Below the pieces are notes generated by a model that had not been told where the DNA came from, searched no databases, and saw only the letters and a program-made list of their open reading frames with translations. A stretch of 64,000 bases of DNA from a virus. Position 1 is the stretch's first letter. Each line of letters opens with the position of its first letter. The translations under genes and the position numbers were made by a program. Positions 1 through 64,000 of the stretch are shown in pieces. The DNA lies in IMG/VR virus record IMGVR_UViG_3300042523_000478, positions 27,987-91,986 of that record, one strand, 5' to 3'.

Positions 1-469
1 TTGTTGTTAAATGAATTAAATCATTTGTTATTTTTTCATTTAAAAATTCTTTACTAATTACCATTACCCCAGTGTTATATTGGTCAATATAAAGTTCTCT
101 TACTGCACCAAAAGGTTTTTCATAATCAATCAAATAATCTATGTTACCTAATACAACAATGTCACAATCTAAAAATATAATCTTATCAAATTCCGTTAAT
201 GAAAAAATTTCATATTTTGTATAATCACCAAACATTCTTTGTTGGTCTTTTAATTTTTCTATCTCAAAATATTTTTCAGTATCAAACTTTTTTATATGAA
301 TATTGTTGTATATTTTTCTTGAGGTAATTAAATCTTCAGGGTTTAAATCGTTACTAATTATAACAAATGGAATATTTTCATTTACAACTCTTGGGTTGTT
401 ATCAATTAATGATTTTAACATTACTTCAAACCCGATTAGATAATCTTTATTACAAACACTTACAAACAT
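1..469 (-). CDS. GT8-family glycosyltransferase, C-terminus cut by window edge
   Basis: The minus strand reads open from an ATG at 469 to the window start, giving about 156 residues of an incomplete protein. It begins MFVSVCNKDYLIGFEVMLKS and carries IIFLDCDIVVLGNIDYLID at about residues 98-116. This is the DxD nucleotide-sugar and metal-binding region of glycogenin/LgtC-type GT8 enzymes, followed by the usual pattern of a displaced low-complexity IDYL helix. Such enzymes transfer hexose from UDP-sugars. It lies downstream of the fibre genes but beyond a terminator, so it is probably expressed separately. It is a further member of the large set of sugar-modifying genes at 11.7-25.5 kb. The family call is good; the substrate is unknown. 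Confidence 0.75.
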   Translation of the reverse strand, partial: MFVSVCNKDYLIGFEVMLKSLIDNNPRVVNENIPFVIISNDLNPEDLITSRKIYNNIHIKKFDTEKYFEIEKLKDQQRMFGDYTKYEIFSLTEFDKIIFLDCDIVVLGNIDYLIDYEKPFGAVRELYIDQYNTGVMVISKEFLNEKITNDLIHLTT

Positions 470-510
470 ATCTTAAATATAAAAAATCAAATGTAAAAGT
501 GTATTAAATA

Positions 511-535
511 AAAAAACCCCTCTTTGTGGGAGGGG
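511..535 (-). terminator. Rho-independent terminator after the fibre gene
   Basis: On the minus strand a CCCCTC/GAGGGG hairpin is followed by a run of seven U. It lies 30 nt beyond the stop of the 550-residue fibre gene. Confidence 0.85.
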
Positions 536-564
536 CTAATAATATTTTTAATTATTATATTATC

Positions 565-2217
565 CTAAGATGACCACCTTGCACGACATCTCCAATTAAT
601 TATTGTGGATGTATCACCTTCATCGTTATTTTGAACACTAACAATTATAGTGTCGTCGGCATAAGTCAAAACACTTGTAACACTTGAAGGAAATGTTGAC
701 TGGTTTAGATTTATAGTAGGTCCGTCTGCTGACAATTCATACAATGAACCTGTATCTCCAGATAATAAATATCCAGATGTAAATTCTTGTGTTAATCCTG
801 ATAAATAATTGTTATCATAAGCATTACACCAAATTTTTACATTTGTTGTTCTAAATTCTTGTGGTGTGATAAGTATTTCTATAATGTTTGCACTAGTACC
901 TCCAGTTATTGTAACATCTGCAGTGTTATATCTAAAGTTGTTTAAATCTACGTAAGATCCAGAATCATTATTATTGGTATAAATATAAATCTGACCGTTA
1001 TCAACACTAATTTGGGACTCATTATTGTCGTCAGATGATGTGAGTGTAATTCCGCCTGATCTTAAATTAAACAATGAATTTGACGTAACTCCAGATTTTG
1101 TAACACCCATATTAATTTCTCCAGAAATAGATGTAAAATCATTTACCGATAATGAAGCAAACTCTAAATTAGATTTTATCAAGGTTCCGTTTGTCATAAC
1201 AATATCACTACCAGTTTCATTACCAATTGAAATTACTTCAGATAATGATGGTGTATTACCAGTAAAATCATTACCAACAATAACCAAACCATTTGAGTCA
1301 ATGCCTAAACTATTAACTGAAGTGCCTGTTGATATATTTCCAATATTTAAATAAGGAACATAAACTGTGTCATCTGTTGTTCCTGTAATACCAGAACCAC
1401 CAATAACCACAATTCTATCTCCCATAATAACCGAATTATTTGATATCGCAAAAGAACAATCCCCAATTACGGTATTTGTATATCCCCCAGATACGGTTGA
1501 CCCATATCCTGAAACGGTATTTCCATATCCCCCAGCAATAACTGAATTATATTTTATTGCGGTGTTAAATGAACCACCCCCGATTGTTACACCATCTAAA
1601 TAAGCTTTATTACAAATACCTCCAGATATTGTGGCGTAAGTCCCATAGTTTTGATTTCTTGTACCACCGGCAACCACAGAAAAGTTTGATACCGATGTGT
1701 TTGAGTTACCCCCACCAACAACAGAAGAACTTCCTAAGTTTGCATTATTACAACCACCACCAACAATTGAGAAGTCAGCAATAGATGTGTTGTTTAAACC
1801 ACCTCCGATTATCCCATAAAGGGAATTAACCGTATTATTTTCCCCACCACCAACTACGGTACATTCACAAGTGGAAACGTTAAATGTTCCACCAGCAACA
1901 ACCGATAAAGAATCAGATGCGGTATTATTTTTACCACCACCAATAAATGAAAACTCACCATTGGCAACGTTTAATGAACCACCAAGAATCCCAGAACAAA
2001 ATCCTGAAGATGTGTTTAAAAACCCTCCACCAACAACCGAGTTATAACAAGACGATGTGTTATTTTGTCCACCACCAACAAATGAATATTTTCCTGATGA
2101 GGTATTTTGATAACCACCTGTTACTGTCGCATATTGTCTAATTGCGGTGTTTTGATTATCACATCTTACTGTTGATGTTAGTCCACCAATAGGGTCGTTT
2201 ATAATAACATATGCCAT
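565..2217 (-). CDS. YadA-head-like repeat fibre/adhesin protein
   Basis: 550 residues. Residues about 20-270 are about 16 copies of a short beta-roll repeat with the pattern SxVxGGGxxNT, like the left-handed beta-roll head of trimeric autotransporter adhesins (YadA/Hep_Hag). A conserved linker (DTVYVPYLNIGN, then LGIDSNGLVIVGND at about 290-320) is shared with the next fibre gene. The C-terminal 200 residues are beta-rich without a recognised domain. It shares its N-terminus (MAYVIINDxxGGxTSTVRC) with the 1362-residue protein at 2282-6370, so the two are paralogues. It is probably a trimeric receptor-binding fibre at the distal tail. No promoter motif is seen close upstream, so expression may come by readthrough from the upstream fibre gene. 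Confidence 0.75.
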   Translation of the reverse strand: MAYVIINDPIGGLTSTVRCDNQNTAIRQYATVTGGYQNTSSGKYSFVGGGQNNTSSCYNSVVGGGFLNTSSGFCSGILGGSLNVANGEFSFIGGGKNNTASDSLSVVAGGTFNVSTCECTVVGGGENNTVNSLYGIIGGGLNNTSIADFSIVGGGCNNANLGSSSVVGGGNSNTSVSNFSVVAGGTRNQNYGTYATISGGICNKAYLDGVTIGGGSFNTAIKYNSVIAGGYGNTVSGYGSTVSGGYTNTVIGDCSFAISNNSVIMGDRIVVIGGSGITGTTDDTVYVPYLNIGNISTGTSVNSLGIDSNGLVIVGNDFTGNTPSLSEVISIGNETGSDIVMTNGTLIKSNLEFASLSVNDFTSISGEINMGVTKSGVTSNSLFNLRSGGITLTSSDDNNESQISVDNGQIYIYTNNNDSGSYVDLNNFRYNTADVTITGGTSANIIEILITPQEFRTTNVKIWCNAYDNNYLSGLTQEFTSGYLLSGDTGSLYELSADGPTINLNQSTFPSSVTSVLTYADDTIIVSVQNNDEGDTSTIINWRCRARWSS

Positions 2218-2247
2218 TTTTATTTTTTTTTATTAATTTTTTATTTT

Positions 2248-2275
2248 TAAAAACCCCCAAGTTTCCCTGGGGGTT
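2248..2275 (-). terminator. Terminator between the two fibre paralogues
   Basis: On the minus strand an AACCCCCA/TGGGGGTT hairpin with an 8-nt loop is followed by a U-rich run. It lies just after the stop of the 1362-residue fibre gene. Confidence 0.85.
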
Positions 2276-2281
2276 ATTTTG

Positions 2282-5200
2282 TTAAAGAGATATTTTTAAT
2301 GTACCACTATCATTCCATACGTATCCGGTTATCCCAGGATCAGTAGTTGGTAAACCATCCATTCTTACTTCAGTAGTCGGTTGTCCACCTCCACTTACAG
2401 TAAAGTTATTAACATATGTGTGATATGGTCTATCAGAAGTTATATTACAACCAACAATATGTGAGTGAATACAAGTCGCTTTGTTTGAACACCCTCCGAT
2501 AATTGATGTGAAATCTCCTGCCGATGTGTTAAGAGTTCCTCCACCAACAGTTGCGTTTAAACCTACCGATGTGTTAGATAAACCTCCAGATACAGTACCG
2601 TTGGTTGACGATGATCTAACAACGTTAGATCTACCACCACCAATGTAACCATACTGACCACAAACTTTATTTCCACAACCACCAAATATACTACCAAAAG
2701 ATGATGGAGATAATACCATATTATTATAACCACCCCCAATTGACCCATAAAGACATGAGTTTGTGTTTAATCTACCTCCACTAATCACAGAACCACAAGC
2801 GGTTAATGTATTAATATTACAAGCACCACCCCCAATTGTTGAATTCCATATTAAAGATTGGTTACTAAATCCACCAGCAACTACGGTTGAAACCCCTGAT
2901 GAAATATTTAACATACCCCCACCAACTACGGTTTGATAACATGATGATGTATTACTACAACCACCACCAATAAATGAGTAATATCCAGAACTTGTATTAG
3001 ATCTACCTCCCGCAATTGTTGAATAAGGGGAAGCGGCATAGTTATTAAAACCACCTAAAATTGAAGATCCGTTAGAATATGAAGAGTTAGTACAACCTAA
3101 CGCAATTGACGAATTTGCTGAAGCTATGTTTGAGTTTCCAGCCCTTATTGAAGAACCTACTCCAGTACCCGCAACTATAACACCAGTTAATCCAGTAAAT
3201 GTAATTCCACCAATAGAAACTGTTCCGTTTTGTCTTTCTAAGTTTAAGATACCAGTACTATTATCAAATGTACCTCCAGTTACATAATAATCATTATTTA
3301 AGAAACCAGTTGCGGTAACAACGTTTCCATTATTTAATGATAAATCTAAAGTTCCGTTAGAGTATGTTGCTCCAGTTACAAAATTATTTAATGTTTGGAA
3401 TCCTAATACACTGATTGGGGCTTGTCCATTATTTTGGAGTAATGTTAATTCTCCAGTTGACGCACTATAAGTAGCTCCGGTTAAGAATGTATCCGTACCA
3501 CCTGTATAAAGTCCATTTATTGTAACAGAACCATTTTGTCTATCTAATGTTATTGAACCATTAGAATAAGTTCCACCAGTTACATAGTAATCTGTGAATC
3601 CTGTAATTGTTACTGTTGATCCGTCAGTATTTGTTAAAGTTAAATCTCCAGCAGCAAAAGTACCACCAGTTAAGAACACATCAGTGTATCCAGTTGTAAA
3701 CCCTGACACATCAACTGTTTGTCCAGATGTGTTTGTAAATGTTACAACACCTGTACTAGAATTATATGTACCTCCGGTTAAACCTAAGTCAGTTGCTAAA
3801 ATCCCTAAACTTACCGTATAATCGTTACCATCGTTAACGGATGCCGTTAATGTAAATCCACTAGTGTCAAATGTTAAACCAGTTAAGAAATAATCTGTTG
3901 TTGACGAACCAACAACAACATTACCTGAACCATCAACCGCTAAGTTTGAAACTGGAGTTGTTGCTCCTACTGTTTGAATATTTAAATATGGTACGTAAAC
4001 AGTGTCGTTATTAGTTGATATAATATTTTGACCACCAACAACTGCACTTCTAGTTCCAACTGCGGTATTATTACAACCACCAAGTATCATTGAATATAAA
4101 CCGGATGTTGTATTTAATCTACCCCCACTAATCACTGACCCACAAGCGGTTGGTAATGTTGTGTTACACGCACCACCACCAATTGTTGAATTCCATATTG
4201 ATGCTGCGTTACGGTAACCTCCACTTACTGTTGTTGATACTCCAGAAGATGTATTACTGTAACCACCACCAATTGATGCGCTTACGCAAGTTGATTTATT
4301 ATATCCACCACCACCAATTGATGAATAGCACCCTAGTGATATGTTATAAAGTCCACCACCAATTGATGACTGAGTCCCTAATGATGTATTATTCCATCCA
4401 CCTCCAATTGAAGATTGAACCCCTAATGATGTGTTAAAACACCCACCACCAACAGTAGCTTGATTATTACAAGTTTTATTACCCCAACCACCAACAATAC
4501 TTGACATATAACCTTGTGTTTGGTTTGAATAACCTCCACCAACAAATGAATACGCACCAGTCGCAGAGTTAAAATAACCACCCGCAACTGTATCGGTAAC
4601 GCTGTTTGCAAGGTTGGATACACCTCCACCAACAGTAGCACCATACTGTGTTGCTACGTTATTATAACCACCAATTACTGTTGAATATTGTCCCGAAGCA
4701 CTGTTATTATTATTTTTTCTAACTGTTGAGGATCCTCCTGTCCCCGCTATAATAACTGCGTCATCAATTCCAGAAATATTAACAGTACCGTTTTGTTGTT
4801 GTATTGTTATTGTTCCTGTTGATGGTGTGTAATATCCTCCAGTTACGTAAACATCTGTGTATCCAGTTAAGAAACCGGTAACATTAAATGTTCCTCCACT
4901 ACTATTTGTAAATGTTGCGGTACCACTGTTAAGGTCATAAGTACCTCCAGTAATTGTCATATCTGAAGAAAGTATACCTAAATTAACCGTATCGGTAAAT
5001 CCGTCATTTCTTTCTATTGTTAAATCATAATTAAGAGTATCAAAAGTCATTCCGGTAACATAAATGTCCGTAAACCCTGTTGTAAACCCGGTTATTAAAA
5101 CAGATTGTATTTGACTATCTAACGTTAAAGTTCCCGTATTGTTATCATATGTTCCTCCTGTAACATATGAATCTAATGCCGTAAATCCTGTGATTGTTAC

Positions 5201-6370
5201 TGTTGAACCATCAGTATTTATTAAAGTTAAATCTCCAGCGGCAAAAGTTCCACCAGTTAAAAAAACATCTGTATATCCGGTTGTAAAACCTGATACGTCA
5301 ACAGTTTGTCCAGAAGTATTAGTAAATGTAACAACACCAGTATTAGGGTTGTAAGTACCTCCGGTTAAACCTAAGTCGGTTGCTAAAATACCTAAACTTA
5401 CACTATAAGAATTACCATCGTTAACGGATGCCGTTAATGTGAATCCACTATTATCAAAAGTTAAACCAGTTAAGAAATAATCTTGTAGTCCATTAATAAT
5501 AACATTACTACCATCATTATTATCTAATGTTAATGTTTGTGTATTATAATCTAACGTACCTCCGGTAACAAAAATATCTTGTGTTAAAAATCCTCCAGTT
5601 GTTAAACTAACTCCATTGTTGTTATCTAAAGTTAATAAACCAGTGTTAGTGTCAAAAGTAAAACCTGTTGCAAATACATCTTGAGTAATAAATCCTCCAG
5701 TTGTTAGATTAACACCATTGTTATTATTCAAAGTTAATAAACCTGTGTTATTGTTAAAAGTAAGACCTGTTGCAAATACATCATTACCAACAACAACGTT
5801 TCCATTTAAATCTATTCCTAAATTATTTAGAGATGTTGTTGACCCGACAGTATCAACATTTAATTGTGGCACATATACTGTGTTTGATTGAGTACCAATA
5901 ATATTACTACCACCAAGTACAACACTTCTAGTTCCAACTGCGGTATTATAAGAACCACCAACAACTGATGAATAATTACCAAGAGTTGTATTAAATTCAC
6001 CATTACCTATAAATGAATCACACCCAAGACCGGTATTGTTATCTCCTCCTGTTACCGTAGAACCAGATCTAGAAACGTTATTATCACCACCAAGTACAAT
6101 TGATTTTGTATCATTTGCGGTATTACAATAACCACCAGCGATTACAGAATATCTACCTATTGCACTATTATAAGAACCACCACCAACGGTTGACCCATAT
6201 CCGGTTGATTTATTATAAGCTCCTCCGGCGATTATAGAGTAAGTATTATTGGAAGTATTTCCTCTACCTCCACTTACCGTTGAATACACCGCAGCAGCTG
6301 AATTTCCTTGTGAACATCTAACGGTAGATGTAGTTCCACCAGTTAAATCGTTAATTATTACAAAAGCCAT
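2282..6370 (-). CDS. Giant modular tail fibre with three YadA-like blocks
   Basis: 1362 residues. Three blocks of GGGxxNT beta-roll repeats lie at about residues 15-165, 540-780 and 1065-1320. They are separated by stalks made of repeats of the type TGGTYDxNTGTLTLxxxDGSxVxITGF. The linker TVYVPQLNV...LGIDLNGNVVVG recurs. Residues about 300-400 and 825-925 are near-identical copies, reflecting an internal duplication of about 300 bp. The C-terminus (TGYVWNDSGTLKISL) resembles fibre tips. It is almost certainly a long trimeric tail fibre. It shares its N-terminus with the 565-2217 protein, suggesting both attach to the same tail site. Low-complexity repeats make exact repeat counts approximate. 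Confidence 0.8.
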   Translation of the reverse strand: MAFVIINDLTGGTTSTVRCSQGNSAAAVYSTVSGGRGNTSNNTYSIIAGGAYNKSTGYGSTVGGGSYNSAIGRYSVIAGGYCNTANDTKSIVLGGDNNVSRSGSTVTGGDNNTGLGCDSFIGNGEFNTTLGNYSSVVGGSYNTAVGTRSVVLGGSNIIGTQSNTVYVPQLNVDTVGSTTSLNNLGIDLNGNVVVGNDVFATGLTFNNNTGLLTLNNNNGVNLTTGGFITQDVFATGFTFDTNTGLLTLDNNNGVSLTTGGFLTQDIFVTGGTLDYNTQTLTLDNNDGSNVIINGLQDYFLTGLTFDNSGFTLTASVNDGNSYSVSLGILATDLGLTGGTYNPNTGVVTFTNTSGQTVDVSGFTTGYTDVFLTGGTFAAGDLTLINTDGSTVTITGFTALDSYVTGGTYDNNTGTLTLDSQIQSVLITGFTTGFTDIYVTGMTFDTLNYDLTIERNDGFTDTVNLGILSSDMTITGGTYDLNSGTATFTNSSGGTFNVTGFLTGYTDVYVTGGYYTPSTGTITIQQQNGTVNISGIDDAVIIAGTGGSSTVRKNNNNSASGQYSTVIGGYNNVATQYGATVGGGVSNLANSVTDTVAGGYFNSATGAYSFVGGGYSNQTQGYMSSIVGGWGNKTCNNQATVGGGCFNTSLGVQSSIGGGWNNTSLGTQSSIGGGLYNISLGCYSSIGGGGYNKSTCVSASIGGGYSNTSSGVSTTVSGGYRNAASIWNSTIGGGACNTTLPTACGSVISGGRLNTTSGLYSMILGGCNNTAVGTRSAVVGGQNIISTNNDTVYVPYLNIQTVGATTPVSNLAVDGSGNVVVGSSTTDYFLTGLTFDTSGFTLTASVNDGNDYTVSLGILATDLGLTGGTYNSSTGVVTFTNTSGQTVDVSGFTTGYTDVFLTGGTFAAGDLTLTNTDGSTVTITGFTDYYVTGGTYSNGSITLDRQNGSVTINGLYTGGTDTFLTGATYSASTGELTLLQNNGQAPISVLGFQTLNNFVTGATYSNGTLDLSLNNGNVVTATGFLNNDYYVTGGTFDNSTGILNLERQNGTVSIGGITFTGLTGVIVAGTGVGSSIRAGNSNIASANSSIALGCTNSSYSNGSSILGGFNNYAASPYSTIAGGRSNTSSGYYSFIGGGCSNTSSCYQTVVGGGMLNISSGVSTVVAGGFSNQSLIWNSTIGGGACNINTLTACGSVISGGRLNTNSCLYGSIGGGYNNMVLSPSSFGSIFGGCGNKVCGQYGYIGGGRSNVVRSSSTNGTVSGGLSNTSVGLNATVGGGTLNTSAGDFTSIIGGCSNKATCIHSHIVGCNITSDRPYHTYVNNFTVSGGGQPTTEVRMDGLPTTDPGITGYVWNDSGTLKISL

Positions 6371-6412
6371 TTTGTTTGTTTGTTTTTAATGTTTATTTAA
6401 TTTCTTTTATTT

Positions 6413-6420
6413 GATAAATA
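6413..6420 (-). promoter_or_regulatory. Candidate late promoter motif upstream of giant fibre
   Basis: Minus strand TATTTATC within GAGATATTTATC, 42 nt upstream of the ATG at 6370. It is a variant of the TATTTAT(A/T) motif seen before most structural genes here. Confidence 0.35.
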
Positions 6421-6478
6421 TCTCAATAAAAGATAAATAAAGAATTAATCTAAAAAAAAACGAAAATTTTATATGTAA

Positions 6479-8665
6479 CTAAATTAAAAAACTTGTTGTG
6501 GTGGTTGTGGTATGTCCCCCAATAGTGTAAGTAAAATCATTTGGTTCACAAACTACTATATCACAATCAGGACAAAATGGGTTAAACATCCTAAATTTTT
6601 CCTTTAATAAATTAAAGTTGTGTCTTATTTCTGAAGCATTTATTGGTTCAACATACATTCTAAATTGTGAAATACCACCTTCAAAAGTACCCCCAAATTC
6701 TTTTTCTAATAAAATATTTGTTGTTAATCCGGATAATGATGTTCCGGACAAAATTGATGTTGGAAAACACTCTGGGTCTTGAATATAATTACTATAAGGA
6801 AGGGTACAAGAAGAAAATGTTAAATTTTCGTGAAGACCCTGAGTTCCCCCTCCCCAAGATATATTAAAAGGAACCCCTAATTGTTTTTCTTTATCGGTAT
6901 TTAAAGCTCTTGGTATCACTTCCTCAAAGTCCTCAATTGTATAATGTAGTTTACCGTTAACATATATTTTTAATCTACCATCCCTAAATTTTTTATCTTC
7001 AATCCAACTATAATTAAGGTTAACAATATCAACACTTAATTCTATTTTTAACCCATTAGTATAAGGAGGTTTAATTAGTTCAACGGAATTGTTTGCCAAA
7101 CTTTCTAAAGGTTCTGTTTTTGTAATATTACCTAACCCACCTCTGTACCATAAGTCACAATTGTCCAAATATGAATATCTTTCCCATACAACATCAAGTA
7201 AAAACCAATGTTCTAAATTTAAAAATTCTGGATTAATATTTTCACAATAAGAGTATATTGGAGGAGTACACCATTCTTGTATTGTATAACCTGTAACAAA
7301 TGTTTGACCTGTTATTGTGGTTCCTGTTGTAATACAATCTCCGGTAAACTTAAGAACTTTAATTCCAATACCAGGATTTTTAGGGTCTCCACATAATTTA
7401 AATGAAATATTATTTGACATAGAATCATATAAAGGGTCTTTCTCACAAGTATCCTCAATTGAAGTGTAACCTGTTGGGGTGCAATCCAAACAATCCAAAC
7501 AAGTATCGCAAACAGCACAACTTGGAGTACAAACCGGAACAATGTGATCACAAGTTGGTATTGGACTTGGTGTAGGTGTTGGTGTAGGTGTTGGGGGTAT
7601 TATTGTTACACAAGGGTGATTAAAACATTCCCACCCACAAGTTAAACAAGCGGAGTCTCCACATCCACACCCACAAGTTAATTTTTTTTCAGTTAACCCA
7701 CCACATTTGTCACAACCATAATTTAAATGAGGGTCATATTGACCATTTATAGATCTTGGGGGATACACAAAAATACATCTACTATTTGTTATAGTTTCAT
7801 TACAACAAGCGCAAGTTTGTAAACAATTGGATAAAGGGGTGGTAACTCTAGTATAACCGGTAAAACAATTTGGTGTTCCATCGGCGTAATGATAAAACTT
7901 ATTTTCCGCCCTAGTCCCCAAATAAAAAAAAGTATTTTTGTTTTCAGGATAAATTAAATTTAAAGTTGTTTCTCCAGTTGAGGGACCAAACTCATCGCAG
8001 AATCTTGGTTTTAAAACCATTTCAACAGACCAACCTTTATTTATTCTTTCCGGTAAAATTTCATAATCATAACCAAAAAGTTTATAAAATCCCTGATAGA
8101 ACCCACCATACAATTCGTGGTATTTACCTGCGGTTGGGTCTATCTTACTAACAACCTCATATAAGGTATAATTAGATATACCAGAAAATTTATTATATTC
8201 ACCAGTATAACCAGTTACTTGTATTAACTTTAACCTTCTATCAACGTGTAACCTATCAAATTTAACGGTGTCGTCAAATAAACCATTTGTAAAAAATAAT
8301 TCTTCTCCAGACATTTTATTAACCAAACCATTATCAATACCTGTTAACCCAATATCACAAACGGTTGATGCCGAATAATTACAAAAATTTTCTTTTTTTG
8401 GGTTATAATAATTTTGGGAAACAAATATATTGTTTGGGTTAAAATTTTTATATGTTAATGTTAAATCCTGTGCGGTTAATGGGTTATCAATATCAAAGTA
8501 TACCGGTAACTTATTACCATATGTTTCTGCAATTAAATATGGTGAAAATATAACCTCCTCATAATAATCCCTTTCATCTGAAGTTAGGGACATGTCCATA
8601 CTATCAGAAATCATATTAAGATTATATTTTTTATAAACGTATTGGTTAATATTTTGTTGTGCCAT
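6479..8665 (-). CDS. Large virion structural protein with Cys-rich insert
   Basis: 728 residues. The N-terminal 240 residues look like a folded structural domain. Residues about 210-260 and 465-640 read like a concanavalin/LamG-type jelly roll (SVEMVLKPRF, then a WFLLDVVWERYSYLD strand, then GRLKIYVNGKLHYTIEDFEE). A Cys-rich insert at about residues 265-400 has more than 20 Cys, many in CxxC pairs, and a PTPTPTPTPSP linker. The protein ends in a Thr run. It precedes the fibres on the same strand under its own late-type motif, so a fibre-attachment or whisker-like role is inferred. The exact family is not recognised. Confidence 0.6.
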   Translation of the reverse strand: MAQQNINQYVYKKYNLNMISDSMDMSLTSDERDYYEEVIFSPYLIAETYGNKLPVYFDIDNPLTAQDLTLTYKNFNPNNIFVSQNYYNPKKENFCNYSASTVCDIGLTGIDNGLVNKMSGEELFFTNGLFDDTVKFDRLHVDRRLKLIQVTGYTGEYNKFSGISNYTLYEVVSKIDPTAGKYHELYGGFYQGFYKLFGYDYEILPERINKGWSVEMVLKPRFCDEFGPSTGETTLNLIYPENKNTFFYLGTRAENKFYHYADGTPNCFTGYTRVTTPLSNCLQTCACCNETITNSRCIFVYPPRSINGQYDPHLNYGCDKCGGLTEKKLTCGCGCGDSACLTCGWECFNHPCVTIIPPTPTPTPTPSPIPTCDHIVPVCTPSCAVCDTCLDCLDCTPTGYTSIEDTCEKDPLYDSMSNNISFKLCGDPKNPGIGIKVLKFTGDCITTGTTITGQTFVTGYTIQEWCTPPIYSYCENINPEFLNLEHWFLLDVVWERYSYLDNCDLWYRGGLGNITKTEPLESLANNSVELIKPPYTNGLKIELSVDIVNLNYSWIEDKKFRDGRLKIYVNGKLHYTIEDFEEVIPRALNTDKEKQLGVPFNISWGGGTQGLHENLTFSSCTLPYSNYIQDPECFPTSILSGTSLSGLTTNILLEKEFGGTFEGGISQFRMYVEPINASEIRHNFNLLKEKFRMFNPFCPDCDIVVCEPNDFTYTIGGHTTTTTTSFLI

Positions 8666-8675
8666 ACTTTTTATT

Positions 8676-8683
8676 TATAAATA
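8676..8683 (-). promoter_or_regulatory. Candidate late promoter motif (minus)
   Basis: Minus strand GTATTTATAAATA, ending 10 nt before the ATG at 8665. The core overlaps a palindrome, so the same block also contains the T4 late -10 sequence TATAAATA on both strands. Confidence 0.5.
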
Positions 8684-8696
8684 CAACAAATCAAAG

Positions 8697-8704
8697 TATT
8701 TATA
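8697..8704 (+). promoter_or_regulatory. Candidate late promoter motif (plus)
   Basis: AAGTATTTATATGAAAA, with the core ending 13 nt before the ATG at 8718. It is divergent from the copy at 8676-8683, which serves the opposite gene. Confidence 0.5.
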
Positions 8705-8717
8705 TGAAAAACTGTTT

Positions 8718-9872
8718 ATGATTGAGTTTGAAAAAGAATATTTTAATAAACCATATTATTTCTTTTTAAAGGATAGGGGGAATAAAATATCTTTGCATTA
8801 TTCTGTATCTGAAAATTTAAATGAGGCAAAGAAAGAAGATAACAAAATGGACTTCCCTAAAAAAGAAGAAAAAAATGTTAAAAATTTTATTTCAAAAACC
8901 CTTAAAGATAGTAGAAAAATAAGTTTAGATTCTATAACTAAAAATTTAAAAAAATTAGTTTCCTCAACTAAAGATGAGGTGGTTGAAACAAAATTATTAG
9001 GGAAGATACTTTCAAAATCAATAACCTCATTTGTTAAAGGGGGTGATTTTAAATTAGATAAAGAGGACGTTGATTTTATTAAATCACAATCAAAAGATAT
9101 TTTAAAATTAATACCAATTATTGTTTTTCAATTGGTTCCAGGATCAACAATTGCAACTCCATTTATAATTTCATTAGCGGATAAAGCGGGTATTAGATTA
9201 AATAGTAAAATACCTGAAAAATATAAAAAGAAAGAAAAAGAAGGTGGTGAATTAGATGAATTTGTTGATGCGGATGGAAGTTTTTCTTCTTCAAACATAC
9301 CAATTTTAGATATGGGACAACACACTCAATGGACACAAGACCAGAGAGCCGCATTAATTAGAAACGCTACCGGTATGTTCCCTCAAAGAGCTAGAATATT
9401 TTATGGGGAATCAAAAGAAAATAAAACACCATTAGAGGAAGAAAATTACTCCGACACTTATGGGTATGCGGAAATGGAAAATGTAAACTCATTTAATGAA
9501 TGTTTAGAGGTTTTTGAAGAGTTGGGGGTAAAAGATCCGTTTGAAAGATATGAAAGATGTATGAGTTTTGGTTACGACCCTGAACTTGATGTAGAACTTA
9601 AACAAGAAAAAAAACATGGTGAGTGTGAGGATTGTGATGTTAAAATGAGAATCAACGAACTTAGAAAAGATAAGATGAAAAAAATGATTGATGAAATCTT
9701 ATTGGATAAAAAGAAAAAATCTGAGGATGTTGTAAAAAAAGATTCTGATGAAGACGATGAATCCCCAATAAGTAAAATACTTTTAAGAAATATAGAATCA
9801 ATTAAGAAAATTGCAGAAAAAGAAGGTATTGATTTAAATAAATTAATAAAACATTTAAAAGAAGGTGAATAA
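8718..9872 (+). CDS. Unknown protein with central hydrophobic segment
   Basis: 384 residues, not assigned. The Lys-rich N-terminal third is followed by a hydrophobic stretch (LIPIIVFQLVPGSTIATPF, about residues 130-148). That stretch is reminiscent of the LETM1-like membrane segment, although one similarity is not enough to name it. A conserved-looking middle part follows (about 195-290), with MGQHTQWTQDQRAALIRNA and a small CxxC (CEDC near 296). The C-terminal half is a charged coiled coil. It is the first gene of a plus-strand run with overlapping or closely spaced genes and a late-type motif, so it is probably a virion-associated or morphogenesis protein. Confidence 0.55.
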   Translation: MIEFEKEYFNKPYYFFLKDRGNKISLHYSVSENLNEAKKEDNKMDFPKKEEKNVKNFISKTLKDSRKISLDSITKNLKKLVSSTKDEVVETKLLGKILSKSITSFVKGGDFKLDKEDVDFIKSQSKDILKLIPIIVFQLVPGSTIATPFIISLADKAGIRLNSKIPEKYKKKEKEGGELDEFVDADGSFSSSNIPILDMGQHTQWTQDQRAALIRNATGMFPQRARIFYGESKENKTPLEEENYSDTYGYAEMENVNSFNECLEVFEELGVKDPFERYERCMSFGYDPELDVELKQEKKHGECEDCDVKMRINELRKDKMKKMIDEILLDKKKKSEDVVKKDSDEDDESPISKILLRNIESIKKIAEKEGIDLNKLIKHLKEGE

Positions 9873-10335
9873 AGATTTATATGGACAAGTTATTTATCTA
9901 CCAAAGGAGATAGTTGAATACTTAGGGATTTGTTTTAACCACTTACCTAATTCTGACACCTCGATTGAAGGACATAAAAGAAACCAAGAATTAAGAGATA
10001 CTGGGTATGTTACTTACCAACAATTAGGGAGGATTAAAAATTGGTTTGATAATTATTCTGGGGACGGAAAAGACGCTCCATATATTTTAAATGGTGCGGA
10101 TTATATGAAAAGTTGGACCGATAGGACCTTAGAGAGTATGAGAAATGGGGATTCGTTCACAAAAAGGATTGAAACTGAACATATGCCAGAACCAATTGAT
10201 GGTAAAGTATATGACGATATGGGTTGGTTAGCAGATATGAATAGACCATCTAAAGAACATAGTAAGTTTACGGATGATATAAAAATCACTGAAAACCTTA
10301 AAAAAATAAACAAAATAATGCAAAAACTACTTTAA
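9865..10335 (+). CDS. Conserved-looking hypothetical phage protein
   Basis: 156 residues starting from GTG, overlapping the previous stop by 8 nt, which suggests translational coupling. No domain is recognised. The C-terminus (ITENLKKINKIMQKLL) resembles the C-terminus of the endolysin at 57636-59279 (INEDIIRMKNIMKKLL). That hints at a shared targeting or docking tail in two otherwise unrelated proteins. No better ATG is available in frame near the start. Confidence 0.6.
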   Translation: MNKDLYGQVIYLPKEIVEYLGICFNHLPNSDTSIEGHKRNQELRDTGYVTYQQLGRIKNWFDNYSGDGKDAPYILNGADYMKSWTDRTLESMRNGDSFTKRIETEHMPEPIDGKVYDDMGWLADMNRPSKEHSKFTDDIKITENLKKINKIMQKLL

Positions 10336-10336
10336 A

Positions 10337-10624
10337 ATGGCAACTAGTGAAAGATTAGATTTTAGTCAACCAATGAATGATTTAGGTCAAATTGGTGAAG
10401 AGCAAAGAAAAAAATTATTTCCAAAGAATGATTATAAAGAACAAAATAAATATTCAGCAACAAATCCTGACGCTCTTGGTGATGGTGATGAGTTTGGTAA
10501 AGGTACCGGTATTTTCTTAGATACCGCGAATGGAGGTTCTTCTGTTGATACATTAGAAAGAATTAATGAAATTAAAATTAACGAATATCAAATAGACAAA
10601 CCTTATACCACTCCATCGGCATAA
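10337..10624 (+). CDS. Small hypothetical protein
   Basis: 95 residues, starting 1 nt after the previous stop and sharing a base with the next start. It is polar and Gly/Asp/Asn-rich with no signal or membrane segment. The tight spacing in the 8718-11644 run is the main evidence that it is a gene. Function unknown. Confidence 0.55.
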   Translation: MATSERLDFSQPMNDLGQIGEEQRKKLFPKNDYKEQNKYSATNPDALGDGDEFGKGTGIFLDTANGGSSVDTLERINEIKINEYQIDKPYTTPSA

Positions 10625-11004
10625 TGAAACTTTACAATAACTATAATAAACTTATTCTTGAAATAGCTTCAATAAATAATATTGTAGACGCTATTAAGAA
10701 AAGGCAGCGTGTTATTGTTTATTATGAAGGAGATGAACCAGGGGGAAAAGGATTAAGAATTGTTGAGCCGGTTTGTTTTGGTTATAGTAAAGCAGGTAAT
10801 CCAGTTTTACGGGCGTGGGATTTAGAAGGGGCTTCTCACAGGGCTTATCTTGGTAAAAAACCTCTACCTAGTTGGAGATTATTTAGAGTAGACAAGGTAA
10901 TTACTTTTAAACCAACAACCGAGACATTTAATGAGGCAAGACCAAATTATAATCCGTCTGGTGATAAAAGTATGACTAAAGTCATTATAAACGCAGTATT
11001 TTAA
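10624..11004 (+). CDS. Stand-alone WYL-domain-like protein
   Basis: 126 residues. Residues about 20-95 read as a WYL domain: RVIVYYEGDE...GLRIVEPVCFGYSKAGNPVLRAW, then WRLFRVDKVITF. This matches the family pattern of P-x-x-l, a beta-barrel core, and R-x-F-R-x-D-R-I. WYL domains bind ligands or nucleic acid and usually sit on HTH regulators, but no HTH is present here. The first 15 residues (MKLYNNYNKLILEIAS) look like the short N-terminal segments on other proteins here that may be head-targeting signals. It could be a packaged effector. The domain call is fair; the role is unknown. Confidence 0.6.
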   Translation: MKLYNNYNKLILEIASINNIVDAIKKRQRVIVYYEGDEPGGKGLRIVEPVCFGYSKAGNPVLRAWDLEGASHRAYLGKKPLPSWRLFRVDKVITFKPTTETFNEARPNYNPSGDKSMTKVIINAVF

Positions 11005-11008
11005 TTAT

Positions 11009-11644
11009 ATGAATAACGAAGACCAATTATTACAAAAATTAATGATATCCAAAAAAATTATGGAAAAACATAACGAAATGGGTAGAGGAAATGGAGGTTC
11101 TATGAATATGGACCGTCCTGTGGTTGAGGAGTATCGACCAGTTAACGCAAAATATAACGTTCCCCAAGAATATTTACAAGAATCGGAACAAACACAACAA
11201 CCTTATTTATCTGAATTACCAAGAGAAAATACTAAACCTGTTGGATCTCCTACTACGGACGCAATTAAAAACTCTAGATTGCCGGATGAAATAAAAAGAT
11301 TAATGATGGAACACCCAATACAACAACCAACTATGGGAGTTAATACAAGTGCAACATTGTCTAATGATTTGATAGAAAGAGCGTCTAGATTAATGAATAC
11401 AAAACCAAATGGTAGTTTAATAGAAAATACTACGGTTAAAAAACAACAACCACAAAATTTATCACTTAATTCTATTAATGCTGATGATATTAAAAGTATT
11501 GTAAGAGAAACTGTTCAGGATGTGTTAAGAGAGAATGGTCTTTTAATTGAGTCAACATCAAACAGTAACGAACTTTTTAAATTTAAAGTAGGGCAACATT
11601 TGTTTGAGGGTAAATTAACAAGTGTTAAGAAAGTTGCTAAATAA
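11009..11644 (+). CDS. Hypothetical, probably virion-associated protein
   Basis: 211 residues, Gln/Asn/Pro-rich and likely disordered through about residue 150. A short folded C-terminal unit follows (SIVRETVQDVLRENGLL, then FKFKVGQHLFEGKLTSVKK), looking like a helix plus SH3-like hairpin. It is last in the plus-strand run and directly followed by a terminator. Function not recognised. Confidence 0.55.
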   Translation: MNNEDQLLQKLMISKKIMEKHNEMGRGNGGSMNMDRPVVEEYRPVNAKYNVPQEYLQESEQTQQPYLSELPRENTKPVGSPTTDAIKNSRLPDEIKRLMMEHPIQQPTMGVNTSATLSNDLIERASRLMNTKPNGSLIENTTVKKQQPQNLSLNSINADDIKSIVRETVQDVLRENGLLIESTSNSNELFKFKVGQHLFEGKLTSVKKVAK

Positions 11645-11663
11645 ATTTACTTAAAATTAATTT

Positions 11664-11694
11664 ATCCCATTCTCTTTGAGTTTGGGATTTTTTT
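11664..11694 (+). terminator. Rho-independent terminator closing the 8.7-11.6 kb operon
   Basis: An ATCCCA/TGGGAT hairpin with a 13-nt loop is followed by a T run, 20 nt after the stop. Confidence 0.85.
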
Positions 11695-11741
11695 ATTTTA
11701 TGGGTTGATATTTTTACAATATTTAAGTATCTTTTCCTTAT

Positions 11742-12956
11742 ATGGAAAAAATCAATGTACTAGTACTCCCTTCAGACCAATCAGGTGTTGGTAAATTTAG
11801 GTCAACTGACCCCCACATTAAATTACAGAATATGTATCCAGATGATTTCCATGTGGATATTGAGTATCAACCAAATGTAAACGACATTAATTTTTGGAAA
11901 AAATATCAAATTGTACATTTCCATAGAACAATTGGGTCTGATTACGATAACACACCTATACTTATTAAGCAATTACAAGCTATGGGAATTGTTGTTGTTG
12001 GTGATATAGATGATTATTGGTTACCAACAAAAGAACACCCGATTCACCAATTAATTATTCAAAATAAATTATACGAAAAAATTGTTGCAAATTTAAAAGT
12101 TGCCGATTATGTTATTACAACAACAGAAATTTTTGCCAATGAAATAAGAAAATTTAATAAAAATGTAATTGTTTTGCCAAATGCAATCGACCCGAATGAT
12201 CCACAGTTTAATGAACCAACATTACCTTCAGAAAAAATTAGAGTTGGTTGGTTAGGTGGTTCATCACATTTACACGATTTAAAATTACTTGATGGAACAG
12301 TTTCAAAACTATCACAACAACAAGATAAGTTACAATTTTATCTTTGTGGGTTTGATATAAGAGGTACCGTTACCGAAATAAATCAACAAACAGGAGAAAA
12401 AACTCAAAGACCTATTAAACCTGAAGAAACCGTTTGGGTTAAATATGAACAAATATTTACTAATGATTACAAAATAATAACACCAACATATAAAGATTAT
12501 CTTAATACTTTTGTTGAGAATGATTACTCTGGTGTTGAAAATGAAAATTATGTTCGTGTTTGGACTCGTCCTGTAAGCTCATACGCAAAAAACTATTCCA
12601 AGTTTGATATATCACTAGCTCCTATTAAAAATCACATCTTTAATAGAATGAAATCACAATTAAAAGTTATTGAGGCTGGGTTCTATAAAAAAGCATTAAT
12701 CGCTTCAAATGTTGGTCCATATACCATTGATTTAAAACACGCACTAGATAAAGGTCAATTTACCGACGGTAACGCTTTATTAGTTAATGAAAATAACAAC
12801 CATAGTGATTGGGCAAAAAATATTAAGAAATTGGTTGACAATCCAAATATGATTGTTGATCTTGGTGAGAGGTTGTATGAAACAGTAAGTGTTAAATATA
12901 ATCTTAATTTTGTGACGGCCGAACGTGCATCTTTTTACAAATCTTTAATAAAATAA
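11742..12956 (+). CDS. GT4-type glycosyltransferase (GT-B fold)
   Basis: 404 residues. The N-terminal half includes VHFHRTIG and GDIDDYW. The nucleotide-sugar half includes IRVGWLGGSSHLHDLKLL, then ISLAPIKNHIFNRMKSQLKVIEAGFYKKALIASNVGPY, the typical E-x7-E-like region of GT4 enzymes. It transfers a sugar from a nucleotide donor; the acceptor is unknown. It is the first gene of the sugar island. The leader contains TTGATATTTTTACAATATTTAAG, which shares TATTTTTACRATAT with the leader of the bS21 gene at 40.4 kb and is possibly a middle-type promoter. Confidence 0.8.
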   Translation: MEKINVLVLPSDQSGVGKFRSTDPHIKLQNMYPDDFHVDIEYQPNVNDINFWKKYQIVHFHRTIGSDYDNTPILIKQLQAMGIVVVGDIDDYWLPTKEHPIHQLIIQNKLYEKIVANLKVADYVITTTEIFANEIRKFNKNVIVLPNAIDPNDPQFNEPTLPSEKIRVGWLGGSSHLHDLKLLDGTVSKLSQQQDKLQFYLCGFDIRGTVTEINQQTGEKTQRPIKPEETVWVKYEQIFTNDYKIITPTYKDYLNTFVENDYSGVENENYVRVWTRPVSSYAKNYSKFDISLAPIKNHIFNRMKSQLKVIEAGFYKKALIASNVGPYTIDLKHALDKGQFTDGNALLVNENNNHSDWAKNIKKLVDNPNMIVDLGERLYETVSVKYNLNFVTAERASFYKSLIK

Positions 12957-12959
12957 TTT

Positions 12960-13679
12960 ATGATTAATATACCTATAACAAAAATTTTGTTTCTTGATAT
13001 AGAAACAGTTGGTGGATGTAAGGACTGGGAAAATTGTCAAGAAAATAATCCAGGAGTTGCAAGTCAATTTGAAAAATATTTTGATTGGTTCCTAAAAAGA
13101 TTTCCTGAAGATAATTTAAACAACCAAGATGAAAATCAATTAAAAAATACGGTGTTTGTAAAAAGAGCCGCTTTAGTTCCAGAGTTTGCAAAAATTGTAT
13201 GTGTTTCTATGGCGTTTGTTATGGATAATGGTGACATTAAAAAACAAACTTTTTCTGGTGATGATGAAAAAAAACTTTTAAGTGATGTAAGAAATCTTTT
13301 AGATAGATGTCACAAGTTGGATTTTTATCTTTGTGGTCACAACCTTAAAAACTTTGACATACCTATGTTGGCAAAACGAATGATTATAAATGGAATTATG
13401 CCTTCAAAGATTCTACCTTCTTACGATACAAAACCTTGGGAAGTAAAGGCGATTGATACTAAAGAAATATGGCAATACGGATCATATACCTCAATTGGTT
13501 CTTTAGATCTTATGTGTACTTGTCTTGACATACCAACACCAAAAGACGGTGAAGTAACCGGAGATAAAGTACATCATGCATACTGGAATGAAAATAAATT
13601 AGAGGCAATCTCAGAATATTGTGAGAAAGATGTTAATGTTTTGATTGACACTATAAAAAAATTAAAAGAATTAAAATAA
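12960..13679 (+). CDS. DnaQ-like (DEDDy) 3'-5' exonuclease
   Basis: 239 residues. Exo I is FLDIETVGG at about 10-18. Exo II is FYLCGHNLKNFDIPML at about 121-136. Exo III sits at EYCEKDVNVLIDTI at about 219-232. The layout resembles the PolB-exonuclease-like family (DNA_pol_B_exo2). It should degrade or proofread DNA, or trim RNA, from the 3' end using two metals. It overlaps the dUTPase start by one base (TAATG), indicating coupled translation of two nucleic-acid genes inside a glycan island. Confidence 0.8.
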   Translation: MINIPITKILFLDIETVGGCKDWENCQENNPGVASQFEKYFDWFLKRFPEDNLNNQDENQLKNTVFVKRAALVPEFAKIVCVSMAFVMDNGDIKKQTFSGDDEKKLLSDVRNLLDRCHKLDFYLCGHNLKNFDIPMLAKRMIINGIMPSKILPSYDTKPWEVKAIDTKEIWQYGSYTSIGSLDLMCTCLDIPTPKDGEVTGDKVHHAYWNENKLEAISEYCEKDVNVLIDTIKKLKELK

Positions 13680-14236
13680 TGGGAATAGAAGATTTGTTTG
13701 AAGATTCAATAGAGGACACTGACTACAATCAAATAATTGAGGAGTATGGTCTTGATGTTAAACAACTTGAGAAGGATATGGGAATTTATCAACCTACAAT
13801 GGATTTAAGGTTCTCCTTCTCAAATGAAGGATCAATTACACCTAAATACGCATACCCTACAGATTCAGGTATGGATTTATATTCAACTGAAGATATTGAT
13901 GTAGACCCTTTTGGTAGAGTTTTAGTTCCAACTGGAGTTCATTTTGATATTCCAGAAAATTACGAAATACAAGTAAGAACTAAAAGTGGTTTAGCTCTTA
14001 ACCAGGGATTAATGGTTTTAAATAGTCCTGGCACTGTAGATCAAGGTTATACGGGAGAAATTAAAGTTATTTTGATGAATATGAATAACGAAGTAATCAC
14101 CGTAAATAAAGGACAAAAAATTGCACAAGCGGTTCTATGTCCAGTGGTTTCAGGTAAATGGGTTAAATTAATTGAGGTTAAAAAATTAGAAAATAAAGAA
14201 AGAAGCGATAACGGCTTCGGATCAACAGGAATTTAA
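13679..14236 (+). CDS. dut: dUTP diphosphatase
   Basis: 185 residues. The five trimeric dUTPase motifs are visible: DSGMDL at 62-67, RTKSGLALNQG at 100-110, GTVDQGYTGEIKV at 118-130, GQKIAQ at 145-150 and RSDNGFGSTG at 175-184. It hydrolyses dUTP to dUMP and PPi, keeping uracil out of phage DNA and supplying dTMP synthesis. An N-terminal extension of about 40 acidic residues precedes the catalytic core, longer than in most bacterial enzymes. Translation is coupled to the exonuclease gene. Confidence 0.93.
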   Translation: MGIEDLFEDSIEDTDYNQIIEEYGLDVKQLEKDMGIYQPTMDLRFSFSNEGSITPKYAYPTDSGMDLYSTEDIDVDPFGRVLVPTGVHFDIPENYEIQVRTKSGLALNQGLMVLNSPGTVDQGYTGEIKVILMNMNNEVITVNKGQKIAQAVLCPVVSGKWVKLIEVKKLENKERSDNGFGSTGI

Positions 14237-14239
14237 ATC

Positions 14240-14953
14240 ATGAGAGTTGCGTTAGTTTGCATTGCAAAAAATGAAGAATTATATATCCAAGAGTGGATTG
14301 ATTATAATAAAAAATTAGGGTTTGATGATATAATCATTTACCAAAATGACTGGAGATGGTCAGGTGAGAACGATAACGTTCATAAAATAGATTTTGATGG
14401 GTTAAATAAACAAAGAGACGCATATAATCACTTTATTAAACATAATGTTAATAATTTTGATTGGGTTGCATTTTTTGATGTTGATGAGTTTTTAGTTTTA
14501 AAAAAACATGATAATATCAAATCTTTTCTTTCCGACTATGAGGAATTTCCGGCCGTAGGAATAAATTGGGTGTTATTTGGTGATAATGGACATAAAACCG
14601 TTAACGGTGATTATAACGTAGTAAAAAGATTTACTAAAAGACAGAAAGATGTGAATTTACACGTTAAATGTATTGTAAAATTAACACCAACAACACATAT
14701 GAGTGTTCATAACCCGAGTTCTGTTTGGGTTGACACCCATAAACGACAAAATACAGGTCCATTTACTCAAATACACACTGACGATATTGCGCAGATAAAC
14801 CACTATTTTTGTAAAACACAAGAGGAATTCCAATTAAAATGTGACAGAGGTAGGGCAGATATGTTTAATACTAAACGAAACATAGGTGAGTTTGAACCTC
14901 ACAACACTAACGACACGGAAGACTTAACCGCATATAATTTCTTTTACAAATGA
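14240..14953 (+). CDS. GT92/GT2-like glycosyltransferase
   Basis: 237 residues. It starts ALVCIAKNEELYIQEWIDY, the N-terminal signature of GT92-like Glyco_tranf_2_4 proteins. DWVAFFDVDEFLVLK at about 74-88 contains the DVDEF metal-binding DxD. The enzyme is expected to move a hexose from a nucleotide sugar onto a glycan or protein. It overlaps the next gene by 4 nt (ATGA), consistent with a single operon. Confidence 0.75.
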   Translation: MRVALVCIAKNEELYIQEWIDYNKKLGFDDIIIYQNDWRWSGENDNVHKIDFDGLNKQRDAYNHFIKHNVNNFDWVAFFDVDEFLVLKKHDNIKSFLSDYEEFPAVGINWVLFGDNGHKTVNGDYNVVKRFTKRQKDVNLHVKCIVKLTPTTHMSVHNPSSVWVDTHKRQNTGPFTQIHTDDIAQINHYFCKTQEEFQLKCDRGRADMFNTKRNIGEFEPHNTNDTEDLTAYNFFYK

Positions 14954-16461
14954 TAACAATAGTTTACTCAACACATAAGGATTCAAACCACAATAGTAAA
15001 TTTCAAAAACATCTAAGGGATACTGTTGGGTTAAAGGACGTTCAAATTTTAGAATTTGAGAATCATAATCAATTCTCATTATCTCAAGTTTATAACAGTG
15101 GTATTACAGAATCAATATATGATATTGTAGTTTGTTGTCATAACGACATTAAACTTGAGAAAGGTTGGGGTAAAAAATTACTAAGGGATTTTGAAGATAA
15201 CTCCGACTACGGTATTATTGGTAAGGCCGGTTCTTGTTATTTTCCTGAGTCAGGAGTTTACTGGGAAAGATTAAAACAAACTATGGTTGGTCAAGTTTAT
15301 CATCACCCTAAAGGTCATAACAAATGGTTAAGTAAATATTCCTCTAAATTGCCATTTTTAATTCCAGTTGTAACAATTGATGGTCTTTTTATTTCGTTTA
15401 ATAAAACAAAAATAAAACACACCTTTGACGAGTCAATTGGTAAATTTCACTTTTATGACCATTTATTTTGTATTCCAAATTATATAGATGGAGTAAAAAT
15501 TGGAGTGACTTCGTCTTTTGAAATCACTCACGAATCTGTTGGCCAACCAAATCAAGAGTTCTGGGAAAGTAAGGAAAAATTTGTTGAGAAGTGGGGTAAT
15601 AATTTACCTTTAGATTTAAAACCTGAGATTCCATACGTACCAACAATTAAAATAAAACAATTAAAAAATGTTGGTAAGATTGCGATAATAATACCAACAA
15701 AAGGTAACACACAAATGTTATTTGATTGTGTTAATTCATTTTACCAACAATGTGATTCAAAATTATTTGATGTTTTTATTGCGGATACCGGGTCAACAAA
15801 CGAAGAAAAAGAATGGGTAAAAGAAAAAATACTCCCAATGGGGAATATAAAATTAATTGAATATGATTATTATAATTTTGCAAAAATAAATAATGATGTT
15901 GTTAAAAACCATATTGGTAAAGAATATGAATTTTTACTTTTTTGTAATAATGATATTAAAATATTAAATAATGTTATTTATGGAATGTTAAAGGTTTTTA
16001 AAACATACCCTAAAACTGGAACTGTGGGGGCTAGGCTTCATTTTGAGGATGGCACAATCCAACATAATGGAATAATAGCCTTTTTTGACTCAAACAAAAT
16101 TGTACAATTATCTCACATTGGCCTAAGAAATTATTACAATTATTCCACAGGAGTTAATCCGGTTATTGGTAATACTGCGGCATTAATGATGATAAGAAAA
16201 AGTTTATTTGAATCTTGTGGATTTTTTAATGAGGGTTACCAAACGTGTTTTGAAGACGTGGAATTAAATGCAAAATGTATCATAAAGGGTTATATTAATT
16301 ATTGTGATAGTTCTTCAGTTTCTTATCATTTAGAAAGTGAAACAAGAAAAAAAGATACAGAAAAAAACGAAAAAGAAAGAAATGATTATGCGGAATTACT
16401 TTATCCATTTATGCTTAATCACGTTAAAGAATTAAAAAATTTCTTTTATCAAAATAAATAA
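14950..16461 (+). CDS. Two-domain GT2-like glycosyltransferase
   Basis: 503 residues. The N-terminal unit (1-220) resembles receptor-glycan GT-A proteins, with IYDIVVCCHNDIKLEKGWG. The second unit (about 235-480) is a standard GT2 domain: IAIIIPTKGN at about 243, then FLLFCNNDIKILN (NND in place of DxD), then CFEDVELNAKCIIKGY (ED acceptor motif). Two tandem GT-A domains in one chain suggest a processive or two-step sugar addition. Confidence 0.75.
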   Translation: MITIVYSTHKDSNHNSKFQKHLRDTVGLKDVQILEFENHNQFSLSQVYNSGITESIYDIVVCCHNDIKLEKGWGKKLLRDFEDNSDYGIIGKAGSCYFPESGVYWERLKQTMVGQVYHHPKGHNKWLSKYSSKLPFLIPVVTIDGLFISFNKTKIKHTFDESIGKFHFYDHLFCIPNYIDGVKIGVTSSFEITHESVGQPNQEFWESKEKFVEKWGNNLPLDLKPEIPYVPTIKIKQLKNVGKIAIIIPTKGNTQMLFDCVNSFYQQCDSKLFDVFIADTGSTNEEKEWVKEKILPMGNIKLIEYDYYNFAKINNDVVKNHIGKEYEFLLFCNNDIKILNNVIYGMLKVFKTYPKTGTVGARLHFEDGTIQHNGIIAFFDSNKIVQLSHIGLRNYYNYSTGVNPVIGNTAALMMIRKSLFESCGFFNEGYQTCFEDVELNAKCIIKGYINYCDSSSVSYHLESETRKKDTEKNEKERNDYAELLYPFMLNHVKELKNFFYQNK

Positions 16462-16480
16462 ATAATATAAAAATAAAAGT

Positions 16481-17248
16481 ATGAAGTTAGGAATTAGTTA
16501 TAATGTTTTTGATGGAGAAGAACTATTAGAAGATTCAATAAAACAAATAAGAAGTGAGGTTGATTACATAAGTGTGGTATATCAAACAACCTCAAATTTG
16601 GGTAATGGATGTGATGAAAATTTAGAACCTCTTTTAAATAGATTAGTTTCAGAAAAACTTATAGACCATTTAGATAAATATTCACCTTTTGGTATGAACC
16701 CTCACCATTGTGAAATAACAAAAAGAAATATAGGACTTGAGTTGTCAAAAAAGAATGGATGCACACATCATATGTCAATGGACACTGACGAATATTACGA
16801 TATAAATGAATTTATAAAAATTAAAAACATAATACAAAAGAATGATTACGATTCTTCGTATTGTCAAATGAAGACTTATTATAAAACTTGGGAATACCAA
16901 TTAGATCCACCTGAAGAATATTATGTATCTTTAATTTTTAAGATAAAAGAAAAATCTAATTACGTTTTTGGATATAGCTCACCTGTGTTAGTAGATCCTA
17001 CAAGGAGAATGTCTGATATTACCAACCCAGTTGTTTTTAGTAGGGACCAAATTGAAATGCATCACGGATCCTACATTAGGAACGACATAAAAAGAAAATT
17101 ATTAAACAGTTCCGCTTTCGTTAATTTCAAAGACGAGGTAAGTAAAATTGTTAATCATTATAACATTTGGAAGTTCCCAAATAAAGTTTTGTGGGGAGGT
17201 AAACCAAGTAAGTTATTAAATGTCATAAAAGTAAAAAATAAATTTTAG
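16481..17248 (+). CDS. GT-A-like glycosyltransferase
   Basis: 255 residues. The GT2-like start (LGISYNVFDGEELLEDSIKQI) is followed by THHMSMDTDEYYD at about 96-108, with a DTDEY metal site like that of the neighbouring GT92-like enzyme. It lies 20 nt after the previous gene and 1 nt before the methyltransferase. Acceptor unknown. Confidence 0.65.
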   Translation: MKLGISYNVFDGEELLEDSIKQIRSEVDYISVVYQTTSNLGNGCDENLEPLLNRLVSEKLIDHLDKYSPFGMNPHHCEITKRNIGLELSKKNGCTHHMSMDTDEYYDINEFIKIKNIIQKNDYDSSYCQMKTYYKTWEYQLDPPEEYYVSLIFKIKEKSNYVFGYSSPVLVDPTRRMSDITNPVVFSRDQIEMHHGSYIRNDIKRKLLNSSAFVNFKDEVSKIVNHYNIWKFPNKVLWGGKPSKLLNVIKVKNKF

Positions 17249-17249
17249 T

Positions 17250-17864
17250 ATGGAAAATTATTGGGAAGAAAGTTTAAGTTTTAAAATACAACAAAAAAAG
17301 AATGAATGGATTTCTTTTATTAAAGAAATATCCAAAAATGGTAAACTAAAAAATTGTTTAGAGATAGGTTGTTATGATGGGGGTACAACTGTATTTTTAT
17401 CTAATTTTTTTGAAAACCTTATAACCATAGATCAACAAATACAACCTAGATTTGATGAATTTAAATACACACATAATAACTCTAATTTATTTGGTTCCGA
17501 ATATATAAAAACAAAATGCAATTTTAACTATATTTCAGGAAGTAGTCACGATAAAAATACCTATGATAAAGTAAAAAACACACTTAATGGTAATAAATTA
17601 GATTTACTTTTTATTGATGGAGACCATTCATATAACGGAGTTAAGTTAGACTTCAATATGTATTATGATTTTGTCAAAGATGGTGGTATAATTGCTTTTC
17701 ACGATATTCATAGGAGTAATTTTCACGAAAATCACGGATGTTACGTTCACGATTTTTGGGATGAATTGATTGAAGATGGTAAAAATAACATTGTTTTCTT
17801 TGACTCGGATGCAAGTGATTTGTGGGGTGGTATTGGTTTAATTTACAAAACAAAAAATATTTAA
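17250..17864 (+). CDS. Class I SAM-dependent methyltransferase (Methyltransf_24-like)
   Basis: 204 residues. The SAM-binding motif I is CLEIGCYDGGTTVFLS at about 36-51. LLFIDGDHSYNGVKLDF at about 119-135 and GGIIAFHDIH at about 146-155 match the Methyltransf_24/cephalosporin-hydroxylase-like family of small-molecule or sugar O-methyltransferases. In this setting, capping of sugar chains is the natural guess, but substrate specificity cannot be read from sequence. Confidence 0.75.
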   Translation: MENYWEESLSFKIQQKKNEWISFIKEISKNGKLKNCLEIGCYDGGTTVFLSNFFENLITIDQQIQPRFDEFKYTHNNSNLFGSEYIKTKCNFNYISGSSHDKNTYDKVKNTLNGNKLDLLFIDGDHSYNGVKLDFNMYYDFVKDGGIIAFHDIHRSNFHENHGCYVHDFWDELIEDGKNNIVFFDSDASDLWGGIGLIYKTKNI

Positions 17865-17866
17865 AT

Positions 17867-18661
17867 ATGATTTACGATGGTTTAGTTTTTTATTCTTCCT
17901 TTTTTCCTGATGAAAAAAATATTTTCAGAGGTGAAAAATTTTTAACCACTATGGTAGAAAAATTTAAAAACCATTTAATATTTGTTGGTATTCAAACCGA
18001 TACGATAAATACTTGGTTAGAAATATTAGAAAAATATAAAAATAGTGGTTTGAATATTATATACGAAAGGTGTAATCCTGAACTATACGTAAATTCAGAT
18101 GTTGCGGGATATCAAAAGGCGTTAGAATTATTTTACTTAAATAAAGAAAATATAAAAGTAAAAGACAATAGTCTTGCGTGGTTTGGACACAGTAAAGGTG
18201 TTACAACTAATGAAATGTCTTGTCATAACTGGATGTTTGAGAATTTTTGGGGTAAACCAGAATTAATTATGGAAAAACTTTTTAGTAATAATTCTTATGG
18301 TTGTTATGGAACACATTTAAGTTTTTTACCAATATACGACACTAAAAAAATAAAAGACATTTGGACATCTTATTGTGATTTTACTTTTATAAAAAAACCT
18401 ATAAAATTTATGTATGTTAATACATTTTTTGTTATTAAAAGTGAAATTTTTTTAAAAATGATTAATAATTTAAGTAAAAAATTTTTATACAAAAAAATTA
18501 ATGGTGTTCACGGTGGTGAGGGTGATAGATATTTTTTTGAAAGAGATTTTATACATTTTGTTGATATGATGGGTTATGAACCAATATTTGAGACTTACGG
18601 ACCAAATGTTACTTGGGGGGAAGTTAATCCAGATGAATACTATAAACATTTAAATGAATGA
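17867..18661 (+). CDS. Putative glycosyltransferase of unrecognised family
   Basis: 264 residues, using the ATG at 17867. This lies just past the stop of the methyltransferase and avoids a 45-nt overlap from an upstream in-frame start. A Rossmann-like N-terminus (MIYDGLVFYSSFF) is followed by LAWFGHSKGVTT at about 104-115 and the C-terminal GEGDRYFFERDF. It has no clear DxD. Context and overall shape fit a sugar transferase, but the family is not certain. Confidence 0.5.
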   Translation: MIYDGLVFYSSFFPDEKNIFRGEKFLTTMVEKFKNHLIFVGIQTDTINTWLEILEKYKNSGLNIIYERCNPELYVNSDVAGYQKALELFYLNKENIKVKDNSLAWFGHSKGVTTNEMSCHNWMFENFWGKPELIMEKLFSNNSYGCYGTHLSFLPIYDTKKIKDIWTSYCDFTFIKKPIKFMYVNTFFVIKSEIFLKMINNLSKKFLYKKINGVHGGEGDRYFFERDFIHFVDMMGYEPIFETYGPNVTWGEVNPDEYYKHLNE

Positions 18662-19340
18662 AAAAAAAATGAAATTACTAATTAAATTCCCAACAAGGGG
18701 TAGAAAAGAACTTTTTTTTAAAGTACTTGATAAATATTACGAATTATTAGACGATATTGATAATACAATATTTGTAATTACTTGTGATTTAGACGATAAA
18801 GAAATGAATGATGAATCTGTGATAAAAAAATTAGAAACTTATAAAAATTTATTTTTTTATTTTGGTAATTCTAAAACAAAAATAGAGGCGGTAAATTCAG
18901 ATTTAGATAAACATAATGATTATGATATTATTTTATTAGCTTCGGATGATATGATACCACAAGTTAAAGGTTACGATAGTATCATTAGAAATAATATGAA
19001 TGAATTTTACCCGGATACTGATGGTGTTTTATGGTATTATGATGGATACAGAAGTGATTTAAATACTCTTAGTATTTTAGGTAAAACATATTATAAACGT
19101 TTTAATTATATTTACCATCCTAGTTATGTTTCTTTTTATGCCGACAACGAATTTATGTTAGTCGCTAAAAGTTTAAACAAACAAACATATTTTAATAATT
19201 GTATAATTAAACATTTTCATCCAGATATTACAAAAGATGTTCACAATGAATATGATGAAACTTACATAAAAAACAATGTAAGTGGTGATGAAAAAATTTA
19301 CCAAAAAAGATTAATAAACAATTTTAATAAACAATTTTAA
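18654..19340 (+). CDS. GT2-like glycosyltransferase
   Basis: 228 residues (223 if the ATG at 18669 is used). LLIKFPTRGRKELFFKVLDKY is the strand-helix start of GT-A enzymes. IILLASDDMIPQVKGYD is the DxD-like region (SDD). A conserved tail, IIKHFHPD, resembles phage GT2 proteins. It overlaps the previous gene by 8 nt. Substrate unknown. Confidence 0.65.
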   Translation: MNEKKMKLLIKFPTRGRKELFFKVLDKYYELLDDIDNTIFVITCDLDDKEMNDESVIKKLETYKNLFFYFGNSKTKIEAVNSDLDKHNDYDIILLASDDMIPQVKGYDSIIRNNMNEFYPDTDGVLWYYDGYRSDLNTLSILGKTYYKRFNYIYHPSYVSFYADNEFMLVAKSLNKQTYFNNCIIKHFHPDITKDVHNEYDETYIKNNVSGDEKIYQKRLINNFNKQF

Positions 19341-19352
19341 TATTAAATAAAG

Positions 19353-19982
19353 ATGTATTACGGACAAAATAATGAAGACAAAATAATTAATGATTATATT
19401 TTGGAAAAACACGGACCAGATTATATTGGTACTGTTTTAGAAATTGGGGCAAATGATGGCATAACCCTTAGTAACTCAAAATTTTTTAGGGATCTTGGTT
19501 GGCAAGGTTTTTTAGTTGAGGCAGGGAAAAAACCTTTTGATAAATTAGTTGAAAACGTTTTAGGAAATAGTAAATGTTATAATGTTGCATTAGGTTCTGA
19601 AAATTGTAAATTAAAATTTTATGAAAGTGGTAAACAACTTGGGGAAAAGGACACGGGGTTAGTATCGTCTCTTATTATGGATGAAACTTTTAGGTGGAGA
19701 CGTAGTGGTGTAACCTATGAAGAAAACGAAGTAGAATGTTTAACCTGGAATTCTTTTTTAGAAAAATACAATCTTACAGAACAAAGTTTTAACATAATTA
19801 GTATTGATATTGAAGGAATGGATTATATAGTTCTTAATCAAATTGATTTAAACAAAGTAAATTGTGAGGTTGTTTGTGTTGAGTTTAATGGTAAACAAAA
19901 AGACCTTTTTGTTAATTATTGTCAAAAATTCAATATGAATTTAATACACCAAAACGGTGAAAACTTAATTTTTGTAAAATAA
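19353..19982 (+). CDS. FkbM-family methyltransferase
   Basis: 209 residues. LEIGANDGITLSNSKFF at about 28-44 is SAM motif I, and WQGFLVEAGKKPF follows as acidic motif II. FNIISIDIEGMDYIVL at about 145-160 is the hallmark FkbM SIDIEG motif. It likely O-methylates a sugar hydroxyl. It is part of the glycan island. Confidence 0.82.
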   Translation: MYYGQNNEDKIINDYILEKHGPDYIGTVLEIGANDGITLSNSKFFRDLGWQGFLVEAGKKPFDKLVENVLGNSKCYNVALGSENCKLKFYESGKQLGEKDTGLVSSLIMDETFRWRRSGVTYEENEVECLTWNSFLEKYNLTEQSFNIISIDIEGMDYIVLNQIDLNKVNCEVVCVEFNGKQKDLFVNYCQKFNMNLIHQNGENLIFVK

Positions 19983-20002
19983 TAATAAAACCATATAAAC
20001 AT

Positions 20003-20959
20003 TTGAATAATAATAAAATGAATCCACACAAATCTTTAATAGAAAAACTAAATTCTAAAAACTATAACACATCTGAAAAAACGTATGACGAGGACTTCTA
20101 TACGGACAATATTTTTGACTTATTAGAAGATGAATCAATAAATAACTTAAAAGGGGGATTTAATAGTCCATCAGATAATTTTAATAGATTTAAAGATATT
20201 ATATCTGACCCAAACAATTTGTATATTAATAGAGTAGAAAATGCAGGTACTGTTGAAAACGGAATTATTACTTTACATAATGGTATAAAACTTAGTACTG
20301 AATATTACGGTAACTTTATTGAGATATTAAAATATAATTTAGGTGTTCACGAACCATCCGAAGAAAGAGCGTTTCAAAAAGTTTTAACTAAACTAGACAA
20401 AGGTTCTATTATGATTGAATTAGGTAGTTACTGGTCAATGTACTCAATATGGTTTATGAAAGCAATTGAAGATTCAATCTCTTACTGTATTGAACCTGAC
20501 GCTAATAATATGAGGGTTGGAATTAAAAATTTTGAAATTAACGAATTAAAACCAAATTTTATACAAGGCAAAATTTCTAAATCCGATTTTAACCCACTAA
20601 CGTTCTTTTTAAAAAATAATTTAGAAAAAATAGATATATTACATAGTGACATTCAAGGATATGAGGTAGAGATGTTGGATATGATACAACCTTATCTTTC
20701 TGAAAAAAAAATAAAATATTTATTTATTAGTACACACAGTAATCCACTTCATTATGAGTGTATTTCTTTTTTAAAAAAAAATGGGTATAAAATTTTATCT
20801 TCGTGTGATTTTGATAACGAATCTTTTCAATATGATGGTTTTATACTATCTTGTCCAGATAACTTATATGAGATTGATGAATTTAAAATCGGTAACAGAA
20901 GTAAAACTGAGTTAATTAGTGATCAAGAATTAAATAAAATTATTAATAATAAATTATGA
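20003..20959 (+). CDS. FkbM-like methyltransferase with N-terminal extension
   Basis: 318 residues (313 from the alternative ATG at 20018). The catalytic part spans about 130-290: IMIELGSYWSMYSIWF (motif I, GSYWS replacing GxxxG), YCIEPDANN, and DILHSDIQGYEVEML, the FkbM-type DIQG motif. An approximately 110-residue polar N-terminal extension has no match I recognise. It overlaps the epimerase gene by 4 nt, so it is probably co-translated. Confidence 0.72.
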   Translation: MNNNKMNPHKSLIEKLNSKNYNTSEKTYDEDFYTDNIFDLLEDESINNLKGGFNSPSDNFNRFKDIISDPNNLYINRVENAGTVENGIITLHNGIKLSTEYYGNFIEILKYNLGVHEPSEERAFQKVLTKLDKGSIMIELGSYWSMYSIWFMKAIEDSISYCIEPDANNMRVGIKNFEINELKPNFIQGKISKSDFNPLTFFLKNNLEKIDILHSDIQGYEVEMLDMIQPYLSEKKIKYLFISTHSNPLHYECISFLKKNGYKILSSCDFDNESFQYDGFILSCPDNLYEIDEFKIGNRSKTELISDQELNKIINNKL

Positions 20960-21993
20960 AAAAAATTTTAATACTAGGTGGTGGTGGTTTTATAGGTGGC
21001 CATTTATCAAAAAAATTATATGAACAAGGAAATTTTGTAAGGGTTGTTGATATAAAAAACCACGAATATTTTAAAAGTTCAGATTTTTGTTCTGAATTTA
21101 TTTTAGGTGATTTGAGAGACCCAAATTTTGTTTCCACAATAATGTTCTCACCAAAACAAATTTCTATTGAGGATGGTATTAATTCTTTTGATGAGGTATA
21201 CCAACTAGCCGCAGATATGGGTGGAGCTGGTTATATTTTTACGGGAGAAAATGATGCAAACGTTATGCATAATTCGGCACTAATTAACTTAAATGTTAGT
21301 TATTATGCATCAAAGTTTGGTGTTAAAAAATTATTCTATTCGTCATCGGCTTGTATGTACCCAGAACATAATCAACTAGACCCTGAAAATCCAAACTGTG
21401 AAGAATCTTCCGCATATCCAGCAAATCCCGATTCTGAATATGGTTGGGAAAAATTATTTAGTGAAAGGTTGTATTTTGCGTTTATGAGGAATTATAAACT
21501 AGATATTAGAGTTGGGAGATTCCATAATATATTTGGTCCGTATGGGACTTGGGATGGTGGTAAAGAAAAGGCACCTGCGGCTATGTGTCGAAAAGTATGT
21601 GAAACAAATAATGGTAAATCTATTGAAGTATGGGGAGATGGTCAACAAACCAGATCATTTCTATATATTGATGAGTGTGTTGAGGCGGTTTTAAAATTAA
21701 TGGAAAGTGAATTTATTGGGCCTGTTAATATAGGATCTGAAGAAATGGTAACCATTAATGAGTTAGCTCAAATGGCTATTGATATTTCTAATAAAGAAAT
21801 TACAATTAATAATATAAATGGTGAAGAATTCCAAAAAAAATATGGATTTAAATGTCCGGTTGGTGTAAGAGGAAGAAATTCCGACAACACACTCTTCAAA
21901 GAAAAAATTGGGTGGTCAGTGTCCCAACCTCTATTTGAAGGGATGAAAAAAACATATGAATGGATAAATAAACAAGTAGTTTTAAATAAATGA
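20956..21993 (+). CDS. GDP-mannose 3,5-epimerase-like NAD-dependent epimerase
   Basis: 345 residues, extended SDR fold. GGGGFIGG at 8-15 binds NAD. SSSACMYPE at 129-137 contains Cys133. The EYGWEK motif gives Tyr162 and Lys166. GRFHNIFGPYGTW and KEKAPAAMCRK contain Lys205, then SFLYIDECVE, and finally VGVRGRNSDNTLFKEKIGW. These blocks match plant and bacterial GDP-mannose 3,5-epimerase, including its acid/base Cys-Lys pair, rather than generic UDP-glucose epimerases. It would make GDP-L-galactose or GDP-gulose as donor for the island's transferases. Confidence 0.85.
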   Translation: MKKILILGGGGFIGGHLSKKLYEQGNFVRVVDIKNHEYFKSSDFCSEFILGDLRDPNFVSTIMFSPKQISIEDGINSFDEVYQLAADMGGAGYIFTGENDANVMHNSALINLNVSYYASKFGVKKLFYSSSACMYPEHNQLDPENPNCEESSAYPANPDSEYGWEKLFSERLYFAFMRNYKLDIRVGRFHNIFGPYGTWDGGKEKAPAAMCRKVCETNNGKSIEVWGDGQQTRSFLYIDECVEAVLKLMESEFIGPVNIGSEEMVTINELAQMAIDISNKEITINNINGEEFQKKYGFKCPVGVRGRNSDNTLFKEKIGWSVSQPLFEGMKKTYEWINKQVVLNK

Positions 21994-22730
21994 CGGCTAG
22001 AAAAAAACCAATACAAAAAGACGATGAAACGTCTCCACAACCACAATTTTCAAAAAAAGATTTGATAAATTCAGTTATAAAGAAAAAACAAAAAAATAAA
22101 TTTTTATCCGAACACCAAGAAGAGTATTATAATATTCTTAGAAACAATCAAATTACGGTTGCGTCAGGACCAGCAGGTGTTGGTAAATCATATATCGCAA
22201 TGAAAGCGGCGGTTGATTTATTAATTGACTCAAACAATTCTTACGAAAAAATTATTATTGTAAGACCGGCAGTTGAGGCAGAGGAAAAATTAGGTTCTTT
22301 ACCTGGTAACCTTGAGGAAAAATTAGATCCTTATATTTTTCCATCTTATTATCTATTAAATAAAATTATTGGTAAAGAGGCTAGAGAAAAATTAAAGGAC
22401 TTAGAGGTTATTGAGGTTTTTGCTTTGGCTTTTATGAGAGGTATGAATATTGACAATTCAATATTAGTTTTTGAGGAAGCTCAAAACTCCACTCCAAATC
22501 AAATGAAATTATTATTAACAAGAATTGGTTATAATAGTAAGTTCTTTATTTCTGGAGATTTAGAACAAACCGATAGATATAAAGATAAAAAACAATCGGG
22601 ACTATATGATGCAATCCAAAGATTTAAAGATGTTCCAGATATTGGTGTTTATGATTTTAGGGACGCTAAGAATGTTAGAAATCCATTAATAAGTAAAATA
22701 CTAAGTAAATATGATGAAAATAGGGATTGA
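21990..22730 (+). CDS. phoH: PhoH-like ATPase
   Basis: 246 residues. Walker A is GPAGVGKS at 60-67. RPAVEAEEKLGSLPGNLEEKL at about 92-112 is the PhoH signature and SILVFEEAQN at 157-166 is Walker B. GDLEQTD and RDAKNVRNPL complete the superfamily 1 helicase-like core. PhoH proteins are common in marine phages; RNA-related or stress functions have been proposed but the role is unsettled. It overlaps both neighbours (4 and 20 nt). Confidence 0.85.
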   Translation: MTARKKPIQKDDETSPQPQFSKKDLINSVIKKKQKNKFLSEHQEEYYNILRNNQITVASGPAGVGKSYIAMKAAVDLLIDSNNSYEKIIIVRPAVEAEEKLGSLPGNLEEKLDPYIFPSYYLLNKIIGKEAREKLKDLEVIEVFALAFMRGMNIDNSILVFEEAQNSTPNQMKLLLTRIGYNSKFFISGDLEQTDRYKDKKQSGLYDAIQRFKDVPDIGVYDFRDAKNVRNPLISKILSKYDENRD

Positions 22731-23397
22731 GATTAATGGAGTTCTTAGGGATACTATTGGTAAATTCATAGAAATATATGAAAAACATTTACTTGATAGT
22801 CATGAATGTAAATCAACGGATAAAACATATGAGTTAGAATTTTCTGGAGATACTGATGAAGTGGTTTCCATTAATGAGAATGTTAATTCTAATTTGTTTG
22901 AATATAAAATTTTAAGTGATGTTACGTCTTTGGATTTATTAAATCATTTTTCTTTTCCATCAAAAGAGGATCTATATTCTTTTATGTATGAAGAATACAC
23001 AATGGAACTATTTGGTCACGCTCCATCAACAGAAATGTCAACATTTAATATATTAAATGATTTGTATTATGAATTAAGAGATGAATATGATTTATTAATT
23101 GTGTCAGATGAGATTGGTAAATCAAAACCATCTTCATTATTTTTCTTATCAAAGTTTGGATGTTTGATTGAAAAAGTACTTTTTTATAGTGAAATAACTA
23201 AAAATAATATGTGGAATGACGTTGACGTTTTACTTACGGCTAATCCTACCTTATTATTAGAAAAACCAAAGGATAAAATTGTTGTAAAATTTACAACAAA
23301 TTATAATAAACACATTGAATCAGAATATGAGGTATCGTCCCTTTCTGAATTCAAAGAAACTTTAGAAAAAATTAAAAAGTATGTTTCAAGTATTTAA
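22711..23397 (+). CDS. HAD-like nucleotidase/phosphatase-like protein
   Basis: 228 residues. It starts MMKIGIEINGVLRDTI, which resembles the HAD motif I position but with EINGV in place of DxDGV, so the nucleophilic Asp appears lost. LLIVSDEIGKSKP at about 131-143 is a HAD motif II/III-like region. It may be a degenerate HAD fold acting as a non-catalytic or altered enzyme. It overlaps phoH by 20 nt and the next gene by 17 nt. Confidence 0.5.
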   Translation: MMKIGIEINGVLRDTIGKFIEIYEKHLLDSHECKSTDKTYELEFSGDTDEVVSINENVNSNLFEYKILSDVTSLDLLNHFSFPSKEDLYSFMYEEYTMELFGHAPSTEMSTFNILNDLYYELRDEYDLLIVSDEIGKSKPSSLFFLSKFGCLIEKVLFYSEITKNNMWNDVDVLLTANPTLLLEKPKDKIVVKFTTNYNKHIESEYEVSSLSEFKETLEKIKKYVSSI

Positions 23398-23635
23398 CGA
23401 AAATTACTATGTGGACTTAGAAGTTATTGACCAATATGTCCAATTTGACGGGGAGTCCGGAGAAACCCAAATACATTTAGTAAAATATGAGATTGTAAAA
23501 TCGATGTTGGAAACTGTATTAACCGAAAGTAATGAAGTGGATGAAAATTTAGGGATGAAAAGTAATGAACTATCTATCCCTTTTAAAATTGCATTCAACA
23601 CATTATTGATGAATAAAATAATAAACAAAATATAA
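23381..23635 (+). CDS. Small hypothetical protein
   Basis: 84 residues starting within the previous gene (17-nt overlap). YVDLEVIDQYVQFDGESGE suggests a small beta-sheet fold followed by two helices. No family is recognised. Operon position and codon pattern support a real gene. Confidence 0.6.
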   Translation: MFQVFNENYYVDLEVIDQYVQFDGESGETQIHLVKYEIVKSMLETVLTESNEVDENLGMKSNELSIPFKIAFNTLLMNKIINKI

Positions 23636-23639
23636 AATT

Positions 23640-24701
23640 ATGAACTCAGAACAAGTAAAAAAACTAGAGAAATCAATCCAAAGTATGAAGGATAAAAAAT
23701 CTCGTTTGTATTTTATAGTACAAGATACTAAAGGAAATGCTAGGGCTTCTGTTAGATATACTTATCAGATGGCAATGACACTTAAAAAAAACGGTTATAA
23801 CCCAATTATATTACACGAAAATAAAGAATATTTTGGTGTTGGTAGTTGGTTAGGTGAAGAATATATGTCCGAACTCCCACATAAATCAATTGATGATGGA
23901 AACTTAGAAATTTCTCCGGATGACCTTTTAATTATTCCAGAAATATTTGGTTACATTATGGAACAAGTTAAAAATTTACCTTGTGGTAAAGTTGTTTTAA
24001 CTCAAGCATATGACCATATTTTTGAAACTTTACAACCTGGTCAAAGTTGGACTCAGATGAGTTTTTATAAATGTATTACTACATCAGAAAAACAAAAAGA
24101 ACGTATTGACACTCTAATGAGAAAAATTTCATTTGACATTATTGAACCGGTTATTTCTGAAGTTTTTGAAAAATCAGAGTTTCCACCTAAAACAATTATC
24201 TCAATTCACACTAGAGACCAAAGAGATACTGCCAACATTATAAAACAATTCTACGTTAGATTCCCACAATATAGATGGATAACATTTAGAGATTTAAGAG
24301 GTCTAACTGAAACTGAATTTGCAAATGCACTTAAAGATAGTTTCTTATCTGTCTGGGTAGATGAAACTAGTGGGTTTGGTACCTTTCCTCTTGAATCAAT
24401 GAAGATGGGAGTTCCGGTAATTGGTCTAGTACCTAATTTGCAACCGGAATGGTTAAATGAAGATAACGGACTATGGTTAGTTAATAAAAACTCAATGGTG
24501 GATGTTATTTCAGATTTTGTCCAAAATTGGTTAGAGGATAATGTTAACCCTGAATTATATACTTTTATGAAAAAAACCTCGTCTGAATATTCAGATATGT
24601 CAAAGTTTGAATCTCGCGTTTTGGAAGTGTTCTCAAACATGATAGAAACAAGAATGAAAACATTTGAAGAACAATTAACTAAATTTGAAACAATAGAATA
24701 A
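23640..24701 (+). CDS. GT-B glycosyltransferase
   Basis: 353 residues. RLYFIVQDTKGNARASVRYTY and GYNPIILHE form the first Rossmann half. FGTFPLESMKMGVPVIGLVPN at about 245-265 is the conserved E-containing donor-binding segment of GT4-type enzymes. A helical C-terminus follows. It begins 4 nt after the previous stop and is followed by a GT2 enzyme, suggesting sequential action on the same glycan. Confidence 0.72.
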   Translation: MNSEQVKKLEKSIQSMKDKKSRLYFIVQDTKGNARASVRYTYQMAMTLKKNGYNPIILHENKEYFGVGSWLGEEYMSELPHKSIDDGNLEISPDDLLIIPEIFGYIMEQVKNLPCGKVVLTQAYDHIFETLQPGQSWTQMSFYKCITTSEKQKERIDTLMRKISFDIIEPVISEVFEKSEFPPKTIISIHTRDQRDTANIIKQFYVRFPQYRWITFRDLRGLTETEFANALKDSFLSVWVDETSGFGTFPLESMKMGVPVIGLVPNLQPEWLNEDNGLWLVNKNSMVDVISDFVQNWLEDNVNPELYTFMKKTSSEYSDMSKFESRVLEVFSNMIETRMKTFEEQLTKFETIE

Positions 24702-24702
24702 T

Positions 24703-25509
24703 ATGGAAACAAAAAACACTATTTCGGTTATCTTACCAATTAAAACAGGTAATGTATTTGGCTTTGATGATTATTTCACTAAAGCAATCACCTCACTTAA
24801 AAACCAAACTGGATTGGTTGACGAACTAATCATTGTCCATACTGGAGAATCTACATTCTTAAATTTTGTAAAGGATTTTGATTTTGAAGGTCTAAACGTT
24901 ATTATTGAACAATACGATGAAGACCCTAATTTTGCGTCTCAAGTTAATTACGGTATTGAGAAAGCAACTTCTGAATGGGTATCTATTTTAGAATTTGATG
25001 ATGAGTACTCCAACATTTGGTTTAAAAATGCAAAAAACTATATGGGAATTTATGGAGATGTGGACGCATTTTTACCAATAGTTGTTGACGTTAACGATAA
25101 AGGGGTGTTTGTAGGATTTACAAACGAAGCCACATTTGCGGCAAACTTCACATCGGAAATGGGAATTTTAACTAATGAAACATTACTTACATATCAAAAC
25201 TTCCAAATCTCAGGAATGTTAATTAAAAAAGAAAAATATGTTAAATTTGGTATGATTAAACCATCTTTTAGATTAACCTTTGGTTATGAGTTCTTATTAA
25301 GAATGACACATAATTCACTTAAATTTATGGCAATCCCTAAAATTGGTTATAAACATATGAATTTAAGAGAGGGGTCAATTTTTTGGAACTATAAAAATGG
25401 TGATGATAGACTTTCTGAAGATGAGGTTAAGTTCTGGGTTGAGTCGGCAAAAAAAGAATATCTATATATTAAAGATAGAGACATAAAATATGAACCACAA
25501 GAAGTTTAA
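24703..25509 (+). CDS. GT2-family glycosyltransferase
   Basis: 268 residues. ISVILPIKTGN at about 7-17, LIIVHTGES, and WVSILEFDDEYSNIW (FDDE in the DxD position, about 89-103) define the GT-A core. RLTFGYEFLLRMTH is the acceptor-helix region. It overlaps the gp55-like sigma factor gene by one base, so the island runs directly into the late-regulation gene. Confidence 0.78.
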   Translation: METKNTISVILPIKTGNVFGFDDYFTKAITSLKNQTGLVDELIIVHTGESTFLNFVKDFDFEGLNVIIEQYDEDPNFASQVNYGIEKATSEWVSILEFDDEYSNIWFKNAKNYMGIYGDVDAFLPIVVDVNDKGVFVGFTNEATFAANFTSEMGILTNETLLTYQNFQISGMLIKKEKYVKFGMIKPSFRLTFGYEFLLRMTHNSLKFMAIPKIGYKHMNLREGSIFWNYKNGDDRLSEDEVKFWVESAKKEYLYIKDRDIKYEPQEV

Positions 25510-26258
25510 TGTTAGAAAATGAACAAATTTGTGAAAATTGTGATGAAAAGAAAAAGAAAGGAAGAAAACCAAAAACAACAAATTATTTTGCAGAACGAGA
25601 AGAAAATGCGGTTAGAGAATATCTAACCGCAACTACTTTTGAAGAGAAGAATAAAATATATAATGAGTTTTTAAAGTTTCCTTTGGATAAGATGATATCG
25701 TCAATAATAAGACGATATAAATTATATAGAAAAGATATGAGTTACGATGAAATTCATGTTGATACACATTCATTTTTGATGACAAAAATTGATAAATTTA
25801 AACCGTCAAAAGAAAAAAAAGCGTATTCATATTTTGGTACTATCTGTAAGAATTATCTTATGGGTCAAATTATGAAAGACCAGAAGGAAACTAATCGTAA
25901 AATTTCATACGAGGACATTTCATCTGATTTACAACATAGTCCTGATATGATTTATTACATTGATAATGAAGAGTTAACTACAGAAGAAATTATTAAAAAA
26001 TTTTTAAATAAGTTAAAAGATAGTATGGATGATAATAAAATAACCGAACAAGAGGTAAAATTAGGCCAAGCAATCTCTGACCTTTTTGAAAATTATGGAT
26101 CAATATTTCCTGACACAAATAATAATAAGTTTAATAAAAATGTAATTTTATTTGAGTTAAGGGAAATGACCAACCTATCAACAAAAGAAATTAGAAGTTC
26201 TATGAAAAGATATAAAAAATTATATTTAGAACTTATCCAAGAGATTTTAAAAAATTGA
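25509..26258 (+). CDS. gp55-like late sigma factor
   Basis: 249 residues. The section at about 55-125 (LDKMISSIIRRYKLYRKD, then IDKFKPSKEKKAYSYFGTICKN, then GQIMKDQKE) has the spacing and aromatic pattern of sigma region 2 as seen in T4 gp55. TNLSTKEIRSSMKRYKKL near the C-terminus could serve as an HTH. T4 gp55 redirects host RNA polymerase to simple AT-rich late promoters lacking a -35 box. A comparable role would fit the TATTTAT(A/T) motif seen before structural genes here. A basic Cys-containing N-terminal segment (CENCDEKKKKGRKPK) is extra. Confidence 0.65.
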   Translation: MLENEQICENCDEKKKKGRKPKTTNYFAEREENAVREYLTATTFEEKNKIYNEFLKFPLDKMISSIIRRYKLYRKDMSYDEIHVDTHSFLMTKIDKFKPSKEKKAYSYFGTICKNYLMGQIMKDQKETNRKISYEDISSDLQHSPDMIYYIDNEELTTEEIIKKFLNKLKDSMDDNKITEQEVKLGQAISDLFENYGSIFPDTNNNKFNKNVILFELREMTNLSTKEIRSSMKRYKKLYLELIQEILKN

Positions 26259-26266
26259 TATTTATA
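26259..26266 (+). promoter_or_regulatory. TATTTATA motif overlapping gene junction
   Basis: TTGATATTTATAAATATG spans the stop of the sigma-factor gene and the next start. The core ends only 3 nt before the ATG. If it is a promoter, the transcript would start at or inside the coding region. Confidence 0.35.
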
Positions 26267-26269
26267 AAT

Positions 26270-26641
26270 ATGGGAAGACCACCAAAAAAAGAAATTAATT
26301 TAACCAAAGATTCTATGTTATCTTTGATGCAAGAAATCTACAACGAATTAGTGGAACAAAGAAATACCGCAATTAGAATCCAAAATAAAATGTTAACAAT
26401 GATGAAGGAACCAGAAGATATGACTCTTATTGGTCCTGTTATTGAAAAACAACAAAAAATAATTAATGATTGTGTGGAGAAAAAATTATCCCTCTCAAAG
26501 TTACAAGCACAAATTTGGCAAAAATCTCAAGAAAGACAAGATGATAATTTTACACTTTCTGATTTGGATTTAGATGATGATGTGATGAAAAACTTAATTG
26601 ACAAAGATACGTCAGATAAAAATTACAAATTAAATAAGTGA
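26270..26641 (+). CDS. Small helical protein next to the sigma factor
   Basis: 123 residues from the ATG at 26270; an upstream in-frame TTG at 26255 is less likely. It starts MGRPPKKE, an AT-hook-like basic motif. Two long predicted helices follow (about 18-95), then an acidic tail (LSDLDLDDDV). Size and helical layout would suit a small terminase or a late co-activator, but I cannot tell which. Unassigned. Confidence 0.55.
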   Translation: MGRPPKKEINLTKDSMLSLMQEIYNELVEQRNTAIRIQNKMLTMMKEPEDMTLIGPVIEKQQKIINDCVEKKLSLSKLQAQIWQKSQERQDDNFTLSDLDLDDDVMKNLIDKDTSDKNYKLNK

Positions 26642-26642
26642 T

Positions 26643-28643
26643 ATGGCTATTGATATTGAGGAAGGTTATGAATCTATTGGTAGTTCTATAACCAAGAATA
26701 AAACGTATAAACAAATATCTTTAGATTATAAAAAACTAAAAAAGAAAGCGGGTAGTTCTTATGAAAAAAATAAGAAGAAGATAACCCAAACTCTTGATAG
26801 TGCAAAAAAGAAAAAACAAAAATATCAAAAAAGCGCAAACAGTCAGATAGATAATTTAATGAAACTTAAATTAGATTCTGGAGATAATTTACCATCAAAA
26901 GATGATTTAATGGGGGGTAGCTTTAAAAAGTTAAAAGATTCAAAATATAATAAAATACCCGGACTTAAAATAAAAGGTAAAAATAGCACACAAAAATATA
27001 TAATTAATAAATTTGTAACTGCGCTTAATGAGTTAAAACCTAAAATTCTTGAGTTAATAGAACAAGAAATTTTAAATGCTGCGGGTTGTTCCCAAGACCA
27101 AACATACACACCAAACCAAGATTTATATTTAAAAGTTAAATCTATTGATTTATTAGGTCAGTTAATGGTTGACCCTAATAATAATGTTGGTCAAATAATT
27201 TATGAAGATAAAACTCTTTCTTATCCTGGAAGTCCGTTTGCAATGAATAAAGAATTGTATAATAGGATTCAAAATATTAACCAACCATTTTCCGTTCAAT
27301 ATTCTTCAAACTACCAAGGAAAATCAGGACAAAATTTATTTGATATAACTTATGTTGAGAATTACATTGACCCATTTGGTAATAACGTTACTGGTAACTT
27401 TTATAAAGTTAATTTATCTAACAGATTAACAGGAAACAAAATAAAAGAATTTTTAAAAGATTATTACTCAACGATTGAGGTTATTGATTTTAAAAATATT
27501 TTTGCTAATTTAATGAATCAACTAACTGGAGCCGTATCCATTGAAAAAGGTGATGGTAAGTCCGATCTTGAGTCACTACAAAAAGTGTTTATACTCCTAC
27601 AAAGAATAATGGGGTTATGTTATGATAACACTAAAGAGATTGATGTTTCTGGTACCGCAAAAGTTTCTGAAAACGATAATATTGACGATTCTTTTTTTGA
27701 ATTTACCGAAATTGATTTAAATTTTATTGACCAAAATGTTTCGGATATTATTAATGGTGTTGCAACGTTTGAAGAATGTGATAATGTACAATTACCAATT
27801 AATAGTACCGCAATTGTAAACTCAATTAATAATTTGGTTTTTGTTCCTGGAACAAATAATAATAACACCCTTGAGGATGCAACAAATATAACTGACACAA
27901 TAACTAAAAATCCAGATTGGGTACCATTACAAATAAATTTAGATGCATCTTTTATTAAAGAATTTCCCAAATCAGTCGTTTTGTCTTTATTATCACCAAA
28001 AACATTATTACCTCTTGGTATTGTATTAAAGGCGTTAAATCAAAATGTAATGGATGAAGTATTTTCATACGTTGATTTTATAAAAAAATTAAAAACATTT
28101 TTCACTAGTGTTGTTTCTAAAATAGGTGCAATTTTTATTAAAATTATTTTTGATTCTATTAAAGAAGACATAAAAGAATTATTACAAACAATCACTACCG
28201 ATATTGGAAATGAAAAAGTTAATAAAAAATTATCAATAATATTGGCATTAACTCAAATAATATTGGCAATTGCTAAATTGGTTAAAGATTTTAGAGAATG
28301 TAAAAGTGTAATAGATGATTTACAAAATTTATTAAAATTAGCATCTAAAGGTTTTGGGAATCAAGTTCCTCTACCTTTGTTATTAGCATCAAGATTTTTA
28401 AGTGGATTTTCATCAACCAGAGCATTTTTAAATGTTATTGAGGAATTTGAAAAGTTAGGTATTCCTACAGGACCTATGTCGGATGGGTCACCAAATAAAT
28501 TTATGGCATCAATTAAGGCGGTTATTGATGGGATTGATAAAGAAGAATCACAAAATGGTCAAGTACAGGTGGCGGTTGATTTATTGTCAATCACACCTAT
28601 TGGTCAAACAATCCCTAAAGTAGTGTTCGGTAAAAAATTATAA
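26643..28643 (+). CDS. Large baseplate-region structural protein
   Basis: 666 residues. A Lys-rich coiled N-terminus (1-110) is followed by a folded middle region. A C-terminal third rich in long hydrophobic helices follows (for example LLSPKTLLPLGIVLKAL, then SIILALTQIILAIAKLV at about 540-556), which could be buried helices or membrane-active segments. It precedes the OB-fold baseplate protein in the same operon, so a baseplate or tail-tip role is inferred. The family is not recognised. Confidence 0.55.
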   Translation: MAIDIEEGYESIGSSITKNKTYKQISLDYKKLKKKAGSSYEKNKKKITQTLDSAKKKKQKYQKSANSQIDNLMKLKLDSGDNLPSKDDLMGGSFKKLKDSKYNKIPGLKIKGKNSTQKYIINKFVTALNELKPKILELIEQEILNAAGCSQDQTYTPNQDLYLKVKSIDLLGQLMVDPNNNVGQIIYEDKTLSYPGSPFAMNKELYNRIQNINQPFSVQYSSNYQGKSGQNLFDITYVENYIDPFGNNVTGNFYKVNLSNRLTGNKIKEFLKDYYSTIEVIDFKNIFANLMNQLTGAVSIEKGDGKSDLESLQKVFILLQRIMGLCYDNTKEIDVSGTAKVSENDNIDDSFFEFTEIDLNFIDQNVSDIINGVATFEECDNVQLPINSTAIVNSINNLVFVPGTNNNNTLEDATNITDTITKNPDWVPLQINLDASFIKEFPKSVVLSLLSPKTLLPLGIVLKALNQNVMDEVFSYVDFIKKLKTFFTSVVSKIGAIFIKIIFDSIKEDIKELLQTITTDIGNEKVNKKLSIILALTQIILAIAKLVKDFRECKSVIDDLQNLLKLASKGFGNQVPLPLLLASRFLSGFSSTRAFLNVIEEFEKLGIPTGPMSDGSPNKFMASIKAVIDGIDKEESQNGQVQVAVDLLSITPIGQTIPKVVFGKKL

Positions 28644-28644
28644 C

Positions 28645-28857
28645 ATGGAAAATAATATAGAAACAAATAAAATAGTAGAAATCATAACTGAATATAAAGT
28701 AAGACCAAAAAAAGATCTTGAATTTGCTATGGATTTTATTAATGAAGATTTTGAAAAAACAAAAAATGTTGTTTTAAAAATGACAAAACATTTAGATAAG
28801 TTAGAGACAACTTATAATAGTTTATTAAAGGAGTACAACTCAAGAAATGGAAGATAA
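28645..28857 (+). CDS. Small coiled-coil protein
   Basis: 70 residues, mostly one long helix pair (FEKTKNVVLKMTKHLDKLET). It starts 1 nt after the previous stop and overlaps the next gene by 11 nt. Its position between two baseplate genes suggests a small chaperone or baseplate component. Confidence 0.6.
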   Translation: MENNIETNKIVEIITEYKVRPKKDLEFAMDFINEDFEKTKNVVLKMTKHLDKLETTYNSLLKEYNSRNGR

Positions 28858-30349
28858 AAGAATTATAATATCCGGTAAAGTTTTAGATAATGTCGACCCA
28901 CTAATGTTGGGTAGACTTAGGGTATTACCAAAAATTGATAATCAATTACAAGCACTCCCAGTAGATTGGAATGCATCTAAAGATATATGGACTTATAAAG
29001 ACCCTTTTGTTTTTTTACCATTAATACCATACTACATTAGTCAGGTTCCAAGAGTGGGTGAATATGTTCACGTTATGTATGCAACTCGTGATGAAATAAG
29101 GGGGGCAAACAAATTCTACATACAAGGTCCTGTAAGTCGTCCTTGGAACAATTATTTTGAATCTTATGATAACTCCCAATCTATGTTAGACAATGGAGTT
29201 TACATAAAACAAGCAAAGGACGTTAGAAACAAACTTACCGGAGAAATTGATGTGGACATACGTGGGGTATATCCGGAACCTGGAGATAACGCAATTTTAG
29301 GTAGAGGAACATCGGACCTATTAATTAAACAAGAAGATATTATTTTAAGGTCTGGAAAATATATTAAATCACCAAATAAAGAAATACCAACATCAAACGA
29401 TCTTAGGTCATTTGTTCAATTATCAAATTATACTTTAGAAAGGGTTGATGATGGAGCAATGAGTTTAAATGTTGATTTTTATGTTGACCAAGAAGTTAAA
29501 AACTTTGTTGAGTGGTCAATAACCGGAGTAGATACCACTTTAAATATTATGAGTGGGTATGTTCAAACTAATAGTGTTAAACCAACGGATTCAACAAAAG
29601 TTTTAAATTTTGCAATTAATACCGGAACAACATCTAATTGTATTCCTGTTCCAGGTTCAAAAATGGAGTTTACCGGTTTTACCGCATTACAAGTAAGTTC
29701 TTTAGTTAATCAATATATTAGAGGATTCAATAGAGGTAAAGTTACAATACCTGGATATAAAGATTATCCAAATAATGGAATATTGAATCAACAATTCCCA
29801 TTTGTTTTTGGTCCAAACGTAAGTACAAATGAAAAATTATTAAGTAATGATGTAATAGTATCTAATTTAATAACAACAGTTTTTAATGAAATAAAATTAA
29901 ATGAAGTTAATAGTGAGTCAGGGTTTGCAGTTGTTTGGGATAAAGATACCGTAGGACCTCAAAAAGTTTCTAAGGAAACTATTGTAGAAAAAATAAAGTA
30001 TCTTGAGAGACCTGTAACATATGGATTAATGGGTGGTGATTATCTTTATTTATTGTCTCACAGAGCAGAAAATCCAAATAGAAATATTTTTAATTTAAAA
30101 GATACCTTATATGGAATATCTCAGGAAAAAATCCTTGACGATATAAAACCAAACACAAGTTCTATGGTTAGAGGTGAGGAACTTATAGATTTTCTAAAAC
30201 TAATTGTTGACTTTATTCAGGCTCATACTCACAACATTAATGAGGCTCCAATACAAGAACCATTACAAGGAGTTAAAATTTCAGACATAACAACCGCATT
30301 AGCAAATGCAGAAAAAACAATTTTAAATCAAAATATTCGAATTAATTGA
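28847..30349 (+). CDS. gp5/VgrG-like OB-fold baseplate hub/spike protein
   Basis: 500 residues. The N-terminus (IIISGKVLDNVDPLMLGRLRVLP) followed by VPRVGEYVHVMYA and KFYIQGPV is the OB-fold barrel of gp5_N/baseplate spike proteins. The C-terminal helix FLKLIVDFIQAHTHNINEAP contains the AHTHN motif common in baseplate assembly V-type proteins. No lysozyme domain as in T4 gp5 is visible, so cell-wall cleavage would be separate. It forms part of the central hub. Confidence 0.72.
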   Translation: MEDKRIIISGKVLDNVDPLMLGRLRVLPKIDNQLQALPVDWNASKDIWTYKDPFVFLPLIPYYISQVPRVGEYVHVMYATRDEIRGANKFYIQGPVSRPWNNYFESYDNSQSMLDNGVYIKQAKDVRNKLTGEIDVDIRGVYPEPGDNAILGRGTSDLLIKQEDIILRSGKYIKSPNKEIPTSNDLRSFVQLSNYTLERVDDGAMSLNVDFYVDQEVKNFVEWSITGVDTTLNIMSGYVQTNSVKPTDSTKVLNFAINTGTTSNCIPVPGSKMEFTGFTALQVSSLVNQYIRGFNRGKVTIPGYKDYPNNGILNQQFPFVFGPNVSTNEKLLSNDVIVSNLITTVFNEIKLNEVNSESGFAVVWDKDTVGPQKVSKETIVEKIKYLERPVTYGLMGGDYLYLLSHRAENPNRNIFNLKDTLYGISQEKILDDIKPNTSSMVRGEELIDFLKLIVDFIQAHTHNINEAPIQEPLQGVKISDITTALANAEKTILNQNIRIN

Positions 30350-30357
30350 TATTTATA
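30350..30357 (+). promoter_or_regulatory. Candidate late promoter motif
   Basis: TTGATATTTATATTAAAAAA, core ending 12 nt before the ATG at 30370. The spacing matches most other copies. Confidence 0.5.
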
Positions 30358-30369
30358 TTAAAAAAGTAA

Positions 30370-31833
30370 ATGTCAATTCACAACTCTTATTTTAGTAGGA
30401 ATAACACTATCGTCTACAGTGGTTTAACAAATACGGGAAGAAATCCTATTGTTGAGTTGTACTATGGTGACGGTGATGTTAAAATCCCAATTGGATTCTC
30501 AAGATTTATATTTAATATAGACCTTACAGAATTACAGGAAAAGTATCAACAAGGAATTATTACAACAGGCGTAACCTGTTTTGATAATGTTAAACACACT
30601 TTAAGGATGGTTAATACCTCTTTTTTTGATAGGGATTTTTTAAATACAAAGACCGCATCAGAAATGGAAAGAGCAACTTCATTTGATTTAATTTTGTGGA
30701 GAATACCTTATGAGGATTTTAACGAAACAAAACCACAAACTTGGGATGAAGGTGTTGGTTATGATTTCACAGATGTACAGTCATTACCTGGAGATAGAAA
30801 TTATTCTGTAAGACCATCTAACTGGGTTCAAAGAGAAACTTTATATGATTGGGAACAACAAGGAATTTATGATAATACAAATTCTGGTGTTTTTAATTTT
30901 TCGGCATTAACCATTGTTGATATACAACATTTTGAATTTGGGGATGAGAACATTGAGTTTGATATGACAAATGATATAAATTCAATTATACAAGGTAATT
31001 TTGTTAACCCTGTTGGTTGGGGAATTTCATATTTACCCCAATTAGAAAATTTAACTGGGACAACCGCACCTTATTATGTTGGGTTCTTTTCAAGACATAC
31101 TCAGACATTTTATGAACCAAGATTAGAAACTGTATATGACGATTTAATTGAGGATGATAGGAATACTTTTTCTTTAGGTAAAACAAACAAACTTTACCTT
31201 TACTCTTTTGAAGATGGTAGTTTTCAAAATCTTGATGAAAATCCTTTTGTCACTATTAAGGATCAAACTGGGACTGCAATTCCAGGATTAATTAATCTAC
31301 CCACATGTCAAAGAACACAAGGGGTTTATGAGGTTACAATACCTCCACTTATTGGATACCACACACCTTGTATATTCACAGATACTTGGTCTAATATAAA
31401 GTTAAATGGATTTTCATTACCTAATGTGGTTAATGAGTTTGTAATTTACCCAATTAAAAAATCCATACAACTTACAACAACAACTAATGAACCAGCAACA
31501 TATGGTTTTGATTTTTATGGTGTTAAACAAGATGAAAAAATATTAAACACCGATATTAGAAAAGTTAGCGTAATTATTAAACAAGCTTTTACAACTAATA
31601 AACAACTACCAAAAGTAGAAGGTTTTTATCGTGTTTATGTTAGAGAAGGTCAAACAGAAGTTCAAGTTCAAGATTGGACAAAATTAAATAGAACATCAAA
31701 TGAATATTATTTTATTTTTGATATGAGAGATAAAATACCAAATGAGTATTATGTTGATTTAAAAGTTATTTCAAGTGGTGAGATAAATACATTTAAAAGA
31801 ACAATAAAATTCCAGATTGTGAATAAAAAATAA
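30370..31833 (+). CDS. Baseplate/tail structural protein
   Basis: 487 residues, beta-rich, with no catalytic motif. Aromatic-rich segments (DLILWRIPYEDF, WGISYLPQLENL) and a C-terminal Ig-like unit (YRVYVREGQTEVQVQDW, then IKFQIVNKK) suggest an exposed baseplate or fibre-attachment protein. It has its own late-type motif. The stop codon is followed in frame by a fragment matching the next small protein, listed separately. Confidence 0.6.
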   Translation: MSIHNSYFSRNNTIVYSGLTNTGRNPIVELYYGDGDVKIPIGFSRFIFNIDLTELQEKYQQGIITTGVTCFDNVKHTLRMVNTSFFDRDFLNTKTASEMERATSFDLILWRIPYEDFNETKPQTWDEGVGYDFTDVQSLPGDRNYSVRPSNWVQRETLYDWEQQGIYDNTNSGVFNFSALTIVDIQHFEFGDENIEFDMTNDINSIIQGNFVNPVGWGISYLPQLENLTGTTAPYYVGFFSRHTQTFYEPRLETVYDDLIEDDRNTFSLGKTNKLYLYSFEDGSFQNLDENPFVTIKDQTGTAIPGLINLPTCQRTQGVYEVTIPPLIGYHTPCIFTDTWSNIKLNGFSLPNVVNEFVIYPIKKSIQLTTTTNEPATYGFDFYGVKQDEKILNTDIRKVSVIIKQAFTTNKQLPKVEGFYRVYVREGQTEVQVQDWTKLNRTSNEYYFIFDMRDKIPNEYYVDLKVISSGEINTFKRTIKFQIVNKK

Positions 31834-31893
31834 TGTCAAGTAACACAATTAAATATGGTAACATTAGGTGGTTCTGATGGATTAAACAATTAA
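31834..31893 (+). repeat. Diverged partial duplicate of the 3' end of the next small gene
   Basis: Immediately after the stop, in the same frame, the DNA encodes VTQLNMVTLGGSDGLNN and a stop. The gene at 31923-32090 ends VTQLNMVVLGGPDGLNS. The two stretches are about 75-80% identical at DNA level. The upstream copy lacks a start and the first two thirds of the gene, so it is a remnant of a tandem duplication or of fibre-tip exchange. Confidence 0.7.
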
Positions 31894-31899
31894 ACAATA

Positions 31900-31907
31900 T
31901 ATTTATA
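31900..31907 (+). promoter_or_regulatory. Candidate late promoter motif
   Basis: CAATATATTTATATAAAAAC, core ending 15 nt before the ATG at 31923. Confidence 0.5.
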
Positions 31908-31922
31908 TAAAAACAAATAAAA

Positions 31923-32090
31923 ATGGGAGAATCAAGCGCAAATACTGAAGTTACAATATGTATTGAATTATGTGACCAATCTGTGGTGTCAGTAACACCA
32001 CCTCACCCCGTATGGTCCGATTTAACGGGTGGTACGGTAACTCAATTGAATATGGTAGTTCTTGGAGGTCCGGATGGATTAAATTCGTAA
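31923..32090 (+). CDS. 55-residue small structural-region protein
   Basis: A short gene (MGESSANTEVTICIELCDQ ... GGTVTQLNMVVLGGPDGLNS) with its own late-type motif and an A-rich ribosome entry region. It has two Cys in an ICIELCD stretch, no signal or membrane helix, and a Gly-rich C-terminus. The partial copy just upstream supports selection on the encoded C-terminus. Function unknown. Confidence 0.6.
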   Translation: MGESSANTEVTICIELCDQSVVSVTPPHPVWSDLTGGTVTQLNMVVLGGPDGLNS

Positions 32091-32100
32091 TATTTTAAAA

Positions 32101-32565
32101 ATGAGAAATTTAGATAGATTAATTAAAAAAGTTATTAGAGAAACACACGAAGAAAAATCTCAAAGATATATGTTCTTTTCAAATTTAGAACAAATGAGAA
32201 GACAATGTGATATGTTATTAGATTTAGACCAAGACATGATTGAATCTATTTTAGATAATGGTCATGATTGGGCTCAAGACCATATTTCAGAAGCAAAAAA
32301 TAACATGGACCAAGTATTTGATTTTTTAATGAATGAATCTAAAAAAGACGGTATGGAAATGTCTATGAATATGGATGATGATACGGTTATGATGGAAGGT
32401 AGAAAAAAAACTGGCACACCTCTTTGTGCAAGGGGTAAGGCATCAGCAAAGGCAAAATATGACGTGTACCCCTCCGCATATTCAAATGGCCATGCCGTAC
32501 AAGTATGTAAAGGAAAAATTAAAGGTTTAGATGGTAAAAGACATTGTTCTGGAGCTTATTGTTAA
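32101..32565 (+). CDS. Putative head-packaged protein with Cys-containing C-terminal domain
   Basis: 154 residues. The N-terminus MRNLDRLIKKVIRETHEE resembles the leader-like segments of the genes at 34707 and 46674. The C-terminal 50 residues (TPLCARGKASAKAKYDVYPS, then AVQVCKGK, then HCSGAYC) form a small domain of a type seen repeatedly in phage structural and scaffolding-region proteins, with four Cys that may bind a metal. The middle is acidic and Met-rich. Role inferred only from composition and position. Confidence 0.55.
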   Translation: MRNLDRLIKKVIRETHEEKSQRYMFFSNLEQMRRQCDMLLDLDQDMIESILDNGHDWAQDHISEAKNNMDQVFDFLMNESKKDGMEMSMNMDDDTVMMEGRKKTGTPLCARGKASAKAKYDVYPSAYSNGHAVQVCKGKIKGLDGKRHCSGAYC

Positions 32566-32583
32566 ATTATTTAAAGATTTTAT

Positions 32584-32613
32584 TTGTGGATTAAATTAAT
32601 TTGATTATATTTG
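32584..32613 (+). promoter_or_regulatory. Host-type (Bacteroidota) promoter
   Basis: TTG at 32584-32586, 19-nt spacer, TATATTTG at 32606-32613, which is a perfect TAnnTTTG -7 element. It drives the gene at 32639. Confidence 0.75.
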
Positions 32614-32638
32614 TTTATACTAAAAATAACACACATAT

Positions 32639-33070
32639 ATGAAAAAAAAAATAATCAGATTTTTTAAAAGATTTAAGATGAGATTTTATCTTTGGTCAAA
32701 ACGTTCGTCATTGATGAAAACTTACCAAGAGGAAGTTACGTCATACGAAAAAACTTGTTTTAAGATATGTCTTAAATTAATCTCAAACCCTCATTCCGAT
32801 TTTATGATAGCCCCAATGTCTAATAAACGATATATTAGAAATACTGCGTTTGATATGTTTGTTACTATGGATCATGGTAGAATTGAGATCACAAATCACG
32901 TTTTTAATTATAACGTTAAATTATCAGATAGAGATTGGGAAAGAATAACATTTATCTTTGATACTGAAACAGAAAAAAGACGTTCAGAGACAGAACAAGA
33001 TGTTAGTTCCCAAATTAAAAATTCTCTACAACACGTATTAGAAAAATTAGAGAATCACGTTGTTAAATAA
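32639..33070 (+). CDS. Hypothetical basic protein under host-type promoter
   Basis: 143 residues. A strongly basic amphipathic N-terminus (KKKIIRFFKRFKMRFYLW) is followed by a folded core (AFDMFVTMDHGRIEITNH) and a C-terminal helix. No family is recognised. Monocistronic with a clear primary-sigma-type promoter, so probably expressed early and acting on the host. Confidence 0.6.
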   Translation: MKKKIIRFFKRFKMRFYLWSKRSSLMKTYQEEVTSYEKTCFKICLKLISNPHSDFMIAPMSNKRYIRNTAFDMFVTMDHGRIEITNHVFNYNVKLSDRDWERITFIFDTETEKRRSETEQDVSSQIKNSLQHVLEKLENHVVK

Positions 33071-33086
33071 AAAACCACAAAAAATT

Positions 33087-33116
33087 TTGGTGGTTAGAAT
33101 AGAATACTTATATTTG
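33087..33116 (+). promoter_or_regulatory. Host-type (Bacteroidota) promoter
   Basis: TTG at 33087-33089, 19-nt spacer, TATATTTG at 33109-33116, upstream of the secreted-protein gene at 33143. Confidence 0.75.
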
Positions 33117-33142
33117 TATAAATAATTAAAAAAATAAACCTT

Positions 33143-33406
33143 ATGAAAACATCCTTATTAACCCTGTCTTTTTTTATTAGTTTTAACTTGTTTTCCCAAA
33201 CAGTTATTACTAACACGCAAACATCAAATGCCATTGTTTATTCTGACACCACAGAATATGATTTAAATAAATTCACTTCAGAGTATGCGACTGAGATGTC
33301 AACTTGGTCTAAAGAAAAAAAAGAATGGTTTAAAACTTTCGCTTACACTAGAGGTAATATTACAATCCCTAACGAACCGATTGTTGTTCCTAAGTTTAAC
33401 GATTAA
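33143..33406 (+). CDS. Small secreted/periplasmic protein
   Basis: 87 residues with a typical Sec signal peptide (MKTSLLTLSFFISFNLFSQ, cleavage likely around residue 19) and a short soluble remainder (STWSKEKKEWFKTFAYTRGN). It lies alone under a host-type promoter, so it is a candidate early protein acting in the host envelope, for example in superinfection exclusion. That role is inference only. It converges with and overlaps the next minus-strand gene by 4 nt. Confidence 0.65.
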   Translation: MKTSLLTLSFFISFNLFSQTVITNTQTSNAIVYSDTTEYDLNKFTSEYATEMSTWSKEKKEWFKTFAYTRGNITIPNEPIVVPKFND

Positions 33407-34707
33407 AGACTATTCAGATAAGTTTTCCATTCCGGATCAGTACCGGAATCTATACGACAAAAGTATGTTAAGTCATTTTTAATACCAAGAAAATAAACTT
33501 TGGCGTTAGGATCATCAAATTCGGTTTGGTCTAAAAAATCTTGACTTAGAATGTCGGCTGGCACTATATCCAACGTAAACATATCAGTATCATATGTTTC
33601 TCTAGGAATTGTTGATGATGGTGACGGGGATAAGTATAATCTTTTATATCCACCACCATTTATTCCTCCATTCTTATCTTCTTCACTATTGAAGATTAAG
33701 TTATTTTCTCTAAATGAATCATCTTTTATATCATTTTGACAAAAGAGATTAATTACTCCAGTAGGTGTTTTTTGTTCTGTTATAACTCGTTTAACAATTC
33801 TCATTAAATCGTTTTCGGTTAATGTAATAATTTTTCTTTTCATATTTTCATTTGTTCTTGGTTTATATTTTGTCATAATTGGTTTTTGACCTTTACCAAT
33901 TTGGGTGTCTTTTTTCTCAGCACTTCTTTTTTGTTGACACGCTGATTTTTTTTGTTCATCTGTCATTTTTGCAGCAACCCCAGCGGCTCTACATTTTGGG
34001 TAACCTTTTGAATCCGCATCTGGTCTACCGCAAGGTGGATGACCTCCACCCTTTTTATTACTACATATATTTACCCACGGACCTTGTGGTTCTGATGAAC
34101 CCTTTGATTTTTTTTTATTACCAAACCAAACACTAAGGTCTTCTTTAATTGTATCTACCGGATATGTATCAACCTCATATGAATCAGTATGTGGGTCCTT
34201 TTCCCAAACACCAACAATTCTTTTAACATTACCTTTTAATGTTTTTTCCTTGTATTTCTTAGTTATGTAATGGTCAACCTCATCGGTGTACGGTCCTAAT
34301 ATATGTTTTTTCCATTTACGTAAACCAAGTTCTTGTGGTCCATTATATGCTCCCGCTGAAATAGATGTACTGGATTCAGTTATTTTTCCTGGGTATTGAT
34401 TAATTACATTACCATCTTCATCACTAGATGTTGAATTTGGGTGATTCTTTATATAATTAGAAATTTTTTTGGATTTATTTTCTAATTTATTAATTTGTTT
34501 TTTTGGTAAACTCATTGACCCATCATAACTATCATACTGTAACATTGCGTTATTGTATTTTGAAACGGGCATTGTGAACGGTTGTAAATCAATTTTTTTA
34601 AATTCTCTAACCCCAGGTTGTAGTGGACCGATATACGATCCTCTACTTCCGGAACTATCAGAAGTAGCCTCATTTAAAATTTTTCTTAATATTTGATTTA
34701 TGTTCAT
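33403..34707 (-). CDS. Putative head-packaged protein; fusion of two leader-bearing units
   Basis: 434 residues. It starts MNINQILRKILNEATSDSSG, with a LNE-A site like the MCP maturation site. Residues about 20-60 and 118-160 are imperfect repeats (GSYIGPLQPGVREFKK versus GAYNGPQELGLRKWKK). A Cys/Gly region at about 210-270 (WVNICSNKKGGGHPPCGR, then YPKCRAAGVAAKMT) resembles DUF5872. At residue 289 a second leader-like start, MKRKIITLTENDLMRIVKRV then ITEQ, begins a distinct 146-residue unit. The gene therefore looks like two packaged proteins fused. Confidence 0.55.
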   Translation of the reverse strand: MNINQILRKILNEATSDSSGSRGSYIGPLQPGVREFKKIDLQPFTMPVSKYNNAMLQYDSYDGSMSLPKKQINKLENKSKKISNYIKNHPNSTSSDEDGNVINQYPGKITESSTSISAGAYNGPQELGLRKWKKHILGPYTDEVDHYITKKYKEKTLKGNVKRIVGVWEKDPHTDSYEVDTYPVDTIKEDLSVWFGNKKKSKGSSEPQGPWVNICSNKKGGGHPPCGRPDADSKGYPKCRAAGVAAKMTDEQKKSACQQKRSAEKKDTQIGKGQKPIMTKYKPRTNENMKRKIITLTENDLMRIVKRVITEQKTPTGVINLFCQNDIKDDSFRENNLIFNSEEDKNGGINGGGYKRLYLSPSPSSTIPRETYDTDMFTLDIVPADILSQDFLDQTEFDDPNAKVYFLGIKNDLTYFCRIDSGTDPEWKTYLNSL

Positions 34708-34745
34708 TATTTAATTATAATTATAAATATCTTATATTAAATAAA

Positions 34746-34985
34746 ATGAAAAATAAAGAAGAGTTATTTGGTAATTTATTCGGAACAATTGATTTGTTTA
34801 ACGAAGAACACCTGGAAGTTATACTATCCACTATGGATAAAGAACACGCAATATACTATTTAGTGGAGGCGGTTAAGTGTGCATATAATAGAGGAATCTA
34901 TACAATAGGCGAATCTGAAGTTATTTCTAAATCTATTAGAGTGTTTTCAAAATTGGGGGATTCTACCCAAACTAATGAGAAATAA
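34746..34985 (+). CDS. Small helical hypothetical protein
   Basis: 79 residues, all-helical (IDLFNEEHLEVILSTMDKEH, then HAIYYLVEAVKCAYNRG). It is the only plus-strand gene between two minus-strand blocks and is followed by a bidirectional terminator. TATAAATA lies 15 nt upstream of the ATG, in the T4 late orientation. Function unknown. Confidence 0.6.
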   Translation: MKNKEELFGNLFGTIDLFNEEHLEVILSTMDKEHAIYYLVEAVKCAYNRGIYTIGESEVISKSIRVFSKLGDSTQTNEK

Positions 34986-35015
34986 AAAAAGGGACAATAA
35001 ATTGTCCCTTTTGAG
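34985..35015. terminator. Bidirectional terminator between converging genes
   Basis: GGGACAA/TTGTCCC hairpin at 34991-35008 with an A run on the left and a T run on the right. It can end both the 34746 transcript and the capsid operon. Confidence 0.85.
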
Positions 35016-35036
35016 TGTAATACTTTAAGATTTTGA

Positions 35037-36881
35037 TTATCTCAATTCTCTTAAATCAAATGTACGAACACCATCTACGGTAATTCTTCCGTAAAATCTG
35101 TTGTTTACCATTTTTTTCGCGTATCTCGTCATTATTCCTTTAATCGGAGTAAAGTTGAACGGATTGTACATTGTAGGTGTTAATTGTAGAGGTACGTACG
35201 GTGCGTAGATGTAACCTGTGTCTAACAATGATGTTCCTTTATGTCCTAACAAAACTGTGTTTGGTGGGAAGTAAGGGTCACGGTAAACTTGGTAACGTCC
35301 TGCAAGAGTACCAACTCTTTCAATACCCATATTGTATTGGTCTTGTTCAGGAGATGCGTTAGATACGTGGAAGTATTCTAAATCATCAAAGATTGCAGAA
35401 ACCTCAGAAGAAACAACGATCCAGTTAGCTCCACCTCTTAAAGTAGATTTGTGGATTTGTGCTGACAACTGATTGATTGCCGTAATCAAAGTTTGATTCC
35501 AATCTTTTTGAGTATAAGATGTAGTTTGAGCAATTCTTCTCCATCCGTTGTAATCCCAACGTAGGTTCCAAGCCGCTCCTTTTCTCAAGTCACGTAAAAT
35601 TTCACGGTCAATTTCAGCGGCCACTTGTTCTGACAATAAAGCCGTCAATTCAGCTTCAGCGTCAATGTTGTGGAATGCCGCAACGTCTTGTGCCATTTCT
35701 GGAGACCATTGTGCTCTTAATTTTCTTTCAGATACAGAAACAGTTACTGATTCTAAATCAAAAGAAACCTCACCAATTTGGTCTTCAAACTCCATATTTT
35801 TGTAAGTTCTATAGATAGAAGTAAATGAATTACCTGAATGTCCTGAATAAATTGTAGTACCTGTGTAACCATCTAAAGATGTTGAGTCACAGTCAGCACA
35901 TACAGGACAAGAAAGGTCAACTTCAACGTAGATGTAACCATTAGCGTCACAAATATCGTAGTAAGAACCACCATTACCTGTTGTTGGCCAAGTTGTTGAC
36001 GCTTGATTACCGTATTGAACGATTCCTTTACCGTATTGTTGAGTAACAACTCTAAATAACAATGGAAGTGGGGTACCGTTTGCGTCTGCAAGTACATTAC
36101 AAGGTGTTGTAGATGCGGATAAAGTTGGTTGATTTGCAATAATCTTAAGGTCAGATAAGAATGTTTCTGAATCCATTTCATTACCATCAGGACCTACTAA
36201 TTTACCAGCTCCTGAACTTCTGAATCCTGAAATTTTCAAAATCATTTTTCTGATGTTACCTGTCGGTGCGTTTGAAAGAACTAGATTACCACTAGACCAT
36301 ACTTGGATTTGTGTTGTAGCAGTAACTGCAGTCCACGCTCCTTTAGAGTAATCAAACAATCCTGGAGGATCCAAACCTGCTTCACCACCTTCGTAGAACA
36401 AATCATAAAGATTTTTTGCGTAAGGGAAGTTTGTTGCCGATGCCGTACCATAACCTTGGTTAGGATCGTTATCACCACTGTCAACTGCGTTTGGAGAACC
36501 GATTGGTGCGTAATGCTCACCACCATCAACGGCTGCCGATTTGTAACCTTGGATTTTAGGTACAAAGAAGAACAATTTACCGATAGGTAAGTTCATTGCT
36601 TGTACAGAAACGATGTCGTTAGCTAACAATTTAGAGAAAACTCTTCTTACGATAGGGAAAACAACTGTTTCAAATGCTCCGTTAGAACCTTCTGAAGTTG
36701 CTTCGTTAATCAAGAAAGAAGCTTGGTTTTCATATAACTGTGCTACGTTTTCTTTTAGGTGGCCTCTAAGACCTTCAAGGAACCCTAATCTGTCCCATTT
36801 GTTTATAGTGTCTTCTTTGATAACTTTAAGGTGTTTTAACCCGATGTTACCTACAAGACCTGATTCTAATAATGCTCCCAT
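35037..36881 (-). CDS. Major capsid protein, gp23-like
   Basis: 614 residues. Residues about 1-60 form the delta-like prosegment, ending ENQASFLINEA. This aligns with the T4 gp23 maturation site FLTE-A and predicts cleavage between E60 and A61. The mature start, then VFPIVRRVFSKLLANDIVSVQAMNLPIGKLFFF, matches gp23 RRAIPNLIAFDICGVQPMNSPTG. An insertion at about 310-345 has a CPVCADC cluster not present in T4. The C-terminus carries the conserved LAGRYQVYRDPYFP and GYIYAPYVPLQLTP segments. It is the last gene of the head operon. No exact late motif lies in its short A-rich leader. Confidence 0.9.
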   Translation of the reverse strand: MGALLESGLVGNIGLKHLKVIKEDTINKWDRLGFLEGLRGHLKENVAQLYENQASFLINEATSEGSNGAFETVVFPIVRRVFSKLLANDIVSVQAMNLPIGKLFFFVPKIQGYKSAAVDGGEHYAPIGSPNAVDSGDNDPNQGYGTASATNFPYAKNLYDLFYEGGEAGLDPPGLFDYSKGAWTAVTATTQIQVWSSGNLVLSNAPTGNIRKMILKISGFRSSGAGKLVGPDGNEMDSETFLSDLKIIANQPTLSASTTPCNVLADANGTPLPLLFRVVTQQYGKGIVQYGNQASTTWPTTGNGGSYYDICDANGYIYVEVDLSCPVCADCDSTSLDGYTGTTIYSGHSGNSFTSIYRTYKNMEFEDQIGEVSFDLESVTVSVSERKLRAQWSPEMAQDVAAFHNIDAEAELTALLSEQVAAEIDREILRDLRKGAAWNLRWDYNGWRRIAQTTSYTQKDWNQTLITAINQLSAQIHKSTLRGGANWIVVSSEVSAIFDDLEYFHVSNASPEQDQYNMGIERVGTLAGRYQVYRDPYFPPNTVLLGHKGTSLLDTGYIYAPYVPLQLTPTMYNPFNFTPIKGIMTRYAKKMVNNRFYGRITVDGVRTFDLRELR

Positions 36882-36918
36882 TTTTTTTGGTTTTTTATTT
36901 TTTAGTTTATTTATTTAT

Positions 36919-38697
36919 TTATTTTAATTTTCCCATTAAATCTTTCATTCTTAAGAACTGAGGATTTTCATACGTTTTAGATTCAATTAAATTTACTGCC
37001 GATCCTGTTGTAGGAACTTTAGAAATTGTTCTTTGTACTGATTCTGTGATTGTACCATCTCCTTTTGAAGTTACTTCAGAAAGTTCTCCTTTAATGTATT
37101 TGTAAAGATTTTTAGATTCTTTTAAAGTTTCGGCGTTGTCAAATCTTCTTAGAATATTAATCTTTTCTTGTTTAGTTGTTGAGTGTTCAGTAAATAAACG
37201 AGTTGCGTAAGCCAAGTTTGAATTGAAAACTGCAACCTCATTTAATTTAGTTCTGAAAAGGTCAAGAGCCTTTCTGTATTCTCCGTTTTTCGCTCTTAAT
37301 AAATCTAATTCTTCAGTACTTTCTTTTCTTAAATGTCTAGGTGCTGCTTTTGGTTTATCCAAACCTTCTCTACCCCATCTTTTACCGTTACCCAAAGTTC
37401 TAGAAGCCTCTTTAAATTCTCCTCTAGCTTTTGGTTTCATTCCAAAACCTTCGTAGTTAACTTCTTCTTTATATTCAAATTTCGCTTTACCCATTCCAAC
37501 ACCTCTGGTTCCTTGTTTCATAGTTGTTTTGAAACCACCAGATTGGTTTGGTTTTTTATCGTATCTGAATTTAGATGCGTTACCCATACCCATTCCTTTG
37601 GCTTTTGCTTTCATTTTGGCTTCATTCATCCATCCTTCTTCTAATTCATCAGTGATGGACCTACCAACTGGCATCTCATTAGAGTATAGTTCATCTTCCA
37701 TATATGGGTCTTCTTCCGCATATGGGTCTTCTTCAAAATATCTATCTACATTATCTGACGTATCATAATCATCCATTTCCATAAATTCGATTGGGTGTCT
37801 GTCACCTGAAAGTCCTTCATCATCTAATTCTAACTCATAGATTGTTTCTTCACCCATCTCTTTTTTATCGTTTTCAAGAGATTGTTGAGTTAAGTCCTCA
37901 ATTTCTTTAAATTCTCCAAATGAAAAATCATCATCGTTTTCTTCACCAAATTCATCAAATGAAAATTTATTTGACGAATAATCGTCTTCATCACCAAATT
38001 CATCAAATGAAAATTTATTTGACGAATAATCGTCTTCATCACCAAATTCATCGTAATCACCAAATTTATCGTAATCACCAAATTCATCACCCATCATAGA
38101 ACCTTTCATAGAACCTTTCATAGAACCTCTCATAGGTATATCGTCCATCCTAGAACCTCTCATAGAACCTCTCATAGGCATATCGTCCATCATAGAATCT
38201 CTCATAGGCATATCAGATTCTCCAAGTTGGATTAGGTATTCTGTATCATTTTCGTTGTCTGATAAATGTAACATATTGTTTTCTTTTTTTACGATTACAC
38301 CATCTTCATCTCCCATTGCTTTAAATACTCTTAAAACTTCAGCATCTGATGCTTTGGTTAAATCAATTGTGTCCTCATCTGAATCCATAGTTGGTAGGTC
38401 CATCATATCATCTTCCGTGTCATCCACGTCTAATGAAAAATCATCCTCATCATCTACATCATCTAAATTATCAGTATCGGCATCAATATCTTCCAAATCA
38501 TCCATGGTAGATACATCAACGTCAACATCGTCCTCATCTTCAACCTCATCTTGTTCTAAGAGAGATTCTTTTACTAATGAACCAATTTCTCTCCTCATAG
38601 TTGAAGAAAGTATTCCTTGTGCATTTTTGTTAAGGGATTCCTCCAAATTTTGTATTTGGAAAAGTGCGTCCTCAATAACTGAATTGTTTTTTATCAT
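36919..38697 (-). CDS. Prohead core/scaffold protein, gp22-like position
   Basis: 592 residues, extremely acidic in the first half, with a basic middle section (about 365-470) and a helical C-terminus. Its position between the prohead protease and the capsid gene is exactly that of T4 gene 22. VKESLLEQ at about 42-49 and GWMNEAKMK near 362 look like protease sites, as expected for a core protein degraded during maturation. Internal tandem repeats (FGDEDDYSSNKFSFDE twice; MRGSM units) are listed separately. Assignment by order and composition, not by similarity. Confidence 0.7.
   Translation of the reverse strand: MIKNNSVIEDALFQIQNLEESLNKNAQGILSSTMRREIGSLVKESLLEQDEVEDEDDVDVDVSTMDDLEDIDADTDNLDDVDDEDDFSLDVDDTEDDMMDLPTMDSDEDTIDLTKASDAEVLRVFKAMGDEDGVIVKKENNMLHLSDNENDTEYLIQLGESDMPMRDSMMDDMPMRGSMRGSRMDDIPMRGSMKGSMKGSMMGDEFGDYDKFGDYDEFGDEDDYSSNKFSFDEFGDEDDYSSNKFSFDEFGEENDDDFSFGEFKEIEDLTQQSLENDKKEMGEETIYELELDDEGLSGDRHPIEFMEMDDYDTSDNVDRYFEEDPYAEEDPYMEDELYSNEMPVGRSITDELEEGWMNEAKMKAKAKGMGMGNASKFRYDKKPNQSGGFKTTMKQGTRGVGMGKAKFEYKEEVNYEGFGMKPKARGEFKEASRTLGNGKRWGREGLDKPKAAPRHLRKESTEELDLLRAKNGEYRKALDLFRTKLNEVAVFNSNLAYATRLFTEHSTTKQEKINILRRFDNAETLKESKNLYKYIKGELSEVTSKGDGTITESVQRTISKVPTTGSAVNLIESKTYENPQFLRMKDLMGKLK
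37944..38039 (-). repeat. 48-bp perfect tandem duplication in the scaffold gene
   Basis: Two consecutive identical 48-bp units (37944-37991, 37992-38039), plus a partial third copy, encode FGDEDDYSSNKFSFDE twice. Recent in-frame slippage in a disordered acidic region. Confidence 0.9.
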
Positions 38698-38776
38698 CTT
38701 TTATTTTGTGATGTTTATTCAAATAAATACTTGATAAAATAAAAAAGTTCAGTTATTTTGATATAGATGCAAAAAA

Positions 38777-38806
38777 AAATGGAAATGAACCTAATCATCT
38801 CCATTT
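38777..38806 (-). terminator. Terminator after the 71-residue gene
   Basis: Minus strand AAATGGA/TCCATTT hairpin followed by a U run (the A run at 38771-38776). It lies 20 nt downstream of the DUF4494-like gene and upstream of the scaffold gene's promoter region. Confidence 0.75.
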
Positions 38807-38828
38807 ATTTTTTAAATAAAATTTGTTT

Positions 38829-39044
38829 TTATTCAATTACTTCGTCAATTTTACTTTCTGTAATTGAAGTTATTCTCCAATCCATTGTGTAATTTTCATA
38901 AACTTTAGTAACTTTGGCTTCAACATCTGTAGGTGAATACCCTTTAACTAATTTTTCTTCTCTTGTTTTTTTTACTTTACCTGATTCACTATCTAATAAA
39001 TCAGATGCGATTTTAGCCACAAAATACTTTTCTCCTTGTTCCAT
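38829..39044 (-). CDS. Small DUF4494-like protein in gp67/68 position
   Basis: 71 residues: KYFVAKIASDLLDSESG..KKTREEKLVKGYSPTDVEAKVTKVYE. The sequence resembles DUF4494, a small family found in Bacteroidota and their phages, in length and pattern (beta-hairpin, then YSPTDVEAKV helix, then WRITSITESK strand). In T4 this map position holds small core proteins. Whether it is a head protein or a host-derived regulator is not clear. Confidence 0.55.
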   Translation of the reverse strand: MEQGEKYFVAKIASDLLDSESGKVKKTREEKLVKGYSPTDVEAKVTKVYENYTMDWRITSITESKIDEVIE

Positions 39045-39082
39045 AATTATAATTTTTTTTTATAAAAATAAGACTAATAATA

Positions 39083-39820
39083 TTATTTGTCAAGAAATGA
39101 AGATAACTTATCCATTAAACTTTTTGTTTTATCAATAGATGTGGATTCCATTCCAGTCGCTCTTTCTATATTCATTTTTGTCTCCTCCTCAAGATTCTCA
39201 TCATACTTACCTCTATCGTTCTTATCTAAGAATAAATAAGCTCCAGGAGTAGATGGTGATGATACCAAGTCAAAACAAATTAATTCAAAATCATCTTGTA
39301 CCTCATTTCTTTCCCCAACTTTTTTAAGTGATCCAACACCACGAGAAGAAATACCTAATGTAACCCCTTGACGTAAGTAGTTTGCCGCAATATCTCCCTT
39401 AGTTGAACATATCCCTCTTTCATGAAATCCAGGACTTGTAAGTAACCTTAATTTACCTAATAAAACAGGACCTTCCCACCAAACTTCAGTTATCATATGT
39501 GATACTCTATCTAAATCTATTAAAGAAGATTCCGGGTGATTTAATTCAGAAAGAGAAGTTCCCTTCTCAATCATTTTTTTATAATTCTCAGATTCTCTCT
39601 TTAATATTTTTTCTGGATAAACCCTACCATTTCTATTTGGCGTATCATATTTTTGTAGGACCGCATAGAATTCAAATGGTTTAGAATAATCCATAAAATT
39701 TTTGGACTCTTTTAATAAATCGTAATTTCTACCTTCTCTTGGATTAATGTATCCCGCATCATACTCAATAAGAATACCCTTACCCGTATCTCTAGGGCCT
39801 AAAATTTTATAACCGTTCAT
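39083..39820 (-). CDS. Prohead maturation protease, gp21-like
   Basis: 245 residues. PNRNGRVYP at 61-69, SELNHPESSLIDL at about 91-103 (His95 of the catalytic centre), and LGISSRGVGSL at about 155-165 (catalytic Ser region) match the S80/U9 gp21 family. It would cleave scaffold, capsid and packaged proteins at hydrophobic-x-E sites, such as the one at MCP residue 60. The C-terminal 45 residues are likely removed on activation. It lies upstream of the scaffold and capsid genes in T4 order. Confidence 0.88.
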   Translation of the reverse strand: MNGYKILGPRDTGKGILIEYDAGYINPREGRNYDLLKESKNFMDYSKPFEFYAVLQKYDTPNRNGRVYPEKILKRESENYKKMIEKGTSLSELNHPESSLIDLDRVSHMITEVWWEGPVLLGKLRLLTSPGFHERGICSTKGDIAANYLRQGVTLGISSRGVGSLKKVGERNEVQDDFELICFDLVSSPSTPGAYLFLDKNDRGKYDENLEEETKMNIERATGMESTSIDKTKSLMDKLSSFLDK

Positions 39821-39833
39821 AATTAGTTTTAAT

Positions 39834-39841
39834 AATAAATA
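39834..39841 (-). promoter_or_regulatory. Candidate late promoter motif, protease gene
   Basis: Minus strand AATATTTATTATTAAAAC, core ending 13 nt before the ATG at 39820. Confidence 0.45.
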
Positions 39842-40309
39842 TTAAACTTTTTCTAATATTACCTTTACAGGTTTATAATTTCCATTTTTTGTGAGAAAGA
39901 ACTTAAAATAGTCATTTCCGGTTAGGACATCGTTATAAATTTCTTTAGTTAAATTTTTTAAGGATTTTTTTAATTTTGGTGATTTAAAATCTATTTCTTG
40001 GTTTAAAAATAAATTTATTTCTAAATTCATAAATGATTTTTTCTTTAGTTGTAGTCCGCTGGTTCTTAAGTCCATATCTACAATAAATTTGTCGTCAAAT
40101 AATGTTTTGTCTATATTTTGATAAACCGAATGTTTTATTGCCCTGTTCATGTTTAATACCACACGGGTCCAATTTTCAGATTCAATTTTTGGTTCCGACC
40201 AAGTTTGAATATTTAAATAAAGTGATTTAAATTCTTTTGAGTCGACGGTCCCGTAATGTACTTTAGATGTTCTGAATCCATTTATTTTTGTGGTTTTTCC
40301 TTTTTTCAT
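39842..40309 (-). CDS. Hypothetical head-operon protein
   Basis: 155 residues, mixed alpha/beta, basic. No recognised family. It lies between the protease and the 238-residue gene in the head operon. A tail-terminator or head-completion role is possible from position only. Confidence 0.5.
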   Translation of the reverse strand: MKKGKTTKINGFRTSKVHYGTVDSKEFKSLYLNIQTWSEPKIESENWTRVVLNMNRAIKHSVYQNIDKTLFDDKFIVDMDLRTSGLQLKKKSFMNLEINLFLNQEIDFKSPKLKKSLKNLTKEIYNDVLTGNDYFKFFLTKNGNYKPVKVILEKV

Positions 40310-40398
40310 ATTTTTTTTTCATACCAATATCGTTTATTTTCAATAAGTTTACGTATTTTTACGATATATATCAATATACAAGAAAATAAAACAAAAAT

Positions 40399-40584
40399 AT
40401 GCTAATAGTAAAAGTTAAAAGAGGGGATATTGAAAAAGCCCTGAAAGAATTAAAAAGTAAGGTGATAAAAACAAGACAAAATAGTCACCTAAATTATAAA
40501 AAAGAATTTACTAAAAAGTCAGTTGAAAAAAGACAAGAGTTGCAAAAAGCAATTTACAAACAGAAAATCCAAATAAAAGATTAA
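40399..40584 (+). CDS. rpsU: Ribosomal protein bS21, phage-encoded
   Basis: 61 residues: MLIVKVKRGDIEKALKELKS, then a basic helix, then FTKKSVEKRQELQKAIYKQ. This matches bacterial bS21, especially the Bacteroidota form (MLIIPVK..IExALKxxKRK, KPSVxKRxxxxKAIYKQ). bS21 sits on the 30S platform next to the 16S 3' end and affects initiation. In Flavobacterium it helps hide the anti-Shine-Dalgarno sequence. It is the only plus-strand gene in the head block. The leader lacks an SD (only A-rich ACAAGAAAATAAAACAAAA). Its leader shares TATTTTTACRATAT with the 11742 gene. Confidence 0.85.
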   Translation: MLIVKVKRGDIEKALKELKSKVIKTRQNSHLNYKKEFTKKSVEKRQELQKAIYKQKIQIKD

Positions 40585-41297
40585 AGATTCTTATTCAACT
40601 GCAATAGTTTGAAATAACTTAACTTATCAAAGGATTCTTTTTGAACTTTAACAATAGTTTCATTTATTCTTCCTAAAACTTCGTTGTTAGATTCCTCAGA
40701 TTTAAGATCTTCTAATTTTTCAATTACCGTTTCTTTTAAAACATCGTACTTAATAACTAACTTATCATTACTTTCATTTAAAATTGATGTTAATTTTTTC
40801 TTATCAGATTCCTCTAAGGTTGAGATATAATCATTAACTGTCTTATTAGCAACTTTTACCATTTTATCCATTGGGACCTTTGATGTTTCTTCTTCGGTTA
40901 CTGGTTGTTTTTTTAAGTTTTCTAATATAGTTTTTTTACTTTTAATTTTTTCCTCTAAATTTACAACACTTGAGGAGAATAAATTATCAATATCATTATA
41001 GTTATTACCTGATTTTACATGACCTAACCATAACGATAATTCTTTAAGATTTAACTTATCAATTTTATTAATAATGTTTTCATATATAATCGTACTTTGA
41101 TTAATATATTCAGAACCTAAAGATTCGTTTAGTCCTTTATTCTTTGATAATTCATCGTAAAGGTAATAAAGTTTGCTTACGTTTTTATTGTTTAGAACAA
41201 GTTCCTTAAAAAGAAACACATCTTTTTTAAATGTGCCGTTTTCATAAGATTCGGTAAGGCACTTTTCTATTTTTGTTTTTAATATTCCAAATTTCAT
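40581..41297 (-). CDS. Hypothetical helical head-operon protein
   Basis: 238 residues, almost entirely helical and Lys/Glu-rich. It starts MKFGILKTKIEKCLTESYENGTF, with a LTES site near residue 16 that resembles the prohead protease recognition pattern. It lies between portal and protease, where T4 has the small core proteins gp67 and gp68. A core or scaffold component is a reasonable inference. Its stop overlaps the stop of the bS21 gene. Confidence 0.6.
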   Translation of the reverse strand: MKFGILKTKIEKCLTESYENGTFKKDVFLFKELVLNNKNVSKLYYLYDELSKNKGLNESLGSEYINQSTIIYENIINKIDKLNLKELSLWLGHVKSGNNYNDIDNLFSSSVVNLEEKIKSKKTILENLKKQPVTEEETSKVPMDKMVKVANKTVNDYISTLEESDKKKLTSILNESNDKLVIKYDVLKETVIEKLEDLKSEESNNEVLGRINETIVKVQKESFDKLSYFKLLQLNKNL

Positions 41298-41310
41298 AAT
41301 CAGTTTTTAT

Positions 41311-41318
41311 TATAAATA
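41311..41318 (-). promoter_or_regulatory. Candidate late promoter motif
   Basis: Minus strand TGATATATTTATAATAAAAAC, core ending 13 nt before the ATG at 41297. Confidence 0.5.
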
Positions 41319-41320
41319 TA

Positions 41321-43120
41321 TCAATCCTTTAATATTTTAAGTAATTCTTTTTCCATATCACCTAACGATGAGTTTGTGATATACATATCGTTATCAGTTT
41401 CTAATAGTAAATTTTCTAACTTGTTTCTTGATTCTGGTAAACCTTCAGGTCCTCCTGGTGGTGGTCCTCCCATTTCTGGTGGTCCTCCTGCTGGTGGGGA
41501 TGGTGGTCCTCCCATTTCTGGACCTTCTCCTCCTTCTGGAGGCGCTCCCCCTGATTGGGTTGTTCCGGTAACGGTTTTATATAATCTATCAATCGTATCA
41601 AACATTCCTGTATGGGTTATGATTGTTGCGGTATTTGCAAGTTCAGCGGCAACCGCTCTTTCCATTCTTTGTCTCTGGGTATCCAACTTAATGTCTTCAT
41701 CTGAGAATCCAAATATATGTTTCTTAGCCCAAGTAGCTGAGGTCGGCGCCAATGAGTTTGGTATTTCACTTACCAAATCTTTATAAAGTAAAACTTTTTC
41801 TTTCCACACATCAACCATTAATAGGTCAGCTTGTTTAGATGGATTGTTTAACCCTAATGTAAAGTTTTGTAATTCATCCTCAAATCCTAATAAAAATAAA
41901 TGGACAATCGCAATCTTATTTAATTCGGATAAAATATTTTTTTGTATTCTATTAATTGTTCTAGCAAAACGTATATCAAGTAATGATAAATTTTTACCAT
42001 CACCAACCGGTTCTTCAAATCCAAGATATGCTTTTGGTATTCTTAATGCACAAACAAGTTTCTTTTGAATATACTCAATATCGGCAATCTCAGAAAGATT
42101 TGTACCACCTGGTAAAGTTTCAATTGGCATTGTTTGTGTTGCATCTCTAACTGGAATAAAGTAATCCTGGTCAACCGCCATTTGATTAAAACGTAAATCG
42201 ACGTTACCCGTTTTATTGTCAACAATTTGGTCACGTTTAAATTTGTTTGCAACACGTTGTACATATGCTTCAACATCTTTATCGTCCATATTACCAACGA
42301 ATACTTTAAAAACCCTTCTTTCGGGGGCTCTTGATGTACGATAAATTAACATAGCATCTTCAGACAAAACCAATTGTTTCCAGATACGACGAGCTTTTTC
42401 TAACATTGAGGTTCCGTAAGGTAACTTTCTATCATCTCCAAGTAATCTAAAGTGGGCAACTTCAAATGTATTGAATTCCATTTGTTTTTCTTTCCACTTA
42501 AATCTTAAACCTTTTTCGTCCGGTTTAACTTCTGAATTGGGAGTTCTAGGTGACATTCCCTTTTCAAGCCTTTCAACCTCAATATTTGGTAATTGAACAC
42601 AACCAATTATTCCTTTTTCGGAATCTAATTTAAGATAAACAAAATTATCACCATATTTACAAGTGTTTCTAATCCACATCTGTAGGTTAGTGTTAATATC
42701 TAAAGTGTTGTTAAATAAATCGGCTAATATTCCTTTTATTCTTTTTGATTCGGAGTAAATTTGTAAAATATGACCATCTTCATTTGGTGTTGTTGATTCT
42801 TCCGCATATATATCTAAAGCAGTAGAAATCTCTGGAGTAAATTCCATAGATTCATAATCATAAAATGCTGCAATTCTTGTTGGTTCATAATAAATGGCTT
42901 GTGTATAAAGATTACTCTCTATTTTAGTCCATTGATTGGCCATATATAATGACTGTTGAGCTTGTAATTTTTCTTTTTCAAACTCGTTTCTATCTCTAGT
43001 TTTTAATAGTTCTTTTTTGTCAAATTTGTACGTCGGAACATCTTGACCCAATAATGAATTTGGTCCGAATGCCTTTGATAATCTTTGCCAAACTGTTAGT
43101 TGATTAAAGTTTTGTTCCAT
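41321..43120 (-). CDS. Portal protein, gp20-like
   Basis: 599 residues. FEVAHFRLLGDDRKLPYGTSMLEKARRIWKQLVLSEDAMLIYR is the conserved crown/wing part of T4-type portals. LPGGTNLSEIADIEYIQKKL and KAYLGFEEPVGDGKNLSLLDIRFARTI follow. MEFTPEISTALDIYAEE near 80-96 is also typical. The dodecamer forms the DNA entry vertex. Residues about 520-565 are a Gly/Pro repeat (GGPPEMGGPPPGG) not known from T4. It lies directly downstream of the terminase gene. Confidence 0.9.
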   Translation of the reverse strand: MEQNFNQLTVWQRLSKAFGPNSLLGQDVPTYKFDKKELLKTRDRNEFEKEKLQAQQSLYMANQWTKIESNLYTQAIYYEPTRIAAFYDYESMEFTPEISTALDIYAEESTTPNEDGHILQIYSESKRIKGILADLFNNTLDINTNLQMWIRNTCKYGDNFVYLKLDSEKGIIGCVQLPNIEVERLEKGMSPRTPNSEVKPDEKGLRFKWKEKQMEFNTFEVAHFRLLGDDRKLPYGTSMLEKARRIWKQLVLSEDAMLIYRTSRAPERRVFKVFVGNMDDKDVEAYVQRVANKFKRDQIVDNKTGNVDLRFNQMAVDQDYFIPVRDATQTMPIETLPGGTNLSEIADIEYIQKKLVCALRIPKAYLGFEEPVGDGKNLSLLDIRFARTINRIQKNILSELNKIAIVHLFLLGFEDELQNFTLGLNNPSKQADLLMVDVWKEKVLLYKDLVSEIPNSLAPTSATWAKKHIFGFSDEDIKLDTQRQRMERAVAAELANTATIITHTGMFDTIDRLYKTVTGTTQSGGAPPEGGEGPEMGGPPSPPAGGPPEMGGPPPGGPEGLPESRNKLENLLLETDNDMYITNSSLGDMEKELLKILKD

Positions 43121-43217
43121 ATTGAAAATTTAGTTTATAATTCTTAAATATAAATATTTACTATTCTTACATTTTAAAGTTAATCAACAAACATTAAGTA
43201 AAAATTAGAATCTGCAC

Positions 43218-43415
43218 TCATATATTCGTATTTGTTGGTGTTGGTGTTGGGGGTATTTGTTTTAGGTCTACTGGATGCCCTTCATAAGTTTCCGGTTTTT
43301 TCTTATACCCAAAAGAGTTCTCAAATTTTTTATACCCTAAAATGGGTTGTCCGGGAACCACTAAAGTGGATCCATTAATTTGTTTTCCCGATGTTCTTCT
43401 AAGTTCTAACCCCAT
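43218..43415 (-). CDS. Small protein between terminase and portal
   Basis: 65 residues (MGLELRRTSGKQINGSTLVV) ending in PPTPTPTNTNI. That Pro-Thr tail resembles the PTPTPTP linker in the 728-residue structural protein. No domain recognised. TATTTATA lies only 3 nt upstream of its ATG. Confidence 0.55.
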   Translation of the reverse strand: MGLELRRTSGKQINGSTLVVPGQPILGYKKFENSFGYKKKPETYEGHPVDLKQIPPTPTPTNTNI

Positions 43416-43426
43416 TTTTATAAATA

Positions 43427-45196
43427 TTATCTACCACCAAATAACCAACCATGTTTAATATAATCTTCTTTTGAGGGTCCTGAATTCATGTTGTATCTGT
43501 GTGAGGCCGCATTCAAATTTGGAAGTACCGGATTAAAGTAAATATCTTTACCCACACTATCGTTATTACTTATAGTCCACGATTCAAGCATAACCTTTGT
43601 TTGTTCCGTTACCTTTTCAAGTTTTGCGAAGGATGTTTCACCAACATATATTGCCATTGATATTCCCATTATAAGGTCGTCGTGTTGCCCCCTTTGGTGG
43701 TCTGGTCTACCATTAAGATATATAAAAGTATTCATTTCATTATATAAACGAATGCTTTTAATTTTAAATTTGTGTCTTACATATTCCTCAAAAGAGGCGA
43801 TAATTTGAACTCTTTTATTATTAAAACTTATACCAGGTATTTTTTCCTGCGCCTTTGCGTTATAACTCCATATATTTGTTGTGTCAAAACCATCAACATA
43901 TAAATTCTTATAACCAAGTTCTTGCATTTTTCTAATCGTAGTGACACCCATACCTCCAGTAATATCCACCACTACAAACGCACTATACATTAACCCCCAT
44001 TTATATGCAATTTCCGCCAAAGCGTCAGGTGGTATTTTACCCACATATTCTAGAACCTGTTCTCTAGTGTCAAAATCAATTATCTGTATTGATGAAAAAT
44101 CCTCACTATCCCCACGAGAAACGTCAACCCCCATTATATACTTATGACCCTCTTTAGGTTCTTCCCACATCCATAAAGAATTACCCATTAACTTTGTTTT
44201 AGGTTCTTCTATAGAATTATTTTTAATATATTCTAATTGTTTGTTGTCAAATACGTTATCTCCGGAACCTAAAAATTCACAATTTAACTCCTGATTAATT
44301 TTTCTTTTATCATATTTAAGTTTTTTAACCATTTTTTCATACCAAGAAGAACAGGGTTTATAACCCTTTTTAAAATATGATGTTAGTTCGTCATAATCTC
44401 TATGATACGGATCAATATGTTCAAACGATACGTGTTTTAACGGATCTTGTTCATCTTTATGTAGTAAATAATGAACTAAATCGTCTGTTGGGACTAAATA
44501 TAAATCTTTTGAGTATCTTGGGTCTCTGAACCAAAACATCTCAGAGATTTTAAAGTTATTCATTCCTTTTAAAGATTGGTCATAAATCTCGTAATAAATT
44601 GGGTCATACCCGTTAGGTGTGGAAACCACAATTACCTTACCCCCTGTTGATAGGGACGCCATACAAGCTGCCCAGAAATCGCTATCAGCCTCAATAAATG
44701 CCGCTTCATCAAATACAAGTATCGTAGGGGTAAATCCACGTAAGGCATCCTTTGATGTCGCAACGGCCTTAACTTCACTACCATTAGTTAGTTTATAATG
44801 TTTTTGTGAATTTTTGTCTACCGAAAACCCAGCACCAACCCAAGAAGGCCATTGGTCAACAAAGGCACGAATCTTATTAGCCATCTCCATTGAGGTGTCC
44901 AATTTATTTGCAATTATTAGTATTTTCTCAGGTTGTGTTTTTTTTGCAAAAACTAATCGTTTAGATATCCAAGCGGCGGTTACCGTAGTTACACCGGCTT
45001 GTCTATATTTTAATGCAATATTCTCCTCAAATTCCTCATAATCATTTAATAAGGAAATTTGGTCAGGAAATAATCCCAATGGAACGTACTTTGATACTGT
45101 GTTGTCGTATGTTTGTAAATAAGTTCTAAGAGCATATGGAGTGTCTTTCATACACTTAACATACTCTATCATTAACTGTTCTTTAGATAAACCCAT
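43427..45196 (-). CDS. Terminase large subunit, gp17-like
   Basis: 589 residues. ATPase domain: Walker A-like RQAGVTT at 65-71, Walker B ILVFDEAAF at 159-167, coupling motif STPNG at 192-196. RNase H-like nuclease: GVDVSRGD with Asp358, VVVDITGG with Asp411, and HDDL with Asp506/507, giving the three acidic metal ligands. It packages concatemeric DNA through the portal and cuts it. Length is close to T4 gp17 (610). No sheath or tube genes follow it here, unlike T4. Confidence 0.93.
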   Translation of the reverse strand: MGLSKEQLMIEYVKCMKDTPYALRTYLQTYDNTVSKYVPLGLFPDQISLLNDYEEFEENIALKYRQAGVTTVTAAWISKRLVFAKKTQPEKILIIANKLDTSMEMANKIRAFVDQWPSWVGAGFSVDKNSQKHYKLTNGSEVKAVATSKDALRGFTPTILVFDEAAFIEADSDFWAACMASLSTGGKVIVVSTPNGYDPIYYEIYDQSLKGMNNFKISEMFWFRDPRYSKDLYLVPTDDLVHYLLHKDEQDPLKHVSFEHIDPYHRDYDELTSYFKKGYKPCSSWYEKMVKKLKYDKRKINQELNCEFLGSGDNVFDNKQLEYIKNNSIEEPKTKLMGNSLWMWEEPKEGHKYIMGVDVSRGDSEDFSSIQIIDFDTREQVLEYVGKIPPDALAEIAYKWGLMYSAFVVVDITGGMGVTTIRKMQELGYKNLYVDGFDTTNIWSYNAKAQEKIPGISFNNKRVQIIASFEEYVRHKFKIKSIRLYNEMNTFIYLNGRPDHQRGQHDDLIMGISMAIYVGETSFAKLEKVTEQTKVMLESWTISNNDSVGKDIYFNPVLPNLNAASHRYNMNSGPSKEDYIKHGWLFGGR

Positions 45197-45209
45197 AAAG
45201 ATATTTACA

Positions 45210-45217
45210 TATAAATA
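45210..45217 (-). promoter_or_regulatory. Candidate late promoter motif, terminase
   Basis: Minus strand TTGATATTTATATGTAAATATC, core ending 13 nt before the ATG at 45196. Confidence 0.5.
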
Positions 45218-45220
45218 TCA

Positions 45221-45251
45221 AAACCCCCAGTTATTTTTGTAAAAGGGGGTT
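45221..45251 (-). terminator. Hairpin terminator after the 465-residue gene
   Basis: Minus strand AACCCCC/GGGGGTT stem with a 16-nt loop and a short U run, lying between the 45277 stop and the terminase promoter motif. Confidence 0.65.
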
Positions 45252-45276
45252 TTAATAAATAATAATTGTTTTATTA

Positions 45277-46674
45277 TTAATCTAATTTACTTAGAATATC
45301 GCCACCATCATCATCGTAATCATCATCATCGTAATCATCATCGTCATCATCAGGAGCATCACCGTAAGTTTTTCTATACATTTCTTTTGCTTGTCCTAAA
45401 ATTTCAGTAAATTTTATTCTAGCTTTTTCATTGTCAGATGGGTTATCGGAAACAACATTGGCAATCACATCTTTTAAAAATTTTTCAGCTGGGATTCCAT
45501 AAAGTATTTTATAAAAGAAAGGTTTGTAAATTTTACCTTCATCATATAAAGTTAACTCATCTGGTAATAACGTCCTCATTTTTGTTAAAAGTGGGGTTCC
45601 AACACGAAAATTCATTGGTTCATTCTCCATTGTATCTGTTTGACCCATAACATCCATTGCCATTTCTGGGTCCATATCCCTCCATTGTTCTCTTGTTTGT
45701 ATCATTGGGAACACCTTAGATAGTTCGTGAAGTAGGATTGGGAATATTACTCCATTTGAATGGTACGTATCATTATCGTTACCCTCATTATTTTGTTCTC
45801 CCCCTTGTTCTTCATCATCGTCATCATCAGGAGCATCACCTCCCTTACCGGCAGAACCGGCAGCATTACCACCTAAAGATTCAATAAGGTCTTCATCCGT
45901 AAAATACATTAAATCATTTGCTCCCATTATTTTATTATATAAATCATATAATGATGGGTCTATTGCGTCTAATCTATCTTTATATAGTTGGTACAAAAAT
46001 TGACCTTTTTTACCCGCCCCTTGTGACAGTGCGTTAATAACATTTCTTTTTTCAATTTCTAACTCTCTTTGTTCTTCAGGGGTTAATTCATCAATATCAA
46101 AAGAAAAGTTTTTAGGTAATTCTAATTTCTTTTTTTTATCCGGTTTAATCTGAAACTCATTTGGATTAATTGGTTTTTCACCTAAAAATGTAACAATGTT
46201 AACAAAATTAAATTCATACACAATTCCACCACCATTCCGTCTTTTTTTAGCAATAATTCCTTGATTAACTGCATCTTCCATAGTTAAATCATAAGATAAC
46301 CACCCATCTTCTTTAGCTGCTATCTCAACCGCTAAATCTCTTAATTGTTCTCTATATCTAGGTTCGGTTCTCATGGCTTGTTGTACAGATCTCATCTGTT
46401 CCATTTGAATCGCCAACTTAACTTGTGGGTTTGTAATATTTTGTTGAGTACCAAAATATCTTTTAACGTAATCAACAATTTCTTTAAATCGTTTACTAGT
46501 CATTTTTTCTACGTCACTAACACCACCTCTAAACGCCCTATTTTTTGCATAAATTCCTTGAGGGTCCTCAATTTTTTGTTGGGTTCTTGGGTGAGGTCTT
46601 TCCTGGTAATCACCAAAATCCATAGGAGCTTCATTAACAATTTTTCTTATTAATCTTTCTAAATTATTTGACAT
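45277..46674 (-). CDS. Putative head-packaged acidic protein
   Basis: 465 residues. MSNNLERLIRKIVNEAPMDF carries a VNE-A site at residues about 13-16, the same leader pattern as the 34707 gene. The folded centre (FKEIVDYVKRYFGT, RDLAVEIAAKEDGW) is followed by two Asp-rich runs (about 280-300 and at the C-terminus). No family recognised. The upstream position relative to terminase and the leader suggest a virion component. Confidence 0.55.
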   Translation of the reverse strand: MSNNLERLIRKIVNEAPMDFGDYQERPHPRTQQKIEDPQGIYAKNRAFRGGVSDVEKMTSKRFKEIVDYVKRYFGTQQNITNPQVKLAIQMEQMRSVQQAMRTEPRYREQLRDLAVEIAAKEDGWLSYDLTMEDAVNQGIIAKKRRNGGGIVYEFNFVNIVTFLGEKPINPNEFQIKPDKKKKLELPKNFSFDIDELTPEEQRELEIEKRNVINALSQGAGKKGQFLYQLYKDRLDAIDPSLYDLYNKIMGANDLMYFTDEDLIESLGGNAAGSAGKGGDAPDDDDDEEQGGEQNNEGNDNDTYHSNGVIFPILLHELSKVFPMIQTREQWRDMDPEMAMDVMGQTDTMENEPMNFRVGTPLLTKMRTLLPDELTLYDEGKIYKPFFYKILYGIPAEKFLKDVIANVVSDNPSDNEKARIKFTEILGQAKEMYRKTYGDAPDDDDDDYDDDDYDDDGGDILSKLD

Positions 46675-46677
46675 TTT

Positions 46678-47640
46678 TTATACATTTAACGCTTGTTTTA
46701 TCGCTCCAATGAACTCATTTTTTTGACTTTCAATTTCCGCCTTTGGTTTTTCTTTTACTCCAGGGTTAGGATCTTTAAATGGATTATCTCCTTTTTTTGG
46801 TGGAGTTTTAACTCCAGGTTTTGCCGGAGCCTCTTTAGTTCTAGTATTTGCCTTTGGTTTTTCTTTTACTCCAGGGTTAGGGTCCTTAAATGGGTTATCT
46901 CTTTTTTTTGGTGGAGTTTTTGTTCCTGGAGTTTTTGTTCTTTCTTTTTCTTTAGTGTTTTCTCCCATTTCTCCACCCATAGACGACATTTTACCAATTG
47001 GTCTTTTCATTTCCATACCTTCATTTTCGGAAAACATAGTATTTCTTTTTGGTTTTGACAACATAAAAGATTCGCTCTTATTATTTCTTTCGGAAATTGT
47101 TCGTAAAATGTCTCCCTTAGTCATTTTAGGGTCAATATGTTTTTCAATCATTTCAACAATTCTATCTTCAAGATATCTTTCATATCCTTCTTTGGTTACT
47201 TTTTCTGGCATATTTTTTTGGTCTTTTTTAGTTGTACTACGTGAAAATTCATCTCTCATTTTACACCATTTTTTTTGTTCTTTTGTTTTACCATTACCAC
47301 ATTTTGTAAAGAATAATTTTTGTTGTGATCTTGATTCAAATTTTTCATCAAGTTCTTTTTCTTCAGACATAGGAGCATTAGAACCAGTAACAACTTGTAC
47401 TTTACCTCCAACTTTTTTAATCTGAACATCACCTGTTGCGTCATCGTTAGGTACTGCCATACCTTTACTTAAATCTGTATCATCTAATGTTGTTATGGTT
47501 TGAGCAACTTTTTGTGTTACTGCCTCTTTTGTTTCAAACTTTTCTGCAAGAATTCTAACTTGATTTCCAGTCATTTTTGAAATGGTGTTAAAATGAATAC
47601 CATTTTCTAGTAAAACTGTAACATATTTTTTAGTTTTCAT
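46678..47640 (-). CDS. Basic repeat-containing protein of the head region
   Basis: 320 residues. The N-terminus (KYVTVLLENGIHFNTISKMTGNQVRILAEKF) looks like a small folded HTH-like unit. The middle is basic. The C-terminal third carries two copies of a Lys/Pro repeat (TPPKKxDNPFKDPNPGVKEKPKA at about 240-262 and 275-297). Basic, disordered repeats would suit DNA binding inside the head. Function inferred weakly. Confidence 0.5.
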   Translation of the reverse strand: MKTKKYVTVLLENGIHFNTISKMTGNQVRILAEKFETKEAVTQKVAQTITTLDDTDLSKGMAVPNDDATGDVQIKKVGGKVQVVTGSNAPMSEEKELDEKFESRSQQKLFFTKCGNGKTKEQKKWCKMRDEFSRSTTKKDQKNMPEKVTKEGYERYLEDRIVEMIEKHIDPKMTKGDILRTISERNNKSESFMLSKPKRNTMFSENEGMEMKRPIGKMSSMGGEMGENTKEKERTKTPGTKTPPKKRDNPFKDPNPGVKEKPKANTRTKEAPAKPGVKTPPKKGDNPFKDPNPGVKEKPKAEIESQKNEFIGAIKQALNV

Positions 47641-48037
47641 ATACTACTTTTTTTTCAAATTCTAATACAAGATCTCTCTCATACAGTTTATCTTTAACTA
47701 TCTGTTCCTCATCACCAAACTTGAAAACAAGTCGTTTGACTAATGAGAAATCAATGTCTTCTTCTTTTTCCCAACCCAAAGCCAATACACCGTCTATTGA
47801 ATCCTGAACAGAAAATACATCTGAGTTTTGCACCAACTCTAATGTTATTTCCCCGTTGGTTAAGGTACCAACCTTTTTCACGTGTTCAACATCTGGAGGA
47901 CTTGGGTATCCATTAGCTGGTTTTAATTCCCAACCTTCACCCCAAATCTCATCAATACTATCTGAAAATATAAATTCATAAATGTTTTCTCCCCTATAAT
48001 TTGGGCCTAATCCATTTATGTAAATTAAAAAACTCAT
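47630..48037 (-). CDS. Hypothetical phage protein
   Basis: 135 residues, compact and mostly beta (LIYINGLGPNYRGENIYEFIF, then WGEGWELKPANGYPSPPDV). No domain recognised. It overlaps its downstream neighbour by 11 nt and the upstream gene by 4 nt, so it is part of a coupled three-gene unit (49500-46678). Confidence 0.6.
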   Translation of the reverse strand: MSFLIYINGLGPNYRGENIYEFIFSDSIDEIWGEGWELKPANGYPSPPDVEHVKKVGTLTNGEITLELVQNSDVFSVQDSIDGVLALGWEKEEDIDFSLVKRLVFKFGDEEQIVKDKLYERDLVLEFEKKVVYEN

Positions 48038-49500
48038 AGTACTTTACCGTTCGTTGTTATTTTTCTTTCTGTTAAACCATCAATAAAAACTAAATTACCT
48101 TTATTAGATAAACCGGCTAATTTTGATGTTGGGTTTATTTCAATAAATTTAAGAGACATTCTTTCTTGTTTAATATTTTCAGATAATCTTTTTATTCCTT
48201 TAATATTTTTTTCTCTTAATTTTTCCATTTCTTCTTTTCTTTTAATTCCCTTACTTTCGTTAATCATTACATCCTTGTTAGTAATATTAAAATATTTTGA
48301 AATAATTTTATCCACTTTTGACTCACCAAATGTTCCGTGTTCAAAATGGTTATAATTTCTTTGACTGGTTCTTGCCCCATGTTTAGGATATTCTTCACCC
48401 ATTTCACCACTCATTTTAGATAGACCATCAGCCATTGTTGTTGTTGCCAAACGATTAACCGCATCCCCAAGTGTAGGTGTGTCATATTCAGTCATTTCTC
48501 CTCCTTCTGGTGGTGGTGGAGGTAATTCATCATCTCCCATATCTGAAGGTTCTTCCATTGATAAATCTTCGTCTTCATTGTCATCATCCTCTTCGTCTTT
48601 ATCTTCATCATCATAATCACCCTCTAATCTTGATATAATTTCTTCAAGATCATCATCGTCTAATACATCAACATCAATAGCGGATAAAATAGAATTAATA
48701 ATGTATTTAACATCATTACCATCCATTTCATCTTTATCGTTAAATTTTCTGATTTTTTGTGCTAATTTACCTGTAAGTTTCTGGATAATTTTAAAAGAAG
48801 TTCCTTCTTCTTTTTTTGATTCGTCACCCATATCATCTCCCATATCATCAGGAAGTGGTGGCATTTCATCATCCATATCTCCCATATCATCACCCATTCC
48901 TTCCGGTGGTGGAGGCATATCACCTCCCATATCATCACCCATTCCTTCCGGTGGTGGAGGCATATCACCTCCCATATCAGATGGTGGTGGGGGCATATCA
49001 CCTCCCATATCATCAACAGGTACCGGTGGGGTAATAGGTGCCGGTGGGGTAATAGGTGCCGGTGCCGGAGCTAATTCTGGTGCCGGAGATGGTGTGGGAA
49101 TTTCTTCCGTATTTGTTTTAGGTAATCTTAGTTTAAACTTTTTTTTTTGCTCTGTAAAAAGAGAGATACCTTCATCGTTTCCGTACAAACCGTTGTATTC
49201 TTTGGCCATTAAATTTAATCTTTTTAAGGCTTGGGAATATGATGGGTAGTATTTCCTACTTTGCATAGGTTCAACATAATCTGTTATAGATTCGTTTAAA
49301 CTTAGTTTAATAATATAACCTTGTCTTTCTTTAACAATAGCATATGTGTTACCATCCGCCAAAGGTATAGTGTATTCAGTTGATTTGTTTTCATTTATGG
49401 ATTGTGGTAAAACTTCGTTAAATCTGGCAATTTCCATAATTCTACGAATCTTGTCCATACCTTGCAATTTTTCACTTCCAATAGGTCTTAATCCTCCCAT
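48034..49500 (-). CDS. Acidic, Pro/Met-repeat virion-region protein
   Basis: 488 residues. Ordered ends flank a long disordered middle with MGGDMPPPPEGMGDD repeats (about 165-230) and acidic stretches. The N-terminal helix pair (MDKIRRIMEIARFNEVLPQS) is reminiscent of the head-leader pattern. The C-terminus (SLKFIEINPTSKLAGLSNKG, then VFIDGLTERK) is a folded beta unit. It is the first gene of its unit behind a TATTTATA motif. Function unknown. Confidence 0.55.
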   Translation of the reverse strand: MGGLRPIGSEKLQGMDKIRRIMEIARFNEVLPQSINENKSTEYTIPLADGNTYAIVKERQGYIIKLSLNESITDYVEPMQSRKYYPSYSQALKRLNLMAKEYNGLYGNDEGISLFTEQKKKFKLRLPKTNTEEIPTPSPAPELAPAPAPITPPAPITPPVPVDDMGGDMPPPPSDMGGDMPPPPEGMGDDMGGDMPPPPEGMGDDMGDMDDEMPPLPDDMGDDMGDESKKEEGTSFKIIQKLTGKLAQKIRKFNDKDEMDGNDVKYIINSILSAIDVDVLDDDDLEEIISRLEGDYDDEDKDEEDDDNEDEDLSMEEPSDMGDDELPPPPPEGGEMTEYDTPTLGDAVNRLATTTMADGLSKMSGEMGEEYPKHGARTSQRNYNHFEHGTFGESKVDKIISKYFNITNKDVMINESKGIKRKEEMEKLREKNIKGIKRLSENIKQERMSLKFIEINPTSKLAGLSNKGNLVFIDGLTERKITTNGKVL

Positions 49501-49531
49501 AGTATATTTGTTTTTAAAATATTATTTTTTA

Positions 49532-49539
49532 TATAAATA
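49532..49539 (-). promoter_or_regulatory. Candidate late promoter motif
   Basis: Minus strand TGATATATTTATATAAAAAA, core ending 31 nt before the ATG at 49500. Confidence 0.45.
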
Positions 49540-49574
49540 TATCAATAAATATGTTTATTTGTTGATTTGTTAAA

Positions 49575-50312
49575 TTATTGTTTCATAGATAATTTTTTAT
49601 CTATAATTTCTGTCGGTATGTCATATAGTTTTTCAATATAACCATTTCTTCTAATTAATTTGAACGCTAGATTCTCAAGTGACATTTCTCCACCTTTTTC
49701 TAACCCACAATTTCTAAACTTTTTAAGCTTTTCTTTGTATTTCTTTACAATTGACTTTATTTCATCCGGACTTTCATCTTTGATGTTATCAACAACACCA
49801 TCAATAATTTTCATCCATTGTTTTGATTTTTCCTTTATTAATTCCACATCAATATCTTTCATATCACCTTTATTTGGTTCATTTACCCACATGTCGTAAA
49901 GGATTGAATAAACCCCAGAACTAAAGGTAACTCCAGTTTCGTCTTGGACAAAACACTCAACTTCGTACCCAAACAATTTTATATTATGTTTTTGATTAAA
50001 TACTATTTTTTTTAAATCAAAAAACTCCATATATAAATCTTTTGCATTTTCAGGAAACTGAGAATAATTTAATACGATGTGTAAATCAACATCAGAATAT
50101 TTTGACCAATTATAATTAGTTAAAGAACCTATCATTATTATGTCTGTTATTAGGATATCTATACCTAAAAAATCTATAAATAAATTTGAAACCTCTAATA
50201 ATTTTTTTCTAACTTCTGGGTTTATTTCGTATTTATTACCTTTTTTATTCCAGATTTTAGAATTAAGTTCATTTTGTGTTTCAAAACTTTTTAAAATTTC
50301 CGTATTATTCAT
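49575..50312 (-). CDS. Nucleotidyltransferase-domain protein
   Basis: 245 residues. MIGSLTNYNWSKYSDVDLHI at about 61-80 is the pol-beta superfamily nucleotidyltransferase signature GSxxxxxxSDxDL, giving two metal-binding Asp. A helical C-terminal part (about 130-245) follows. Such enzymes add nucleotides to RNA, proteins or antibiotics. Whether this one modifies tRNA 3' ends, relevant because the phage tRNAs lack encoded CCA, or something else is undecided. Confidence 0.65.
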   Translation of the reverse strand: MNNTEILKSFETQNELNSKIWNKKGNKYEINPEVRKKLLEVSNLFIDFLGIDILITDIIMIGSLTNYNWSKYSDVDLHIVLNYSQFPENAKDLYMEFFDLKKIVFNQKHNIKLFGYEVECFVQDETGVTFSSGVYSILYDMWVNEPNKGDMKDIDVELIKEKSKQWMKIIDGVVDNIKDESPDEIKSIVKKYKEKLKKFRNCGLEKGGEMSLENLAFKLIRRNGYIEKLYDIPTEIIDKKLSMKQ

Positions 50313-50336
50313 AATAATAAATACTTGAAATTTAAA

Positions 50337-50582
50337 TTAACTTAACTTTTTATATTTAAATACCTTTGAAATGTTTGTATTAAAAAACGACCCTTGTGAT
50401 TTAGCGGTTCTAAATTGGGTATATGTTTGGTGAGGAACTTCTTCATATTCGTATCTCATACCATTTTTAAATTCCGTAATCATTTTTTTAGTTTGAGTGT
50501 CGTATTCTGTCTTAATGATATTAGATGACTCAACCTCATTTAAAATTTTTGTTCCTTTTATTTCTTCTTTAGTAATTGCCAT
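50337..50582 (-). CDS. KTSC-domain protein
   Basis: 81 residues: VESSNIIKTEYDTQTKKMITEFKNG..YEYEEVPHQTYTQFRTAKSQGSFFNTNISK. This is the KTSC fold pattern (SS-x-I-x-x-x-xYD, F-x-x-G-x-x-Y-x-Y-x-x-VP, A-x-S-x-G-x-x-F/Y). KTSC domains are small and found in phages and as tails of lysyl-tRNA synthetase; their function is not established. Confidence 0.8.
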   Translation of the reverse strand: MAITKEEIKGTKILNEVESSNIIKTEYDTQTKKMITEFKNGMRYEYEEVPHQTYTQFRTAKSQGSFFNTNISKVFKYKKLS

Positions 50583-50594
50583 AATGTTTTTTTA

Positions 50595-50602
50595 TATAAA
50601 TA
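50595..50602 (-). promoter_or_regulatory. Candidate late promoter motif, KTSC gene
   Basis: Minus strand ATATATTTATATAAAAAAAC, core ending 12 nt before the ATG at 50582. Confidence 0.5.
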
Positions 50603-50643
50603 TATTTTTAATAAAAAAAAAATACACCCTTTTGGGTAAAAAC

Positions 50644-50658
50644 CTGACAAAATGTCAG
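50644..50658. promoter_or_regulatory. Perfect inverted repeat, possible operator
   Basis: CTGACA-AAA-TGTCAG between the divergent KTSC and Clp-like genes, about 85 nt upstream of the Clp ATG and about 40 nt upstream of its likely -33 element. No T run, so not a terminator. Confidence 0.4.
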
Positions 50659-50694
50659 TATTATAAAAAACAAACTAACAAGTTGTTAAAATTA

Positions 50695-50725
50695 TTGACT
50701 ACATACGACCTTATAGTTACACTTA
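50695..50725 (+). promoter_or_regulatory. Probable host-type promoter of the Clp-like gene
   Basis: TTG (in TTGAC) at 50695-50697, 20-nt spacer, TACACTTA at 50718-50725, a 7/8 match to TAnnTTTG counting the two free positions (final G replaced by A). Followed 16 nt later by the ATG. Confidence 0.45.
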
Positions 50726-50741
50726 TGTAAAACAAATTATT

Positions 50742-52796
50742 ATGATAGAATTTATTGATGAGGGAGATAAAAATAAAAAAAAACCTGAAGGGGGTGGAAC
50801 ACCAGTTTTAGATAATTTTAGTAAAGATTTAATTAAACTTGCAAGTCAAGGAAAATTAGACACAGTGATTGGTCGTGAAAAAGAGATTTTAAGAATTGCC
50901 CAAGTATTGTCAAGAAGGAAAAAAAATAACCCCATCATTATTGGAGAACCTGGAGCGGGTAAAACGGCAATAGTTGAGGGTCTTGCAATGATGATACATA
51001 ATGGGGATTGTCCTAAAAATTTATCCGAAAAAAGAATTGTTTCGTTAGACATTAATTCAGTTGTTGCTGGTACAAAATATAGAGGTCAATTTGAAGAGAG
51101 AATGAAGGTGATTATTGAAGAGATACAAAGTAACCCAGATATAATTATTTTTATAGATGAGGTACACACAATGGTTGGTGCGGGTAATAGTTCAGGGTCA
51201 TTAGATGCATCAAATATATTCAAACCAGCATTATCTCGTGGTGAAATACAATGTATTGGGGCCACAACATTAGACGAATACCGTAAACATTTTGAAAAGG
51301 ACGGAGCTCTTGAAAGAAGGTTTCAAAAAATAATTGTAGACCCTTCAACAAAAGAAGAAACATTAGAAATTTTAAAACAAAGTAAGGGTAAATACGAAGA
51401 ACACCATAATGTGAATTATAGTGATGAGTCATTACGTTTATGTGTAGAATTGGCAGATAGATATATAACAGACCGAGAATTTCCAGATAAGGCGTTTGAT
51501 ATCTTAGATGAGGTCGGTTCAAGAATGCAAATAGATATTAAACTCCCAGAACATATTGAAAAATTAAAACAGATATCTCAAGATATAAAAAGGGAAAAGG
51601 CTGAGGTTATTAAAAAACAAAACTATGAGTTAGCGGCAGAACTTAGAGATAGGGAAAAAAATATATTAACACAATTAGAGGCTGGAAAAAGAAAATTTGA
51701 GGAAGAACTTAAAAATAGTAAAAGACATATTCCAGAAGATTTAATTTATGAAGTTGTGTCTAATATGACTAAAATTCCTGTAAGTAAAATTAATATTGAT
51801 GAAAAAAATTCATTAGTTAGTCTTGAAAAGACTTTAAATTCTACGGTTATTGGTCAAGAGGATGCGGTTGGAAAAATATCAAAATCAATTAGAAGAAATA
51901 GAGTTGGTATTAAAGATCCTAATAGACCTATTGGGTCATTTATTTTCTTGGGGTCAACCGGTGTTGGTAAAACGTTTTTGGCTAAAAGATTGGCTAAAGA
52001 AATTTTTGGTAATGAAGATAGTTTAATTAGAGTTGATATGTCTGAATACCAAGAAAAACACACCATCTCTAGATTAATTGGGTCACCTCCAGGATACGTT
52101 GGTCACGAAGAAGGTGGACAACTTACAGAACAAGTTAAAAACAAACCATATTCGGTTATTTTATTTGATGAAATTGAAAAAGCAAATAAAGACATATTTT
52201 CAACATTACTCCAGATGTTAGATGATGGACATATGACTGATGGTCTTGGTAGAAAAATCAATTTTAAAAATTGTTTAATAATTATGACATCAAACATTGG
52301 GGTTAGAAAAGTTCAAGAGTTTGGTGGAGGAATGGGATTTAAAACAAACAATACAAGTGAGGAAGTTCTTGAGGAACATAAAAGAGACATTATTAAAAAG
52401 GAATTAAGTAAGTTTTTTGCTCCTGAATTTTTAAATAGAATTGATGATGTAATTATCTTTAATTCACTTAAAAAAGAACATGTGGATAAAATAGTTAAAC
52501 TTGAGATCGATATCCTTATTAAAAGATTAAAATCAATGAGATATAATTTTACATATGAAGAATCTGTTGTTACGATCATATCTAAGGTGGGGTTTGATGA
52601 AACATACGGAGCAAGACCAATTAAAAGGGCAATCCAAAATAAGATTGAAGATTTAATTTCAGAAAAAATACTTCTTAGTGAAGTTGTTGAGGGTACCGAA
52701 TATATGTTACTTGTAAAAGAGGGTGAGGAGATTGTAATTGAAGACCACACAATTCAGGAACCAAAGAAACGAGGTAGAAAGAAAAAGGAGGATTAA
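50742..52796 (+). CDS. ClpC-like double AAA+ unfoldase lacking the N-domain
   Basis: 684 residues. First AAA+: Walker A GEPGAGKT at 68-75 and Walker B IIIFIDEVH at 134-142. A UVR-like helical segment follows (QNYELAAELRDREK at about 293-306). Second AAA+: Walker A GSTGVGKT at 404-411, VILFDEIEKAN, and the conserved GARPIKRAIQ in the C-domain. MGF at 531-533 sits where ClpC/ClpA carry the ClpP-docking tripeptide (VGF/IGL), so docking to host ClpP is plausible. The usual N-terminal Clp_N repeats are absent and replaced by about 25 disordered residues, implying altered substrate recruitment. Confidence 0.88.
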   Translation: MIEFIDEGDKNKKKPEGGGTPVLDNFSKDLIKLASQGKLDTVIGREKEILRIAQVLSRRKKNNPIIIGEPGAGKTAIVEGLAMMIHNGDCPKNLSEKRIVSLDINSVVAGTKYRGQFEERMKVIIEEIQSNPDIIIFIDEVHTMVGAGNSSGSLDASNIFKPALSRGEIQCIGATTLDEYRKHFEKDGALERRFQKIIVDPSTKEETLEILKQSKGKYEEHHNVNYSDESLRLCVELADRYITDREFPDKAFDILDEVGSRMQIDIKLPEHIEKLKQISQDIKREKAEVIKKQNYELAAELRDREKNILTQLEAGKRKFEEELKNSKRHIPEDLIYEVVSNMTKIPVSKINIDEKNSLVSLEKTLNSTVIGQEDAVGKISKSIRRNRVGIKDPNRPIGSFIFLGSTGVGKTFLAKRLAKEIFGNEDSLIRVDMSEYQEKHTISRLIGSPPGYVGHEEGGQLTEQVKNKPYSVILFDEIEKANKDIFSTLLQMLDDGHMTDGLGRKINFKNCLIIMTSNIGVRKVQEFGGGMGFKTNNTSEEVLEEHKRDIIKKELSKFFAPEFLNRIDDVIIFNSLKKEHVDKIVKLEIDILIKRLKSMRYNFTYEESVVTIISKVGFDETYGARPIKRAIQNKIEDLISEKILLSEVVEGTEYMLLVKEGEEIVIEDHTIQEPKKRGRKKKED

Positions 52797-52812
52797 AAAC
52801 CCTCCATTTTTA
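52787..52812. terminator. Bidirectional terminator between converging genes
   Basis: GGAGG/CCTCC hairpin with T-rich tracts on both strands (plus ATTTTTATT, minus TTTTTC). It overlaps the end of the Clp-like gene. Confidence 0.8.
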
Positions 52813-53583
52813 TTATTTTACATCATAAACACCATAAGGAATATCCCCTAAAGAGTTTTCCCTTTTAAATTCCCTTACTTTTTGTTTAAATTTATCTAAA
52901 TATTGTTCAGGTATCTTAACACAAACTCTTTTAATTTTCCGTTTTGGGTTTGGTCCTGGTTTTGGTTTAATTACTTTTTTATTAACAATTTTTGGTCCTG
53001 GTTCTGGTATATATGTATTAGTATTGTCACCTTTTTCAGCTTTAATTGGTACGTTCATTGTTCCTACACCAGATATTGATGCGGAAACATATTGTTCTTT
53101 TGTTGAAGCCGCGCTATCTTTTACTGTTGATTTACCAATAACTGTTGCTCCTGGCGTTACATTCAATCTTAGTGATTGCGAATTATCTTTTATAAGTTTT
53201 ATTAAATTATCCCTTCTTCTTGTAGCCAAAGATTTATTATTATAACCAGAAGAACTATTAACGGCTGAAGCCCCACCATTCACAATAACATTAACACTAC
53301 CTTTTGTTACTTTTAATAAGTCAGATATTGTAAGTAATATTTCTTTAATTTTTGGGTCATTTTTATTAATTATATCAATACCGTTTGAAAATGTAGAACT
53401 ACCGTATGATGTTATAGTATATGGGATATTAAATCCATTTGGATATTTTTTTTTCTGTCTGTCTTCAGAACTTATATCCTGACCACCTAAAGCTTCAGAA
53501 ATTAAATAATGATTTTTTGTTGCGTCTTTATGTTGATTAAGTATGTTTTTCTTTTCTTCTTCTGTAATTATAAATTTTTTCAT
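52813..53583 (-). CDS. OmpA-like-domain protein with packaging-type leader
   Basis: 256 residues. N-terminal leader-like segment: KKFIITEEEKKNILNQHKDA, then YLISEALGG at about 27-35 (LISE-A resembles the capsid protease site). The middle (about 95-165: SVNVIVNGGASAVNSSSGYN, then SLATRRRDNLIKLIKD) follows the OmpA-type peptidoglycan-binding layout (GxxS/D, YN, LxxxRxxxL). A Lys/Pro tail follows. It could be a virion protein binding the cell wall. The related leader plus wall-domain combination recurs at 60714. Confidence 0.5.
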   Translation of the reverse strand: MKKFIITEEEKKNILNQHKDATKNHYLISEALGGQDISSEDRQKKKYPNGFNIPYTITSYGSSTFSNGIDIINKNDPKIKEILLTISDLLKVTKGSVNVIVNGGASAVNSSSGYNNKSLATRRRDNLIKLIKDNSQSLRLNVTPGATVIGKSTVKDSAASTKEQYVSASISGVGTMNVPIKAEKGDNTNTYIPEPGPKIVNKKVIKPKPGPNPKRKIKRVCVKIPEQYLDKFKQKVREFKRENSLGDIPYGVYDVK

Positions 53584-53596
53584 ATTTGATTTTTAT

Positions 53597-53604
53597 TATA
53601 AATA
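53597..53604 (-). promoter_or_regulatory. Candidate late promoter motif
   Basis: Minus strand ATTATATTTATAATAAAAATC, core ending 13 nt before the ATG at 53583. Confidence 0.5.
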
Positions 53605-53622
53605 TAATAAACTATGAAAAAA

Positions 53623-54408
53623 TTAATGTTTGGTGTAACCTAAATTTTCAATCATTAACTTACCAACCTTAATTCCGTTATAGGTATCCTCAACAACAAC
53701 ATACTCATTTCTTGTATGATAGTTGTAATATCCAATGGAGATATTAAAACAAGACAGACCAAAGTTTTTATTTAGTGGGTATATGTCAGTATATGGGTGC
53801 CTATGATATTTTGTATCTCCAGGAAAATGTTCCGTTATCAAACTACCCCCAACGTTAAAGAATTCACTATCTCTATTAAACATTGGTCTGTTCATTAGAA
53901 ATTCTGAAATCATATTGTTTTCTGGAGCGTCGAATTGAATTACGTACCCGACATTAGTGAAGAATTCAGGATCCGCATTAAACGAACCTTTACATCCTGT
54001 TTCCTCAGCAACAAAAAATGCCGCTTTAAGGTTCGGTAATTCATTTAAAAGTTCCAAACAACCATACACACCACACTTATCATCACCGCCAATACCGGTT
54101 GGTTCGCCATCATTATTGTAAGCCTTTAAAGAAAGTTTAATTTCTTTCTGGGCATTAGGTAATTGTTCTTCAACAACATTGATTGAATCAATTGTATGTA
54201 CGGTATCCGTATGTGCAACCACACAAGGAAAATAATCAATATTCTCATCAGTTTGTTTTGTGGCGTAGATATTGTAAAATTGGTCAACGTAGAAGGGGAT
54301 TTTATTTTCCTCCAACCAAGTTGTTATAAAATCAATCATCAAATCTTCTTGATAAGTTTTTGTGGGAACAGATAAAACCTGTTTTAATAACTCAAAATTT
54401 CTTTCCAT
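53623..54408 (-). CDS. M20-type zinc peptidase-like protein
   Basis: 261 residues. VVAHTDTVHTI at about 63-73 gives the first metal His and Asp. GIGGDDKCGVYGCLELL at about 105-121 contains the bridging Asp. FFVAEETGCKGS at about 131-142 has the catalytic Glu pair. YNYHTRNEYVVVED near the C-terminus has the last metal His. This order matches the peptidase T/M20 di-zinc exopeptidases, but it is shorter because the dimerisation domain is reduced. It may free amino acids from peptides, for example degradation products. A TATATTTG -7 element lies just upstream. Confidence 0.78.
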   Translation of the reverse strand: MERNFELLKQVLSVPTKTYQEDLMIDFITTWLEENKIPFYVDQFYNIYATKQTDENIDYFPCVVAHTDTVHTIDSINVVEEQLPNAQKEIKLSLKAYNNDGEPTGIGGDDKCGVYGCLELLNELPNLKAAFFVAEETGCKGSFNADPEFFTNVGYVIQFDAPENNMISEFLMNRPMFNRDSEFFNVGGSLITEHFPGDTKYHRHPYTDIYPLNKNFGLSCFNISIGYYNYHTRNEYVVVEDTYNGIKVGKLMIENLGYTKH

Positions 54409-54435
54409 ACCACAAATATATAAAACTTATTTGAA

Positions 54436-55524
54436 TTAAAAAAATCTTTCTATTATTATTCTACTTTCTTTAAACAATTCTGGATGGTAAAGGAATAAGT
54501 TTAACCCTTCAAAATCAACGGATCTGTCTTTTGTTATTGATCTAAGGGAACCATCATAATCCGGGTGACTAGTATCATATTGAACAACTAAACGAACTTT
54601 ATTTGTCATTGGATCAATACCTTTAATTACATATTTTATTGTTTTATCTTTTGGTAAAGTTAATACATTTTTAAATCCACCAAGTTCAATAATCTTATTT
54701 AATAAATTTTTATACTCTTCAATATCAACATACTTATCAGAATCTTCAATTTCATCACTTATTTTATCTAATATGTTAGACACATCCCTTTGAAATCCCT
54801 CACTATCAAAGTCGTTACAATACGTGTTATATTCCAACTCATACCAACCACCGATATTAGTTTTTGTGTATCTACTAATTAATAAGGTTAAAAGTTCCTT
54901 TAGGTCGTATGTGGGACACTTTAATTGTTTATACCAATGATATATAATCCCAACATTTGTTTCATATCTACGTCCATTATATATTTCTTTTATTCCAAAT
55001 CTAACATATGGATTTTTTGTTTCACTATTAATTTCTTCTTTTACTGCCCTTTCTATACAGTCACGATCTCTATAACCATATTCATAAATTATTTCATCAC
55101 TTTCACTTGGGAATGACTGAGTTAAAAATTGCGCTATTTTATCCTTATCTCCACCAATTAATGAAGGATTTAAAAACCTTAAAATATTATTAAGTTTTAG
55201 GGTGTTAGATTCATCAAAATTATCCAATAAATAACCTTCTCTAAAATCCTCTTCGTATCTATAATAATCTATGTCAGAACCATAACTATCATAATTAAAT
55301 CTTCTATATGTGTATATATCATCATCATCATCAACACCCAGAGTGTATAAAAAATCCTCCTCATCTGGAAATTCAATAATAATAGTACTTGCTTTTTTAT
55401 TATCCTTGTCTTGACTAATATAATCCACCAGTTTGTCATCAGTATATATGGTTCTATTCCAGGACACATCTTCTCCTTTAACTAATTCGTCTAGCAATTC
55501 ATATAACTCACTATTTTTCTCCAT
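54436..55524 (-). CDS. Hypothetical acidic protein
   Basis: 362 residues, Asp/Tyr-rich, with no domain recognised. DEEDFLYTLGVDDDDDIYTY and YDSYGSDIDYYRYEEDF are unusually acidic. The second half is a mix of helices. A TATTTATT motif lies 4 nt upstream of the ATG. Function unknown. Confidence 0.55.
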   Translation of the reverse strand: MEKNSELYELLDELVKGEDVSWNRTIYTDDKLVDYISQDKDNKKASTIIIEFPDEEDFLYTLGVDDDDDIYTYRRFNYDSYGSDIDYYRYEEDFREGYLLDNFDESNTLKLNNILRFLNPSLIGGDKDKIAQFLTQSFPSESDEIIYEYGYRDRDCIERAVKEEINSETKNPYVRFGIKEIYNGRRYETNVGIIYHWYKQLKCPTYDLKELLTLLISRYTKTNIGGWYELEYNTYCNDFDSEGFQRDVSNILDKISDEIEDSDKYVDIEEYKNLLNKIIELGGFKNVLTLPKDKTIKYVIKGIDPMTNKVRLVVQYDTSHPDYDGSLRSITKDRSVDFEGLNLFLYHPELFKESRIIIERFF

Positions 55525-55546
55525 ATAAAATAAATATCAAAAAATT

Positions 55547-55576
55547 TTGATTATTGTAATTTTACATTTATATTTG
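55547..55576 (+). promoter_or_regulatory. Host-type promoter of the tmRNA
   Basis: TTG at 55547-55549, 19-nt spacer, TATATTTG at 55569-55576. The expected start is about 25 nt before the mature tmRNA 5' end. A TATTTATA late-type motif (55577-55584) directly follows, so the gene may be served by both polymerase forms. Confidence 0.7.
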
Positions 55577-55607
55577 TATTTATAATATAACAAGTTATTT
55601 GACATAT

Positions 55608-56007
55608 GGGGGTGTTTTTGGATTTGACAGGTATTGGCTGAAGACAAAGGGCACGTGGAGACTGAATTAATCTCCTTAAAAACTGATTCACAAAAACAAT
55701 CGGCGACGTTTTATCGAAAATGGAAACTCTTGGTTTACTAAGAGGTTCTGAAGTTACTGTAGCCTAATAGGTTTACGGAAACGGGGGGTCGGTCAGACAG
55801 ATAACCTAGCAACAGAAGTCGTTGATGAGTTTGTTTTCACTCTAAAAGAAGACAAAACGGGCGTGGTTCCCCGTAAGAACTACCACCGTCGCTGAGTGGT
55901 GTGAGAACTCAGATATTTCGGAAGGTATAACAAACCTTGACCTAAACGTGTAGTCCTTCTCTGACAGGATATTATGGACCGGAGTTCGAGCCTCCGCACC
56001 TCCACCA
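55608..56007 (+). ncRNA. ssrA: tmRNA (one-piece) with atypical tag
   Basis: 400 nt. The 5' GGGGGUG pairs with 3' CACCUCC over 7 bp, followed by A and an encoded CCA. Near the 5' end UUUUUGGAUUUGACAGG is the tmRNA D-arm consensus, and CGGAG-UUCGAGC-CUCCG is the T arm. ACAAUC precedes the resume codon GGC at 55702. The tag frame runs 21 codons to GCC at 55762-55764, then UAA UAG. The tag begins GDVLSK and ends GSEVTVA, not the common ALAA. tmRNA with SmpB frees stalled ribosomes and tags the product for ClpXP or ClpAP. Its own promoter and terminator flank it. Confidence 0.93.
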
Positions 56008-56012
56008 AATGT

Positions 56013-56041
56013 AAACCTCATCTTCGGATGGGGTTTTTTTA
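56013..56041 (+). terminator. Terminator of the tmRNA gene
   Basis: 10-bp stem AAACCTCATC/GATGGGGTTT with a TTCG tetraloop and a T run, 6 nt after the CCA end. Confidence 0.92.
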
Positions 56042-56091
56042 TGCGCCATAATTATATTTTAGTGTTGTGCGAATATTATATTTTAAAGCAC

Positions 56092-56115
56092 AAAAAAACC
56101 CACCAAAAGGTAGGT
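56092..56115 (-). terminator. Terminator of the lipoprotein gene
   Basis: Minus strand ACCTACC/GGTGGGT stem with a TTTT loop and a seven-U run, 22 nt beyond the stop. Confidence 0.85.
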
Positions 56116-56137
56116 TCCGTTTTAAAATAATATAAAA

Positions 56138-56311
56138 TTATTTTTTTGTTGTGTCAGAAACAACTTCACTTGTTGTTAAAGTAGAATCTGATACGTTTGT
56201 TACTTCCTCAGTCGAAACTTCAGTTGTTGCTCCATTTCCGTTTTCACCACAAGCCGTCATAAGAGTGATTGTCGTAAAAATAGCGATAGAAAAGAAAATT
56301 AATTTTTGCAT
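56138..56311 (-). CDS. Small lipoprotein
   Basis: 57 residues. MQKLIFFSIAIFTTITLMTAC is a lipoprotein signal with lipobox LMTAC (Cys21). The mature part is short, Thr/Ser/Glu-rich and without structure (GENGNGATTEVSTEEVTN). It lies 30 nt downstream of the end of the large structured RNA on the same strand and has its own terminator. Small phage lipoproteins often act in superinfection exclusion or lysis; that is inference here. Confidence 0.75.
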   Translation of the reverse strand: MQKLIFFSIAIFTTITLMTACGENGNGATTEVSTEEVTNVSDSTLTTSEVVSDTTKK

Positions 56312-56341
56312 GCTTTCAATTTAATTTAAAGTTTATGTTAA

Positions 56342-57256
56342 AAATAAAAACCTGAGATTACAGTTTTTTTTAAGTGTCTTTCGAGTCATTATTGGTTCTA
56401 CTCTTATCCACAGGATTTTGTCCCGTAACACTCATTACCGATTGGTTAGACCAATCACCCCTTGACGATACAACTACTCTCTTACTACTCCTGTCTCCCC
56501 AAGATTGCGTCCTGGTTCGGTCTTCGACGACCTAGAGATTTTTCATAAAAATACGGTCAAACTTGCGGTTATCACGTTCCACTGACAGCCAGTGAATAGG
56601 TGGGTAACTTCCGTTATATCGTAACGAACACTTTTGCTTTTTAGTTATAAGTTTTACCTTTTCTATAAAAGTTTTTGTGTTGTGGATTGATCAAAGTTGT
56701 GGTCCGTCTTAAGCTTCATTATCTTTTGAATAACAAAATACCAAACAACTCCGTGAAATGTCCCCATTTCAATATTTCAAGACTACTTCGAAACTAACCC
56801 CTTGGTAGAAGTTGGTTAAGGTCAATAACGGCACCACCCGTACATTAACATACCTTTCGGTTTTAAGTATCCTATGATACTGGAACCCGCAATAACAACA
56901 TTGGAAATATTGATTCATGCAACGTCCCTACGAGTTATTCCTATTAGAGTTCCCTCCTCAACAAGATGACCCACATCACCTCGTCATAAAATCACTTTCC
57001 CTACACCGTTGGCCTCGGTACTAAAGATTTTATGGTATCTCGCCTGTGTACTCGACCTCAATATTCCGAAGACTATTAAGACGCAAACCCGTTACACTTG
57101 GGGGTCACTTTATCCTACTTTCGTAGTTTATTTTATGGACTATACACGGCCCAATATCTTTATCAGTTTCACTCTTAAACCCGAAGGTTCTTAAGATAAT
57201 CCTGAACGGATAATATCTAAAATTTCAAAGAACTTTATCGGACGTTTCCGATTTGT
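56342..57256 (-). ncRNA. Large ornate structured RNA, about 915 nt, no ORF
   Basis: All frames are broken by stops, and base composition is less AT-rich than the flanks. On the minus strand many stable hairpins are evident: CTTAA-ga-ACC/UUCG-capped at 57174-57195; CUAC-GAAA-GUAG at 57115-57126; a 7-bp stem with UUCG at 57057-57080; AGTATC/GATACT at 56866-56881; ACC-GAAA-GGT at 56852-56861; TGAAATG-GGGA-CATTTCA at 56754-56771; CACTG/CAGTG at 56580-56594; GATTGGT/ACCAATC at 56440-56456; ACGGGA/TCCTGT at 56410-56426. It starts just after a host-type promoter and ends near a weak hairpin with a U run. Size, phage context and closeness to tmRNA and tRNAs recall GOLLD/ROOL-type giant RNAs; identity unproven. 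Confidence 0.8.
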
Positions 57257-57337
57257 TTTACAAAGATAAGAATACTTTTTGAATTTTCCAAATTTTTTCT
57301 AAACTTTTTTTTATTTCTTATTTGGACGTTTCCAAAT
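57237..57337 (-). repeat. Two copies of a promoter-proximal hairpin with compensatory change
   Basis: Copies at 57237-57252 (ATCGGA-AACG-TCCGAT) and 57320-57337 (ATTTGGA-AACG-TCCAAAT), each directly following a -7 element and the sequence TAAAACAAAT. The stem pair C-G in one copy is T-A in the other, so pairing is preserved. Confidence 0.8.
57261..57291 (-). promoter_or_regulatory. Proximal host-type promoter of the large RNA
   Basis: Minus strand TTG (57291-57289), 20-nt spacer, TATCTTTG (57268-57261). Perfect TAnnTTTG. Confidence 0.82.
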
Positions 57338-57345
57338 TTGTTTTA

Positions 57346-57376
57346 CAAAGTTACAACATTTATTTTCTTTTGTCAA
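57346..57376 (-). promoter_or_regulatory. Distal host-type promoter of the large RNA
   Basis: Minus strand TTG of TTGAC (57376-57374), 20-nt spacer, TAACTTTG (57353-57346). Same geometry as the proximal copy 85 nt downstream. Confidence 0.82.
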
Positions 57377-57394
57377 GTACTTTGTGAACTTTTT

Positions 57395-57541
57395 TTAGTA
57401 TTTTTCCATAAACACTTTTTTGGTTCCGTATTTACGAGCCTGAGCGTGAGCGAACTCCTCATTTGGTGTGTAATACGTTTTTCCGTCGGATCCTAAATAA
57501 TAGAATAATCTATTCTCCTCCATTTTTGTTTCTTCATTCAT
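57395..57541 (-). CDS. 48-residue protein
   Basis: A short gene (MNEETKMEENRLFYYLGSDG, then KTYYTPNEEFAHAQARKYG, ending KKVFMEKY), compact alpha/beta by eye. It has its own perfect host-type promoter at 57600-57630 and lies upstream of the two promoters of the large RNA on the same strand. Probably an early small host-interaction protein; not recognised. Confidence 0.65.
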   Translation of the reverse strand: MNEETKMEENRLFYYLGSDGKTYYTPNEEFAHAQARKYGTKKVFMEKY

Positions 57542-57599
57542 ACTTATGTATTTTTTAAAGGGTTAATATTAAAAGAACTTGTTTTTTGTAATTATGATT

Positions 57600-57630
57600 C
57601 AAATTTAATACAAATATTTTGATTTAACAA
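57600..57630 (-). promoter_or_regulatory. Host-type promoter of the 48-residue gene
   Basis: Minus strand TTG (57630-57628), 20-nt spacer, TAAATTTG (57607-57600). Confidence 0.75.
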
Positions 57631-57635
57631 TATTT

Positions 57636-59279
57636 TCAAAGAAGTTTTTTCATAATATTTTTCATTCGAATAATATCTTCATTAATATCTTCTTTTTTTT
57701 CTCCATAAATTTCGTCAAATTTTTTAAAAAATTGTTTTAATTTATCTAAATTAATTTCACTTTTTTTGTTGTTTTCATCGTTAACAGAAACAACAAATTT
57801 TTCAGCAATTTTTTTAACTTCCTCTTTATTAAAATCTTCGTTATTTAATTTTTTATCAAAATAATTTAAACATTCTTCTAAAGATTTAAAATCTTCGGTT
57901 TTAACAGAAGTCATCAAACCTTCAACATCAGAATCAATTTCAACAGATTCTTTTATTGATCCTCCAGTATAATATATGTGCCAAGGTTCTGATTCTCTTA
58001 AAACTCCTTTTGATGGGTACGACACTTTAAACCCATAATCTGGGGCGTTATCTTTTAACCAATTTTTAAGTTCTGGTCTTGAATTCCACCATCCAGGTTC
58101 AGTACTAAAAAGGTCAAAAGTTTTACCAGTACTATGTTGTGAAAACCCAGGTAAAGCACTCCATTTTTGTCTATCCGAAATTTTCTTTTCAGAATTAGGT
58201 TTTTTACAGAAAGTACGTATTTGTGTAGTGTAAGACCTCCAATCAGATACAACGGTATATTTTTTAACTTCCGGGTATTTTAATGCAAATGCCGATAATA
58301 ATTTTAGTAATGATTTTTTTGCGTTAGGATCAATACCTCCATTATCTGGATAATAATCAACCCCTTCTTGAGATTTTTCCAATTTAATGTGGTTACTTGT
58401 TATTTTTTCATTAAAACAATCCTCAACCCCTTTTAAAGCTATTTTTATTTCTGATGGTAAATCGTTAATAATGTCTTTATATTCATCAGAATCTTCAACA
58501 TCATCATCAGAATCTTCAACGTCACCTAATTTCCATAGAACAATAGATACAAATACTATTTGTGTGTAGATATTAGTAATACCATCTGCCTTTAACTTAG
58601 TTAATACGGACTCTATTGTTTTTTTCTCTTCTTTAGAAAAACTATCATATATTAATTTGTTAATGACCGTACCATCAACCTTTGTTGGTTCAGTTACTTC
58701 CTCTTTGGAGTTATTAGTTGGTGGTGCTGAGGATACTCCAGTTTTATTTGAAATGTGTAAATGGTTGTAATGATTCCCTCCAGTGTTTGTATGCCATAAA
58801 ACCGCCTTGTCATTACCCCTCTCGGTATTCCACGTATATCCCATTGACACTAAAGCGTTTTTTAATTTAAACCCCAAATTTCTAAATTTTTCCAACCCAT
58901 TTGTTGAGTTACTAGCACCTCCGGAACCAATACCGTCTAATATTGCAACATCAACACCGGTACCGTTCATATGTCTACTTATACTCTTAGACCCTTTTAC
59001 TGTTCTATTATGTCCTGTTTTAGCGGTAGTTATTGTTGCAACAACTCCTACAGATTTTGCCGCAGAATTTATATCATCTAATAACGGTTTATTTACAGAA
59101 TCGTTTTGAGTTCCATCCTTATCATATTTTAGGTTACTATAACCAGTACTACTAAGTTTAACTAAATTATAATCTTCATTAATAATATTTTTGTTATTCA
59201 ATATGTAATAATACTTTGAAACGATTTCTTTTATTATATCATTTTCTTTTATACCATTTTTATAAAAATTATTTCTCAT
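57636..59279 (-). CDS. Double-M15-peptidase endolysin or virion wall hydrolase
   Basis: 547 residues from the ATG at 59279, chosen because the longer frame would overlap the upstream gene and because a TATTTATT motif sits just before it. First M15 domain (about 40-190): SRHMNGTGVDVAIL, then GGNHYNHLHIS, the metal-binding His and Asp of D-Ala-D-Ala peptidases. Second (about 315-455): SDWRSYTTQ, PGFSQHSTGKTFDLF, DYGFKVSYP, EPWHIYYTGG, which is VanY-type M15B. It cleaves peptide stems in peptidoglycan. The helical C-terminus (INEDIIRMKNIMKKLL) matches the tail of the 9865 gene. Confidence 0.82.
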   Translation of the reverse strand: MRNNFYKNGIKENDIIKEIVSKYYYILNNKNIINEDYNLVKLSSTGYSNLKYDKDGTQNDSVNKPLLDDINSAAKSVGVVATITTAKTGHNRTVKGSKSISRHMNGTGVDVAILDGIGSGGASNSTNGLEKFRNLGFKLKNALVSMGYTWNTERGNDKAVLWHTNTGGNHYNHLHISNKTGVSSAPPTNNSKEEVTEPTKVDGTVINKLIYDSFSKEEKKTIESVLTKLKADGITNIYTQIVFVSIVLWKLGDVEDSDDDVEDSDEYKDIINDLPSEIKIALKGVEDCFNEKITSNHIKLEKSQEGVDYYPDNGGIDPNAKKSLLKLLSAFALKYPEVKKYTVVSDWRSYTTQIRTFCKKPNSEKKISDRQKWSALPGFSQHSTGKTFDLFSTEPGWWNSRPELKNWLKDNAPDYGFKVSYPSKGVLRESEPWHIYYTGGSIKESVEIDSDVEGLMTSVKTEDFKSLEECLNYFDKKLNNEDFNKEEVKKIAEKFVVSVNDENNKKSEINLDKLKQFFKKFDEIYGEKKEDINEDIIRMKNIMKKLL

Positions 59280-59292
59280 GTTAATAAATATA

Positions 59293-59763
59293 TCATACAA
59301 ATGAAAACCATTCAGGTTTCTCTCTATTCTTCCAAGAAACAATTTTTGACTTAGCTTCTTTATAATAATTTCGGTAAGATTCAATAACGTTATTACCAAT
59401 TTTAAACTCTTCTCCCATCGCCAATGGAGGTGAGGTAAAATCAACATCGTGGATATTTGGTTTGTTTATTAAACACCACTCTATTACGTCCTGAGACTTA
59501 TGTCTTCTACCATATCGGTATGTATATTCCTTACATAACTCTAATCCTAAATCACATAAATAAAGATAATTTGAAAGGGATTCTCTAACCCATATTGAAC
59601 ACGGGTGATTTTTGTGGGATAATTTATATGGAGCCTCATTTCCTATTACCCAGTGAGTCCCACATAATAATTGTGCGGTTTCCAATATCATTTTAACTAC
59701 GTGTTTATCACAATGATATTGAGCACATTTTTTTGTATCAAAATCTAAAAAGAAAATATTCAT
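59293..59763 (-). CDS. Conserved phage protein of unknown function
   Basis: 156 residues: NIFFLDFDTKKCAQYHCDKH..KMILETAQLLCGTHW, then YKLSHKNHPCSIWVRESLSN, then TSPPLAMGEEFKIGNNVIES, then YRNYYKEAKSKI. I recognise this as a family common in aquatic phages, with conserved Cys and His that suggest a metal or catalytic site. No function is established to my knowledge. It has its own host-type promoter. Confidence 0.75.
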   Translation of the reverse strand: MNIFFLDFDTKKCAQYHCDKHVVKMILETAQLLCGTHWVIGNEAPYKLSHKNHPCSIWVRESLSNYLYLCDLGLELCKEYTYRYGRRHKSQDVIEWCLINKPNIHDVDFTSPPLAMGEEFKIGNNVIESYRNYYKEAKSKIVSWKNREKPEWFSFV

Positions 59764-59767
59764 ACCG

Positions 59768-59797
59768 TAAAGATATGAACTTTATTTGATTCTACAA
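59768..59797 (-). promoter_or_regulatory. Host-type promoter
   Basis: Minus strand TTG (59797-59795), 19-nt spacer, TATCTTTA (59775-59768); the last G of TAnnTTTG is A. The ATG of the 156-residue gene follows 4 nt later. Confidence 0.55.
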
Positions 59798-59799
59798 AA

Positions 59800-60408
59800 T
59801 TATTGTTGTAAGTGTGTCATTAAAACCCCACCTAAAGAAGTTGCATGAACCAATAAATGATTTATTGATTCAATGTCAAGTTTTGTTTTTCTTTTTGTAT
59901 AATCAAGTCCTAATGTCCCGATAAACCTATCATCAATTGTTTTAATTGCAAATAAATAACTTGATTTACATCCCGTGTCTTCAGCAATGTATTTTAATCC
60001 GTATGTTGCTATCGTTTCGTCTTTGAAATCGGACACCTCAATTACATCGTTACTTAATAATTGATTTATTGATTTTGAAAATAAATTTACGGGAATATTA
60101 TGAAAATTAGTTTGTACTGAGGTTACTCCTGGATGTACCGTTTCATACATTATTGAGAATTTTGCCATTGATTTACCTGTTGGGTAGAAGTTACCTCCAT
60201 TATGGAATTGAGTTATCCAAACTCTATCGGCATTAAACTCATCTTTAATATGTTCTATTTTGTTTGTTACCAACTCTGCAACCCTCAAGGTATCTTTAAC
60301 CATATCCGGTTTTTCTTTCTTCTCTAATTTGCTTTTAATGTAAAGAAGTAATATAGGACCAACAACACCAGTTATAAAAGCCACCACAATACCTATGTAA
60401 TTTTCCAT
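59800..60408 (-). CDS. Membrane-anchored GAF-like protein
   Basis: 202 residues from the ATG at 60408; an upstream in-frame ATG at 60447 lies in the terminator and is rejected. One transmembrane helix (IGIVVAFITGVVGPILLLYI at residues 4-23) is followed by a cytosolic part reading as a GAF domain: DRVWITQFHNGGNFYPTG, then VSDFKDETIATYGLKYIAED, then FIGTLGLDYT. GAF domains sense small ligands. Located between holin-like and endolysin genes, it may sense a host state or regulate lysis timing. Confidence 0.65.
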   Translation of the reverse strand: MENYIGIVVAFITGVVGPILLLYIKSKLEKKEKPDMVKDTLRVAELVTNKIEHIKDEFNADRVWITQFHNGGNFYPTGKSMAKFSIMYETVHPGVTSVQTNFHNIPVNLFSKSINQLLSNDVIEVSDFKDETIATYGLKYIAEDTGCKSSYLFAIKTIDDRFIGTLGLDYTKRKTKLDIESINHLLVHATSLGGVLMTHLQQ

Positions 60409-60415
60409 ACTAATT

Positions 60416-60423
60416 AATAAATA
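60416..60423 (-). promoter_or_regulatory. TATTTATT motif before the GAF gene
   Basis: Minus strand AATATATTTATTAATTAG, core ending 7 nt before the ATG at 60408. Confidence 0.35.
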
Positions 60424-60438
60424 TATTGTTAATTTAAA

Positions 60439-60461
60439 AACCCCCACTTTTGATGGGGGTT
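60439..60461 (-). terminator. Terminator after the holin-like gene
   Basis: Minus strand AACCCCCA/TGGGGGTT hairpin with a 7-nt loop and a U run, 22 nt after the stop. Confidence 0.88.
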
Positions 60462-60483
60462 AAGTTTAATTTTTTCAAAAAAA

Positions 60484-60651
60484 TTATTTTTTGTTAACAA
60501 TTGACCAAATGGCACCAGTTAATGTCATTGCACCACCGATAATTTCCGTAACTGTTGACTCATCAACAAGTCCTTTCATTACGACAATACCACCCACGAA
60601 TGTTAATGCGTGTCTGATAATTCCCATAATTTGTTCTTTAGATAATTTCAT
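60484..60651 (-). CDS. Holin-like small membrane protein
   Basis: 55 residues: KLSKEQIMGIIRHALTFVGG, then IVVMKGLVDES, then TEIIGGAMTLTGAIWSIVNKK. Two hydrophobic segments separated by a short charged turn and a Lys-rich C-terminus match small phage holins. Located next to the GAF and double-M15 endolysin genes. It would permeabilise the inner membrane to release or activate the endolysin. Call based on size, topology and context. Confidence 0.7.
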   Translation of the reverse strand: MKLSKEQIMGIIRHALTFVGGIVVMKGLVDESTVTEIIGGAMTLTGAIWSIVNKK

Positions 60652-60682
60652 AAAATTTGTTTTTTTATGGTTTATTTTATAC

Positions 60683-60690
60683 TATAAATA
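60683..60690 (-). promoter_or_regulatory. Candidate late promoter motif (holin side)
   Basis: Minus strand AATATATTTATAGTATAAAA, core ending 31 nt before the ATG at 60651. Confidence 0.45.
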
Positions 60691-60698
60691 TATTTATA
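60691..60698 (+). promoter_or_regulatory. Candidate late promoter motif (plus side)
   Basis: AAATATATTTATATTATAAA, core ending 15 nt before the ATG at 60714. Back to back with the opposing copy. Confidence 0.5.
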
Positions 60699-60713
60699 TT
60701 ATAAAATGTTCTT

Positions 60714-62018
60714 ATGGAGGAAAATATTAATGAAGAACTTAACTATATTAAGTATCTTTTGGGTTATAAAAAAGGGATTGTTTTATCTGAACAACAAACT
60801 CCTGTAACAACAAATACCACAACAGTAGTAAAAACTGGTGTTGATTTAAAAAAAACGGTTAAGATTGATTTTCCGGCGGGATATCACGGTACTGGAGGTA
60901 AAAATTTACAAATTACCGCAAAAGAAGGTAGTAATGCCGGTATGACAGTAGATGTTGGTTCACAATTAACAGAAGCAATTAAAAATTTTAAAACTTTAGA
61001 TCCCAACACAACAATATATGCGACCATTTCAGCTGGTGAATCACAAATACCTAACTCAGATTATGAAACCGGAAAAGATATGAAAACCGGAGGTCTATCT
61101 AAATTAAGAATGTTAACAATTAAAAATTATTTAACATCACAATTTCCAGAACAAATTAAATCAGGTAAATTAATTGTAGTTGAAAAGGAACCGTCTATTG
61201 GAAAAACGCCGTGGGTTAGTCAGGTTTTTAAACTTGGTGATTTAACAACCACAGAAGGTAAAAAGTTATATCAAGAATTAGCTTCAAATAAATCTTGGGT
61301 TAGTGGTTTGAAAAAAGGTGAAGATGGTACATATACATATACTTGTGGGAAAACTTCTTATTATGGTTGTAATATGTCATACACTTATTGTAAGGAATCT
61401 GATTGTAAAGACATGAAAGACAAATACACCGCAGAACAATTTATAAAATTAAAATTAAGTACCACACCAGCACAAACAATGGGAGGTGGGGGTAGTCCAG
61501 AACAAGAAGAGGATTTTGATTGTGCTGCTGGAGCAAAAATTGGTGTTCATTTCTATAGAGATGGGGAGCATCAGTGTAATTTTGCAACATATGAAGTTTA
61601 TGTTAACGGTAAAAGATTGACAAGAGATGATAAAACAGATAGATTTACCGGAAAATATGCATTATTAAATAACGGTGGTAATGGTCCTGATCCAAAATCC
61701 AATGATGTAGGTGGTACCAGAATGAATTATTTTACAGTTTCTCCAGAAATTGCGAAAGAAATAATTTTAGGTGGAGCTACAAATTTTAAATTTACAATTA
61801 AATGTGTTAGACCTGATATAGACAATTCAAACACGGCCGGTTATATATTAGGAACAGATAGTCAACACGGAACCGGATGTCATGCGGGTGTAGGAACTAT
61901 AGAAATTTTTAATTCTGACGGAGATAAAATTGAAAACATTCAAAGTTACACAACTCCAACCAATAAAGATACGTCAACTGAAGTACCTGAAGTTGCGTTC
62001 TGTAAAAGTTCAGTATAA
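60714..62018 (+). CDS. Putative virion protein with packaging-type leader
   Basis: 434 residues. The N-terminus (EELNYIKYLLGYKKGIVLSE, then QQTP) contains a VLSE-Q site near residue 26, like the leaders elsewhere. An OmpA-like arrangement follows at about 45-180 (ITAKEGSNAGMTVDVGSQL; ATISAGESQIPNS; LSKLRMLTIKNYL). Next is a Cys-containing region (TYTCGKTSYYGCNMSYTYCK), then a C-terminal beta domain (GVHFYRDGEHQCNFATYEVY, YFTVSPEIAKEIILGG). Related in design to the 52813 protein. Probably structural or head-packaged; function unknown. Confidence 0.55.
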   Translation: MEENINEELNYIKYLLGYKKGIVLSEQQTPVTTNTTTVVKTGVDLKKTVKIDFPAGYHGTGGKNLQITAKEGSNAGMTVDVGSQLTEAIKNFKTLDPNTTIYATISAGESQIPNSDYETGKDMKTGGLSKLRMLTIKNYLTSQFPEQIKSGKLIVVEKEPSIGKTPWVSQVFKLGDLTTTEGKKLYQELASNKSWVSGLKKGEDGTYTYTCGKTSYYGCNMSYTYCKESDCKDMKDKYTAEQFIKLKLSTTPAQTMGGGGSPEQEEDFDCAAGAKIGVHFYRDGEHQCNFATYEVYVNGKRLTRDDKTDRFTGKYALLNNGGNGPDPKSNDVGGTRMNYFTVSPEIAKEIILGGATNFKFTIKCVRPDIDNSNTAGYILGTDSQHGTGCHAGVGTIEIFNSDGDKIENIQSYTTPTNKDTSTEVPEVAFCKSSV

Positions 62019-62019
62019 T

Positions 62020-62112
62020 TTATTTTCTACTATTACTCAAATATAAGTACATAAAAACTCCAAATATAATGACTGGAGTTAATATTGCTGCGTAAATTTC
62101 TGAATTTCCCAT
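62020..62112 (-). CDS. 30-residue membrane peptide
   Basis: MGNSEIYAAILTPVIIFGVF then MYLYLSNSRK: one transmembrane helix with short ends. GTATTTATTATAAAAATG lies directly upstream, a late-type motif. It converges with the 60714 gene. Small, so moderate confidence only; possibly a lysis accessory peptide. Confidence 0.45.
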   Translation of the reverse strand: MGNSEIYAAILTPVIIFGVFMYLYLSNSRK

Positions 62113-62174
62113 TTTTATAATAAATACGTATTTTTTTATGTTAAAAAATAACAATATGTTTGTATAACACATAT

Positions 62175-62195
62175 AAACTACTATATGTAGTTTTT
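62175..62195 (+). terminator. Terminator for the plus-strand 60714 transcript
   Basis: AAACTAC/GTAGTTT hairpin with a 5-nt loop and TTTTT. It lies between the 30-residue gene and the tRNA array. Confidence 0.5.
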
Positions 62196-62208
62196 AAATT
62201 AACATTTG

Positions 62209-62281
62209 CGGTCCCGACGGGATTCGAACCCGTATCTCGCACCGTGACAGGGTGGAATTGTAACCATTCAACCACGGGACC
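62209..62281 (-). tRNA. tRNA-Asp (GTC)
   Basis: 73 nt. Acceptor GGTCCCG/CGGGACC, D arm GGTT/CAATT with GG in the loop, loop CTGTCAC giving anticodon GTC, T arm ACGGG-TTCGAAT-CCCGT. A C-C mismatch tops the anticodon stem. CCA is not encoded. Confidence 0.92.
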
Positions 62282-62287
62282 AAGTTT

Positions 62288-62303
62288 ATCAGTCTTTCCT
62301 GAT
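62288..62303 (-). ncRNA. GGAAAGAC hairpin just upstream of tRNA-Asp
   Basis: Minus strand ATCAG-GAAAGA-CTGAT, 6 nt 5' of the tRNA. A similar hairpin with a different stem precedes tRNA-Ile (62913-62926). The stretch from here to 62350 holds no gene. Confidence 0.5.
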
Positions 62304-62360
62304 CGTCACCCCTAACCCACAGGTATTACCCGTATTGTAGTAAAGCTTGGTTGGCTATAG

Positions 62361-62514
62361 TAGTCAGGACAGGATTCTAACCTGCATGAACACTTTGAAT
62401 TTTACCTACGCACAGTGAGGTAGTGTTCTTCATCATTCGCATTGCCTTTTCAAAATGCACTTATTCAAGGTTGCCGTGCGTGTCACTATGTGTCTATCAT
62501 TCCACCACCTGACT
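62361..62514 (-). tRNA. tRNA-like RNA with about 70 extra internal nt
   Basis: 154 nt. Acceptor AGTCAGG/CCTGACT with A73, D arm GTG/CAC with loop GAATGATAGA (Leu-type), and T arm GCAGG-TTAGAAT-CCTGT are intact. The anticodon region is replaced by an expanded structured segment. TAGTG/CACTA could form the anticodon stem around a 57-nt loop, while TTGAAT/ATTCAA and ACGCAC/GTGCGT compete or form a pseudoknot. An embedded TTTGAAA could be an anticodon loop (TGA). Either a tRNA with an insertion (intron-like) or a specialised tRNA-like RNA. Confidence 0.55.
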
Positions 62515-62520
62515 ATTAAC

Positions 62521-62608
62521 ACACTCTTCGGCATTCTACTCCCCGCAACACGGAATTTGTATCTTAGTTAGCCCATCGTCAGCGGTATGGGTACCGAAGT
62601 TTATGTGT
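62521..62608 (-). ncRNA. Structured spacer RNA closed by a long stem
   Basis: Minus strand ends pair: ACACA/TGTGT and CTTCGG/CCGAAG, enclosing CCCAT/ATGGG and CCG/CGG hairpins. It fills the whole gap between tRNA-Glu and the tRNA-like RNA. No tRNA T-arm consensus is present. Confidence 0.5.
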
Positions 62609-62610
62609 CG

Positions 62611-62682
62611 TAGTCCCACCGGGAATCGAACCCGACTTTCCAGGATGAAAACCTGACGACCTAACCGATAGTCGATGGGACC
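62611..62682 (-). tRNA. tRNA-Glu (TTC)
   Basis: 72 nt. Acceptor GGTCCCA/TGGGACT (first pair G-U), anticodon arm TCAGG-TTTTCAT-CCTGG giving TTC, T arm TCGGG-TTCGATT-CCCGG. CCA not encoded. Confidence 0.9.
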
Positions 62683-62688
62683 AAAAAT

Positions 62689-62751
62689 AAGGGTAGACAC
62701 GGGTCTAGCTAGCCATCTTTCAGGAAAGGCCCTTACTACTATTCTACCCTT
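62689..62751 (-). ncRNA. Structured spacer RNA with 9-bp closing stem
   Basis: Minus strand AAGGGTAGA/TCTACCCTT encloses a CTTT-CCTG-AAAG hairpin and the palindrome GCTAGC. Exactly fills the gap between tRNA-fMet and tRNA-Glu. It has the size of a reduced tRNA but no canonical arms. Confidence 0.5.
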
Positions 62752-62755
62752 TTAG

Positions 62756-62828
62756 TTGCGGGAGCAGGATTCGAACCTGCGATCTCGGCTTATGAGACCG
62801 AGCGGATAACCATCTTCCACATCCCGCG
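62756..62828 (-). tRNA. tRNA-fMet-type (CAT)
   Basis: 73 nt. 5' CGCGGGA and 3' TCCCGCA leave position 1 C opposite 72 A, the initiator hallmark. Loop CTCATAA gives CAT, T arm GCAGG-TTCGAAT-CCTGC. The anticodon stem is TCGGT/GCCGA, so the three consecutive G-C pairs of standard initiators are missing. Confidence 0.88.
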
Positions 62829-62833
62829 ATATG

Positions 62834-62907
62834 TAGTTAATAGTGGATTCGAACCAATGACCTATTCCGTATCAGGGAATCGCTCTAACCAACTGAGCTA
62901 ATTAACT
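62834..62907 (-). tRNA. tRNA-Ile (GAT)
   Basis: 74 nt. Acceptor AGTTAAT/ATTAACT, D arm GCTC/GAGC, anticodon arm ATTCC-CTGATAC-GGAAT giving GAT, T loop TTCGAAT with one mismatch in the T stem. Confidence 0.92.
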
Positions 62908-62912
62908 ATATT

Positions 62913-62926
62913 CTCGTCTTTCCGAG
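62913..62926 (-). ncRNA. GGAAAGAC hairpin just upstream of tRNA-Ile
   Basis: Minus strand CTCG-GAAAGA-CGAG. Same loop as the hairpin before tRNA-Asp, with a fully different stem. Confidence 0.5.
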
Positions 62927-62930
62927 GTGT

Positions 62931-62971
62931 CAATACGGATATTTTGTGTACAATTCAGGACTCTCGTATTG
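62931..62971 (-). ncRNA. Structured spacer, 7-bp stem
   Basis: Minus strand CAATACG/CGTATTG pairs around 27 nt. CAATACG also occurs in the spacer before tRNA-Asp, ahead of TGAC and the GGAAAGAC hairpin. Confidence 0.45.
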
Positions 62972-62983
62972 CTTCCTTAGTTG

Positions 62984-63090
62984 TAGTCAGGACAGGACTC
63001 GAACCTGTACGATAACTGTTGTTACCATCCCATGTTATTGGGACTCGTCTACCACGAGCGTGGACACCACACTCCTTCCGCCACCTGACT
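62984..63090 (-). tRNA. Class II tRNA-like RNA with an extra hairpin in the D loop
   Basis: 107 nt. Acceptor AGTCAGG/CCTGACT with A73, T arm ACAGG-TTCGAGT-CCTGT, and a long variable arm GGTAAC-AACA-GTTATC are normal for Leu/Ser tRNA. The D loop contains a perfect 8-bp hairpin at 63056-63074 (GAGTGTGG-TGT-CCACGCTC). The anticodon arm TCCC-AATAACAT-GGGA has an 8-nt loop (or 5 bp with 6 nt), so identity cannot be assigned. It shares its acceptor stem with the RNA at 62361-62514. Confidence 0.6.
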
Positions 63091-63100
63091 ATTCTATTTG

Positions 63101-63174
63101 GGTGAATGGTGGGTTACGATCCCACTACCTTCGATACCACAAACCGACACTCTTACGATTGATCTACACACACC
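63101..63174 (-). tRNA. tRNA-His (GTG)
   Basis: 74 nt including the extra 5' G at -1 opposite C73, specific to tRNA-His. Anticodon arm TCGGT-TTGTGGT-ATCGA gives GTG. The T arm GTGGG-ATCGTAA-CCCAC has a non-standard T loop, the acceptor has one mismatch, and the D loop lacks GG, so it is somewhat degenerate. Confidence 0.75.
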
Positions 63175-63305
63175 ATTTATTTGTAGTTAAGTAGCTGACA
63201 CACACTCTCGTTTCACCATCTTATGTCAACAGGTTAATGCACTTTACGAGTTTCCCGTTTCTTACCACCACAATATTTTAATTTAAATGAACTTCTTTTT
63301 TCTTC

Positions 63306-63344
63306 ACGGGAGTAGGACACCAACCTCTCACTTCCTACCCCCGT
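63306..63344 (-). ncRNA. Strong 12-bp hairpin at start of the tRNA transcript
   Basis: Minus strand ACGGGGGTAGGA/TCCTACTCCCGT with one G-U and a 15-nt loop, about 10 nt after the promoter. It could be a 5' processing or stability element or a tRNA remnant reduced to acceptor plus T-arm-like stem. Nothing else is seen from 63175 to 63305. Confidence 0.55.
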
Positions 63345-63355
63345 TGTTTCTTCTA

Positions 63356-63386
63356 CAAATATATGGCGTTTGTTTTAAACTGCCAA
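63356..63386 (-). promoter_or_regulatory. Host-type promoter of the tRNA array
   Basis: Minus strand TTG (63386-63384), 20-nt spacer, TATATTTG (63363-63356). Confidence 0.8.
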
Positions 63387-63442
63387 ACAATTTGTAAAAT
63401 ATTTTTTATTTTTTTTAAGGTTGTTTTTTTGCCCTTAAAGAG

Positions 63443-63516
63443 CACACAAGGTGGGACTCGAACTTACAAAATCGGGCATCTAAACCCTCCGTGACTACCA
63501 ATTCTACCACTCGTGT
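63443..63516 (-). tRNA. Degenerate tRNA, possibly Leu (TAG)
   Basis: 74 nt. Acceptor ACACGAG/CTTGTGT is sound. The T stem GTAAG/CCCAC has two A-C mismatches, and the anticodon arm GGG-TTTAGATG-CCC has an 8-nt loop or a 6-nt loop with GGGT/GCCC. It lacks the long variable arm of Leu tRNAs and has G73. May be a pseudogene or need editing. It lies upstream of the array promoter. Confidence 0.45.
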
Positions 63517-63596
63517 AGTTTACTAATAAATCAAAGACAACTTATCTCATCGAGGTCATCTTTGTATGGTTGTTGTGATATTCTTTACGATATTGG

Positions 63597-63998
63597 TTAA
63601 TTGGGGGTCCTAACTGTCTCATCAGCTAATGGTAATTCTTCTAAATATTCCCATCTTGCTCCGTCCCTTTCTTTAATTAGTGCAATTCTTTTACCATCTA
63701 TTCGTACCACCTGATAACCTAAAAACCATTCTTCATTTTTATTATACCTACCAAATTCCCAAGTTAATTTTAGTTTATCCAAAATTACATGTATATTTTC
63801 TTTTTCTAAAACTGGACTTTCAGAAAAAAAACTTTCATCACCAATTCTATTATAAACTAAAAACCTGTCTTTTTCCGGTGGCTTTACTTCTTCTTTAATA
63901 AGGTCAACCAAATTAACATTAGCAATTAAACCTAAATCAACACTAAACTTCCTTTTAATCTCAACTGATGGAATTGATTTGTTTTCTATAGTCAACAT
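63597..63998 (-). CDS. Hypothetical protein near window edge
   Basis: 133 residues from the ATG at 63998; an upstream start beyond the window cannot be excluded. SVEIKRKFSVDLGLIANVNL at the start, then the compact FLGYQVVRIDGKRIALIKERDGARWEYL. No family recognised. Confidence 0.55.
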   Translation of the reverse strand: MLTIENKSIPSVEIKRKFSVDLGLIANVNLVDLIKEEVKPPEKDRFLVYNRIGDESFFSESPVLEKENIHVILDKLKLTWEFGRYNKNEEWFLGYQVVRIDGKRIALIKERDGARWEYLEELPLADETVRTPN

Positions 63999-64000
63999 TA

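Follow-up and report, generated by a model that had tools for sequence, protein, structure and literature searches.

A viral tmRNA gene was predicted, from the letters of the DNA alone, in a stretch of 64,000 nucleotides of IMG/VR record IMGVR_UViG_3300042523_000478 (positions 27,987 to 91,986; hereafter the window). Its tag was read as 21 residues ending in TVA rather than ALAA. Two questions arise at this locus: whether the long tag is genuinely encoded, and what becomes of the proteins that receive it in the infected cell.

The tmRNA gene and its tag frame

The following features were located in the tmRNA region.
55608–56007, plus strand: tmRNA (ssrA) gene with an encoded CCA end, 400 nt, matched by Rfam RF00023
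55608–55614, plus strand: 5′ strand of the acceptor stem, GGGGGUG, whose G3 pairs with U70 (alanine identity)
55698, plus strand: A at −4 from the resume codon, invariant in the alignment and corresponding to E. coli A86
55702–55764, plus strand: tag reading frame of 21 codons, GDVLSKMETLGLLRGSEVTVA, supported by the sequence, 140 related tags and the selection ratio
55765–55770, plus strand: tag stop codons UAA (55765–55767) and UAG (55768–55770)
55997–56007, plus strand: 3′ strand of the acceptor stem, CACCUCC, with A73 and CCA, from the Rfam match and relatives

The identity of the gene was borne out by the RF00023 covariance model, which matched 55608–56007 on the plus strand over its full length (model 1–374 of 374) with 100.9 bits (gathering threshold 47; E = 3e-38). 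The alignment ran end to end, and its posterior was 0.62 overall and low in the middle. ARAGORN made no tmRNA call on the window copy and called the close relative L011. Of 55 distinct full-length relatives, 52 had the G3-U70 pair and 51 had A73; the deviating copies probably have misplaced ends. Across relatives the acceptor stem was compensated, occurring as GGGGGTG/CACCTCC, GGGGATG/CATCTCC, GGGTCCG/CGGATCC and GGGGGTA/TACCTCC. The family fold computed with RNAalifold, which considers nested pairs only, contained 45 consensus pairs, 28 of them with changes on both sides. The folding energy of the whole tmRNA was not below that of shuffled sequences (z −0.47), a measure that is uninformative for pseudoknotted RNA. 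One relative (L060 628–840, minus strand) carries a tmRNA of 213 nt, in which most of the tag and the middle region are deleted and the tRNA-like ends are retained; its tag frame is broken after GNVLDNLSVVGLN.

The resume codon GGC (55702–55704), the frame of 21 codons and the stops UAA UAG agreed in coordinates and sequence with the original prediction, and the long, non-ALAA tag ending in TVA is seen directly in the window. No other frame gave an ALAA-like tag. When 30 full-length tmRNAs were aligned, GGC, the A at −4 and the UAA of the tag proved invariant. In E. coli tmRNA the frame begins 4 nt downstream of A86, which sets it (PMC2481249). The tag of L011 as printed by ARAGORN, GNVLDKMETLGLVRESEVTVA, has the same frame and length as that of the window, and the resume offset of the window tmRNA is shared by seven GENNYALAA tmRNAs on other contigs of the same viral collection (95–97). 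Similar tags were then compared by simply counting their single changes as synonymous or non-synonymous. The resulting selection ratio was 0.19 for frame 0, against 1.1 and 2.7 for the two alternatives, indicating purifying selection in frame 0 only; variation among tag codons was least at second positions and most at third. Shifting the start by +1 base gave 12 codons, ATFYRKWKLLVY, and shifting it by −1 base gave 16 codons; neither end is ALAA-like and neither is conserved. Together, the frame-0 selection, the invariant GGC, UAA and A at −4, and the shared resume offset leave practically no room for a different tag frame. That the frame is incidental and its conservation due to RNA structure in the mRNA-like region is scarcely credible, since a hairpin does lie mid-frame in several sequence types but the frame test rules out structure as the source of the conservation, and the constant length, the invariant stop and the codon-position pattern also speak against it.

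The retained elements for alanine charging and frame setting make trans-translation very likely, with SmpB supplied by the host. SmpB was not found in any of the 22 phage records. Ribosome rescue, the first half of the pathway originally predicted, is supported as a reading by the conservation of these tmRNA elements.

The tag in related phages and the probable host

Relatives were collected by scanning IMG/VR viral contigs with patterns for the 3′ end and the 5′ end, which turned up about 90 loci belonging to this family. More divergent tmRNAs, located downstream of relatives of the phage Clp gene described below, were added, and the two routes overlapped in some contigs. In total 140 tags were read, comprising 64 distinct DNA sequences and 47 distinct peptides. 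All 140 have 21–22 residues and an initial G, properties that were part of the reading rule. In the family scan, nearly all intact copies fitted this start and length, the exceptions being L060 with its broken frame, fragments cut off within the tag, and a few matches to the pattern that represent something other than this tmRNA. Among the tags are GNVLNKMEAIGLIRTSEVTVA, GNVLDNLSVVGLIATEQVTVA, GNVLDKMATIGLIREEAAVVA, GKTFAKLSAIGLIREESVVAA, GETFAKLQAVGLLRTEEVAVA and GNVLDKMALLGLVKQDELVAVA, with GDVFANATVGHFVTEGATVAA as an outlier.

Positions 1, 6, 11, 12, 18, 20 and 21 were among the most conserved. Among the 47 peptides the last residue was A in 44, S in two and I in one, and the penultimate residue was V in 39. 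The ending mostly took the form xVA, with VAA in five peptides and LAA in none; EVTVS, EVSVA, AVVA, VVAA and others also occurred. The internal part, K[ML]xx[LI]GL[IVL]R, was conserved as much as the end. Taken with the codon-change counts, these sequence comparisons showed that the peptide of the tag itself is under selection, over its full length. The original emphasis on the TVA ending thus holds for the window and does not extend to the relatives, whose endings vary, and the conservation of the full tag across a large phage family had been missed.

A nucleotide search of cultured phages with the window tmRNA gave no match. Marinobacter, the sole match of the 5′ pattern in a scan of the genome collection, was rejected, because ARAGORN found no tmRNA there. 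Neither tag-like C-termini nor the tag motif were found in other proteins of the same phage.

The virus is T4-like, with a gp20 portal and a gp23 capsid, and among cultured phages the closest in its terminase is Flavobacterium phage immuto, at only 27% identity. A promoter-like site precedes the tmRNA.
55546–55576, plus strand: Bacteroidota-type promoter-like site upstream of the tmRNA, TTTG-N19-TATATTTG

The number of such sites in the window was not above chance. Among distinct relatives, the Bacteroidota −7 element TANNTTTG was located upstream of the tmRNA in 77 of 87, against 12% expected from shuffles. A Shine-Dalgarno-like site preceded 2 of 49 genes in the window, and the start regions were A-rich. 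Judging from the few Shine-Dalgarno sites, the A-rich starts, the −7 element and the distant terminase match, the host is probably a Bacteroidota bacterium. The comparison with Bacteroidota tags made in the original prediction is hence plausible, given the seven GENNYALAA tmRNAs in the same viral collection and the upstream motifs.

The Clp and peptidase genes near the tmRNA

The phage Clp-like ATPase mentioned in the original prediction was identified as a ClpC-type unfoldase encoded near the tmRNA, and a peptidase gene was found between the two.
50742–52796, plus strand: phage ClpC-type AAA+ unfoldase, 684 aa, with two ATPase domains and no N-domain
52332–52340, plus strand: tripeptide MGF of the ClpP-docking loop, residues 531–533 of the phage ClpC, aligned to VGF of B. 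subtilis ClpC
53623–54408, minus strand: PepT-like (M20, clan MH) peptidase, 261 aa, a candidate downstream peptidase

Pfam recognized the domains AAA, AAA_2 and ClpB_D2-small in the unfoldase. Its best PDB match was ClpC 6em8 (E = 1.6e-214), and the alignment begins at ClpC residue 148, so that the phage protein is without the N-terminal adaptor-binding domain. ClpC-type unfoldases usually depend on adaptors, and loops of the ClpP-docking type dock into ClpP (PMC8138137). The docking loop was present as [MIV]GF in all 97 phage Clp copies with a readable region. A phage Clp was found in 19 of 21 tmRNA-bearing records, usually with the tmRNA 2–5 kb downstream of it; the count leaves out L056 with its different tmRNA type. 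Two tmRNA-bearing records, G006 and G008, have ClpP and no ClpC was found in them; they may be fragments. Phage ClpP occurred in 4 of 22 records, G005, G006, G008 and G021 (the records of L080, L133, L166 and L153), scoring 190–195 bits to PF00574. As a separate observation, the clpC genes of L325 1–4101 and L326 1–4001, from the relatives G001 and G004, carry an insertion within the Walker A motif (GEPG|CGKT). The insert reads as an atypically split intein: its N-part has about 25 residues, an endonuclease-like frame stands free, and its C-part ends in SHN before Cys.

The AlphaFold2 model of the peptidase had a pLDDT of 95, and its best Foldseek match was PepT 3gb0 (E = 1.5e-13). The motifs HTDTVH, GGDDKCG, EETG and HTxxE, which are metal-ligand motifs of clan MH, were conserved. 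With 261 residues the protein falls short of full-length PepT, which has about 370–410 residues and an extra (lid) domain; the TM-score normalised by target was about 0.5.

The arrangement of these genes was highly constant. Among Clp loci having at least 5.5 kb downstream, 47 of 48 had a tmRNA there. The peptidase adjoined Clp in 48 of 48 loci; in several relatives it lies directly after clp on the same strand, 75–103 bases apart. The block as a whole is syntenic, as the peptidase (48/48) and the terminase TerL (60/62) show, and the tmRNA, the ClpC core and the peptidase are core genes of this phage family. The Clp–tmRNA linkage was rejected as special evidence of a partnership, because the entire block is syntenic. 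Co-variation of tag and Clp beyond phage phylogeny was not detected (partial r 0.08, a value equalled or exceeded in 105 of 500 shuffles and hence not significant; n = 27), and tag distances tracked terminase distances more closely than Clp distances. In view of the synteny and of this result, conservation of the linkage is not in itself a demonstration that the tag is read by Clp.

Two further RNA genes were noted. A complete GOLLD RNA (287.7 bits) lies at 56349–56753 of the window on the minus strand, tail to tail with the tmRNA. Of 31 related records, 16 have GOLLD, which in several lies within 0.1–3 kb of the tmRNA; two phages of 635–642 kb with a Clp relative of 56–57% have GOLLD and no tmRNA within 12 kb. 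ARAGORN also called a tRNA-like gene at 63442–63516 (minus strand) with the anticodon TTA, which would read the stop UAA. This gene may be spurious, as it is absent from the Rfam matches at threshold.

Proposed fate of the tagged proteins

Alanine charging, SmpB-assisted entry and template switching are general tmRNA behaviour and are to be expected here from the conserved elements. In the reading that we favour, and consider moderately probable, the phage carries a tag-and-degrade module for amino-acid recycling, built on a functional tmRNA. A host synthetase would charge the phage tmRNA with alanine, and the tmRNA, together with host SmpB, would enter stalled ribosomes, so that the stalled chains receive A + GDVLSKMETLGLLRGSEVTVA. 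The 21-residue peptide is most likely a degron, as suggested by its small hydrophobic end and by the neighbouring genes. Tagged proteins would be unfolded by the phage ClpC core or by host ClpX/ClpC and cut by ClpP, either that of the host or, in some relatives, that of the phage, and the PepT-like peptidase would trim the resulting peptides. The outcome in the infected cell would be that ribosomes are freed, truncated chains cleared, and amino acids returned to phage synthesis. Amino-acid recycling has been proposed for a phage tmRNA, that of Melnitz (PMC9004378).

That the phage ClpC core is the reader of the tag is a further step, suggested by analogy: in vitro, ClpC1 of M. tuberculosis that has been deprived of its N-domain still unfolds ssrA-tagged protein, at a rate close to that of the full protein (PMC6274998). 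Degradation by another route, one of the outcomes raised in the original prediction, is possible given the phage ClpC core and its conserved ClpP-docking loop. Our most specific proposal is a tentative one, in which the system is private: the N-domain-less phage ClpC would read the 21-residue degron directly or preferentially, working with host or phage ClpP and the PepT-like peptidase, host ssrA adaptors would be bypassed, and amino acids would be recycled from truncated host and phage proteins.

It is also conceivable, and in our judgement rather unlikely, that the tmRNA only adds ribosome-rescue capacity, with host ClpXP or other host proteases destroying the tagged proteins and the phage Clp and peptidase being unrelated. 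The end of the tag, Ala after hydrophobic beta-branched residues, resembles ssrA-type C-degrons, and the synteny of the block and the lack of co-variation between tag and Clp fit this explanation. However, it accounts neither for the strong selection on all 21 residues, including K[ML]xx[LI]GL[IVL]R, nor for the difference of the tag from GENNYALAA. Still less probable is a protective or diverting tag, whose products would be spared or sent elsewhere, for example to a site of assembly or sequestration. Binding of a partner by a long conserved peptide is conceivable, and the absence of LAA from all 47 peptides, five of which end in VAA, would suit this idea, but the ending remains small, hydrophobic and degron-like, and a ClpP-docking unfoldase and a peptidase adjoin the tmRNA. 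The ssrA variant ending in LVA is degraded in E. coli, which is a further argument against sparing. The suggestion that tagged proteins are spared is consequently less likely than degradation by a partly private route, for which the selected small hydrophobic end and the adjoining ClpC core and PepT-like peptidase argue.

The phage tmRNA resembles bacterial tmRNA (RF00023, GENNYALAA type) in its tRNA-like domain with G3-U70, A73 and CCA, its A at −4, its resume codon with initial G at about position 95, its UAA stop and its length of 380–420 nt. It differs in the tag, which has 21–22 residues instead of 9, a conserved internal motif, and a VxVA-like end instead of ALAA. Phage tmRNAs are already known, with 10 listed in an earlier account (PMC4131195) and 79 sequences in a 2025 database (PMC11915505), and that of Wildcat is highly expressed (PMC7474061). 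Like the tmRNAs of the mycobacteriophages Bxz1 and Wildcat, Bacillus phage G, Melnitz and marine myophages, the present one is phage-borne and presumed to use host SmpB; unlike them, it consists of one piece, and the T4-like family that carries it has a 21-residue tag in common and encodes a ClpC core and a PepT-like peptidase of its own. Further long tags from viruses in our analysis end in LAA or VAA and do not have the internal motif. In the open-access literature that could be searched, we found neither a phage family described as sharing a selected 21-residue tag that ends in VxVA, nor any mention of the association of that tag with a phage ClpC core and peptidase. The unfoldase itself shares two AAA+ domains, pore loops and the docking loop [MIV]GF with ClpC/ClpA and differs from them in having no N-domain, the binding place of adaptors. 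In Mesoplasma florum, a long non-LAA ssrA tag is read by Lon, indicating that a switch of protease is possible (PMC8138137, PMC9382460). Common to the two cases are a long tag that does not end in LAA and a lineage with a protease arrangement of its own. The Mesoplasma tag belongs to a bacterial genome that has lost ClpXP, whereas the present tag is viral and a phage ClpC-type unfoldase is the candidate for reading it.

The selection seen across 47 versions of a single long tag indicates that the peptide, beyond ribosome release, matters to these phages, and the phage unfoldase near the tmRNA provides a concrete candidate reader for it. If this reading is true, the pair would be a viral counterpart of the tag and protease of Mesoplasma, and the tag may serve as an orthogonal degron for laboratory use.
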